In this document: positions 1 through 39,408 of the stretch, piece after piece | Position numbering within the stretch: position 1 is the first letter of the stretch | Layout of the letters: each line of letters starts with the position of its first letter | The notes under the pieces: model-generated | The model's database searches: none | Seen by the model: the letters and a program-made list of their open reading frames with translations, nothing else | What the model was told of the DNA's origin: nothing | Assembly: GCA_007124945.1 (NCBI GenBank) | Contig: SLED01000235.1 | Coordinates: 1-39,408 of the forward strand | Source of the DNA: Salinibacteraceae bacterium | GTDB lineage: Bacteria > Bacteroidota > Rhodothermia > Rhodothermales > Salinibacteraceae | DNA length: 39,408 bases | Reading direction: 5' to 3' | Made by a program: the position numbers and the translations under genes

Positions 1-1122
1 ATCATGGGCTCGTGCGTTGCCGGTGGCGCTTATCTGCCCATCATGAGTGACGAGGCGCTTATAGTAGAGGGCACGGGCTCCGTGTTTTTGGCCGGTCCCT
101 ACCTGGTGAAGGCTGCGATCGGAGAAGACGTGGATGCGGAGACACTGGGGGGCGCCCGGACGCAGTCAGACATCTCCGGGGTTACCGATTATAAAGTACC
201 GGATGATGAAACGTGCCTGGATAAGGTGCGGGAGTTGGTTTCGCACCTCGGAGAGCGCGAACGCGCCGGATTTACGCGTACGGAGCCCGAAGCGCCTGCG
301 TTTGATGCGGAGGAGCTGTACGGCATCATCCCGGAAGGTAGCAATCAGCCCTACGAAATGCGGGAGGTTCTCGCCCGGCTGATTGATGCCGGATCGTGGA
401 CGGAGTACAAGCAGGGGTATGGCCAGACCATCCTCACCGGATACGCGCGCATTGATGGATGGAGCGTAGGAATTGTAGCTAATCAGCGATCTGTCGTGCG
501 TGCCCAGACCGGAAAACGATCCCGCTCTGATGAAATGCAAGCCGGCGGGGTTATCTACTCCGACTCTGCTGACAAGGCGGCACGCTTCATCATGAACTGC
601 AACCAGAAGCGCGTACCGCTGGTCTTTCTTCAAGACGTTACCGGGTTTATGGTCGGCGCCCGTGCTGAGCATGGCGGCATCATCAAGGATGGCGCCAAAA
701 TGGTCAACGCGGTGTCGAACTCCGTCGTACCCAAATTTACCGTCGTGGTCGGCAATTCCTACGGAGCCGGAAATTACGCAATGTGTGGGCGCGCGTACGA
801 CCCTCGGCTGATATGCGCCTGGCCAACCGCGAAAATCGCCGTGATGGGGGGATCCCAGGCAGCTAAAGTATTACTTCAGATCGAGGTGAGAAAGCTGGAG
901 AAGCAGGGTAAGGAGCTTACGGAAGAGGAAAAGAACACACTGCTTGATACCATTGAGCAGCGGTACGAAACGCAAACCACGCCCTATTATGCCGCGGCAA
1001 GGTTATGGGTTGATGAAATTATCGATCCGACGTCAACGCGTGCCTGGCTCAGCCGTGGTATAGAGCTGGCAGATCACAATCCGGAGCTGCCGCAGTTTAA
1101 TCCCGGTGTCATCCAAACCTGA
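1..1122 (+). CDS. Acyl-CoA carboxylase, carboxyltransferase (beta) subunit, 5'-truncated by window edge
   Basis: The frame is open from the first base of the window, so this is the C-terminal ~373 residues of a protein that is normally about 520-550 residues long. It belongs to the biotin-dependent carboxyltransferase family (methylcrotonyl-/propionyl-CoA carboxylase beta), which moves the carboxyl group from carboxybiotin to an acyl-CoA. Crotonase-fold oxyanion segments are visible: [12 protein letters not shown] near the start, and [14 protein letters not shown] followed by [12 protein letters not shown] in the second half. The stretch [11 protein letters not shown] is typical of the MCC/GCC-type branch. 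The partner biotin-carboxylase gene is not in view. A same-strand hisE begins 22 bp after the stop, so read-through is plausible but the pathways are unrelated. Which acyl-CoA is used cannot be decided from the sequence alone; methylcrotonyl- or geranyl-CoA-like is my best guess. Confidence 0.93.
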
Positions 1123-1144
1123 TTCGGCCGCCGCGCCCGTGTTC

Positions 1145-1408
1145 ATGAAGCGTTTCGAAGAGCTCTTCGCCGAGCTGCAAGCCAAGGTAGCCTCCCAGGA
1201 TCCGAAATCCGGGACGGTGAAGGCGGTCGCCGAAGGACGGCACTCCATCGGTAAGAAACTGCTTGAGGAAGCGGGGGAGGTATGGATGGCAGCCGAGCAT
1301 GAAAGCAAGGAGCGAACTGCCGAAGAAATATCGCAGCTCCTGTATCACATCCAGGTGATGATGATCGCTTGCGACCTGGATCTTGAGGATGTGTACGAGC
1401 ATCTGTAG
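1145..1408 (+). CDS. hisE: Phosphoribosyl-ATP pyrophosphohydrolase
   Basis: Catalyses the second step of histidine biosynthesis, hydrolysing phosphoribosyl-ATP to phosphoribosyl-AMP. The 87-residue protein starts [14 protein letters not shown] and carries the alpha-helical MazG-like metal-binding motifs: [20 protein letters not shown] (the EExxE-type acidic cluster) and [10 protein letters not shown] chose the ATG at 1145 because the length and N-terminus then match stand-alone HisE proteins. An upstream in-frame GTG at 1106 would add 13 residues and overlap the carboxylase gene. It stands alone instead of being fused to HisI, and hisG follows on the same strand after about 70 bp. The hisE-hisG order and the sequence style resemble Actinobacteria more than the usual Bacteroidota his operon (family knowledge, not a computed tree). 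Confidence 0.95.
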
Positions 1409-1478
1409 CGGCCATCACTACAACCCGGGCAGTCACCTCAATCTGAGTACCCGTTCAAACAACTTTTTGCAATCATCT

Positions 1479-2327
1479 ATGCTGAAAATTGCCCTGCCGA
1501 ATAAAGGAGCTCTTTCCGATGGAGCACTGCGCCTGGTGCAGGAGGCGGGTTATCATTGTGATCGCAGCAAGCGCGACCTGCTGGTACGAGACATCAGCAA
1601 CGACGTTGAATTTTACTTTCTGCGTCCCAGGGATATCGCGATTTACGTAAGCAATGGCGTGTTAGATCTCGGGATTACAGGTAGGGATCTGGCCCTGGAC
1701 AGCCGGGCAGAGGTGGACGAACTGCTGTCGCTCAACTTCGGACGGGCAAAGTTCTGCTATGCGGTACCCCGGGAAACAGACCTCACGCCGGAAAATTTCG
1801 CTGGACTACGCATTGCGACCTCGTACCGCAACCTCGTTGAGGATGATCTTGAGAAGCGAAACATAGACGCCCAGGTCGTCCATTTGGATGGTGCCGTCGA
1901 AATCGCCATCAAAATGGGAGTGGCTGATGCAGTGGCCGATGTAGTGCAGACGGGCCGGACCCTTGAGCAGGCTGGCCTCGAACCCACCGGAGAGCCCATT
2001 CTTGACACCGAAGCCGTGCTGATCGCCCGAAATGGTAGGGCGCAGTCAGGTAATTTGGCGAGACTGTTTGTAGAGCGCGTTCAAGGTATATTGCTCGGCC
2101 GCGAATACGTGATGGTGGAATACGACATAGAGAAAAAATATTTAGCACGGGCGTCAGAGATCACGCCCGGCATTGAATCCCCGACCGTGGCTCCGCTCAG
2201 CAAGGAGGGCTGGGTGGCGGTTAAGGCAATGGCACGAGAGAAGAACGTCAACCATATCCTGGACGAACTCTCGGCACTTGGTGCGAAGGGCATCATCATC
2301 ACCGAGATCCGTACCTGCCGTATCTGA
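1479..2327 (+). CDS. hisG: ATP phosphoribosyltransferase, long form with C-terminal regulatory domain
   Basis: First enzyme of histidine biosynthesis: condenses ATP and PRPP. The 282-residue product starts MLKIALPNKGALSDGA. It has the periplasmic-binding-like catalytic fold (FLRPRDIAIYV, LDLGITGRDL) and the PRPP-binding signature DGAVEIAIKMGVADAVADVV. About 75 C-terminal residues (ITPGIESPTVAPL onward, ending GAKGIIITEIRTCRI) form the ACT-like histidine-feedback domain of HisG-long, so no HisZ partner is needed. The frame is open back to 1383, but those codons overlap hisE and do not look like HisG; the ATG at 1479 gives the canonical N-terminus. By recollection it resembles the mycobacterial 284-residue HisG closely along its length. 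No other his gene is in the window. Confidence 0.96.
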   Translation: MLKIALPNKGALSDGALRLVQEAGYHCDRSKRDLLVRDISNDVEFYFLRPRDIAIYVSNGVLDLGITGRDLALDSRAEVDELLSLNFGRAKFCYAVPRETDLTPENFAGLRIATSYRNLVEDDLEKRNIDAQVVHLDGAVEIAIKMGVADAVADVVQTGRTLEQAGLEPTGEPILDTEAVLIARNGRAQSGNLARLFVERVQGILLGREYVMVEYDIEKKYLARASEITPGIESPTVAPLSKEGWVAVKAMAREKNVNHILDELSALGAKGIIITEIRTCRI

Positions 2328-2338
2328 TATGCCGCGCC

Positions 2339-2367
2339 CTGCAGTTGAAGTTTTACTTCAGGTGCAG
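2339..2367. terminator. Possible hairpin between convergent hisG and hydrolase genes
   Basis: Arms 2339-2351 and 2355-2367 pair over 13 positions with two central mismatches around a 3-nt loop. It lies in the short space between the convergent stops of hisG and the RNase Z-like gene. No strong T-tract follows on either side, so a terminator role is only suggested. Confidence 0.3.
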
Positions 2368-2381
2368 CAGGCGTCCTTCGT

Positions 2382-3128
2382 TTAGAAGTGGTATGCGCCT
2401 TCTTCGTCGCCAAGATCTGTTGCGCGAAAGTTTTCTCGGGCAGCCAGCACTTCGGGCATCTTCTCGCCGGGAGGCAGGTGTACGAGCAGAAGACGCCGGG
2501 CCTGCGCTTTCGCTGCGACTTCCGCAGCCTGCGATATCGAAGAATGGCCGTCCCCTTCACCATTTGCCTCATGCACGAGGATATCCGCCTCGTGGGCAAG
2601 ACAGGCAATATCTGGAGCCGGTTCTGTATCACACGAGTAGGCCACGCTTCCGCCGGTAAACTGGCTTTCAACACGTAATCCGATGACCGGTACACCGTGG
2701 ATTCCGGGAGACGCGGTTATTCTCCACGTCTCATTCTCCAGCACACTTGCGTTAGCCTCAAGCTCTACTTCATTCCACTGGAGCTCGGGCATGCCATCCC
2801 AGCCACTCGTATCAAAGGTGTTGAACGTCGCTCGGGCTTGCTCCAGGGCCGAGGAAATGCCATAGATGGGGAGCGGCCTGTCTCTTCCGGCCAGCCATAG
2901 TTTCTCAATGAGCAGCGGGAAGCCGCTCACATGATCGGGATGTTGATGCGTGATGATGAGCGCATCGATTGAATCGACCGGCAGTCCGGCAGACAGCGTG
3001 CGGTGAATTACGTCGCCACCGCAATCGACGAGAATGGTGGAGCCGTGCTCGTGGAATCCGAGCATGGTGGTGGTGCGGTGCGGATCGGTATACGCCGCAC
3101 CGGTGCCGAGCAGATGGAGAGTGGCCAT
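2382..3128 (-). CDS. RNase Z-like metallo-beta-lactamase-fold hydrolase
   Basis: A 248-residue cytoplasmic metal-dependent hydrolase of the metallo-beta-lactamase superfamily, RNase Z/ElaC-like branch. The N-terminus LHLLGTGAAYTDPHRTTT is the usual first strand. The zinc motif HxHxDH is intact (HQHPDHVSG), the later ligands appear in AYSCDTEP and in ILVHEAN, and the final histidine is in LLLVHLPPG. The protein is shorter than tRNase Z (about 300 residues) and I see no clear exosite arm, so it may act on another phosphodiester, for example cyclic phosphates or small nucleotides. It lies 12 bp downstream of the polyprenyl synthase on the same strand, so the two are probably co-transcribed. Substrate unknown. 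Confidence 0.85.
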   Translation of the reverse strand: MATLHLLGTGAAYTDPHRTTTMLGFHEHGSTILVDCGGDVIHRTLSAGLPVDSIDALIITHQHPDHVSGFPLLIEKLWLAGRDRPLPIYGISSALEQARATFNTFDTSGWDGMPELQWNEVELEANASVLENETWRITASPGIHGVPVIGLRVESQFTGGSVAYSCDTEPAPDIACLAHEADILVHEANGEGDGHSSISQAAEVAAKAQARRLLLVHLPPGEKMPEVLAARENFRATDLGDEEGAYHF

Positions 3129-3140
3129 CGGTAAGCTGGA

Positions 3141-4169
3141 TTAACGTGAGCGAGCAACCGTGAAGGCGACAAGGTCTACGAGCGCGTCCCGGGCCGGAGT
3201 AGGTGGCAGCGAGGCGAGTTGATGCAGGGCATCCCGGGCGTGCTGCCGCATCGCATTTCGCGCGTAATCGATACCACCTCGCTCCTGTACGAAGCGCCGA
3301 ATACGCTTAATGTCGTTCCAATCCTTCTCGTCCTGCCGAACGATCTTTAGAATCGCCCGGCGCTCCTTCTTAGAAGAAGAACGCAGGGCATGAATCAGTG
3401 GCAACGTGATCTTTTTCTCCTGCAGATCGATCCCGAGCGGTTTGCCAACATCTGCGGTGCCGAAATCGAAGAGGTCGTCTCGAATCTGAAAGGCCAATCC
3501 CAGAGACTCTCCGAACGCTCGCATCTGCTTAATGCGCTCCTCCGATGCGTCCACACTATAGCCGCCGGACATCGTGCAGGCAGCAATTAATGACGCTGTT
3601 TTGTCGGAGATAATCCGATAGTACGTATCCTCATCGATATTTAAGTGACGGGACTTTTCAATCTGGAGCAGTTCCCCCTCGCTCATACGGCTAACGGCCT
3701 CAGAGAGGATGTGCAGTAGCCGGTAGTCTTTGTGAGAAAGCGAGAGTAGCAGGCCCTGGCTAAGAAGGAAATCCCCCATCAGCACCGCGATTTTATTCTT
3801 CCAGAGCGCGTTGATCGAGAAGAGGCCACGACGCTCCTGCGCATCGTCCACCACATCGTCATGCACGAGGGTGGCCGTATGCATTAGTTCGACAAGCGCT
3901 GCGCCACGGTAGCTTGTTTCTGTGATACCGCCGCAGGCCTTGGCTGTAAGCAGGACCAGCGTTGGGCGGATGCGCTTCCCTTTCTGGCGAAGGATGTACT
4001 GCGTGATCTTGTCGAGCAGCCCGACCTCCGAGCGCATCGCTTCGCGGAAGTACTCGTCGAATTCTTTGAGCTCATCAGCTACGACGCGTTGAATGTCGTA
4101 GAGTGAGGGAGCGGGACTGTCCAGTACCTCCGCGGACAGCTCTGATGATGACAGTGGAGAGTCGGCCAT
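3141..4169 (-). CDS. Long-chain trans-polyprenyl diphosphate synthase
   Basis: Makes the all-trans prenyl side chain of quinones by adding isopentenyl units to an allylic diphosphate. The 342-residue protein has both aspartate-rich motifs: the first, HDDVVDD, at about residues 103-109 and the second, QIRDDLFDF, at about 228-236. KGKRIRPTLVLL (about 63-74) is the substrate-binding segment with its conserved lysine and arginines. The fifth residue before the first motif is a small alanine, which in this family goes with long (C35-C45) products; this is inference. A 20-residue N-terminal extension precedes the catalytic fold. The RNase Z-like hydrolase follows after 12 bp. Likely name ispB/hepT-like; exact chain length cannot be read. 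Confidence 0.93.
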   Translation of the reverse strand: MADSPLSSSELSAEVLDSPAPSLYDIQRVVADELKEFDEYFREAMRSEVGLLDKITQYILRQKGKRIRPTLVLLTAKACGGITETSYRGAALVELMHTATLVHDDVVDDAQERRGLFSINALWKNKIAVLMGDFLLSQGLLLSLSHKDYRLLHILSEAVSRMSEGELLQIEKSRHLNIDEDTYYRIISDKTASLIAACTMSGGYSVDASEERIKQMRAFGESLGLAFQIRDDLFDFGTADVGKPLGIDLQEKKITLPLIHALRSSSKKERRAILKIVRQDEKDWNDIKRIRRFVQERGGIDYARNAMRQHARDALHQLASLPPTPARDALVDLVAFTVARSR

Positions 4170-4268
4170 CGCGTTGACTTTCAGAAATAATTGAAATCAA
4201 CCGAATATACGACACGACCGATGCACTGTTTGGGGTTGCGTTGGGGAAGAATATGCGTAGATCCACTA

Positions 4269-5294
4269 TCAGCCGAAGGAATAGGCACTTCGGCGGAGCA
4301 AAAACAGGAAGAAGGGAACGCCGCAAAGCGCCGTTACCACACCTACTGGAAGCTCTGTTGGAAGGACAGACCGGGCAAAGAGGTCTGCCCAGACGAGGAA
4401 AAATGCCCCGGCCAGAAAGCTAAGTGGCACGAGTTTGCGGTGCGGGACTCCTACGAGCATCCGCACGGCGTGTGGAACGATTAATCCTACAAATCCGATA
4501 GCTCCGGAGATGGCCACGAGCGTGCCCGTTACAAGGGCGGCAAGGCCAATAAGCGCCTTCTTGGCCACCTCAACGCGCACCCCGAGGCTCTGTGCAGGCT
4601 CCTCACCCACCAGCATTGCATCGAGCGGCCTCGCCAGAGCTACGAGTGCTACGAGCCCGAAAGCGGTGACAATCGTTGGGGCGATTAGCATCTCCCACCG
4701 CATCCCCGAGAGTGAGCCCAGCAGCCAGAAAAGTATGGCCCTGAGTTTGTCGGGTTCGGGTGACGCCAATGTGATAAACGACGTTACCGAAGCCATCATG
4801 GCTGACATCGCTACGCCGGCCAGCAGTAATCGGGCGACCGAGATGCCCGAACGCCCCCGGGCGACCAGGTAGACGATGGTGATGGCCAGCAGGCCGCCGA
4901 GAAACGCTGCTACCGGCATGGAGAACGTCCGGGCGATTACAGCCGGGAGGAAGCCGAGATAGAAAAGCGATGCCCCGGCTGAGGCTCCGCTTGAGATGCC
5001 CAGAAGGTAGGGCTCCGCCAGCGGATTTCGCACCAGCGTCTGCATGGCCACGCCAATGATGGAAAGGCCACCACCGACGAGCATGGCCGCCAGCACACGG
5101 GGCATCCGGAGGTCCCACACAATGCGATGGACGGTCTGGTCCGGCGCCTCCAAACCGCCAAGCCCGAGACGATAGACCAGGACGTGGTAAACGTCTCCAA
5201 TGTCTACCGAGGCGCTACCAAAAGCTACCGCCACACCCAGCGACACGGCCAGTGCCGCCAGCAGAACACCACCAAGTAGTAGGGGGCGTGTCAT
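4269..5294 (-). CDS. FecCD/BtuC-type ABC transporter permease
   Basis: A 341-residue polytopic inner-membrane permease of the FecCD family, which imports cobalamin, haem or ferric siderophores. Hydrophobic segments run throughout, consistent with the ten-helix BtuC fold. Typical family strings are visible: RVLAAMLVGGGLSIIGVAMQ, NPLAEPYLLGISSGA and IGFVGLIVPHAVRMLVG (the last includes the loop that docks the ATPase). Its ATG overlaps the stop of the upstream binding-protein gene by four bases (ATGA), so the two are translationally coupled. No ATP-binding subunit follows: the next gene downstream, 100 bp away, is the polyprenyl synthase. The ATPase must be encoded elsewhere or shared with another system. 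Confidence 0.94.
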   Translation of the reverse strand: MTRPLLLGGVLLAALAVSLGVAVAFGSASVDIGDVYHVLVYRLGLGGLEAPDQTVHRIVWDLRMPRVLAAMLVGGGLSIIGVAMQTLVRNPLAEPYLLGISSGASAGASLFYLGFLPAVIARTFSMPVAAFLGGLLAITIVYLVARGRSGISVARLLLAGVAMSAMMASVTSFITLASPEPDKLRAILFWLLGSLSGMRWEMLIAPTIVTAFGLVALVALARPLDAMLVGEEPAQSLGVRVEVAKKALIGLAALVTGTLVAISGAIGFVGLIVPHAVRMLVGVPHRKLVPLSFLAGAFFLVWADLFARSVLPTELPVGVVTALCGVPFFLFLLRRSAYSFG

Positions 5295-6277
5295 GGCAGG
5301 TTTGGGAGGTAAGCTTCGGGCAGGGCCAGTGAATCTTGATGTATGGCGCGGGCCATCTTCTTCACGCCGCGAAGCACGCGCGGGCCGGGCCGCGTAACGA
5401 GCGACGGATCGATCGTGTAGACCCTATCTTCGGCCACCGCCGGCACGATGTCCCAGGTAGGATGCTTTGCAAGAAGGTCGCTCGCGCCATAATCTGGGCC
5501 GAAGGTGCCGATGATGATATCGGGTTTCTCGGTGAGCACGTACTCTTCGCTCAGCACGGGAGCAGCCATCGGAAAGCTGGACGTCACACTCTTTCCACCG
5601 GCCACCTCAATGAGCTCGTGTACGTAGCTGCCCTCACCATACGAATAGAGCGTTTCGTCTCCGATCAGAAAGAGAACCGTCGGGCGGTGCGAAGCCTGTG
5701 AGGTAAGCGAGCGGATCTTTTCGAGCTGGGCCATCAACGTGTCAGCAGCTGTCTCAGCCGTGTCGGTCCGACCCGTCAATTCGCCAAGCGAACGCAGCGT
5801 GCGCCCGATATCCTCAAGCGAACGGTATTCAAGAAAATAAGTCGGCACACTGACGGCGGCAAGGGTTTCCGCATCGCGTTCGTTGTTTACTTCCGCATTC
5901 GCCAGAACGAGGTCTGGCGTAAGCTCCACGATTCCCTCGTAGTCAAGGGGCAAGGCGTTTATACGGGGCAGCGACGCTACCACATCTGGCGGGTAGTCAT
6001 CCGAGACGCCCACGCCAACAAGTGTTGCGCTGGCGTCGATGAAAACGAGTTGCTCGGTAATGTTGGGAGCCAGCGGAATAACCCGCTCAGCCGGGATTGT
6101 GAGCGATACATCCCGTCCGAGGTCATCCTGGCGCACATCCTGTTCCTCGGTATCGGATGCGCACGCAGCAAAGAGCAGCAGGAGCGAAGCCAGGCTTGAA
6201 AAAAGGAGACGGCGCAATGAGCAGTAGAATGATTGACGAAAAAAAAGGCTTGTGGTGAATGCAAGGGAATCGGGCAT
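5291..6277 (-). CDS. BtuF-like periplasmic substrate-binding lipoprotein
   Basis: Substrate-binding protein for the adjacent permease. A lipobox LLLFAAC follows a hydrophobic stretch, so the mature protein starts at that cysteine and is anchored by lipid. The mature part begins with the family opening DDLGRDVSLTIPAERVIPL and APNITEQLVFI, followed by VGVGVSDDYPPDV, ELTPDLVLAN and the long connecting helix between two lobes, typical of cluster A-II proteins such as BtuF and FepB. The start is uncertain: ATG codons at 6325 and 6277 give unusually long signal peptides, while an in-frame TTG at 6217 would give a compact signal (MRRLLFSSLASLLLLFAAC). None has a clear Shine-Dalgarno. Cobalamin is my preferred ligand from the motif style; iron chelates are possible. 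No recognisable B12 riboswitch lies upstream. Confidence 0.88.
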   Translation of the reverse strand: MPDSLAFTTSLFFRQSFYCSLRRLLFSSLASLLLLFAACASDTEEQDVRQDDLGRDVSLTIPAERVIPLAPNITEQLVFIDASATLVGVGVSDDYPPDVVASLPRINALPLDYEGIVELTPDLVLANAEVNNERDAETLAAVSVPTYFLEYRSLEDIGRTLRSLGELTGRTDTAETAADTLMAQLEKIRSLTSQASHRPTVLFLIGDETLYSYGEGSYVHELIEVAGGKSVTSSFPMAAPVLSEEYVLTEKPDIIIGTFGPDYGASDLLAKHPTWDIVPAVAEDRVYTIDPSLVTRPGPRVLRGVKKMARAIHQDSLALPEAYLPNLP

Positions 6278-6525
6278 GATCCATGCGAATACATTGATGA
6301 GCGTCAACGGCAGAGAGATTCGCAACGCTCCGGAACGAAATCACCTGAACCGTCGCTGGTGACTCCACCTTGCCTCTATGGTAGTGGTAGAATGCACCTG
6401 TCCTGGATTTAATGTGGGTGAAATTTGCCGATAACCCCCCCGAGCCGCGTCATGCCAACTGCCCCGGGATGCCGCGCTCAACAAATAATTGATTCCTGTC
6501 CACGCGCTGCCACACTCCTGAAGTT

Positions 6526-7947
6526 ATGAAGAAGCGCATCTTCATCGTCGATGATGAGCCCAAAATCGGCGATTTGTTTGTAAACGTATTACGCCGAGAT
6601 GGCTTCGAGGCGAAGTCTTTCGTAAATCCGGGAAGTATGCTCGCGGAGGTGGATGAGGGTATGATCCCTCACGTCATCATCGCCGATCTGATGATGCCCG
6701 ACATGAATGGGATCGAGCTGCTGGAGGAGCTTGACACTCGTGACCTCTCGTTACCCGTGCTCATCATGACAGCTCACTCGTCGGTGCAGACCGCGGTGGA
6801 GGCGATGCGGCTTGGGGCGTTTCACTACCTTCAGAAACCCGTAAATCTGGAGGAAATGCGGGCGCTCCTGGATAAGGCGCTGGCCCTCTACGACGAGGAC
6901 ACCATCGACGAATCGCCTTCCGGGGCATCACAGACCGAGCGTTCGGGCAACAAGAAGAAGTCTGGAGGTAAGGGGCAGTTCACGCTCGACAGTATTCTGG
7001 GCGATAGCCCGGCAATCCAGGAGGTACGCGATACGATAGAAACGCTCCGTTCGGTGCCCAACACCATCGTGCTGATAACCGGAGAAACCGGCACCGGAAA
7101 GAATCTTGTCGCTCGCACCATCCACGATACGTCGGCCTACAATGCGGGCCGGTTCATGGATATCAATTGCGCTGCTCTGCCGGATAACCTGTTAGAGGCT
7201 GAGCTTTTCGGGTACGAGAAGGGCGCGTTTACGGATGCCCGAGACTCGAAACCGGGACTACTGGAGGTGGCGGATGGGGGAACCGTCTTCCTCGACGAAA
7301 TAGATTCTATGAGCATGTCGCTTCAGGCGAAGTTGCTCTCTTTTCTGGAGAGTCGCACCTTTCGGCGGTTAGGCGGCGTCGACGATATCCGGGTTACGAC
7401 CCGCATTCTCTGTGCAACAAACTCCTCGCTGGAAGAGAAGGTGGCCGAGAAGGAATTCCGGCGCGATCTCTATTATCGAATAAACGTCGTGAAGCTGCAT
7501 CTCCCACCACTCCGCACGATGGGGGACGACATCATCACGATCGCCAATGAAGTTCTCCAGTCCTTTGCCAACGAGTTCGATCGCCCCCTCGAAGGTTTCA
7601 CCGAAGAAGCCATCGAGAAACTGAAGACGCACCCGTGGACGGGAAACGTTCGTGAGCTTCGCAACGTGATCGAGCGCGCGACGATCTTCGCCCAGTCGGA
7701 CAAGATTACCGCCAATGAATTGCTGTTGCCCGATCCCGACAATCCACTCCTCGGTGGTGCTACAGGCGGGGCGTTCCGTTTTCCTGAACGGCGTTCACTC
7801 GAAGATCTCGAGCGAGCCTATATCAAGCATGCACTGGAGACGATAGATGCCACCTACGCTGAGATCTCAGAGATGCTTGGAATCTCCAAAAAAACATTGT
7901 GGGAAAAGCGAAAGCGCTACAATCTGGATGAAGCCGTAGATGCGTGA
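6526..7947 (+). CDS. NtrC-family sigma-54-type response regulator with GAFTDA loop
   Basis: A 473-residue three-domain regulator. Residues 1-120 form a receiver domain with acidic pair D9/D10, phospho-acceptor D54 (in ADLMMPDMNG), T82 and K104. Residues about 155-385 form an AAA+ domain: Walker A GETGTGKN (186-193), Walker B GGTVFLDEID, and the arginine-finger region FRRDLYYRINV. The C-terminus is a Fis-type helix-turn-helix (YAEISEMLGISKKTLWEKRK). The sigma-54-contact loop is GAFTDA (233-238) instead of the classical GAFTGA. A hydrophilic, lysine/serine-rich linker of about 30 residues joins receiver and AAA+. No histidine kinase is adjacent, so it is an orphan. Target genes cannot be deduced. 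The 248 bp between it and the divergent btuF-like gene should hold both promoters, but I could not identify either with confidence. Confidence 0.94.
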   Translation: MKKRIFIVDDEPKIGDLFVNVLRRDGFEAKSFVNPGSMLAEVDEGMIPHVIIADLMMPDMNGIELLEELDTRDLSLPVLIMTAHSSVQTAVEAMRLGAFHYLQKPVNLEEMRALLDKALALYDEDTIDESPSGASQTERSGNKKKSGGKGQFTLDSILGDSPAIQEVRDTIETLRSVPNTIVLITGETGTGKNLVARTIHDTSAYNAGRFMDINCAALPDNLLEAELFGYEKGAFTDARDSKPGLLEVADGGTVFLDEIDSMSMSLQAKLLSFLESRTFRRLGGVDDIRVTTRILCATNSSLEEKVAEKEFRRDLYYRINVVKLHLPPLRTMGDDIITIANEVLQSFANEFDRPLEGFTEEAIEKLKTHPWTGNVRELRNVIERATIFAQSDKITANELLLPDPDNPLLGGATGGAFRFPERRSLEDLERAYIKHALETIDATYAEISEMLGISKKTLWEKRKRYNLDEAVDA

Positions 7948-8058
7948 TTGCACGATGGATTGCACCTATTACTGGCATTGGCGCATAAAAGACCGCTCTT
8001 TCCTACATGAAGATTTAGGACAGATCTTTCGTCAACTGTACTACTTGTAGTGGATTAC

Positions 8059-8088
8059 TTGACTATGCGAGTGTGGTCGTCGTATACT
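8059..8088 (+). promoter_or_regulatory. Sigma-70-like promoter for the first cold-shock gene
   Basis: TTGACT (8059-8064) and TATACT (8083-8088) are separated by 18 bp. Transcription would start near 8095 and give a leader of about 175 nt before the ATG at 8270, which matches the long leaders of cspA-type mRNAs. The rest of the 7948-8269 gap shows no ORF and only a small inverted repeat (actac/gtagt) just upstream of the promoter. Confidence 0.55.
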
Positions 8089-8201
8089 GCCTGCTCATTA
8101 AGGTAGTAGCTCGCTGTTTACCCCCGGAAGGAAGAGTGTACGGCTTAGCCGATACATTCGTAGTTTTGTGATATGGCGATCTGATCGCACAATCACATTC
8201 A

Positions 8202-8269
8202 GTGTCCATCGAGGAGAGTGAAGTGGTAGAGGCTGCCGCATTCCAGTATCATTTAACACTGTAGCAATT
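8202..8269 (+). promoter_or_regulatory. Conserved leader block upstream of csp copy 1
   Basis: This block aligns by eye with 8755-8822 in front of the second csp gene. Shared elements in order are GTGTCCA, a GAGGAGAGTGAAG / AAGGAAGATGAAG purine run, GCTGCCGCAT / GCTACCGCAT, and CTGTAGCAATT / CAGTAGCAGTT abutting the ATG. Conservation of non-coding sequence between the two copies points to a common role such as temperature-dependent folding or translational enhancement. Function is inferred. Confidence 0.5.
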
Positions 8270-8485
8270 ATGGAAGGCCGCGAACAAGGAACCGTTAAAT
8301 GGTTCAGCAACGACAAAGGCTATGGATTCATCACCCCCGATCATGGTGGCAAAGACCTCTTTGTCCACTACAGTGAGATCAACGTTGACGGTTTCAAAAG
8401 CCTCGATGAAGGGGACCGGGTGGAGTACGAAGTGGGCAAAGGTCCGAAAGGGCTGAATGCTCAGGACGTACAGCTTCTGGCATAA
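8270..8485 (+). CDS. Cold-shock protein, copy 1
   Basis: A 71-residue single cold-shock domain, an RNA/ssDNA chaperone of the CspA family. The order is [17 protein letters not shown] (RNP1 = KGYGFI), then [10 protein letters not shown] (RNP2 = DLFVHY), then the [11 protein letters not shown] tail that closes the beta-barrel. Length is standard. A near-identical paralogue starts 338 bp downstream on the same strand. Most differences lie in the first few residues and in the last third (VGKGPKG versus VDEGPKG). The gene has its own promoter, a long leader and its own terminator, so it is monocistronic. Confidence 0.97.
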
Positions 8486-8515
8486 GATATTCATTGCGCG
8501 ACTTGCGCATTACAG

Positions 8516-8548
8516 CGCCTCATGGCTTCGCGCCGTGGGGCGTTTTTT
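8516..8548 (+). terminator. Rho-independent terminator after csp copy 1
   Basis: An 11-bp stem (8516-8526 with 8532-8542, two G-U pairs, no mismatch) closes a 5-nt loop and is followed directly by TTTTTT. It lies 30 bp after the csp stop. Confidence 0.85.
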
Positions 8549-8637
8549 ATTTGCGTTACCAGTGTGTAGATTACAAGGATAAAAGTTGTGAGGCGGTTTT
8601 TCGGGCTTCTGCGCCGAACATCCCGAAAGGGCTATGG

Positions 8638-8666
8638 TTGACGGCGACCAATCAAGGTGGTACCTA
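8638..8666 (+). promoter_or_regulatory. Weak candidate promoter for csp copy 2
   Basis: TTGACG (8638-8643), a 17-bp spacer and TACCTA (8661-8666) would give a leader of about 150 nt for the second csp gene, like copy 1. The -10 match is poor. The rest of the 8486-8822 gap holds the copy 1 terminator and the copy 2 leader and shows no convincing gene. Confidence 0.25.
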
Positions 8667-8754
8667 CGCTTTATACCGCTGGCTGAGAAAGGCCAGCGCT
8701 TCGCACGTGTTCGAAATGCGGCATCTGATGGGTTCGCTCATCAGTTCGCGGTTA

Positions 8755-8822
8755 GTGTCCACGAAGGAAGATGAAGTTAGAGATGCTACCGCATCAACGT
8801 TTCAATTTATACAGTAGCAGTT
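8755..8822 (+). promoter_or_regulatory. Conserved leader block upstream of csp copy 2
   Basis: Counterpart of the block at 8202-8269. The final 11 bases before the ATG (CAGTAGCAGTT) differ from copy 1 at two positions. Similarity weakens but is still visible further upstream (ATGCGGCATCTGATG against ATGGCGATCTGATC), so the duplication probably included much of the transcribed leader. Confidence 0.5.
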
Positions 8823-9038
8823 ATGCAAGCAAGAGAAGAAGGAACAGTTAAGTGGTTCAGCAACGACAAAGGCTACGGCTTTATCACGCCTGACCACGGT
8901 GGCAAAGATCTCTTTGTACACTTTAGCGAAATTAATGTCGATGGCTTCAAGAGTCTCGACGAAGGCGACCATGTTGAGTATGAGGTAGATGAGGGCCCGA
9001 AAGGCCTTAATGCCAAGGATGTAATCCTGGTCGGCTAA
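8823..9038 (+). CDS. Cold-shock protein, copy 2
   Basis: A 71-residue CspA-family nucleic-acid chaperone, paralogous to the gene at 8270. RNP1 (KGYGFI) and RNP2 (DLFVHF) are intact; copy 1 has DLFVHY. The N-terminus is [11 protein letters not shown] against [11 protein letters not shown], and the C-terminus is KDVILVG against QDVQLLA. Synonymous sites differ widely between the copies while the core protein is nearly unchanged, which points to an old duplication under purifying selection. It has its own leader and a very strong terminator. Confidence 0.97.
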
Positions 9039-9065
9039 ACCTTTCCGCACATCGCGGTAAGACAG

Positions 9066-9102
9066 AGCGCCCTTTCTCGCTATAGAGGAGGGGCGCTTTT
9101 TT
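9066..9102 (+). terminator. Strong Rho-independent terminator after csp copy 2
   Basis: Arms 9066-9078 and 9085-9097 form a 13-bp stem (G-U pairs only, no mismatch) around the 6-nt loop GCTATA, followed by a run of T to 9102. It starts 27 bp after the stop. Confidence 0.9.
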
Positions 9103-9128
9103 GTGCGTAGCCCGCCGGGCTGTGTAAT

Positions 9129-9185
9129 GGTGTCAGTATGCCGATGGGGCGAGATGCTTCGCTCGCTGTAGTCGTTAAGAATCAC
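9129..9185 (+). repeat. Right-half fragment of the dispersed repeat (copy C)
   Basis: The string GGTGTCAGTATGCCG, then GGGCGAGATGCTTCGCTCGC, ending AAGAATCAC, aligns with the right halves of the fuller copies at 9428-9710 and 9937-10215. The flank TGTGTAATGGTGTCA is also shared with the first copy (TGTGTACCGGTGTCA). No left half is recognisable upstream, because the csp terminator begins within 30 bp. Confidence 0.6.
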
Positions 9186-9266
9186 CCGGAAGGGAGGGAA
9201 GTGTCGCACCAGTTTTTGGGTTCATCGTCGCGTCCAGGAATCATCGGTAGCGCCGTGTCCAGCCCT

Positions 9267-9300
9267 GTCATCCCAAAGCGTCGACGAGGGATCCCCCGCC
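9267..9300 (+). repeat. Left-end-like fragment of the dispersed repeat
   Basis: Begins GTCATCCCAAAGCGTCGACG and continues AGGGATCCCCCGCC, which resembles the GTCATCCTGA left end of the fuller copies. It is short and diverged, so assignment to the same family is tentative. Confidence 0.4.
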
Positions 9301-9322
9301 CACCGATGTATTTCGACCCTGC

Positions 9323-9350
9323 GTAGCGACATTGCGCGCCATGTCGTTAC
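9323..9350. repeat. Palindromic GTAGCGACAT element, copy 1
   Basis: An imperfect 28-bp palindrome: arm GTAGCGACATTGCG faces CGCCATGTCGTTAC, with one wobble and one mismatch. A second copy of the same motif lies at 26899-26923, after an unrelated gene. This fits a REP-like dispersed palindrome. Confidence 0.55.
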
Positions 9351-9427
9351 GACGCGTGGGTGTGGCGGCCGTCTGCTTTACAGCCTACAACGGTTCATTC
9401 GGCGCCAACTCGGGTCCAGAGGGCACC

Positions 9428-9710
9428 GAGACGGACGCGCCGAGAGGATGTGTAGTGCTGAGGCGTTCGCGCCTGCTCTCTGTGGCCAAAGCTTCGGTCT
9501 TGTCATCCTGAACGAAGTGAGGAGCCTGCCCTCGACCCCGATCGAGGAATCTCGCCAGTTCGTTTTAGCTTCAGAGCATCTATTCCAAAGCGCCCGTGTT
9601 CAGCTGGTCTCCCATCACTGGTTGTGTACCGGTGTCAATATATCGAAAGGGCGAGATTCTTCGGTCGCTGATGGCTCCCTCAGAATGACTCGGGGTGGAG
9701 GGTGGCAGGC
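9428..9710 (+). repeat. Dispersed repeat, copy A (near full length)
   Basis: Aligns by eye with 9937-10215 at a nearly constant offset of 504-509 bp: GAGACGG, GTGCTGAGGCG, then CATCCTGAACGA (9504), CGACCCC, TCGAGGAATCT, CTTAGCTTCA/TTTAGCTTCA, GCGAGATTCTTCG, and TCAGAATG near 9680. The inner unit 9502-9689 has imperfect inverted ends: GTCATCCTGA at the left and TCAGAATGAC at the right. This looks like a non-coding dispersed element, not a gene. Reading frames that cross it show no recognisable protein. Confidence 0.7.
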
Positions 9711-9762
9711 GTGTCCCGATCGCACCAGGGGAGGAGAAGCAGGATGCGCCCGTCGCCCTTCG

Positions 9763-9799
9763 TCTTCGGATTGCAGGGCAATCCTGCGCTCAGGATGAC
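9763..9799 (-). repeat. Left-end fragment of the dispersed repeat, inverted
   Basis: Read on the minus strand it starts GTCATCCTGAGCGCAGGATT, the same left end as copy A. It overlaps a small perfect palindrome (GGATTGC...GCAATCC, 9768-9784). No matching right end is seen. Confidence 0.5.
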
Positions 9800-9859
9800 G
9801 GGCTGGACCGGTGAAGAAATGGCCGCCGAAGTGCAATTCCTGCGCCCGCCTATTATTTC

Positions 9860-9900
9860 GTCATGCTGAGCTCAGATCGTGAAGCGATCGAAGACGAACC
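9860..9900 (+). repeat. Left-end fragment of the dispersed repeat
   Basis: Starts GTCATGCTGAGCTC and carries GAAGCGATCGAAG, resembling the left end of the family. It ends just before the segment that leads into copy B. Confidence 0.4.
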
Positions 9901-9936
9901 ATGGCGCCGAGATGGCGGCGGCTGTACGCGCGGCCT

Positions 9937-10215
9937 GAGACGGTCGCGACGGGGAGGGCTGGTGCTGAGGCGCCCTTTCCTACTTCCTTTCGCCAACCAT
10001 ACAGTCTCGCCATCCTGAACGACTTGAAGAGCCTACCCCCGACCCCGGTCGAGGAATCTGGCCGCTTATGCTTAGCTTCAAAGCAGTCGACTCGAAGCGC
10101 CAGTTACGAGTTCGTCTATCCGCGAGGATTGCACATCAGTGCCAGCATACCGCTACAGCGAGATTCTTCGCTCGCAAGTCTCGCTCAGAATGGCATTGGG
10201 GTGGGAGGAGTAATA
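9937..10215 (+). repeat. Dispersed repeat, copy B (near full length)
   Basis: Partner of copy A at an offset of about 507 bp. The inner unit 10009-10193 (185 bp, against 188 bp in copy A) begins GCCATCCTGAACGA and ends TCAGAATGGC, again imperfectly inverted. It ends within about 75 bp of the dnaE stop, so it forms most of the dnaE 3' flank. Some part of the 9104-10290 gap may act in termination or mRNA end processing, but nothing in it looks coding. Confidence 0.7.
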
Positions 10216-10290
10216 CGGCTCCCGGACCCTATATTGCGAATCGGAAACACGCGAACATAAGCACCAGATCTCCCGGGGCCGGTGACGAAC

Positions 10291-13200
10291 TCATGTATCA
10301 TCCTCCAGGGTGATGGCGTGGCGCCCGAAGATAGTGGCCATGCCGTCGAGAAGCTCGGGAGAGGCGTCAACCACGAAGTTGCGGCTGCGAATACGCTGGT
10401 GACCGCCGGGTAACTCCGGATCTATCAGGTCGAAGAAGAAGCGGGTGTTGCCGCGGTTACGATCGCACAGGGTTTCCAGATCCTGCATGTCGCGGAGCTG
10501 CACGCGATCACGATCAATAGAGAGCACGATGCTCTTGACCATCTGCTCGCGTACTTTCCACATCGGCATTACTTCGCGGACCAGGATCTTAGTACCGCCA
10601 CCGCGCTGCTCAACCTCTCCACGCACCAGCACGATCTCGTCGACCTTCAAATGAGGCTGAACGCGGTCGAGCACGCTCGAAAAGCATACCAGCTCCGCGT
10701 GGCCCGTGTAATCCTCCAGTTGGGCGAAGACGATCGGCTTCCCGTTTCGGGTCGTCCGCTGCTGCACTTCGGTAATAATCCCGAAAACCGTATGCGTCGG
10801 CTTGTTGCGCCCATAGCGCCCGTTCGACTCACCGTTATCCTGAGGCTCGGCATCGAACAATGCTTCAGCATCGCCAAGCGGGGCAGAAGCAAAGGCCTCG
10901 ATCTCCGGGCGGTATCTGTCGAGCGGGTGCCCGGACACGTACATGCCTGTCAGCTCCCGCTCTTCCTTCAGGATGCGGCCGGTTGACCATGGCTCTACAA
11001 CCGGAAGGTTGGGCTCCATCGTACTGCCCGGAGTCGTAGCATCCCCAAAAAGCGAGTTCTGGCCGGCAGCTTTGTCTACCTGCACCTTTTGCCCATACCG
11101 CACGGCGTCGTCCAGCGCCTCTACAAACTGAGCACGGTGCCCCTCCAGTGGGTCGAGGGCGCCAACACGCGCCAGGTTTTCGAGTGCTTTTTTCCCGACA
11201 GTCCGCAGGTCGATGGCGGTTACCACATCGAAGATGGTACTGAAGGAGCCCTCTTCCCGTCGGGTTTCGACGATCTCTTCAATCGCTCCAAGCCCCACCC
11301 CCTTAATCGCGCCCATTCCCATGCGCACGCGTCCATCATCCACCGTAAAACGGGCTTCGCTGGCGTTGATGGAGGCAGGCAGCACGTCGATGCCCATGCG
11401 CTGCGCCTCATCCAGCACTACGCTCAGCTTTTTGGTATCGCCCATATCGTTGGTCATGGCAGCAGCCATGAACTCGGGCGGGTAATGCGCTTTCAGGAAA
11501 GCAGTTTGGTACGCAACGATTGAGTAGGCGGCGCTATGGCTCTTGTTGAAGCCGTACCCGGCAAACTTGGCCATCATGTCGAACACCTCGTGTGCTTTCT
11601 CTTCCGAGACGCCCCGCTCTTGCGCACCGGCTACGAACACCTTGCGCTGCTTGTCCATCTCCTTCTGCTTCTTCTTGCCCATGGCTCGCCTCAGGAGGTC
11701 GGCCTGGCCAAGCGAGTAGCCGCCCATCACCTGCGCCATCTGCATCACCTGCTCCTGAAACACGGGAATGCCGTAGGTGGGCTTTAGAATATCCTCCAGC
11801 AGCGGGTGCGGATAGGCTACCTCCTCGCGCCCGTGCTTCCGGTCGATGTAGTTCGGAATCAGATCCATCGGCCCCGGGCGATACAGGGCATTCATCGCGA
11901 TCAGATCGTTGATCGTCGTGGGCTTTAGCTTCCGAAGCCATTCCCGCATTCCTTCCGACTCAAACTGGAAGATGGCGACCGTCTCGCCACGCTGGAAGAG
12001 TTCGTACGTTTTCTCATCGTCAAGCGGAATCTCATCCAGATCAATCTCTACCCCGTGATTTTCCTTCACGAGGTCAAGCGTGTCGTTCAGCACGGTCAGG
12101 GTCTTCAGGCCGAGGAAGTCCATCTTCAGCAGCCCGAATTCTTCCACCCAGTCGCCATCGTACTGCGTGGTGATCGTTTTTTCCCCTTTGCTTTTGGCCA
12201 CGGCTACGGGTACGTACTCGCTTACCTCACCGGGCGCAATGATAACGCCGGCAGCGTGAACGCCAGTGTGTCGTGCGGATCCCTCAAGTACCTCAGCGTA
12301 GTGCATCAGCCGCTGGACCTGCCTGTCGTCGTGTTCTTTGAGCTGGCGAAACTCGGGCACTTCGTTGAAGGCCTGGTCCAGATCAACGCCCGGTCCATCC
12401 GGCACCAGCTTGGCAATGCGGTCGGCTTCGCTGAGGGGGATGTTAAGCACCCGGGCCACGTCTCGGATGACCGACCGCGCGCCCATCGTTCCGAAGGTCA
12501 CGATCTGGCAGACGTTTTCGCGGCCGTACTTTTGCACTACGTAATCGATCACCTTACTGCGACCACGGTCGTCAAAGTCGATATCGATATCCGGCATCGA
12601 TACGCGCTCGGGATTCAGGAAGCGCTCGAAGAGCAGGTCATACTCAAGCGGGTCGATGTTGGTAATGCCGAGGCAGTACGATACCGCACTTCCCGCCGCT
12701 GATCCTCGTCCCGGGCCCACGCGTACGCCAAGCTCGCGAGCAGCATCGGTAAAATCTTGCACGATTAGGAAGTAGCCGGCATATCCCATCTCCTGGATGA
12801 TGCCCAGCTCGTGGTCGATTCGTTCCCGCACGCGCTCACTCACCTCTCCATACCGCTTGCGCGCGCCCTCATATACAAGATGCCGGAGATAAGCGTCCAT
12901 GTCGTCCCCAAAATCATCGGGGATGGGGTAATGGGGCATCAGAAGATCGCCCATCGGGAGCTCAAACTTGCATTTTTCCGCAATCTCCCGAGACGTTTCG
13001 AGCGCTTCTCGCTGGAGGTCGGAGGGAAGCGAATCCAGCGCGGCGGCCATTTCCTCCGTGTCCTTCAGGAAAAACTGGTCGTTTTCGAAGCGCATCCGGT
13101 TTGGATCGTTGTAATCCTTACCGGTTTGCAGGCAGAGTAGCACATCCTGTGCTTCCGCATCCTCCTGGTTGACATAGTGGACGTCGTTTGTGGCCACTAC

Positions 13201-13788
13201 CTTGACGTCATATTCTTTGGCCCATTTGAGCAGCACCGCGTTGCATTCGTGCTGGTCCTCAATGCCATGATCCTGAATCTCGATGTAGTAATCATCTCCG
13301 AAGATATCGAGATAGTGTTCGAAGACGTCGCGGGCAGCTTCCTCTCCGCGCTTCAGGATGGTTTGCAGGACTTCGCCCTGCAGGCAGCAGGTCGTGGCGA
13401 TGAGGCCTTCGCTGTGCTCACGGAGGATGTCCTTATCAATACGGGGCTTGTAGTAGTAGCCGTCGGTGTACGATAGCGAGGATAGCTTGATAAGATTCTG
13501 GTAGCCAGTCGGGCCTTTGGCAAACAGCACCTGATGATAGCGGGTGGAGTCCTGTTTGTCGTCCATGCCGCTGGGCGTCATGTAGAACTCCGAGCCAATG
13601 ACCGGCTGGACGCCGATGCGCCGGGCAGTAGTGTAAAACTCCGGGACGCCAAACAGATTTCCATGATCGGTGATGCCCATGGCTGGCATCTCCATCTGGT
13701 TGGCCCGTTGCAGCAGCTGCTTGATTTGCGCTGCACCGTCAAGAAGTGAGTACTGCGTGTGACAGTGGAGGTGACAGAAGTCGGCCAT
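10291..13788 (-). CDS. dnaE: DNA polymerase III alpha subunit
   Basis: Replicative polymerase, 1165 residues, the usual DnaE length. The N-terminal PHP domain keeps its histidine/aspartate metal ligands (HLHCHTQYS with H8 and H10; ITDHGN with D41/H42), unlike the degenerate PHP of E. coli, so it may retain nuclease activity. The polymerase core shows GVRVGPGRGSAAGS, the catalytic aspartates in MPDIDIDFDDRGR, and YRPGPMDLIPNYIDRKHG. The helix-hairpin-helix follows in the 800s (GAIKGVGLGAIEEIV). An OB-fold lies near residue 980 (HTVFGIITEVQQRTTRNGKP), and a short C-terminal domain ends the protein. It is monocistronic, reads toward the repeat nest, and diverges from the kinase-like gene at 13922. 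Confidence 0.98.
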   Translation of the reverse strand: MADFCHLHCHTQYSLLDGAAQIKQLLQRANQMEMPAMGITDHGNLFGVPEFYTTARRIGVQPVIGSEFYMTPSGMDDKQDSTRYHQVLFAKGPTGYQNLIKLSSLSYTDGYYYKPRIDKDILREHSEGLIATTCCLQGEVLQTILKRGEEAARDVFEHYLDIFGDDYYIEIQDHGIEDQHECNAVLLKWAKEYDVKVVATNDVHYVNQEDAEAQDVLLCLQTGKDYNDPNRMRFENDQFFLKDTEEMAAALDSLPSDLQREALETSREIAEKCKFELPMGDLLMPHYPIPDDFGDDMDAYLRHLVYEGARKRYGEVSERVRERIDHELGIIQEMGYAGYFLIVQDFTDAARELGVRVGPGRGSAAGSAVSYCLGITNIDPLEYDLLFERFLNPERVSMPDIDIDFDDRGRSKVIDYVVQKYGRENVCQIVTFGTMGARSVIRDVARVLNIPLSEADRIAKLVPDGPGVDLDQAFNEVPEFRQLKEHDDRQVQRLMHYAEVLEGSARHTGVHAAGVIIAPGEVSEYVPVAVAKSKGEKTITTQYDGDWVEEFGLLKMDFLGLKTLTVLNDTLDLVKENHGVEIDLDEIPLDDEKTYELFQRGETVAIFQFESEGMREWLRKLKPTTINDLIAMNALYRPGPMDLIPNYIDRKHGREEVAYPHPLLEDILKPTYGIPVFQEQVMQMAQVMGGYSLGQADLLRRAMGKKKQKEMDKQRKVFVAGAQERGVSEEKAHEVFDMMAKFAGYGFNKSHSAAYSIVAYQTAFLKAHYPPEFMAAAMTNDMGDTKKLSVVLDEAQRMGIDVLPASINASEARFTVDDGRVRMGMGAIKGVGLGAIEEIVETRREEGSFSTIFDVVTAIDLRTVGKKALENLARVGALDPLEGHRAQFVEALDDAVRYGQKVQVDKAAGQNSLFGDATTPGSTMEPNLPVVEPWSTGRILKEERELTGMYVSGHPLDRYRPEIEAFASAPLGDAEALFDAEPQDNGESNGRYGRNKPTHTVFGIITEVQQRTTRNGKPIVFAQLEDYTGHAELVCFSSVLDRVQPHLKVDEIVLVRGEVEQRGGGTKILVREVMPMWKVREQMVKSIVLSIDRDRVQLRDMQDLETLCDRNRGNTRFFFDLIDPELPGGHQRIRSRNFVVDASPELLDGMATIFGRHAITLEDDT

Positions 13789-13921
13789 AGAAAGCGTGGG
13801 TTCGGAGGGGATAGCACCGTAAGGTCGGTTCTGAGAAGGCGCGGATCAAGTCTGCGCACAACTCTTTAGCAAATGTTGCCATGCGCTTCTACTGTACGTG
13901 CCTGACCTGACTCCTATCCAT

Positions 13922-14632
13922 ATGATGTACGTTTTTTGCCTGGATGATTATCACGTGGGTGATCCGCATTTTCTACAGTCGCTTGCGCGAGAGATAACGG
14001 GTAGCAGACCGAACCCGCCTCGCATTCTGATGGTGCACGGCAGCGGCGAGGCTGCCGAGCGTGCGCTCGAAGGCCAGGGCAGGTTTCGCAAACGAACGGA
14101 AGGGGTCCTTGCCATAGGGTCGGCAGAAGAGGCGGCCATTGTGGATCGCGCAACGCGGCAGGCCAACCAGAAGGTGGTAGACACATTGACCGACGAGATC
14201 GTGCCGGCGGTAAGCGTGCAGGGCGATGCGCGCAATCTCTTTGTGCACACCGATTCCGGGGTACAGGTAGGCTCTACGGGGTGGCTACGAGATCTCGTAG
14301 AGAATGAGGGGGTACCCGTTATCTCCAGTATTGCACGTCATCCGCAGACGGGTGGCGCGCGCGAGGTGAGCCTCGCGGAAGCAGTTGTGGCGCTTGCCGG
14401 CGCCCTCGATTCTAATGACCTGCAGATCGTGGCTTTTGTTCGGTCGCAGGGGCGCAACCTGTTCGATAAGCGCGACACGCCTATTGGTGTACGCGACCTT
14501 CCTGATGAGAAAGCAATTCCTGCAAGGGATACAGTAGTTCGGGCCGTAGAACGCGGGCAGCAGGTACTTCTTACCACGCCAACCTTCTTTTTTGGGTCAG
14601 ATTCCGGGCGTGGCAGGGCGGTTATAGCGTAG
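13922..14632 (+). CDS. Degenerate amino-acid-kinase-fold (acetylglutamate-kinase-like) protein
   Basis: A protein of about 236 residues resembling N-acetylglutamate kinase in segment order: RILMVHGSG (for VVVHGGG), a QANQKVVDTLTDEIVPAVSV stretch (for QVNKEIV...AVGLSG), NEGVPVISSIARH (for GYIPVIAPI) and AEAVVALAGAL (for ADTVAGAIAAAL). Several positions that matter for catalysis in this fold are altered: there is no N-terminal K-x-G-G lysine, and the N-x-x-A-D motif reads S-L-A-E-A. It may be a regulatory pseudoenzyme or have a changed activity. The start is one of two ATGs at 13922/13925; an upstream GTG at 13898 would add eight residues. No other arginine gene is adjacent. Confidence 0.6.
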   Translation: MMYVFCLDDYHVGDPHFLQSLAREITGSRPNPPRILMVHGSGEAAERALEGQGRFRKRTEGVLAIGSAEEAAIVDRATRQANQKVVDTLTDEIVPAVSVQGDARNLFVHTDSGVQVGSTGWLRDLVENEGVPVISSIARHPQTGGAREVSLAEAVVALAGALDSNDLQIVAFVRSQGRNLFDKRDTPIGVRDLPDEKAIPARDTVVRAVERGQQVLLTTPTFFFGSDSGRGRAVIA

Positions 14633-14701
14633 AGTTTCGGTGAAATAGATTGATTTGAGGGATGTAGCCCTTCAATATCAGCGAAAAACGAGAGCGCAGG
14701 C

Positions 14702-14730
14702 TTGACACCCCTATGTCGGAGCCCTATGTT
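14702..14730 (+). promoter_or_regulatory. Strong sigma-70-like promoter for the histone H1-like gene
   Basis: A consensus TTGACA (14702-14707), a 17-bp spacer and TATGTT (14725-14730) lie 70 bp upstream of the ATG. This is the best promoter match I found in the window, consistent with an abundant nucleoid protein. An AGGAGG Shine-Dalgarno follows at 14787-14792, seven bases before the ATG. Confidence 0.7.
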
Positions 14731-14799
14731 TTGCCCTGTTCACATGAAACGTGACGTGCTTTTTTACAATCAAATTTAGTCGATCCAGGAGGATATTCC

Positions 14800-14982
14800 A
14801 TGAGCAATCGTTATCAGGAGCTTCTCGACCTCGTCGGTGAGGCAGAGGAAGACTTCGACAAGTTCTACAACAATGGCGTAAAGGCAGCTGGGACGCGAGT
14901 CCGCAAGGTGATGCAAGAGCTGAAGAAGAAAGCTCAGGACATCCGTGTTGAAATTCAGGATATTAAGAAGAACGAGCTGTAA
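14800..14982 (+). CDS. Histone H1-like (Hc1-type) mini nucleoid protein
   Basis: A 60-residue, lysine- and glutamate-rich helical protein matching the short histone H1-like family of Bacteroidota (N-terminal part of the Chlamydia Hc1 family). Diagnostic strings are EEDFDKFYNNG, AAGTRVRKVMQELKKKAQ and IRVEIQDIKKNEL. It is expected to bind DNA non-specifically and compact the nucleoid. The lysine/alanine-rich tail of chlamydial Hc1 is absent, as is usual for this short form. It has a consensus promoter, a perfect AGGAGG Shine-Dalgarno and its own terminator, which together suggest high expression. Confidence 0.9.
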   Translation: MSNRYQELLDLVGEAEEDFDKFYNNGVKAAGTRVRKVMQELKKKAQDIRVEIQDIKKNEL

Positions 14983-15008
14983 GCTGCTTTTACAAGCTCT
15001 GGAACGGC

Positions 15009-15046
15009 GAAAAGGCTGTGTCCTCGGGGCATGGCCTTTTCTTTTT
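15009..15046 (+). terminator. Rho-independent terminator after the histone H1-like gene
   Basis: Perfect 8-bp stem GAAAAGGC (15009-15016) with GCCTTTTC (15034-15041), a 17-nt loop and then TTTTTC. It starts 26 bp after the stop, which also argues that the downstream DUF3078 gene starts after this point. Confidence 0.75.
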
Positions 15047-15091
15047 CAATACCTGGGAGCGCTACGTACTTCCCGCTTACGCCACAGTCCC

Positions 15092-16027
15092 GTGTTACCA
15101 AACTTTCTCCGGTTTAAAAGCCTCGTACCCTTTCTTTTTGCACTTCTGTTGTTGCCAGCCATTGCCTGGGGGCAGGATGTGGAGATGACGGCCGCCGCCG
15201 ATGCAGAACAGGCCGCCGACACCGTTTCCGTGAACCAGTGGATAACAGGCCTACGATTCGACCTATCCGCTACCCAGGTCGGCTTTCAAAACTGGGCCGA
15301 GGGGGGGACAAACTCTTTTTCTGTCAGCACAAGACTTGATGGTCACGCACTTCGTGGAGGTGAAGACTGGCGCCAGTCCTACCGCATTCGTTTAGGCTTC
15401 GGGGTTATCAACCAGGAAGACGATGGCTTCAGGAAATCGGAGGATATCGTACGCCTCGCGGCCGCCTTTCTCAATCGAGGGGAGCGAGGATTCTTTCACA
15501 CATTTCAGCCCACAATCTCTGCAGAGCTGCGCACTCAGTTTGCATCAGGCTTCAATTTCAGAGAAGATCCGTTCGGTGAAGACCGAGATCCTCCGGTGAA
15601 GGTGTCAGAGTTTTTCTCGCCAGCTACGATTACGCAATCTGTCGGACTCACCTATGAGCCAATCAGCTGGTTTCAGCAGCGTCTCGGTGTAGGTGCCAAG
15701 CAAACCGTTGTTGCGGTGCCTCGCCTGCGCGAGCTATACGGCGTCGATCCGGACTCACCTATTCGGTTCCAGTTAGGTATGCAGTCGGACACGAATGTGG
15801 ATGTACAGCTTGCTGAAAATATCCGCTATATTTCCGGGCTCACGCTCTTTGCTGCATTCGACCAGGATGACCTGCCTGACATGCTCTGGGAGAACCAGAT
15901 ACGCATGTCGGTAAACAGTTTTCTGGATGTGCGTTTTGAGTTTACGGCGTTCTTCGACAGGGATGTAAGCCGCGCACTTCAGATGAAGGAGGTGCTTGCT
16001 GTGGGTGTATCGTTTGATCTAATTTGA
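15092..16027 (+). CDS. DUF3078 family outer-membrane beta-barrel protein
   Basis: The product of 311 residues has an N-terminal signal peptide (FKSLVPFLFALLLLPAIAWG, cleavage before QD) and alternating amphipathic strands, including a C-terminal strand ending in hydrophobic/aromatic residues (VLAVGVSFDLI). The segment SATQVGFQNWAEGGTNSFSV is the hallmark opening of DUF3078, a Bacteroidota family of predicted outer-membrane barrels with no known function. The frame is open back to 14945, but that stretch overlaps the histone gene and its terminator, so I take the GTG at 15092, which places the signal peptide at the N-terminus. The next gene starts within about 25 bp. Confidence 0.85.
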   Translation: MLPNFLRFKSLVPFLFALLLLPAIAWGQDVEMTAAADAEQAADTVSVNQWITGLRFDLSATQVGFQNWAEGGTNSFSVSTRLDGHALRGGEDWRQSYRIRLGFGVINQEDDGFRKSEDIVRLAAAFLNRGERGFFHTFQPTISAELRTQFASGFNFREDPFGEDRDPPVKVSEFFSPATITQSVGLTYEPISWFQQRLGVGAKQTVVAVPRLRELYGVDPDSPIRFQLGMQSDTNVDVQLAENIRYISGLTLFAAFDQDDLPDMLWENQIRMSVNSFLDVRFEFTAFFDRDVSRALQMKEVLAVGVSFDLI

Positions 16028-16050
16028 CGCTGCAGGGTGGGGGTGGAGAT

Positions 16051-18339
16051 ATGCAGGATACCTCCAACTCGTTGTGGAAGCCGGTGCGCTGGCCTGCTCT
16101 GGCCTATGCGTTGACGGTATGTGTCGGCTGGTTCTTTCCCCTTCTCGATAGACCGGGGCCATTTTCTGCGGCCCTTGTCGCCACAGTGGCATTCTTTGTA
16201 GCGGGATTGGCCAGTCTGCGTGCATTTCAAGCAGGGCGTCAGATTGCGCCTGTGGTACGTGTACAGCTGCTGGGCGTCATTATTGTGCCGATGGTTCTGT
16301 ACGGTCTCGGCCTCCTCTGGACTCCCTCCTGTGGATATCTGGCGGGAATCGGGTACTGGTTCCTGTTTCCGGCTATAACCGTCGTCTTTGCGGTTGCGCT
16401 CGCGTATGCGATCTCGGGCACGTCGGTGAAGCGGCCTTTCGCTTTACTCGCGCTTATCGGAGGAGCGATTATCGTTTTGGGTCCACTGTACGATCTGGGG
16501 CTGCACCCTCAATTCTACACCTACAATCATGTTTTCGGTGGGGTGCTCGGTCCCATTTACGATGAGGAGCTGACGCTGCGGACGGGCTTGTTGTGGTTTC
16601 GATTCATGACGATTCTCTGGGCCGCGCTGTTTGTTCTGCTTGGCATCTGGTTGAGGCGCGGATTTCCTGTAGCGGCGTCGCGACACTGGTGGTTGGCTGG
16701 TCCCCCGGCCGTAGCCCTGCTTGCGCTACTTCTCGGCATCGCCTATCTCTTCGCTGATCGACTCGGGATTAACACGTCGCTCTCGCAGCTACAGCGGGCG
16801 CTCCCCGGGCACATACAGACGGAGCACGTCGATCTCTACTTCGATCCCGAAGCCATGCACCCCGCGCAGGCAGAGCACTGGGCCCGGTATCACGAGTACG
16901 AAGTGCGCCGAATTACTTCGGTGCTGGAGGTGGAGGTCCAGGACAGGATCGCGAGTTTTCTCTACCCCAACGAGGACACAAAGGCGCGCTTAACAGGGGC
17001 TCGAACCACCAATACCGCCCCTGTATGGCTGGCAACGCCACAGATACACGTGCTGCAGTTTGCTGGTGAACGCGTGGTGTCGCACGAGCTTGCGCACGCT
17101 GTGTCGCGGGAATTCGGGCTGCCAATCATCAACGCCTCACTATCCATCGGTTTGGTAGAAGGTCTGGCGGTAGCACTGGAGCCCGGCATGGGATCGCCGT
17201 CGGTACATGATCAAGCCTTGACGGCGAGAATGATCCAACATGGAGGCGATTTAACGATAGAGGATGAACTTGCCTCCGATCTGGTCCAACGCCTCTCGCC
17301 TGTGGGATTCTGGACAGGGCGAGGCGCGGTGTCGTATACGTTGATGGGTTCATTTATACGATATTTGCTCGATGAATATGGTCCGGCGCCTCTGAAGAGT
17401 GCCTATCCGCGGGCTAATTTTGATTCTGCCTACGGTCGCTCTCTCCAGGATCTTGCGGCGGAATGGGAGGACTTTCTGGAGTCCAGAATACGCGTAAGTT
17501 TGGCTGCCCGGCAGGTTACGCGCGTTCGATTTACACGACCGTCCGTTTTCGAGCTGAGGTGCCCGTTCCAGATACCGCCGGAGCGGAGGGCGTACCGGAA
17601 AGCTGTTGAAGCGCTACGCGCAGGTGAGATGGGCTTGGGGCGACAGCTCGTTAACGAGTCTCTCGCGCATCATGCGGACTACATCCCGGCTCGAAATCTC
17701 TGGGCGTCGTTGCTTCTTATCTCGGGTGATCCGCTTCCGGTCATCGAGTACGTGGAAGGTAGTGAGGACGCTTTTGCTGGCCCATCGCTGGCAGCGCGGC
17801 ATGCGGAGGCGGTTGCAATGACGGGAGGCATCGACCAGGCACAGCAGCTCCTGACGCGCACTCTGAGGGATCTGCCTCCTAACGCACATGCAACCTGGAC
17901 CCAGCTCATGCTTCAACGACTGTTGCTTGCGCATCCAGAGCTGCAGGGGATCGTGCAGCCGGCTCGCAGAGTAGAGGACCAGCTACGCTTGTTGCGCGCC
18001 AGTAGTATCGAGGAAACGCCAGCGGGTCGGCTGCTGCTCGGGCTGACCTACGGTCGTGCGCAGCATTGGGCCGAGGCGCTTGCATCGACATCCGATCTGA
18101 TCGAACATATCAATGCGCTCAATCTCTTGTTAGGCGAGCAGCGACGCCTTGAAGCGTACATCTACCATCAGCGCGCACGCTGGCTCTACGCATCCGGCCA
18201 GATAGACAGGGCGCTTGACGAGCTCCGTCTGTCAAAGCGGATCTATGCTCAGATGGGAGCCAATGATGAGGTATACGCCTTACAGGCTCAGGCTTCATTC
18301 TATATGTGGCTGGAGCAGAGAAGCGTACCGAATTTGTAG
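16051..18339 (+). CDS. Seven-TM protein with gluzincin (peptidase MA-like) domain and C-terminal TPR-like helices
   Basis: A 762-residue three-part protein. Residues about 10-250 contain seven hydrophobic helices (for example WPALAYALTVCVGWFFPLL and AALVATVAFFVAGLASL). A soluble gluzincin-like domain follows, with the zinc motif HELAH at 345-349 and a downstream glutamate, E370 in LVEGLAVAL, fitting the HExxH-(20)-E pattern of peptidase MA-like proteins. The last ~220 residues are helical and repeat-like (RKAVEALRAGEMGLGRQLV; RWLYASGQIDRALDELRLS), suggesting TPR protein docking. I chose the ATG at 16051, preceded by GTGGAG; a TTG at 16024 would overlap the DUF3078 gene. The substrate is unknown. 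No named family with this full architecture comes to mind. Confidence 0.82.
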   Translation: MQDTSNSLWKPVRWPALAYALTVCVGWFFPLLDRPGPFSAALVATVAFFVAGLASLRAFQAGRQIAPVVRVQLLGVIIVPMVLYGLGLLWTPSCGYLAGIGYWFLFPAITVVFAVALAYAISGTSVKRPFALLALIGGAIIVLGPLYDLGLHPQFYTYNHVFGGVLGPIYDEELTLRTGLLWFRFMTILWAALFVLLGIWLRRGFPVAASRHWWLAGPPAVALLALLLGIAYLFADRLGINTSLSQLQRALPGHIQTEHVDLYFDPEAMHPAQAEHWARYHEYEVRRITSVLEVEVQDRIASFLYPNEDTKARLTGARTTNTAPVWLATPQIHVLQFAGERVVSHELAHAVSREFGLPIINASLSIGLVEGLAVALEPGMGSPSVHDQALTARMIQHGGDLTIEDELASDLVQRLSPVGFWTGRGAVSYTLMGSFIRYLLDEYGPAPLKSAYPRANFDSAYGRSLQDLAAEWEDFLESRIRVSLAARQVTRVRFTRPSVFELRCPFQIPPERRAYRKAVEALRAGEMGLGRQLVNESLAHHADYIPARNLWASLLLISGDPLPVIEYVEGSEDAFAGPSLAARHAEAVAMTGGIDQAQQLLTRTLRDLPPNAHATWTQLMLQRLLLAHPELQGIVQPARRVEDQLRLLRASSIEETPAGRLLLGLTYGRAQHWAEALASTSDLIEHINALNLLLGEQRRLEAYIYHQRARWLYASGQIDRALDELRLSKRIYAQMGANDEVYALQAQASFYMWLEQRSVPNL

Positions 18340-18407
18340 AGCGTTTCCACATGCTGGCGAGTTTTCTTATGTTGCATATTCAGTTGATGTAGAGCGCGAT
18401 AGGTGCT

Positions 18408-19745
18408 ATGGTTGGATTTATGCGTTGGTCTTGTTTCGTTTTTGTCGCGCTGCTCGCCGCTATGGCTGTTGGGTGTGCAACCCTGCAAGACGCCGAGGAT
18501 AACGATGGAGACGTGCCTGCGCGCGAGGATGCCCGTGCTCCTTCCCCGGATTATGCAGCCGACGCGGAGGGAATTAAAACTGTACAACTCCATCCAACAC
18601 GGCTTCGGCGCAGCGGCATTCCAATCGATGCGCAGATGCCCGTCGTGAGGCTCGGAACCGGGGATCAGCTCAGGCTCTCGTTTGACCTGATGGAACTCCG
18701 CGGACGCCCCCTCACTGTGCATTTCTATCATGCGAGTAGGGAGTGGGAGCGGCGCCTCTCACCGGGCGAATATATGCGCGGCTTTCAGCGGGACGACCTC
18801 GTCAACTACACCGGCTCGGAGGGTACGACACATAGCTACACGCATTACAGCTACACCTTCCCAAACGAGAATATCGATTTTCTTGTGAGCGGTAACTACG
18901 TGGTCCGCGTTACGGAGCAGGGGAATGAGGATGCCGTCCTCTTCGAACGGTCGTTTTTTGTGGTAGAAGACGAGGCTGACACGGATCTGCTGTTCGACAG
19001 GTATACGCTGCCCGGATTCTCCGGTCCCGGAGTTCAGCCCATATTGCGGGTGCGCCCCCCGCGAGATCTGGAGGGGCGCGTGTTCGACTTTACCGCGTGC
19101 TTCGTCAGAGATGGAAGGATGGGCGATACACGCTGCGTCGATCGTCCACAGCTCATCGAGCAGCCCACCCTGCGGTTTGAACTTCCACGCCGCCACGTTT
19201 TCGAACCGCTCGGAGGCGACTATCGGCTCGACCTTCGCGTTCTTCGGCCAAACTATCGCATTTCATCGGTTGATCGTTCGGATGTCCCCTTCCGCGTTCA
19301 GCTTGAGCCCGATCTCGCACGCTTCCCGGACCCCGGTACCGACGTGCCGCTCAACGGACGGATTGTTCTCTCGCGTGTTACGGCCGTACCTGATCCTGCC
19401 ACGAACGGCGAATACGTTCGTGCGCACTTTCGCTACGTTCCGGTGGATGAGGAGCGACTTGACCGGGACGTGGCCATCGTGGGGAGCTTCAACAACTGGC
19501 GCACCGACAACCAACGTGTAAGGCTCGAGTGGAATGAAGCAGGTGGGTACTACGAAGGTTCAGCGCTTGTCAAGCAGGGAGAATACGAGTACCGCTACGT
19601 GGCGGAGGACGATCGGCAGCGGCAAAGCCTCGCCGAAGGGATGCCTCCCCGACGCTCAACCTATACCGTCTTCGTGTATTACCGCGATCCACAGCTGAAC
19701 TCCGATCGCCTGATAGCTGTAACTGACGGCGCAGCACGCTCGTAG
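18408..19745 (+). CDS. DUF5103 lipoprotein, type IX secretion system plug-like
   Basis: A 445-residue lipoprotein: signal MRWSCFVFVALLAAMAVGC with lipobox AVGC. The body matches DUF5103, whose Flavobacterium member is the plug that closes the SprA translocon of the type IX secretion system when no PorV-cargo complex is bound. The family hallmark is the early segment about preferred ligand-like strands (QLRLSFDLMELRGRPLTVHF), then HASREWERRLSPGEYMRGF and HYSYTFPNENIDFLVSGNYV. A C-terminal Ig-like/E-set part resembling CBM48 follows (VAIVGSFNNWRTDNQRVRL, GEYEYRYVAED). The start could also be the ATG at 18420. No other T9SS gene lies in the window, so its T9SS role is inferred from the family. 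Confidence 0.85.
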   Translation: MVGFMRWSCFVFVALLAAMAVGCATLQDAEDNDGDVPAREDARAPSPDYAADAEGIKTVQLHPTRLRRSGIPIDAQMPVVRLGTGDQLRLSFDLMELRGRPLTVHFYHASREWERRLSPGEYMRGFQRDDLVNYTGSEGTTHSYTHYSYTFPNENIDFLVSGNYVVRVTEQGNEDAVLFERSFFVVEDEADTDLLFDRYTLPGFSGPGVQPILRVRPPRDLEGRVFDFTACFVRDGRMGDTRCVDRPQLIEQPTLRFELPRRHVFEPLGGDYRLDLRVLRPNYRISSVDRSDVPFRVQLEPDLARFPDPGTDVPLNGRIVLSRVTAVPDPATNGEYVRAHFRYVPVDEERLDRDVAIVGSFNNWRTDNQRVRLEWNEAGGYYEGSALVKQGEYEYRYVAEDDRQRQSLAEGMPPRRSTYTVFVYYRDPQLNSDRLIAVTDGAARS

Positions 19746-19763
19746 CGCAGGCCATGCGCTTTT
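19744..19763 (+). terminator. Short candidate terminator after the T9SS plug gene
   Basis: A 6-bp stem AGCGCA/TGCGCT (19744-19749 with 19755-19760) with a 5-nt loop overlaps the stop codon and runs into TTTT. It is short, so efficiency is doubtful. Confidence 0.35.
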
Positions 19764-19808
19764 CCGGGCCGTTACTTGATTATCGGCCATGTAAGTGTTT
19801 TGATATAA

Positions 19809-19829
19809 AGCGCAGTTCCGTACTGCGCT
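19809..19829 (+). promoter_or_regulatory. Perfect hairpin upstream of the metzincin lipoprotein gene
   Basis: AGCGCAGT (19809-19816) and ACTGCGCT (19822-19829) form a perfect 8-bp stem with a 5-nt loop, 44 bp before the ATG at 19873. No T-tract follows, so it is more likely a leader structure or operator than a terminator. Confidence 0.35.
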
Positions 19830-19872
19830 ACTGCAATTCTTCCCTACTACCTTTACCGTCTTTTCTACTCTC

Positions 19873-22365
19873 ATGTATTTTGGATACCGAAGCATTCCAG
19901 CAGTGCTGTTATGTATGGCACTGCTGTTTACAGGCTGCGCCGGTGCGCAACAGACTACCGACGAAGCACCCGAAGCAACCGAACAGCAGGCTGAAAGGCC
20001 AGACAATGATAACGACTTCAAGCCCTACAGCGAGGTTGTAACCGACGACGCTGAAACCGAGGAGGGCCTTTTCGACACACACCGAATTGACGACCAGCTG
20101 CTCTACGAGATACCAGATTCGCTTCTCGGTAAAGACATGTTGCTGGTCACCCGCATCGCCAAAACGGCCGATAACATCGGGTATGGCGGTATGAAGGCCA
20201 ATGAAATGGTCATTCGCTGGGAGCGACAGTTCGATCGAATTTTACTTCGCGTTGCGTCATACACCAACGTCGCTGATCCCGACGAGCCCATCTATCAGGC
20301 TGTGCGTCAATCCAATCTTGAGCCCATCATCATGTCGTTTGACATTGAGGCTCTGAGCGAGGACGGTGAGGGCACCGTAATCGACGTAACGCAGCTTTTT
20401 ACCTCTGATGTACCGGCGATCGGGCTGCAGCAGGGACGCCGGCAGAGTTTTGGCGTCCGCCGACTCGATAACGACCGTACGTACCTTGAGTCCGTTCGCA
20501 GCTTCCCTGAGAACATCGAAGTGCGTCATTTGCTGACATACGAGGCGCAGAGCCCACCGTCCAACAGTTCCACAAACACGATTTCGCTGGTAATGAACCA
20601 GTCGATGGTGCTGCTTCCCGCAGAACCGATGCAGCGTCGTCTTGCCGATGAGCGCGTGGGATACTTCAGTATTGAGCAGGTTGATTTCGGTAGAGATGCG
20701 CAACGGGCTGAGCGGCGCACGTACATCTCCCGCTGGCGCCTGGAGCCGAGCGACTGGGACGCATTTGAACGTGGTGAATTGGTGGAGCCCAAAGAGCCCA
20801 TCGTTTATTACGTTGATGCTGCTACACCCGAAAAGTGGCGTCCTTACCTCAAGCAGGGCGTATTTGATTGGAATGAGGCATTTGAAGCAGCAGGCTTCAA
20901 GAACGCCATCAAAGCCAAAATGGCACCAACACCTGAAGAGGACCCGGACTTTAGCCCGGAAGATATCCGCAACTCAACGATGCGGTACTACGCTTCCGAA
21001 ACACAGAATGCGTTCGGGCCACGCACCGTAGACCCCCGCACCGGGGAGATTATCGGTTCGGATATTGGTTGGTACCACAATGTGATGAATCTCCTGCGTA
21101 ACTGGTACTTCGTGCAGACGGCAGCGGCCAATGAAGAGGCGCGCGGCGTCGAGTTTGAGGAGGAAGTGATGGGCGAGCTTATCCGGTTTGTCTCGGCTCA
21201 CGAGGTAGGGCATACGCTTGGACTTCCTCACAACTGGGGCTCGTCCTATGCCATCCCGGTAGATTCACTTCGTTCACCGACGTATACCTCCGATCACGGA
21301 ACGGCAGCCTCCATCATGGACTATGCACGTTTCAATTATATTGCGCAGCCAGAGGATGGAGTCGAAAACTTCATGCCGCGCCTCGGAGAGTACGATCTCT
21401 GGTCCATTGAGTGGGGATATCGCCCGATTGCTGAGGCGGACAATCCGGATGACGAGCGGCCAATCCTGAATGAATGGATTAAGGAGCGCGCGGATGATCC
21501 GCGTTACTTCTACGGCCGGCAGTCTGCCAACCCAATCGATCCGCGCTCGCAGCGCGAGGCCCTCGGCGATGATGGAATAGAAGCAAGTCGCCTTGGGGTG
21601 GCGAACCTGCAGCGCATCCTGCCGAACGTCCTGGAGTGGACTCACCAGGAAGGAGAGAATTTCGAAACGGCTGAGGAAATCTATGGCCGCATTATCGCCC
21701 AGTGGGATCTGTACATGGGCCACGTTGGCCGGTACATCGGCGGGGTTTACGAGAATCACAAGACGTATGACCAGGATGGTGCGGTCTACGAGATGGTCGC
21801 CGCTGATCGCCAGCGAGATGCGATGGACTTCCTGAATGAGTTCGTCTTCCAGACGCCTGAATGGATGCTGGAGGATGAACTGCTCGATCGCGTTGAGCAC
21901 GGCGGGTTTATCGAGCGCATCCGTCAGCGTCAGGTTAATGTGCTGAATCTCATTCTGGACCCTCAGCGGATGGCCCGCCTGATTGAAGGTGAAGCCCGCC
22001 ATGGAGCCGAAGCGTATCAGGTCAGCGATATGCTCGCCGATATGCGGGCCGGAATCTGGACGGAGCTCGGACAGGCTGAGGCAATCGACCCGTTCCGTCG
22101 TAACCTGCAACGAAGCCACATCGACAGGCTCGGGCATCTGATGACGGCAGAGGTGGATACACCACCGGCTCAGTTCAGAGACTTCCTGAACTTCACACCG
22201 GTTAACGTGGCGCAGTCCGATATCCGCGCTTTCGTTCGTGGCGAGTTGAACGATCTTCGGAGCGATATAGAGCGCGCAGAACGCCGGAGCAATGATCGCT
22301 CCACGCAGCTGCATCTGCAGGACGCGCTCGTCCGGATAAACGATATTCTGGAAGGCGACGCATAG
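19873..22365 (+). CDS. Secreted metzincin-type zinc protease lipoprotein (DUF5117/DUF5118-like)
   Basis: An 830-residue lipoprotein with signal peptide and lipobox LLFTGC. It follows the layout of the large Bacteroidota zinc-protease family annotated DUF5117 and DUF4953: an early domain with LLYEIPDSLLGKDMLLVTRI, then ISRWRLEPSDW and VYYVDAATPEKWRPYLKQGV-like strands, then the catalytic site. The metzincin motif HEVGHTLGLPH is at 443-453 (H443, E444, H447, H453), followed by a Met-turn SIMDYA with M482. The acidic, Q/E-rich stretch after the lipid anchor is probably a linker. The C-terminal ~300 residues are helical. Substrate unknown; family members are periplasmic or surface proteins. It lies 127 bp after the T9SS plug gene and probably has its own promoter. 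Confidence 0.9.
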   Translation: MYFGYRSIPAVLLCMALLFTGCAGAQQTTDEAPEATEQQAERPDNDNDFKPYSEVVTDDAETEEGLFDTHRIDDQLLYEIPDSLLGKDMLLVTRIAKTADNIGYGGMKANEMVIRWERQFDRILLRVASYTNVADPDEPIYQAVRQSNLEPIIMSFDIEALSEDGEGTVIDVTQLFTSDVPAIGLQQGRRQSFGVRRLDNDRTYLESVRSFPENIEVRHLLTYEAQSPPSNSSTNTISLVMNQSMVLLPAEPMQRRLADERVGYFSIEQVDFGRDAQRAERRTYISRWRLEPSDWDAFERGELVEPKEPIVYYVDAATPEKWRPYLKQGVFDWNEAFEAAGFKNAIKAKMAPTPEEDPDFSPEDIRNSTMRYYASETQNAFGPRTVDPRTGEIIGSDIGWYHNVMNLLRNWYFVQTAAANEEARGVEFEEEVMGELIRFVSAHEVGHTLGLPHNWGSSYAIPVDSLRSPTYTSDHGTAASIMDYARFNYIAQPEDGVENFMPRLGEYDLWSIEWGYRPIAEADNPDDERPILNEWIKERADDPRYFYGRQSANPIDPRSQREALGDDGIEASRLGVANLQRILPNVLEWTHQEGENFETAEEIYGRIIAQWDLYMGHVGRYIGGVYENHKTYDQDGAVYEMVAADRQRDAMDFLNEFVFQTPEWMLEDELLDRVEHGGFIERIRQRQVNVLNLILDPQRMARLIEGEARHGAEAYQVSDMLADMRAGIWTELGQAEAIDPFRRNLQRSHIDRLGHLMTAEVDTPPAQFRDFLNFTPVNVAQSDIRAFVRGELNDLRSDIERAERRSNDRSTQLHLQDALVRINDILEGDA

Positions 22366-22389
22366 ATTGCTCCTTTCATCCAACCCACT

Positions 22390-22433
22390 GGCCAGCCGAG
22401 AGCGTTATGCGCTGCGGCTGGCCTTTTCTTTTT
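22390..22433 (+). terminator. Rho-independent terminator after the metzincin gene
   Basis: Perfect 9-bp stem GGCCAGCCG (22390-22398) with CGGCTGGCC (22415-22423), plus an inner AGCG/CGCT pairing, followed by TTTTCTTTTT. It sits 24 bp after the stop and 7 bp before the next ATG. Confidence 0.85.
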
Positions 22434-22440
22434 ATCTGAT

Positions 22441-23490
22441 ATGCTACAATCGTTATCTCATACAGCACCCGAGTCTTTTCGCTTTCACGCGGATGTGATG
22501 CCGTTGATAGCTGAGGCGGCCGAGGAATCGCCCTACTCAGTACAGGTCGAGACGATTGGCCAGAGTCGTGCTGGTCGTGATCTGTACGGGATAACAGCGG
22601 GGGATGGGCCGGTGTCGGTGTCGTTGATTGCTGGCGCTCACGCAGATGAGCCGGTGGGGCCGGAGACCCTGCGAACTCTTCTACTTGCCATGAGCGAGCA
22701 GTCTGCGGCAATGGATGCGCTCCTGAGCGCATGCACGCTGTCCATCATCCCGCATATTAACCCGGACGGAGAAGAGCGAAACCGGCCCTGGATGGAGGAC
22801 TGGCCATCGCTGCAAACCTATCTCAAACGGCGTGTGCGCGAGAAACCCGGAGAGGATTTGGAGTTCGGCTTTCCCGGAATGCGTCCTGAAAACAGGGCCG
22901 TCTCTTCGTTTTTGCGTGCACGTGGGCCATTTCATCTTCATCTAAGCCTGCACGGCATGGGACTCTCCGCCGGATTCTTTCTGCTTATCGAGCGCCGATG
23001 GGGCTTTCGCACCACTGAACTTCAGTCGTCACTTCTCCAACTGGCCGATAGCCACGGACTCGCCCTGCACGACCACAACAGGAAGGGGGAGAAGGGATTC
23101 TTCTATCTCGGTGCCGGATTCAATACCACACCGGAGGGCACAGCCATGCGCACCTTCTTCGATTCAAAGGGGGATCCTGCGATGGCCAGGCGTTTCCATA
23201 TGAGTTCTATGGAATTCGTCCGATCTCTTGGAGGAGGACCACTTTGTCTGGTTACCGAACTCCCGCTCTTCGTGATGGGCAAGGAGGAAAAGGGTACGCC
23301 TGAGAATCCCGAAACCTATCTGGCGTGCCGGACCGCATTGGAGGATGCAATCCTCTCCGGAGACGGAAGCGTTGAGCAGGTGGAAGAGCAGTTTCAGATT
23401 CGTCCGATGCTGCTACCAACGGCGGTGTCGATTCAACTGGCCGTGATAGAAGAGGGCGTCCGTACTGTCTCGGAAGCGCTTCCGGCCTGA
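22441..23490 (+). CDS. M14-family zinc carboxypeptidase-like protein
   Basis: A 349-residue protein without a visible signal peptide, so probably cytoplasmic. The N-terminal half carries M14 signatures: GQSRAGRDLYGI, then HADEPVGPETL (zinc ligands H and E of HxxE), then IIPHINPDGEERNR (the N-P-D-G substrate-binding loop). The third zinc histidine is likely in HLSLHGMG, and the catalytic glutamate in CLVTELPLF. The fold and order match metallocarboxypeptidases and succinylglutamate desuccinylase/aspartoacylase-like proteins. Which peptide or acyl-amino acid it cleaves is not readable. The gene begins right after the metzincin terminator, so it must have a promoter overlapping that region or depend on read-through. 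Confidence 0.85.
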   Translation: MLQSLSHTAPESFRFHADVMPLIAEAAEESPYSVQVETIGQSRAGRDLYGITAGDGPVSVSLIAGAHADEPVGPETLRTLLLAMSEQSAAMDALLSACTLSIIPHINPDGEERNRPWMEDWPSLQTYLKRRVREKPGEDLEFGFPGMRPENRAVSSFLRARGPFHLHLSLHGMGLSAGFFLLIERRWGFRTTELQSSLLQLADSHGLALHDHNRKGEKGFFYLGAGFNTTPEGTAMRTFFDSKGDPAMARRFHMSSMEFVRSLGGGPLCLVTELPLFVMGKEEKGTPENPETYLACRTALEDAILSGDGSVEQVEEQFQIRPMLLPTAVSIQLAVIEEGVRTVSEALPA

Positions 23491-23648
23491 AATTGCGTAA
23501 GCCGTCTCATGAGCTTTCTGTTAATGTTAGTCATCGAAAGCGCTTTTTGCAGCGTTCAGAAGTAGACGATGTACAACCGGATGCAGAGCTTTGCGTGTGC
23601 TGTTACATCCTGCAGTCAAAACCTAACCACCAAGTGCACCGAAGTCCT

Positions 23649-23948
23649 ATGATCAAAAAGAAGCTAAGCCCGAAGGGGCAGTCGATGCGCGTAACGTTTA
23701 CGCTTCCGGCTGACGTTGCCGAGGATAGCATCGCCATTGTGGGTGATTTTAACGACTGGGATCCCGAAGAGCACCAGATGGACCTCCAGCCACGTAATGG
23801 GGTCTGGAAGAAGGGAATCTCGTTTAAGCCTGGCTCCGAAGTGGAGTTCAAATATTACGTTGATGGCGAGTGGTATCGCAACGACGAGGAGGCGGATGCC
23901 TACATTGCCAATGAGCACGGCACGGAAAACGGCGTGCTGCATCTGTGA
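23649..23948 (+). CDS. Single-domain CBM48/isoamylase-N (AMPK-beta-like) glycan-binding protein
   Basis: A 99-residue soluble beta-sandwich of the early-set type found in glycogen branching enzymes and AMPK beta. Diagnostic strings are IAIVGDFNDWDPEEHQM, VWKKGISFKPGSEVEFKYYV and YRNDEEADAY. The aromatic residues W in NDW and W in VW are the expected glycogen contacts. The frame is open back to 23493, but the upstream codons show no matching domain, and the ATG at 23649 gives MIKKKLSPKGQ, a natural start. The role may be glycogen sensing or docking. A related E-set domain is the C-terminal part of the DUF5103 lipoprotein at 18408. Confidence 0.88.
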   Translation: MIKKKLSPKGQSMRVTFTLPADVAEDSIAIVGDFNDWDPEEHQMDLQPRNGVWKKGISFKPGSEVEFKYYVDGEWYRNDEEADAYIANEHGTENGVLHL

Positions 23949-23985
23949 ACCGAAAGACAGGCGGACCTTGAAGGGCGGGGCATGG

Positions 23986-24007
23986 GAAGCTGTGCTTCGC
24001 TTTTTTT
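23986..24007 (+). terminator. Candidate terminator after the CBM48 gene
   Basis: A 5-bp stem GAAGC/GCTTC (23986-23990 with 23994-23998), a 3-nt loop, then GC and T7. The T-tract overlaps the convergent spmB stop on the other strand. The stem is short. Confidence 0.45.
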
Positions 24008-24548
24008 ATGCAAAGAGCAGTTGTACGACGTACACGGCCAGGATCATGGCGAAGAAGTCAGCGATGAGCCCTGCCGGCACCGCATGGCGCGTTTTCTTGA
24101 TGTTAACGGCGCCGAAATAGACAGCGATGACGTAAAACGTCGTTTCGGTAGAGCCAAACATCGTCGCGGCGATTTTCACGATGAGGGAGTCCTCCCCGTA
24201 CTGGTTTATCAGGTCGACCACGATACCCGCCGAACCCGATCCCGTTAAGGGACGAATGATGCCCATTGGCAGTACTTCGGGCGGGATATTGATGAGGCTG
24301 AGTACCGGGCGCAGCCCTTCCACAAGAAACTCCATTGCCCCCGAGGCTCTGAACATCCCGATAGCAAACAAAATGGCGACGAGGTAGGGAATAATCATCA
24401 CGGCCACGTCGAAGCCTTCTTTGGCGCCCTCAACAAATTCCTCGTAGACGGGCACGCCTTTGTAGAGTCCGTAGAGCGGGAAGCCCACAATGAGCGTTGG
24501 CAACACAAAAACGCTGAGAAGCTCGATTGCAGTGCGAAAGGTTTCCAT
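24006..24548 (-). CDS. spmB: SpmB-like nucleoside-recognition (gate-domain) membrane protein
   Basis: A 180-residue polytopic membrane protein, partner of the SpmA-like protein encoded 30 bp upstream. It shows the gate-domain/SpmB strings GVPVYEEFVEGAKEGFDVAV, IIPYLVAILFAIGMFRASGA, GIIRPLTGSGSAGIVVDLI and STETTFYVIAVYFGAVNIKK. In Bacillus the pair affects spore core dehydration. Outside spore formers the pair is common and its role is unknown; a transport or gating function is usually assumed. Length agrees with SpmB. This organism is not expected to sporulate. Confidence 0.92.
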   Translation of the reverse strand: METFRTAIELLSVFVLPTLIVGFPLYGLYKGVPVYEEFVEGAKEGFDVAVMIIPYLVAILFAIGMFRASGAMEFLVEGLRPVLSLINIPPEVLPMGIIRPLTGSGSAGIVVDLINQYGEDSLIVKIAATMFGSTETTFYVIAVYFGAVNIKKTRHAVPAGLIADFFAMILAVYVVQLLFA

Positions 24549-24578
24549 ATGGAGCTGTCGTGCTGTCTTTGCAATGAA

Positions 24579-25613
24579 TTAGTTGGATTGCGAGGAGTCG
24601 CTGGCTTTTGCATCAACGCCATCCTCAATCTCGGGCGCAGCTTTCTTCGGCCGGTTGGGATCCGACTCGCGATACCCCCGCATCTTCGAGAGCAGCCGGG
24701 CGGCAATGATCGCGACGATCAGCGAGCAACCGGTTACGATGATGATGCTGAAGATAAGTTGATTAATCTGCAGTCCCATGATGGCGACCAGCAGAACGGG
24801 TGGTACGAGCTGCACGCTGGCGGTATTCATGGCGAGAAGCATCACCATATCATCGGTAGCAGTATCATCGCTCTGATTTAGCTTCTGAAGCTCCTCCATC
24901 GCTTTGATGCCCAGTGGAGTGGCTGCGTTACCGAGCCCCAGCATATTGGCTGATAAATTTAGCGCGATCACACCCAGCGCGGGGTGATCTTTGGGAACGC
25001 CCGGGAAAAGCGGTCGCAGTATCGGTCGCACGAGCTTTACGATTACCGCTACCAGTCCGGCTTTCTCAGCAATGCGCAGCAGGCCCAGCCACAGAGCGAG
25101 GGCGCCAATAAGCCCGATGATGATGTTGACCGCGGTATCAGCAAAATCGAACGCTGCCTGCGCAATCGCAGTCATCTTAACGAAGCGCACTTCATCGAAA
25201 ACGATGGTCGCTGGAATAGTCTGTCCATTTGTTTGTGCGGAGGCGACCCGCGCCTGCAGCTCGTTGTCGGAGCCAGAGGTAAACTCCCGTATGGTGTTTA
25301 GCGGCTCGGGGAGAGAGGCGTCAGGCGAGAAGCGTACCTGGTCCCCGTCACGCGTTTGGAGGAACGTAGCCTCGTACGATTCTGCAGGGGCTTCATCGGT
25401 GTCGTAGTGTTGCTGGTACACCTCCGGTTCGATCCGGACATTGACCGGCTGCCTGCGCGCATCCGGTGCGTACCGCTCCGGGAATTCCAGGGTTACCGCC
25501 AGCGCTTCATCGTTGCGGTAGCGATCCTCAACAATCTCGCGCGCATCAGTAGCAAGCGCGAAGACCAGGCTGAACATGATAAGTCCAGCCCAAATGTAAT
25601 TGAGCATTCCCAC
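24579..25613 (-). CDS. spmA: SpmA-like nucleoside-recognition membrane protein with a large insert
   Basis: A 344-residue polytopic protein. The SpmA core is recognisable: an N-terminal helix (NYIWAGLIMFSLVFALATD), then IIGLIGALALWLGLLRIAEK, then NLSANMLGLGNAATPLGIKA and VMLLAMNTASVQLVPPVLLV. Between the first helix and the next there is an inserted hydrophilic region of roughly 95 residues (about 38-130), rich in D, E, Q and R, that I do not find in my recollection of Bacillus SpmA (196 residues). By topology this insert could be a soluble loop outside the cytoplasm. A hydrophilic tail (ending DAKASDSSQSN) follows the last helix. It overlaps nothing and leads directly into spmB. Confidence 0.9.
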   Translation of the reverse strand: MGMLNYIWAGLIMFSLVFALATDAREIVEDRYRNDEALAVTLEFPERYAPDARRQPVNVRIEPEVYQQHYDTDEAPAESYEATFLQTRDGDQVRFSPDASLPEPLNTIREFTSGSDNELQARVASAQTNGQTIPATIVFDEVRFVKMTAIAQAAFDFADTAVNIIIGLIGALALWLGLLRIAEKAGLVAVIVKLVRPILRPLFPGVPKDHPALGVIALNLSANMLGLGNAATPLGIKAMEELQKLNQSDDTATDDMVMLLAMNTASVQLVPPVLLVAIMGLQINQLIFSIIIVTGCSLIVAIIAARLLSKMRGYRESDPNRPKKAAPEIEDGVDAKASDSSQSN

Positions 25614-25821
25614 GGTGGATCGGAAGAACTAATGATCGTGACCGAAATACTGCCGCTCAACATAGGAAGAGATCGGCGAAAGGGCGAGTCTTTCTATAGC
25701 ATCGTCCGCTGAAGCGAATTCTACAGGATCCGGTAGCTTCATCCGAGCTTCTGAATCTGCAGTGCGTGCCTGTAGTAAGAAGGAGCGCAGTCAATGAGCC
25801 ATCAGCAGTATAGTGGAAGAC

Positions 25822-26829
25822 ATGGGTAACGATCAGTCTCAGACGTGTCCGGAATGCGGTGTCCGGCTGCCGGCAAAAGCAGGCCAGTGCGATATGTGCG
25901 GGGAAGTGCTTCGCCCGGTAGAAGCCGCTTCAGAGGAGGAGCCCGGTACGAAACGGGCAATCGACGAGGCTGCGTTGCCGCGTGGGGAACGTGGCCAAGC
26001 TGCACAGCAGGAGACCTCATCGGACGAGACCAGCACCTCCAAGGCGAAGACGCAGCTTCTGCTAATTGCTGGGATCGGCGTTATGCTGGTGCTCGCGCTG
26101 TTTTTTATCACACATATCAGCCAGGAGCTCAGCCAACCGGTAGATCCGGTACCGGCAGATGCAGAAGAGTTTACCCAAACACCCGGTCTGGACCAGCAGG
26201 GCATGGGCGCGCAGGAGCGCTCCGGTCCGTCGATCTTTGAGCGTCTGGAAGATGATGATACGCCGCTGCCCGGTGCCATTGCCGGTACGGTGGATTCGCT
26301 TCGTTCGGTAATTGAACAGAGTGATGGAGAACAGCGCGCCGAAGCGCAGCGCCAGAAAATCAACATGCTCGTAGGCGCGGGCCGCGTGGACCGAGCAGCA
26401 GTGCTCCAGCGTGAGATCGCGGAGTCGGAGGGCACAGCCGAAACGTGGCGCCGGACCGGTGACCTGTTCTACGAGTGGATGGAGAATATGGAATCGGGTG
26501 GCGAGAAGGCAGAAGTGGCGGAAGCTGCAGTGGAGGCGTATCAGAGAGTGCTTGCCGAGCGACCGGACGATCTGGACGTGCGTGCCGATATGGCTACAGC
26601 GTATCTGGAGACGAACGAGCCGATGCGGGGTGTAGATGAGGTGCAGGCCGTTCTGGAGGAAGACCCGGATCACCTGCAGGCGCGCTTTAATTACGGTATA
26701 ATGTTGGCAATGATTGGGCGTACGGACGAATCAATCGAGCAATTTGAGCACGCCAAGCGAATTGTTGGGGAGGACTCGCCTTTCTACCGTCAGGCCGAGC
26801 AGATCATCGAGCAGCTACGCCTGGAATAG
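25822..26829 (+). CDS. Zinc-ribbon, single-TM, TPR-repeat protein
   Basis: A 335-residue protein of unknown function. It opens with a zinc ribbon: CPEC at 9-12 and CDMC at 23-26. A charged low-complexity linker follows (EEEPGTKRAID onward), then one membrane helix (LLLIAGIGVMLVLALFFITH, about 76-96). The rest is helical with TPR-like repeats in the last 150 residues (AYQRVLAERPDDLDVRADMA; ARFNYGIMLAMIGRTDESI). The layout suggests an inner-membrane protein with a cytoplasmic zinc ribbon and a periplasmic TPR scaffold. A GTG at 25813 could add three residues. It is divergent from spmA, with the 208 bp between them holding the promoters; I see no clear boxes there. Confidence 0.8.
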   Translation: MGNDQSQTCPECGVRLPAKAGQCDMCGEVLRPVEAASEEEPGTKRAIDEAALPRGERGQAAQQETSSDETSTSKAKTQLLLIAGIGVMLVLALFFITHISQELSQPVDPVPADAEEFTQTPGLDQQGMGAQERSGPSIFERLEDDDTPLPGAIAGTVDSLRSVIEQSDGEQRAEAQRQKINMLVGAGRVDRAAVLQREIAESEGTAETWRRTGDLFYEWMENMESGGEKAEVAEAAVEAYQRVLAERPDDLDVRADMATAYLETNEPMRGVDEVQAVLEEDPDHLQARFNYGIMLAMIGRTDESIEQFEHAKRIVGEDSPFYRQAEQIIEQLRLE

Positions 26830-26898
26830 CGCAGGCAGAGTGGTTGCCAATGTGGATGAGAATCGTGCTCGCCCCACGTCGTTTTGTCTCACCGCAAT

Positions 26899-26923
26899 GT
26901 AGCGACATGGCGTGCCACGTCGC
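26899..26923. repeat. Palindromic GTAGCGACAT element, copy 2
   Basis: GCGACATGGC and GCCACGTCGC face each other around GT with one mismatch. The left flank GTA and the GCGACAT core match the element at 9323-9350. It lies in the 254-bp gap between the convergent TPR gene and copA, where it could also form a 3' hairpin for either transcript. The rest of that gap shows no recognisable gene. Confidence 0.5.
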
Positions 26924-27083
26924 CGCGGCAGAGGGGGCGCAACCGTTTGCGGTCAAAGTGGATGCTGAAGGAGGAGCAACAACCGCTGTCCCCCTCGTCG
27001 CGATGTTCCACCCTCACGTGACCATGTTTGCCTTCGAGCTAAACGTCGTAGGCCGGAGCCTGGTAACGTGGCTCAGTTGATGG

Positions 27084-29633
27084 CTACCGCATCGCCGCCA
27101 CTTCCGGCCGCTCCACCGCAGGAGTATCCGCCGAGGCACGTGCATCATCTGCGAGGCTGAGCGGTCCTTCGAAGCGGCGGAGGCGCAGGGCGTTGCCGAG
27201 TACGCAGACGCTGGAGATACCCATCGCCAGAGCAGCGAACATGGGGTTGAGCAACACACCCGCGAACGGGTAGAGGACACCCGCAGCGACGGGAATAAGC
27301 AGCGTGTTGTAGATGAACGCCCAGAATAGATTCTGCTTGATGTTGCGGATCGTACTCTTCGAGAGCGCGAGCGCGTTCGGCATCGTGCGCAGATCGCCCG
27401 ACATGAGAATCACGTCGGCACTTTCCATGGCGATGTCGGTGCCGGTGCCGATCGCCACGCCCACGTCGGCCTGAGCGAGCGCGGGGGCGTCGTTGATGCC
27501 GTCGCCGACGAACGCTACGGTATCGTTTCGCTGCAGGCGCTTCACCGCCGCTACCTTCTCATCCGGGAGCACCTCCGCCTCCACGTGGTCGATGCCCAAC
27601 TCGGCGGCGATGGCGCGGGCGGTACGTTCGTTGTCACCGGTGACCATCGCCACGCGCAGCCCGCGGTCGTGCAAGGCGTCAAGCGCCTTCCTTGTCGATG
27701 GCTTTACCGGGTCCGCAACAGCCAGCACCGCCGCCAGTTTCCCATCGATGGCCGCGTACAGCGGTGTCTTGCCTGCAGCAGCGAAGGTCTCCTGAAGCTC
27801 GGATACGGCCGAGAGATCAATGGAGAGCTCGCGCATCAGGCGGTCGGAGCCGACGTGTACCTCGCGTCCATCAACCTTAGCCGTGACGCCGCGGCCAGTC
27901 TGTGAGTCAAAAGACTCCGGTTCGGGCAACTCAAGCCCGCTCTCCATCGCCGCCCCCACGATAGCCTCGCCGATCGGGTGCTCCGAGACCTGCTCCACCG
28001 CCGCAATCAGCCGCAGCGTCTCTTCCTCCGGGAAGCCGGGCCGTGTTTCGAAATCAGTCAGGGTCGGCTCGCCTTTCGTTAGCGTGCCTGTTTTGTCGAA
28101 GGCCACGACGCTTACTTCTTGCAGTCGCTGCAGCGCCTCACCTGAGCGGAAAAGCATTCCCATTTCCGCGCCCTTACCGGTGCCGACCATAATAGAGGTG
28201 GGGGTAGCCAGCCCCATCGCACAGGGGCAGGCGATGATGAGGACCGACACCGCCGCAACGAGCGCAAAGGTCAGCGACGGCTCCGGTCCGGCGAACAGCC
28301 ACACGGCAAACGCCACCGTGGCTACGGCCATCACCGCGGGCACAAAGTACTGCACCACGCGATCGACCATTGCCTGAATCGGCACTTTGGAGGCCTGCGC
28401 TTCCTCCACCATGCGGATGATCTGCGCGAGCACGGTGTCCGCGCCAACACGCGTGGCGCGGTAGCGGAAGCTGCCGGTCTTGTTGATCGTGCCGCCGACC
28501 ACCTCATCGCCCGTGGTTTTCTCGGCGGGGATGGGCTCGCCCGTCACCATCGACTCATCGACGTAGGAGGCGCCGCTCTCGATTGTGCCGTCCACCGGAA
28601 TCTTCTCACCGGGACGCACGACGATCAGGTCGCCGGGCTGCACGTCATCCACGGAGATCTCCACCGTTTCCTCGTCGCGTACCACACGCGCGGTACGCGC
28701 CTGCAGGCTGAGGAGCTTCTTCATCGCCTCGCTGGTGCGCCCTTTGGCGAGAGCCTCCAGATATTTCCCGACGATGATCAGTGTGATGATGACCGCCGAG
28801 GCTTCGAAATAGACGTGCGCGGTTCCTTCCGGCAATACCTGCGGCACGAAGGTGGCGACGACCGAGTAGCCGTACGCCGCCGAGGTGCCGAGCATCACGA
28901 GCGTGTTCATGTCGGGCGTCCATGCGCGGAGGGCCGGCCATCCCTTCTTGTAGAACCGAAGGCCCGGACCGAACTGCACGATGGAGGCCAGTACGAAGAA
29001 GAGCAGGTGTAGCGTGTACTCTGTAAAGATGCTCATCACCACCTCTTCGAAGGCGGGGATGAACATCGTGCCCATGTCAAGGATGAAGATGGGCACGGTG
29101 GCCGCAGCCGCAATCATCATGCTGCGCCACAGGTTGCGGCGCTCACGATCGCGTGCTTGCTGCTGAGCGTCTTGCTGCGACGCTTCATCGGCTGGAGATA
29201 GCACATCGTACCCGGCGCGCTCGATGGCCTCTCGTAGCGCGTTTCTCGACGTACCCGGCAGCATCTCCACCGTCGCGCGGTTGGTGGCCAGGTTGACGCT
29301 TGCCTCGACTACGCCGTCCTCTTCCATTAGCACCTTCTCAACGCGCTGCACGCAGGCGGCGCACGTCATTCCTTCGATATCGAACGAGGCAGATTCGAGA
29401 GGAACCTCGTATCCGGCATCTTCGATTGCCCGGCGGAGCTCGTCCGGCGAGAGGGCATCTTCAGTCGAGACGCGCGCTCTGTTTGTGGCCAGGTTTACGC
29501 TGGCATCGGTGACGCCCCGCACGCCTTTTAGCGCATCTTCCACACGCGAGACGCACATCGCACAGGTCATTCCTTCAACAGGAAGATCGATCTGCCTCGG
29601 TTGCTTCTGCGTTTTTTCTCTGGTTTCTGCCAT
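27084..29633 (-). CDS. copA: Copper-exporting P1B-type ATPase, two N-terminal metal-binding domains
   Basis: ATP-driven efflux of Cu(I) across the inner membrane. The 849-residue protein has two heavy-metal-associated domains, with GMTCAMC (C24/C27) and GMTCAAC (C91/C94). The membrane core carries the CPC transport motif in [10 protein letters not shown]. The actuator TGEP appears in [11 protein letters not shown], phosphorylation DKTGTLT is intact, the nucleotide-binding HP dipeptide lies in [11 protein letters not shown], and the hinge [16 protein letters not shown] is present. These mark Cu(I)-type (P1B-1). It is the last gene of the csoR-copZ-permease-copA run; the permease stop lies 32 bp upstream. 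Confidence 0.97.
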
Positions 29634-29665
29634 CGTTCAGCAAAAGATTGTCAAAAGTAATGAAG

Positions 29666-30730
29666 CTACTGCGCTACCGGCTCAGCTTCTGTCCGGCTGA
29701 GCGGCAGCAGGGCAATCACCAGAAGCCCGATGAGGGAAACCCATTCGATCCACATGGGCAGCACCTCTTCCACCGCACCGATCTGCGCGATGATACTGAT
29801 GCCGGTGAGGCCAATCGTGTAGTCGATCAGAAGGCCGAGGGCAACCGTGGAGACGACGATGCCCGCAAGATAGCGCAAGACAGCCGGGAGGCCCATCTCG
29901 TCGCGGAGCACAGCCAGCGTGGCGAAGCTTGTGATGGGTCCGGCCAGCAAAAAGACGAACGCGGTGCCGGGCGATACGCCCGTGAGCAACATCCCGGCGG
30001 CGATGGGCGTGGCCGCAGTCGCGCAGATGTAGAGCGGGATGCCGACCACCGACATCAGCAGCATCGCCAGGACACCGCTACCGTACGAGGCCATTGCTTC
30101 GGGCGGGACAAACGCCACCAGGGCGCCGGCCGCCACCAACCCGACGGCGATCCACACGCCGACATCTCGCAGCAAATCCACGTAGGCGTAGCGCATGCCG
30201 TCGGCGAGGCGTTTTCGCGTGGAGCGGCTGCTCCCGCAGTCGCAATCATCACAATCGATCGCGCGGGAGCCGCAGACGCCGCCCGGACCGCAGCACGAAG
30301 GTGAGGAGGATACAGGATTTGTTCGCCCACCGTAAGGAGCGCCCGCCACCAGCAGTCCAGTGCCGATGGCCGTCACCACCGCCCCCAGCGCACGCGCCAT
30401 CACCATAAAAGGGCCGAGGAGCGCGTACGTGATGGCCAGCGAATCAACGCCGACGCCCGGCGTGCCGATCAGGAACGATGTCGCAGGTCCGCGCCCGGCG
30501 CCGCTTCGGTGCAGCTGCACGGCCGTGGGGATGGCGCCGCAGGAGCAGAGCGGGAGGGGGGCGCCCATCACCGCCGCCCGCGTCACCGACCAGAAGCCGC
30601 CACCACCCATCCATCGCTTGATAGCGTCGGTGGAGACAAACGCCCGAATCAAACCGGCCATCAGCAGACCCACAACCAGCCACGGAGCGGCTGTAAGCGC
30701 CAGGCTGAGCGTCTCGTGCAGAATGCTCAT
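29666..30730 (-). CDS. SO_0444/ArsP-type metal efflux permease with Cys-rich loop
   Basis: A 354-residue polytopic membrane permease of the DUF318/ArsP family. Two repeats of the permease fold show the signatures VMGAPLPLCSCGAIPTAVQL, SFLIGTPGVGVDSLAITYAL and VVGIPLYICATAATPIAAGM. A central hydrophilic loop of about 30 residues (around 145-173) holds many cysteines (CCGPGGVC, DCDDCDCG), which suggests metal binding. By family knowledge, SO_0444-type members go with Cu/Zn efflux, while ArsP exports organoarsenicals. The position inside a copper operon between a chaperone and CopA favours copper. The Cys-rich loop could receive Cu(I) from the neighbouring CopZ-like protein (inference). Confidence 0.88.
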   Translation of the reverse strand: MSILHETLSLALTAAPWLVVGLLMAGLIRAFVSTDAIKRWMGGGGFWSVTRAAVMGAPLPLCSCGAIPTAVQLHRSGAGRGPATSFLIGTPGVGVDSLAITYALLGPFMVMARALGAVVTAIGTGLLVAGAPYGGRTNPVSSSPSCCGPGGVCGSRAIDCDDCDCGSSRSTRKRLADGMRYAYVDLLRDVGVWIAVGLVAAGALVAFVPPEAMASYGSGVLAMLLMSVVGIPLYICATAATPIAAGMLLTGVSPGTAFVFLLAGPITSFATLAVLRDEMGLPAVLRYLAGIVVSTVALGLLIDYTIGLTGISIIAQIGAVEEVLPMWIEWVSLIGLLVIALLPLSRTEAEPVAQ

Positions 30731-30759
30731 ATCACGCGGAAAAGATCAGCAAAAATATC

Positions 30760-30969
30760 TCAGGAGGAAACGCTAAACCCCGCTTTTTCGACAGCCGAGA
30801 CGAGATCCTCGCGCGAAGCTTCTTCGGGGTCGAACGTCACGTCCGCGTGACCGATAGCTACATCCGTCACGGAAACGGAGGGTATATTCGTAAGTGCGGT
30901 GCGCACTGCGTCTACACAGTGGTTGCAACCCATTCCCTCAATATCCAAATGCTCCTTGTGAGCTGGCAT
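30760..30969 (-). CDS. copZ: CopZ-like heavy-metal-binding chaperone
   Basis: A 69-residue single HMA domain with the metal site GMGCNHC (C15 and C18) and the usual beta-alpha-beta-beta-alpha-beta pattern (VTDVAIGHADVTF; LVSAVEKAGFSV). It should carry Cu(I) in the cytoplasm and hand it to CopA. The loop reads M-G-C-N-H-C, with a histidine before the second cysteine, a variant seen in some CopZ proteins. It begins 4 bp after the csoR stop, so translation is probably coupled, and it precedes the permease by 29 bp. Confidence 0.93.
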   Translation of the reverse strand: MPAHKEHLDIEGMGCNHCVDAVRTALTNIPSVSVTDVAIGHADVTFDPEEASREDLVSAVEKAGFSVSS

Positions 30970-30973
30970 AGAA

Positions 30974-31255
30974 TTACTGAATCTGTTCGTACAAAAGGTC
31001 CATGATCTCCTGATACGTCTGCTTCGCCGCGTCTTTGTCGCCCGAGCGCAAGGCGTCCGTCACGCAGGTTTCCAGGTGGTTGCGGGTGATAATCTTGCCA
31101 GTGGAGCGAAGGGATTTCTGCACCGAGCTGATCTGGTTGAGGATATCACCGCAGTAGCGATCTTCCTCCACCATCCGCTGTATCCCGCGTACCTGCCCTT
31201 CAATTCGCCGTAGCCGGTTGAGCACCTGCGTGCGTTTTTCTTCATTCATGTGCAT
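30974..31255 (-). CDS. csoR: CsoR-type copper-sensing repressor
   Basis: A 93-residue all-helical repressor of the CsoR/RcnR/FrmR family. The Cu(I) ligand set C-H-C is complete: C35 in RYCGD, H60 and C64 in RNHLETC. That arrangement separates CsoR from nickel-sensing RcnR and formaldehyde-sensing FrmR. The N-terminal RLRRIEGQVRGIQRMVEED is the DNA-contact/dimer helix. Copper binding releases DNA and switches on the operon. It is the first gene, with a GGGTAT-type operator directly upstream. A start at the third codon (M3) is also possible. Confidence 0.93.
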   Translation of the reverse strand: MHMNEEKRTQVLNRLRRIEGQVRGIQRMVEEDRYCGDILNQISSVQKSLRSTGKIITRNHLETCVTDALRSGDKDAAKQTYQEIMDLLYEQIQ

Positions 31256-31279
31256 GGCGGCATGCTATCTATGATTGAT

Positions 31280-31328
31280 ATACCCATTACTATACCCCCG
31301 TACCCTATGTTTCGGTGTGTGGATACCC
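31280..31328 (-). promoter_or_regulatory. Candidate CsoR operator/promoter region of the copper operon
   Basis: Read on the minus strand, the 17-mer ATAGGGTACGGGGGTAT (31308-31292) closely resembles the G-tract CsoR operators known from Bacillus copZA. The box GGGTAT recurs at 31297-31292, 31285-31280 and 31328-31323. It lies 25-73 bp upstream of csoR, where repression of its promoter is expected. A -10-like TATAGT overlaps the operator, but I see no good -35. Confidence 0.6.
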
Positions 31329-31352
31329 CAAATGCATGTCTGGCGCTATACT

Positions 31353-31799
31353 TCAGATAATGAACGAGCCGGTTAGGAGGCCGAGACTAATCAGGCTGAG
31401 CACCAGGATTGAGAGGCAACCCTTCTTACCCTCACGGCCACCTGTGGTGCGCATTGGCGACCGCGTCGAACGTTCGCGCACAGGCAGTTGCCGTTTCCTT
31501 TTTGTCTTCTTCTCTGAGATGCGTCGAAACTGCTTGACGCGCTGTTCGAGTCGAACTGTTTTGGCGGATGGTCCTCGTCCTCGCTGAATCTCCAGTGCTC
31601 GTTCCATTGCTTTTAGCGCGCGCTCCGGCCGATCTTTCGCACCGTAAATCACCGCGATTCGCTCGTACGTAAATGCGATATCGCAGCCTTCTTCCGCGTT
31701 CTTCAGGTAGAGCTCCAGTGCTTCATCGCGTTTTCCTTCCGTTTCGAGCGCTTCGGCCCTTTCATTGCGCGCGAACCAGGTGCTCCTTTTCGAGGGCAT
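31353..31799 (-). CDS. Small tail-anchored TPR-like protein
   Basis: A 148-residue protein with two TPR-like helical pairs in the first ~75 residues (EALETEGKRDEALELYLKNA; ALKAMERALEIQRGRGPS). A strongly basic linker follows (EKKTKRKRQLPVRERSTRS), then one C-terminal membrane helix (LSILVLSLISLGLLTGSFII). This is a tail anchor with the TPR domain likely in the cytoplasm and the basic linker next to the membrane. Function unknown. It lies between the copper operon and the DUF411 gene on the same strand, 74 bp after DUF411, and could be co-transcribed with the latter. Confidence 0.75.
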   Translation of the reverse strand: MPSKRSTWFARNERAEALETEGKRDEALELYLKNAEEGCDIAFTYERIAVIYGAKDRPERALKAMERALEIQRGRGPSAKTVRLEQRVKQFRRISEKKTKRKRQLPVRERSTRSPMRTTGGREGKKGCLSILVLSLISLGLLTGSFII

Positions 31800-31873
31800 G
31801 TGTGGTGTCAGCTACGTGCTATTGAGGGACGTATACGGCCGTACCCCCATCAACCTTCGGACGCTCCGAGTTC

Positions 31874-32323
31874 CTACGGTTCGATGTGGTCGAAAACGTA
31901 CGAACCATCAGCACCGCCAAAGGCGATTACATCGTAGGCTTCCGGATTGGGACCTTCCATACCGGGGGAGCCAATGGGCATGCCGGGTACGGCCAGACCG
32001 CGAATATCCGGGCGCTCTTCCAGGAGCCGCTTAATCTGCTCTACAGGCACGTGTCCTTCAATTATGTAGCCATCCACTATGGCGGTGTGGCAGGACCCCA
32101 TGTCGTAAGGAATTCCATGCTCGCGCTTGACTCCTGCCATATTGGAGGTGTGCTCAGTGGTTACGGAGAGTCCTTCAGCTTCCAGATGGTTGGCCCAGAG
32201 GTCGCAGCAGTTACACGTTGGGCTGCTGTACATTTTAACATCAGAACTCGCGACGCTCGAGTACACGATAAAGCCCGCGATGGCGAGGAAAGCGACGGCA
32301 AGTCCAAGAATAATGCGCTGCAT
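31874..32323 (-). CDS. DUF411 copper-associated metal-binding protein
   Basis: A 149-residue protein with an N-terminal hydrophobic segment (ILGLAVAFLAIAGFIVYSSV) that exports or anchors it. The metal site is YSSPTCNCCDLW (C37, C39, C40), with further likely ligands H79 region (GSCHTAIVDG) and HVP (EGHVPVEQ). The C-terminal AVPGMPIGSPGMEG supplies two methionines. This fits DUF411, a family repeatedly found in copper-resistance loci. It is expected to bind Cu(I) in the periplasm. It is not part of the csoR operon proper (a TPR gene lies between) but supports a local copper function. Confidence 0.87.
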   Translation of the reverse strand: MQRIILGLAVAFLAIAGFIVYSSVASSDVKMYSSPTCNCCDLWANHLEAEGLSVTTEHTSNMAGVKREHGIPYDMGSCHTAIVDGYIIEGHVPVEQIKRLLEERPDIRGLAVPGMPIGSPGMEGPNPEAYDVIAFGGADGSYVFDHIEP

Positions 32324-32388
32324 AGGAACGGAGGATATTGATTGGAATGCTCGATTTAATGACCCGTAAGCTCTATAGGTTTATCGGG

Positions 32389-33192
32389 TCAGGTGGATTT
32401 TGTCTGCAGATCCGCGCGCCGCGACCGCCAGACAAGCCATACGCCGAGCAGCACTGCAGGTATACTGAGGACTTGGCCCATGTCGAGCGGCCCGAGGATG
32501 GGCCCGGACACAGGCGCCTTGAAAAACTCAAGCACAAACCGCGCCGAGAAAATCAGAATCAGGAAGAGCCCAGACAGTAATCCGTGCGGGGTGTCGCGGC
32601 CGTATTTGTGGTAGACAAGGTACAGCACTACGAAGATAAGCCCATATGAAAGCGACTCGTAGAGTTGCACCGGGTGGCGGGGGATGCTATCGATCCGCTC
32701 GAACACGAACGCCCACGGTATGGTGGCCTCTTCGCCGAAAAGCTCCGAATTAAAGAGGTTGCCGAGGCGGATGAACATGCCGGCCAGGGCCGTGGGCACG
32801 AAGACGCGGTCGGCCACCCACAGAAACGGCTGATCTTTCCGCGAGCGACTGTAGAGATAGAACGCGACGATAAGGCCGATGCCCCCACCATGACTTGCCA
32901 GTCCACCCTGATGCACGTAGAGGATTTCAACCGGGTTCAGAAAGTAATACTCGGCATTGTAGAAGAGCACATGGCCCAGCCGCGCGCCGATGATCGCACC
33001 GCCGAGCAGGTAAAAGAGGAGGGGCTCCAGATCCTCAATTGGCTTCTCTTCCCGGATGAACATCCGTCGGACGATAAAATAGCCCACCAGAAAACCGAGC
33101 GCGAAAAGCAGGCCGTACCAGCGTACCTGAAACGGACCGGCGTCGAAAAGAATGGGACTGACGTCCCACTGGATCTGTGCGAGAAGATGCAT
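32389..33192 (-). CDS. lgt: Prolipoprotein diacylglyceryl transferase
   Basis: Transfers diacylglycerol to the lipobox cysteine of prelipoproteins at the inner membrane. The product has about seven membrane segments and the family signatures RWYGLLFALGFLVGYFIVRR, GARLGHVLFYNAEYY, HQGGLASHGGGIG, FIRLGNLFNSELFG and RHPVQLYES. I choose the ATG at 33192 (MHLLAQIQWD); an upstream GTG at 33225 would add 11 residues. It lies 65 bp upstream of the DUF411 gene on the same strand. It serves the many lipoproteins of this genome, four of which may be in this window. Confidence 0.97.
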   Translation of the reverse strand: MHLLAQIQWDVSPILFDAGPFQVRWYGLLFALGFLVGYFIVRRMFIREEKPIEDLEPLLFYLLGGAIIGARLGHVLFYNAEYYFLNPVEILYVHQGGLASHGGGIGLIVAFYLYSRSRKDQPFLWVADRVFVPTALAGMFIRLGNLFNSELFGEEATIPWAFVFERIDSIPRHPVQLYESLSYGLIFVVLYLVYHKYGRDTPHGLLSGLFLILIFSARFVLEFFKAPVSGPILGPLDMGQVLSIPAVLLGVWLVWRSRRADLQTKST

Positions 33193-33255
33193 GTGTAGCA
33201 GGGATGAGTCGGGCGTTAATAGCACGCACTGTAGACCGATTCGGCGGCGGGCGGT

Positions 33256-33570
33256 TCAATCGGGCCGCCCGGTCAGTCGATGGGGCGGGCCACCAGCTGG
33301 GCGAAGCTGAAGCGTACCAGTTCCTTCCACGAACAATCCGGCGCACCCGGGCTCGGGGACGGAGGTGTGGGTGTGGGTGATGGTTCGATCGTTCACGTAT
33401 CCATAGAAGTGGCCATCGACGCCTGTGGCTCGCATCACCATCCAACCGTCGGCGTCTACCGAATCTTCTTCCTGGACCTGATTCTCTCCATCCAGAAGTC
33501 GTCCTTGCGCGAATCTGTCGACGGACTTCGGCCAGTAATGGAAATTTCCGGCTGAAGTCACATTGTGCAC
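33256..33570 (-). pseudogene. Truncated LamG/keto-disaccharide-hydrolase-like gene remnant
   Basis: The minus-strand frame 33258-33681 reads like protein in its downstream part: FHYWPKSVDRFAQGRLLDGE, WMVMRATGVDGHFYGYVNDR, then PGCAGLFVEGTGTLQL. The pattern 'VRATGVDGHFYGYVNDRTIT...GLFVEGTGTL' resembles the end of LamG-like or 3-keto-disaccharide-hydrolase beta-sandwich domains (W-x-V...YxDG...GxxGL). The frame runs into the uspA gene at its upstream end, and no ATG with a signal peptide is present, so the 5' part appears lost. The first in-frame GTG is at 33570. It could also be a short real gene. Assignment is tentative. Confidence 0.4.
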
Positions 33571-33616
33571 GAGCGCAACGGCCCCGTCGAAGTTGTCCGT
33601 GTTGACCTCATCTCGA

Positions 33617-34570
33617 TCACGATTCCGGAGCAGTCTCGGGCTGGGAAGAGATCTTCGGATCAGGCACCAGCATCTTCCCAAATGACTTCACGACGAAGAT
33701 GGGGCAGGGAGTGGCGCGCATGACTTTTTGTGTTACGCTACCGACCAGCAACCGCTCGGCCCCCGTCCGTCCGTGGGACGACATCACGATCAGGTCCATA
33801 TCGTGCGTCTGAGCAAACTCGAAGATGTATCGGGTTGGAGATCCGTGACAGACGTGCGTCTGAACATCGATGCCGGCCTTTCGTGCTGAGTCCGTCATCG
33901 ACTTCAGCGTCTCCTGTACGGCAGCTTCAATCTCGAACGCCGTTTCCAGCTGCCGGCCAGTGAGCTCGCTGTACACGCTCGGGTGCCTGAGGTCGGGATC
34001 GACGACGTGGATGACGTCGAGCTGCGCCCCGTACATCGCTGCAATCTCCTGCGCGTGTGCGAGCGCAGCGATACTGCGTTCCGAGAGGTCAACCGGCACG
34101 AGCACCCGCCGAAGAGGGGTCGCCGGAAACGGCTCATCCTGCTTGCGTACGGCCAGCACCGGTCGTTCGGCTCCCCGAAGCACCTCTTCGGCCTCGCTGC
34201 CGAGAAAGAAGCGCCGTACCCCCTGGCGCCCGTGCGTACCGATGACAATGAGGTCGACGTCCTGCTCCTCCGAGTACTCAACAATGGAACGCCCTATTGC
34301 TGGAGCCTCCTTTATGGTGGTTTTAAGATCGACGTTACCGGAGTCCGATATGCGATCGATCTGCTCCTGGATTAACTTCTTCACGTCGGTCTCCTTCATG
34401 GTGGCCATGGTGGGGACGCCCAGGTGCGGGTATCCAGGGGCCAGCTGAATAACGTGCAGGATTTCGAGCGTCGCGTCGTGCTCACGTGCGAGGAAGAGCG
34501 CATGCTCGAAGGCCTGATCGGAGCTTTCCGAAAAATCGGTGGGGAAGAGGATGTGGCGGATCTGTAACAT
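33617..34570 (-). CDS. Tandem universal stress protein (two UspA domains)
   Basis: A 317-residue protein with two Usp domains. Domain 1 (about 1-145) ends with the nucleotide motif VIGTHGRQGVRRFFLGSEAE; domain 2 (about 155-300) has VMSSHGRTGAERLLVGSVTQ. Both keep the G-x2-G-x9-G-S/T pattern that binds ATP in Usp proteins. It begins MLQIRHILFPTDFSESSDQA, typical of the family. The tandem form is common in Bacteroidota and is usually tied to stress or stationary-phase survival. The C-terminus has a hydrophilic tail (PDPKISSQPETAPES). It runs toward the truncated remnant. Confidence 0.95.
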   Translation of the reverse strand: MLQIRHILFPTDFSESSDQAFEHALFLAREHDATLEILHVIQLAPGYPHLGVPTMATMKETDVKKLIQEQIDRISDSGNVDLKTTIKEAPAIGRSIVEYSEEQDVDLIVIGTHGRQGVRRFFLGSEAEEVLRGAERPVLAVRKQDEPFPATPLRRVLVPVDLSERSIAALAHAQEIAAMYGAQLDVIHVVDPDLRHPSVYSELTGRQLETAFEIEAAVQETLKSMTDSARKAGIDVQTHVCHGSPTRYIFEFAQTHDMDLIVMSSHGRTGAERLLVGSVTQKVMRATPCPIFVVKSFGKMLVPDPKISSQPETAPES

Positions 34571-34646
34571 GGGGGAGGTAGGTTGTGTTTGGGCCCTGTT
34601 CAGTTTCAGCAGGCTTCACTTTTTCAGTCTATTGCTTGCTGCGTGA

Positions 34647-34775
34647 TCACATGTCCATCTGTGCCGAGCGAATAGAAATCAACTGTCTCTCATCATTTTC
34701 CGGGGTGTGCACGACGAGATTGCCGTCGGAATCGCGGAGCGTTTCATGCCGGGAGAACGAACCACCGACGCTTCG
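34647..34775 (-). other. Orphan coding-like frame between uspA and the comA-like gene
   Basis: The minus-strand frame ends with RHETLRDSDGNLVVHTPEND and ISIRSAQMDM before a TGA at 34647-34649. The codon choice looks protein-like, but the frame opens only after a TGA at about 34776-34778, has no ATG, and has only one GTG near the middle. It may be a decayed 3' end or chance. The rest of the 34571-34849 gap shows nothing else. Confidence 0.2.
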
Positions 34776-34849
34776 TCAATCTCGCGCGCCGGGGTCGAAT
34801 CCTACCAGGCTATTGGTCTCCTATGGCCAACCCGACTGACGGTCGAACA

Positions 34850-35698
34850 TTACTCTTTAAAGGTCTGCACGCGGCCGAAGAGATCGTGCGGGCCCCAGAT
34901 GCCGCTGCGCAGACACTCGAGCTGGACGATCTGGCTGTGATCCACAAAGAGATTCACCTCCGGCCCGTAGTTTTGGATATACCATGGGAAGACGTGCGGA
35001 TCGGCCGCCTCGAACATCAAGTTATCGAGACCGAGCTCGTCGATGAAGCGAGCCGGTATGTCCGTTCGCATTTCGGGCACGTTTTCGGTGATGCCTTCGC
35101 TCTCGATCATCACCTGGTAGACGCCCGCCTCAAGGAATCGCCTGGCCTGCGCGATCGCGTGTGCGGGATCCTGCTGGCCGATCTGTTCGAGCTCCTCCAC
35201 GGTGGTAGCGCCACCACCCGCGCCATGCTGAATGCCGACCTCCGGCTTGGCCTTCAGTCCGGCCTCATGCACAGCCTCAATAAGCCGCAGCCAGTCGTCG
35301 GTGGGCAGCGTGATAAATCCTGCGGAGATTTCGATGATATCGAAGCCGAGCCGCGCACATTCGTCGATGTACTGATGGACGGCCTGTTTGCCTTGCGTAA
35401 GAACGTACTCGACGAAGCCGCCGGTAGAGACGAGCACGTCGTGATCGTGTGCAAGATCGAGCAGACCCTGCACCTCATTCTCTGGCATCAAACTGAACGA
35501 GCCACCGGCAAATTTGAGGCTGTCGACGTAGTGGCCCATAGTTGAAAGCACATCGTCGAGGTAGTTCGGACCCATCACGCTGTAGTAGGGGCCTCGGATC
35601 TCGGTGATACCTACTTTGCGGGGTTTGTCGCCGCGGTCGTTGAGTCTGAGAAACTGGAAGGCACGGCGTGGATCGCCGGTTACGCTTTGATTACTCAT
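34850..35698 (-). CDS. Phosphosulfolactate synthase-like protein (ComA/HSA32 family)
   Basis: A 282-residue TIM-barrel protein of the ComA family. ComA joins sulfite to phosphoenolpyruvate to make phosphosulfolactate, the first step to coenzyme M, and makes sulfolactate in Bacillus spores. Family strings are visible: KPRKVGITEIRGPYY, VDSLKFAGGSFSLMP, LVSTGGFVEYVLTQG, FDIIEISAGFITLPTDDWLR and GLKAKPEVGIQHGAGGGAT (lysine in the barrel). The end FVDHSQIVQLECLRSG is also typical. It is longer than archaeal ComA (about 250 residues), mainly at the N-terminus, and plant HSA32 relatives have no proven activity, so the reaction is not certain. It follows prpD after 74 bp and ppsA further upstream on the same strand. 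Confidence 0.82.
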   Translation of the reverse strand: MSNQSVTGDPRRAFQFLRLNDRGDKPRKVGITEIRGPYYSVMGPNYLDDVLSTMGHYVDSLKFAGGSFSLMPENEVQGLLDLAHDHDVLVSTGGFVEYVLTQGKQAVHQYIDECARLGFDIIEISAGFITLPTDDWLRLIEAVHEAGLKAKPEVGIQHGAGGGATTVEELEQIGQQDPAHAIAQARRFLEAGVYQVMIESEGITENVPEMRTDIPARFIDELGLDNLMFEAADPHVFPWYIQNYGPEVNLFVDHSQIVQLECLRSGIWGPHDLFGRVQTFKE

Positions 35699-35772
35699 GG
35701 TCTTTGGGAGGAGTTATTGAGAGAGTAATGGTGTCGAACGGAGCCCGTCTGTCTGATGATAGAATGCCGATA

Positions 35773-37140
35773 TCAGGTAGGTGCTTTCACCTGTGCCAAA
35801 AGCTCAAAGAGGGTCCGTGCTGGAATCGTCTCTAATTCATCGACGGCGTCGACGATATCAGATCGAAGCGCCTCGTCTGCGAAAGGCTCTGCCAGGCGCG
35901 TAAACTTTTCTGCTACGGTATCCCAGGACATGGGGCGTGTGTGGAAGCCCTCGTAATCGGTCTTCTGTACGTGATAGGTTTCGCCGTCGGCGTGGATATG
36001 GATGTCGCACACCATGTGCTCGGGAAAGCGATCACTGTATGACGCTTTTTCCCGAACCTGGACTTTTCGCAGCAGCGACTGCACATCGTCGGATTCGATG
36101 CGATCCGCTGCGTACTGCGCGGGCAACACCTGATCGTCCAGGAGTGCTACTGCCGTCATGTAATGCAGGCTGTGATCGGCTTCCTCTTTTCTGCGGACAA
36201 CAGTTTTATCACCCTCTTCGCCTCCGCCAATGATGTGAAATGCTACGTCGAAGGTGTCGATCTCAATCTGATCGATAGAAGACGGGTCGATGCCGTGTTT
36301 CCGCTTTAGTTCGAGGGCACCTTCAAGCGTAGCCTGCGAGTGAATTTCGGCATTGTATTTCTTGATGATCGTGCGCGTGACGCGCTCGAGGTCTTCCGTT
36401 AACCAGTCGAGCGTAAACTCCCCCGCAATCGAGTGCATGAACCCCTTGTTACCCTCGAAAACCTCGGGAGGGCCAGTGATGCCGCGCATGGCGAGAAAGG
36501 CTGCATGGGTAGCGGTAAAGCTGGTTTCCGGATAGGCGAGACCCTTCCAGTGGGAAAGCTCACCGGTTCGGGTAACGCGTAGCGCGTTGTGGGCCGTTGC
36601 GCTGATCGCAATCGCGTTCGCCGTTTGCTCCGGCGTCAGGTCAAGGGCTTTGGCCACGCCGGCAGCGGCGGCATACTGTCCCTGCACGGTGTGGTCGAAC
36701 CCCTTTGCGCGGACAGGTGCCTCGTCGGAGAGCCGGCATTGAACCTGATAGGCCACAGCCAGCGCCTCAAGCAAGTCGCGGCCAGAGGCGTCTGCGTACT
36801 CGATGGTAGCCATCACGGCGCCGAGATTATCACTCGGGTGACAGGTCTCGCCCCTGGCCAGGTAGCTGTCGTTGTAATCGAGATAGCGCACAAGCGCCGA
36901 GTTATAGAGGGCAGCGCGGTCGGGTGCAGCGCGCCCACCGCCAATAAGGGTAGCGTGTTCGGCTCCGTCAAAATCTGCCAGATGCGCCCGCAGCATACGG
37001 ATAGGCGCGCCATCGAGAGCGCCGATGGCACACCCGAGTGAGTCCAGCACGCGGACTTTAAGCTGTTGGCGCGCTTCTTCGGAGCACGTCTCATACGAGG
37101 CCTGATCTACAAACTGAGCGAGTTGTTGAACGACTGTCAT
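35773..37140 (-). CDS. MmgE/PrpD family dehydratase-like protein
   Basis: A 455-residue protein of the MmgE/PrpD family, which contains 2-methylcitrate dehydratase, cis-aconitate decarboxylase and other dehydratases. Typical segments are RVLDSLGCAIGALDGAPI, ALYNSALVRYLDYNDSY, ETCHPSDNLGAVMATIEYA, ANAIAISATAHNALRVTRTG and LSHWKGLAYPETSFTATHAA. The motif YNAEIHSQATLEGALEL is the family's substrate-binding loop. The length is normal. A clear Shine-Dalgarno AGGAGG (minus strand, 37151-37146) lies five bases before the ATG. It sits 30 bp after ppsA and 74 bp before the comA-like gene. No methylcitrate synthase or lyase is near, so a propionate role is not supported. Confidence 0.88.
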   Translation of the reverse strand: MTVVQQLAQFVDQASYETCSEEARQQLKVRVLDSLGCAIGALDGAPIRMLRAHLADFDGAEHATLIGGGRAAPDRAALYNSALVRYLDYNDSYLARGETCHPSDNLGAVMATIEYADASGRDLLEALAVAYQVQCRLSDEAPVRAKGFDHTVQGQYAAAAGVAKALDLTPEQTANAIAISATAHNALRVTRTGELSHWKGLAYPETSFTATHAAFLAMRGITGPPEVFEGNKGFMHSIAGEFTLDWLTEDLERVTRTIIKKYNAEIHSQATLEGALELKRKHGIDPSSIDQIEIDTFDVAFHIIGGGEEGDKTVVRRKEEADHSLHYMTAVALLDDQVLPAQYAADRIESDDVQSLLRKVQVREKASYSDRFPEHMVCDIHIHADGETYHVQKTDYEGFHTRPMSWDTVAEKFTRLAEPFADEALRSDIVDAVDELETIPARTLFELLAQVKAPT

Positions 37141-37170
37141 GGCAGCCTCCTGTGAATGAGATAAATGCTA

Positions 37171-39408
37171 TTACCCTGTTGCGGGCTGTCCCACCGGTTT
37201 TCTTTCGGAGGGGTGACCGTTGCTCCCGGCAGCCGCTTCCGCTTTTGCTACCGCCCGGATCACCTCCACGACACTGTCGGGCGTTACGGAGATCGAGTCG
37301 ATGCCTTTCTCTACCAGGAAAGCCGCGAACTCCGGATGGTCGCTCGGTGCCTGTCCGCAGATACCAACAGGTCGGTTAGCGGCGTGCGCGCGCTCGATGA
37401 GGTCGGCAATCATCTGCGTTACCGAGGTCTGCCGCTCGTCGAAGAGGTCGGCCAGGCGCTCGGCGTCCCGGTCGATGCCCAGTACGAGCTGGGTGAGGTC
37501 GTTCGAGCCGATGGAGAACCCATCGAAGCGCTCCGCGAAGTCGCTGGCCTGCACCACGTTTGAGGGCAGTTCGGCCATCACGTACACCTCCAGCTCGTCG
37601 CGCCCGCGCTCCAGTCCTTCCTCGGCCATCACCGCAAGCACTTTATCGGCCTCCTCCGGTGTGCGGCAGAAGGGAATCATTACCACCACGTTGGTGAAGC
37701 CCATCTCCTCCCGGGCCCTCCGGATGGCCTGGCATTCGAGCGCGAAGCCCTCCCGGTACTCTTTATGGTAATAGCGCGAGGCGCCGCGCCAGCCGAGCAT
37801 CGGGTTATCCTCCGCCGGCTCAAACGCCTGGCCGCCGATGAGTTCGGCGTACTCGTTCGTCTTGAAATCGCTCGTCCGCACAATCACCGGATCGGGGTAC
37901 TGTGAGGCAGCGATGGTGGCGATACCGCGTGCCATCCGGTCGATAAAATACTCCCGCTTATCGTTGAAGCCCCGGGTTAGCGTTTCTATCTGCTCTCGCG
38001 CCGAATCATCTTCCAGGTCATCAAACCGCACCAGCGCCATCGGGTGAATCTGGATGATGTTATTGACGATGTACTCGATCCGCGCCAGCCCAACGCCTTT
38101 GGTTGGCAGACGCCACCACTGCAACGCGCCGGCCGGGCTCGCGATATTCAGCATCACGCGCGTATCGACGGCCGGAAGGTCGTCGAGGTTGACTTCGCTG
38201 ACCTCCATTTCTAACGCTCCGTCGTAGACGTAGCCTTCATCGCCCTCGGCACAGGAGATTGTTACCTCCTGGTCGTCGCGAAGAACTTCTGTAGCATTGC
38301 CCGTTCCCACCACAGCCGGGATACCAAGCTCCCGACTGACAATGGCCGCGTGAGAGGTGCGGCCACCATGGTCGGTGACGATGCCGCCGGCCTTCTTCAT
38401 GATCGGGCCCCAGTCTGGATCCGTCATCGAGGTAACCAGAATGGCCCCTTCTTCGAACTGGTCGATGTTTTCAACGCTCTCAATCACGCATGCTCGACCT
38501 GTGGCAATCGAGCGCCCGATGCTCAGGCCGGTAGCAATTCGCTCACCGGATTCCGCCAGGCGGTATGTTTTGAGGACGCCCTCCGCCAGGCGTGACTGGA
38601 CGGTTTCCGGGCGTGCCTGTACGATGAAAAGCTCCTGCGACTCGCCATCCCGCGCCCATTCGATATCCATGGGGCGATCGTAATGCTCCTCAATTAAAAG
38701 TCCCCACTTTGCCAGGAGCAGCGTTTCTTCGTCGTCCAGAACAAACGCATCCTGCTCGTCTGCCGTGGCCTCGACGGTGCGGGTGGGCTCATCCGGGTCT
38801 TCGGTGAAGACCATCTTTTCCTTTTGCGTGCCGCGGTTTTTCCCGAGGATGGGTGTAAGCCCATCATCATCCAGAAACGGCTTGTAGACCATGTACTGAT
38901 CGGGCGTGATGGATCCCTTTACGACCGGCTCTCCGAGCCCCCAGCCGGCATTAATCACCGTTACATCGGGAAAGCCGGTTTCCGTGTCGATCGTGAAGAG
39001 CACGCCTGCCTTATCTGCCCGTACCATCTTCTGAACGCCGGCCGAAAGCGCGACCTCCATGTGATCGAATCCGTGCTCCTCCCTGTAGCTCATGGCGCGG
39101 TCGGTGAAAAGCGAGGCGTAGCATTTGCGACAGGCGTCGAGGACGCCATCGGCTCCCCGAATGTTGAGGTAGGTTTCCTGCTGACCGGCAAAGCTGGCTT
39201 CGGGGAGATCTTCCGCTGTTGCACTGCTGCGCACGGCTACGTCTACCTCGTCAGCCTCGTACTCGCGGCACAGCTCTTCGTAAGCCTCGCGGATGCCCGT
39301 TGCAATCGCTTCGGGGAATTCACCTCCGCGGAAAAGCTGCCGAATGGCGCGGCCGGTATCGGCCAGCGACTGCTCGCCATCATGCCACCGGGCAAGCTCC
39401 TCCTGGAT
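37171..39408 (-). CDS. ppsA: Phosphoenolpyruvate synthase, 5'-truncated by window edge
   Basis: Converts pyruvate, ATP and water to phosphoenolpyruvate, AMP and phosphate. The frame is open to the last base of the window, so about 745 C-terminal residues are seen and the N-terminus is outside; complete enzymes have about 800. The ATP-grasp part shows VAVRSSATAEDLPEASFAGQ. The swivelling phosphohistidine domain carries TDHGGRTSHAAIVSRELGIP with the catalytic histidine in TSHAA. The PEP/pyruvate barrel includes ELPSNVVQASDFAERFDGFS, IGSNDLTQLVLGIDRD and, near the end, GICGQAPSDHPEFAAFL with the conserved cysteine. It reads into the MmgE/PrpD gene after 30 bp. Confidence 0.97.
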   Translation of the reverse strand: MQEELARWHDGEQSLADTGRAIRQLFRGGEFPEAIATGIREAYEELCREYEADEVDVAVRSSATAEDLPEASFAGQQETYLNIRGADGVLDACRKCYASLFTDRAMSYREEHGFDHMEVALSAGVQKMVRADKAGVLFTIDTETGFPDVTVINAGWGLGEPVVKGSITPDQYMVYKPFLDDDGLTPILGKNRGTQKEKMVFTEDPDEPTRTVEATADEQDAFVLDDEETLLLAKWGLLIEEHYDRPMDIEWARDGESQELFIVQARPETVQSRLAEGVLKTYRLAESGERIATGLSIGRSIATGRACVIESVENIDQFEEGAILVTSMTDPDWGPIMKKAGGIVTDHGGRTSHAAIVSRELGIPAVVGTGNATEVLRDDQEVTISCAEGDEGYVYDGALEMEVSEVNLDDLPAVDTRVMLNIASPAGALQWWRLPTKGVGLARIEYIVNNIIQIHPMALVRFDDLEDDSAREQIETLTRGFNDKREYFIDRMARGIATIAASQYPDPVIVRTSDFKTNEYAELIGGQAFEPAEDNPMLGWRGASRYYHKEYREGFALECQAIRRAREEMGFTNVVVMIPFCRTPEEADKVLAVMAEEGLERGRDELEVYVMAELPSNVVQASDFAERFDGFSIGSNDLTQLVLGIDRDAERLADLFDERQTSVTQMIADLIERAHAANRPVGICGQAPSDHPEFAAFLVEKGIDSISVTPDSVVEVIRAVAKAEAAAGSNGHPSERKPVGQPATG

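Follow-up and report, generated by a model that had tools for sequence, protein, structure and literature searches.

A predicted seven-helix membrane gluzincin with a TPR-like tail in the Bacteroidota

What does a protein do that seems to place seven membrane helices, a zinc protease and a TPR-like tail on one chain? The question is raised by a gene on a contig of a Salinibacteraceae bacterium (SLED01000235.1, assembly GCA_007124945.1). The whole stretch of 39,408 nucleotides is called the window here. The original prediction, made from the sequence alone, read the gene as seven hydrophobic helices followed by a gluzincin active site and a TPR-like tail. The parts that the argument needs are these, with coordinates in the window and residue numbers counted from the ATG.

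16051..18339, + strand: gene for the membrane gluzincin-TPR protein, 762 aa from ATG 16051
16078..16749, + strand: predicted membrane domain spanning residues 10-233, with seven TM helices (AF2 models)
16330..16332, + strand: C94 in the TM3-TM4 loop, proposed to form a disulfide with C504 (139/141)
16504..16581, + strand: TM5-TM6 loop at residues 152-177, on the periplasmic side by prediction, HPQFYTYNHVFGGVLGPIYDEELTLR (AF2 and conservation)
16780..17574, + strand: putative gluzincin protease domain, residues 244-508 (Foldseek, fold comparison, Peptidase_MA_2)
17083..17097, + strand: HELAH, putative zinc-binding motif, residues 345-349 (H345, E346 and H349 in 141/141)
17158..17160, + strand: E370, presumed third zinc ligand (141/141)
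17335..17337, + strand: Y429, presumed catalytic (transition-state) tyrosine (141/141)
17560..17562, + strand: C504, directly past the protease domain, the other half of the predicted disulfide with C94 (139/141)
17575..18330, + strand: TPR-like helical tail, residues 509-760 (AF2, fold and profile matches)

An in-frame TTG at 16024 is an alternative start to the ATG at 16051. The full-length AlphaFold2 (AF2) model has a pLDDT of 88.9 and a pTM of 0.88, and residues 1-510 modelled alone reach 87.1 and 0.86. The full-length model used a 29-row alignment, cut from 33 rows by dropping one row with masked letters, L045 (which has an N-terminal frame break), L062 and L039. In L045 (213-2693) the N-terminal part lies in another frame, with a second match at 229-564, which is either a frameshift or an assembly error. 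From N to C terminus the model has seven membrane helices (residues 10-26, 37-60, 65-87, 96-122, 129-151, 178-203 and 218-233), an alpha/beta protease part at about 244-508 and a helical solenoid at 510-757. The models support one polypeptide that would join all three parts, so the layout held up under the structure prediction that had been proposed for it, the count of seven helices included. The tail is TPR-like as claimed; its length had been put at about 220 residues and is about 250.

The original prediction knew of no named family with this full layout. That still stands, since no model in Pfam or NCBIfam covers the whole protein (for the family-profile searches, among the first 25 families listed). 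With the window protein as the sole query the only Pfam match is TPR_2 at E 0.63, all of its domains fall under every Pfam cut-off, and NCBIfam returns nothing. A PDB sequence search with the window protein found no credible relative. No description of such a protein was found among the papers listed by the literature searches, where subscription journals were mostly out of reach. The viral fold library gave no match at E <= 0.001, the plasmid comparison gave no match, and the promoter and terminator scan stayed close to chance level. Taken singly, the protease and the tail are familiar types of domain; the full layout is without a Pfam or NCBIfam model.

It is worth considering each part by itself. 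The original prediction had staked itself on the central region folding as a gluzincin, and in the model it resembles the M9 collagenases. Foldseek places a Vibrio collagenase at the top (E 1.1e-4), followed by LTA4H (E 0.044). Fold comparison gives a Z of 12.5 to the Vibrio collagenase VhaC over 221 residues (rmsd 3.1 A) and 11.2 to ColH. A protease-only profile found no credible relative in the PDB, M9 collagenases included. Peptidase_MA_2 (PF13485) matches 37 of 48 members searched with their protease part only, at E <= 1 (best 2.4e-8), and the window protein is not one of them. The HExxH at 345-349 (HELAH in the window protein) and the downstream Glu 370, which had been claimed to lie at gluzincin spacing, are kept throughout the family. 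Across 141 sequences H345, E346, H349, E370, G371, D171, G316, F420 and Y429 are all invariant, and W326 is kept in 140. Between H349 and E370 there are 20 residues in 101 of the 141, 22 in 36 and 19 in 4. The predicted fold, the HExxH and the glutamate ligand together mark the domain as a putative gluzincin of clan MA. E370 would hold the zinc together with the HExxH, and we take Y429 to be the transition-state tyrosine by analogy with the M1 peptidases. Conservation of this kind suggests that the family binds zinc and is proteolytically active.

In the tail, residues 508-761 match TPR proteins with a Z up to 15.2, at an rmsd of 19.9 over 217 aligned residues; shorter stretches superpose at an rmsd of 3-4. 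Of 48 members searched, 21 are matched by TPR_19 at E <= 1, the best of them at 4.4e-8. The family profile finds a designed TPR protein in the PDB at 2.6e-50, and the best 60 of 218 PDB matches of the whole-family profile all fall on this part. The tail probably docks substrates or partners; the original prediction had suggested that the protein may be a membrane sensor or a processing protease onto which other proteins dock. It had also proposed a separate search of the three parts. This gave matches for the protease and the tail; for the membrane domain the 25 Pfam families listed, out of 45, include no ABC2 model.

On which side of the membrane would the protease lie? Lysine and arginine average 1.77-2.11 in loops 2-3, 4-5 and 6-7 versus 0.35-0.69 in loops 1-2, 3-4 and 5-6. 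These means come from 81 sequences, a set that takes 40 of the 44 Rhodothermales relatives (of the four left out, one is masked, one is frame-broken and two are short). By this bias the C-terminal parts should lie outside. Two cysteines agree with that placement. C94 and C504 are absent only jointly: the rows that lack one are the same two of 141 that lack the other (L115 of family f26 and L216 of family f44). The chance of such a coincidence is about 1e-4 when the rows are taken as independent. This paired loss points to a disulfide between C94 and C504, which would be periplasmic. The loop charges and the cysteine pair together therefore predict a periplasmic position for both cysteines, the TM5-TM6 loop, the protease and the tail.

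The TM5-TM6 loop deserves attention. Of 13 segments compared this loop (152-177) is the most conserved, with a score of 0.66; the protease core has 0.52, and the TPR tail comes last at 0.27. Y170 is kept in 138 of 141 sequences and D171 in all 141. The same loop has the lowest pLDDT outside the termini, with blocks of 53-68. A loop modelled in this way may become ordered only on dimerisation or on contact with a partner or substrate.

The family reaches well past the window. Relatives are present in 67 of 100 sampled kin. A scan of contigs with the window protein alone, which recovers close relatives only, names Rhodothermales (Salinibacter, Salinivenus, Longimonas, Roseithermus and MAGs). A genome of the same genus (G002) and the MAG Rhodothermaceae bacterium Tc-Br11_B2g6_7 encode identical versions of the protein. 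At E <= 1e-3 the count is 198 of 395 genomes of the phylum, and this includes TPR-only matches, so we use the count from a profile of the TM domain only. That profile matches 131 of the 395, and 130 are kept after a weak match in G374 is set aside. The gene is nearly always single-copy in these carriers. The best strong matches are frames of about 680-815 aa, except two at contig starts (489 and 633 aa), and the few extra matches are weak or are pieces split over contigs. The membrane domain is therefore not seen without the protease in the 395-genome sample. The gene is missing from 16 of 45 genomes of the same family or order and from most of the others sampled, so it must be dispensable. 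A FastTree tree of 141 sequences with a midpoint root has the Rhodothermales (42/42), f18 (31/31) and f26 (24/24) as clades. Family f44 encloses one row of f50, f40 encloses f54 and f24, and the other families with at least two rows are clades. A tree that follows the family labels in this way fits vertical inheritance, and the sequences fit an old family inherited vertically across many Bacteroidota.

The genes on either side of the window gene are both on its strand.

14945..16027, + strand: DUF3078 gene, directly upstream (Pfam E 7.4e-15)
18408..19745, + strand: type IX secretion plug protein gene, directly downstream (NF052315, 170.9 bits, cut-off 100)

A neighbourhood survey had been proposed at the outset. 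It finds envelope genes frequently and gives no one constant partner, as the neighbours vary by lineage. Among 40 loci outside the order MurA is directly upstream in 21 (all three that were checked pass the murA cut-off). The family gene is preceded by a Ser/Thr kinase gene in 14 and followed by a CCA/poly(A) polymerase-like gene in 17, with examples checked by Pfam. A GT9 glycosyltransferase occurs in 6 (two of two checked match Glyco_transf_9), a TPR protein in 5, and a Met-zincin gene in one (L086). Other neighbours are also found: proline dehydrogenase (Pfam, L083), a CCA-type polymerase (Pfam, one locus) and enolase. In L098, L112, L119, L122 and similar outgroup loci of two families the genes run Ser/Thr kinase, MurA, family gene, CCA-type polymerase, TolC/HlyD-like, with a PP2C-like gene in some; these names were given by eye except for the Pfam-checked ones.

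The window holds other genes of note. A diverged amino-acid-kinase gene at 13898-14632 (+ strand) is argB-like at E 3e-8, scoring 33.5 bits where the cut-off is 151.3. Of the 32 Rhodothermales loci, 25 have relatives of it near the family gene. Three different metallopeptidase genes share the + strand from 16051 to 23490 with the plug gene among them: first the gluzincin, then a DUF4953 Met-zincin at 19873-22365 and lastly an M14 carboxypeptidase at 22441-23490. The C-terminus of the plug protein has a weak AMPK1_CBM match (E 0.00096, below the cut-off). A few genes further on, 23493-23948 (+) codes for a small CBM48/AMPK1_CBM protein.

We argue that the best explanation is an inner-membrane protein with an active gluzincin endopeptidase that faces the periplasm and a TPR docking tail, which processes or turns over envelope proteins; we put its probability at roughly 0.6. 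We infer the zinc binding and the proteolytic activity in this scenario, as well as the topology, disulfide, TPR docking, role and substrate. The seven-helix domain would anchor the protease in the inner membrane, with the protease and the tail on the periplasmic side. The TM3-TM4 loop, through the C94-C504 disulfide, and the TM5-TM6 loop would fix the geometry of the protease close to the membrane surface. The tail would recruit substrates or partner proteins, and the protease would cleave or clear envelope proteins near the membrane, whether secreted, outer-membrane-bound or membrane-tethered. Such a role would be that of a processing or quality-control protease. We count the envelope genes among the neighbours (plug and DUF3078, MurA, GT9) for an envelope role, and the inconstant ones (proline dehydrogenase, CCA-type polymerase, enolase) against it.

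One can imagine that the gluzincin fold is kept merely as a catalytically dead scaffold, and TPR scaffolds are common. However, this scenario has to explain why H345, E346, H349, E370 and Y429 are all invariant while the tail drifts to a conservation of 0.27 against 0.52 in the protease core. We consider it very improbable. A second alternative, though still an unlikely one, is that the membrane domain is a transporter-like module derived from ABC-2 permeases, as in the ABC-2/M1 fusions, and that the protease acts on exported material. TM1-6 (about residues 4-208) match NosY and ABCG2 over 190 residues at an rmsd of 3.7-4.1 A with Z of 12.8-13.0, and the fold tool warns that a Z under about 13 in helical bundles may reflect a common arrangement. 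The membrane proteins among the 50 fold matches listed are ones that we take to be of the ABC-2 kind. Relative G005 has a fusion of ABC2_membrane_4 and Peptidase_M1, in a frame cut by the locus end, with an ABC ATPase nearby. ABC ATPase genes also lie 2.6 kb from the family gene on the other strand in two loci of family f40, and elsewhere mostly 5.6-7.5 kb downstream. However, no ATPase gene adjoins the window gene, and hhalign of the TM domain against ABC-2 permease profiles gives 1-2% or less. A PDB search with the TM-only profile found no credible relative either. ABC-2 permeases have an intracellular coupling helix between TM2 and TM3. That loop is 4 residues long in the window model and reaches at least 13 (13-17) in only 6 of 141 sequences, being shorter elsewhere, so there would be little room for such a helix. 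Without profile support we do not claim common descent; in the models TM1-6 resemble ABC-2 permeases in fold only.

The other alternative is that the gene is tied to type IX secretion (T9SS), its neighbour in the Rhodothermales. In 32 loci of this order DUF3078 is directly upstream in 29 and the plug gene directly downstream in 28. Three of the four plug misses are cut by contig ends, and L036 has neither neighbour. In the same order the plug is found in 29 of 29 gene carriers versus 8 of 16 non-carriers. Across 395 genomes 108 have gene and plug, 22 the gene only, 145 the plug only and 120 neither, for an odds ratio of 4.1 (Fisher p 1.7e-8, with kinship uncorrected); the plug is one T9SS marker here, and its models may overlook divergent plugs. 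However, profiles built from the Rhodothermales find no plug and no DUF3078 neighbour in the 40 loci outside the order. L123, L124 and L127 keep DUF3078 and plug adjacent without the family gene; in L125, L126 and L128 the plug alone is found, without DUF3078 or the family gene. Since the gene is missing from the operon in some relatives and 22 of 130 carriers have no plug match, by this one marker it is not a core part of T9SS, and we reject that candidate. We consider the broader tie unlikely. The position beside the plug gene may be operon convenience or a tie specific to this lineage. The Rhodothermales offer a test case for contact between this protease and type IX secretion.

A bolder idea can be built on the preferred reading of a periplasmic envelope protease, and we hold it only tentatively, as an outside chance. 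The ABC-2-like domain, free of an ATPase, could be the gate of the protease. The TM5-TM6 loop with Y170 and D171 would plug or feed the active site, signals from the membrane side or membrane-embedded substrates would control proteolysis, and the tail would pick the targets. If true, this would be a new way of coupling a transporter-type fold to proteolysis. The strictly kept loop and the cysteine pair give exact residues for probing how a membrane domain could control a periplasmic protease. Roughly one in three of the phylum's genomes sampled here carries this uncharacterised putative membrane protease.

How does the protein compare with known systems? Fusions of ABC-2 permeases with M1 aminopeptidases also join a membrane domain to a gluzincin, as in G005. 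M1 aminopeptidases have a GxMEN motif upstream of the HExxH. This motif is found in 0 of 141 family members within 60 residues upstream, which rejects M1 membership. The family also differs in its TPR tail, in having no ABC2 profile match among the families listed and, in the window, no adjoining ATPase gene. Two long M1 frames were compared with the ABC2 models, and a single one of them matches. In locus L239 of a relative, ABC2_membrane_4 and Peptidase_M1 share one frame that is cut by the locus end (2920-8000, - strand), beside genes for a histidine kinase and an ABC ATPase. The M9 collagenases (Vibrio VhaC, ColH) are the best solved fold match, although the family has no sequence-profile match to them in the PDB; they are secreted enzymes. 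Peptidase_MA_2 is often paired with TPR and matches the protease domain of most members searched at E <= 1, though not of the window protein; the match is to the protease only, and the joined membrane domain has no model. BepA (YfgC) of E. coli, an M48 protein, is described in PMC7950410 as a periplasmic protein in which a TPR domain follows the zinc protease domain; its TPR pocket and cavity are required for function, and its active site carries the M48 HPx4R plug. HPx4R past the HExxH is found in only 1 of 141 family members, and not in the window protein (HP alone occurs in 6). This plug motif being absent, the family is not M48. BepA, with its protease and TPR domains in the periplasm, is the nearest known system in its way of working.
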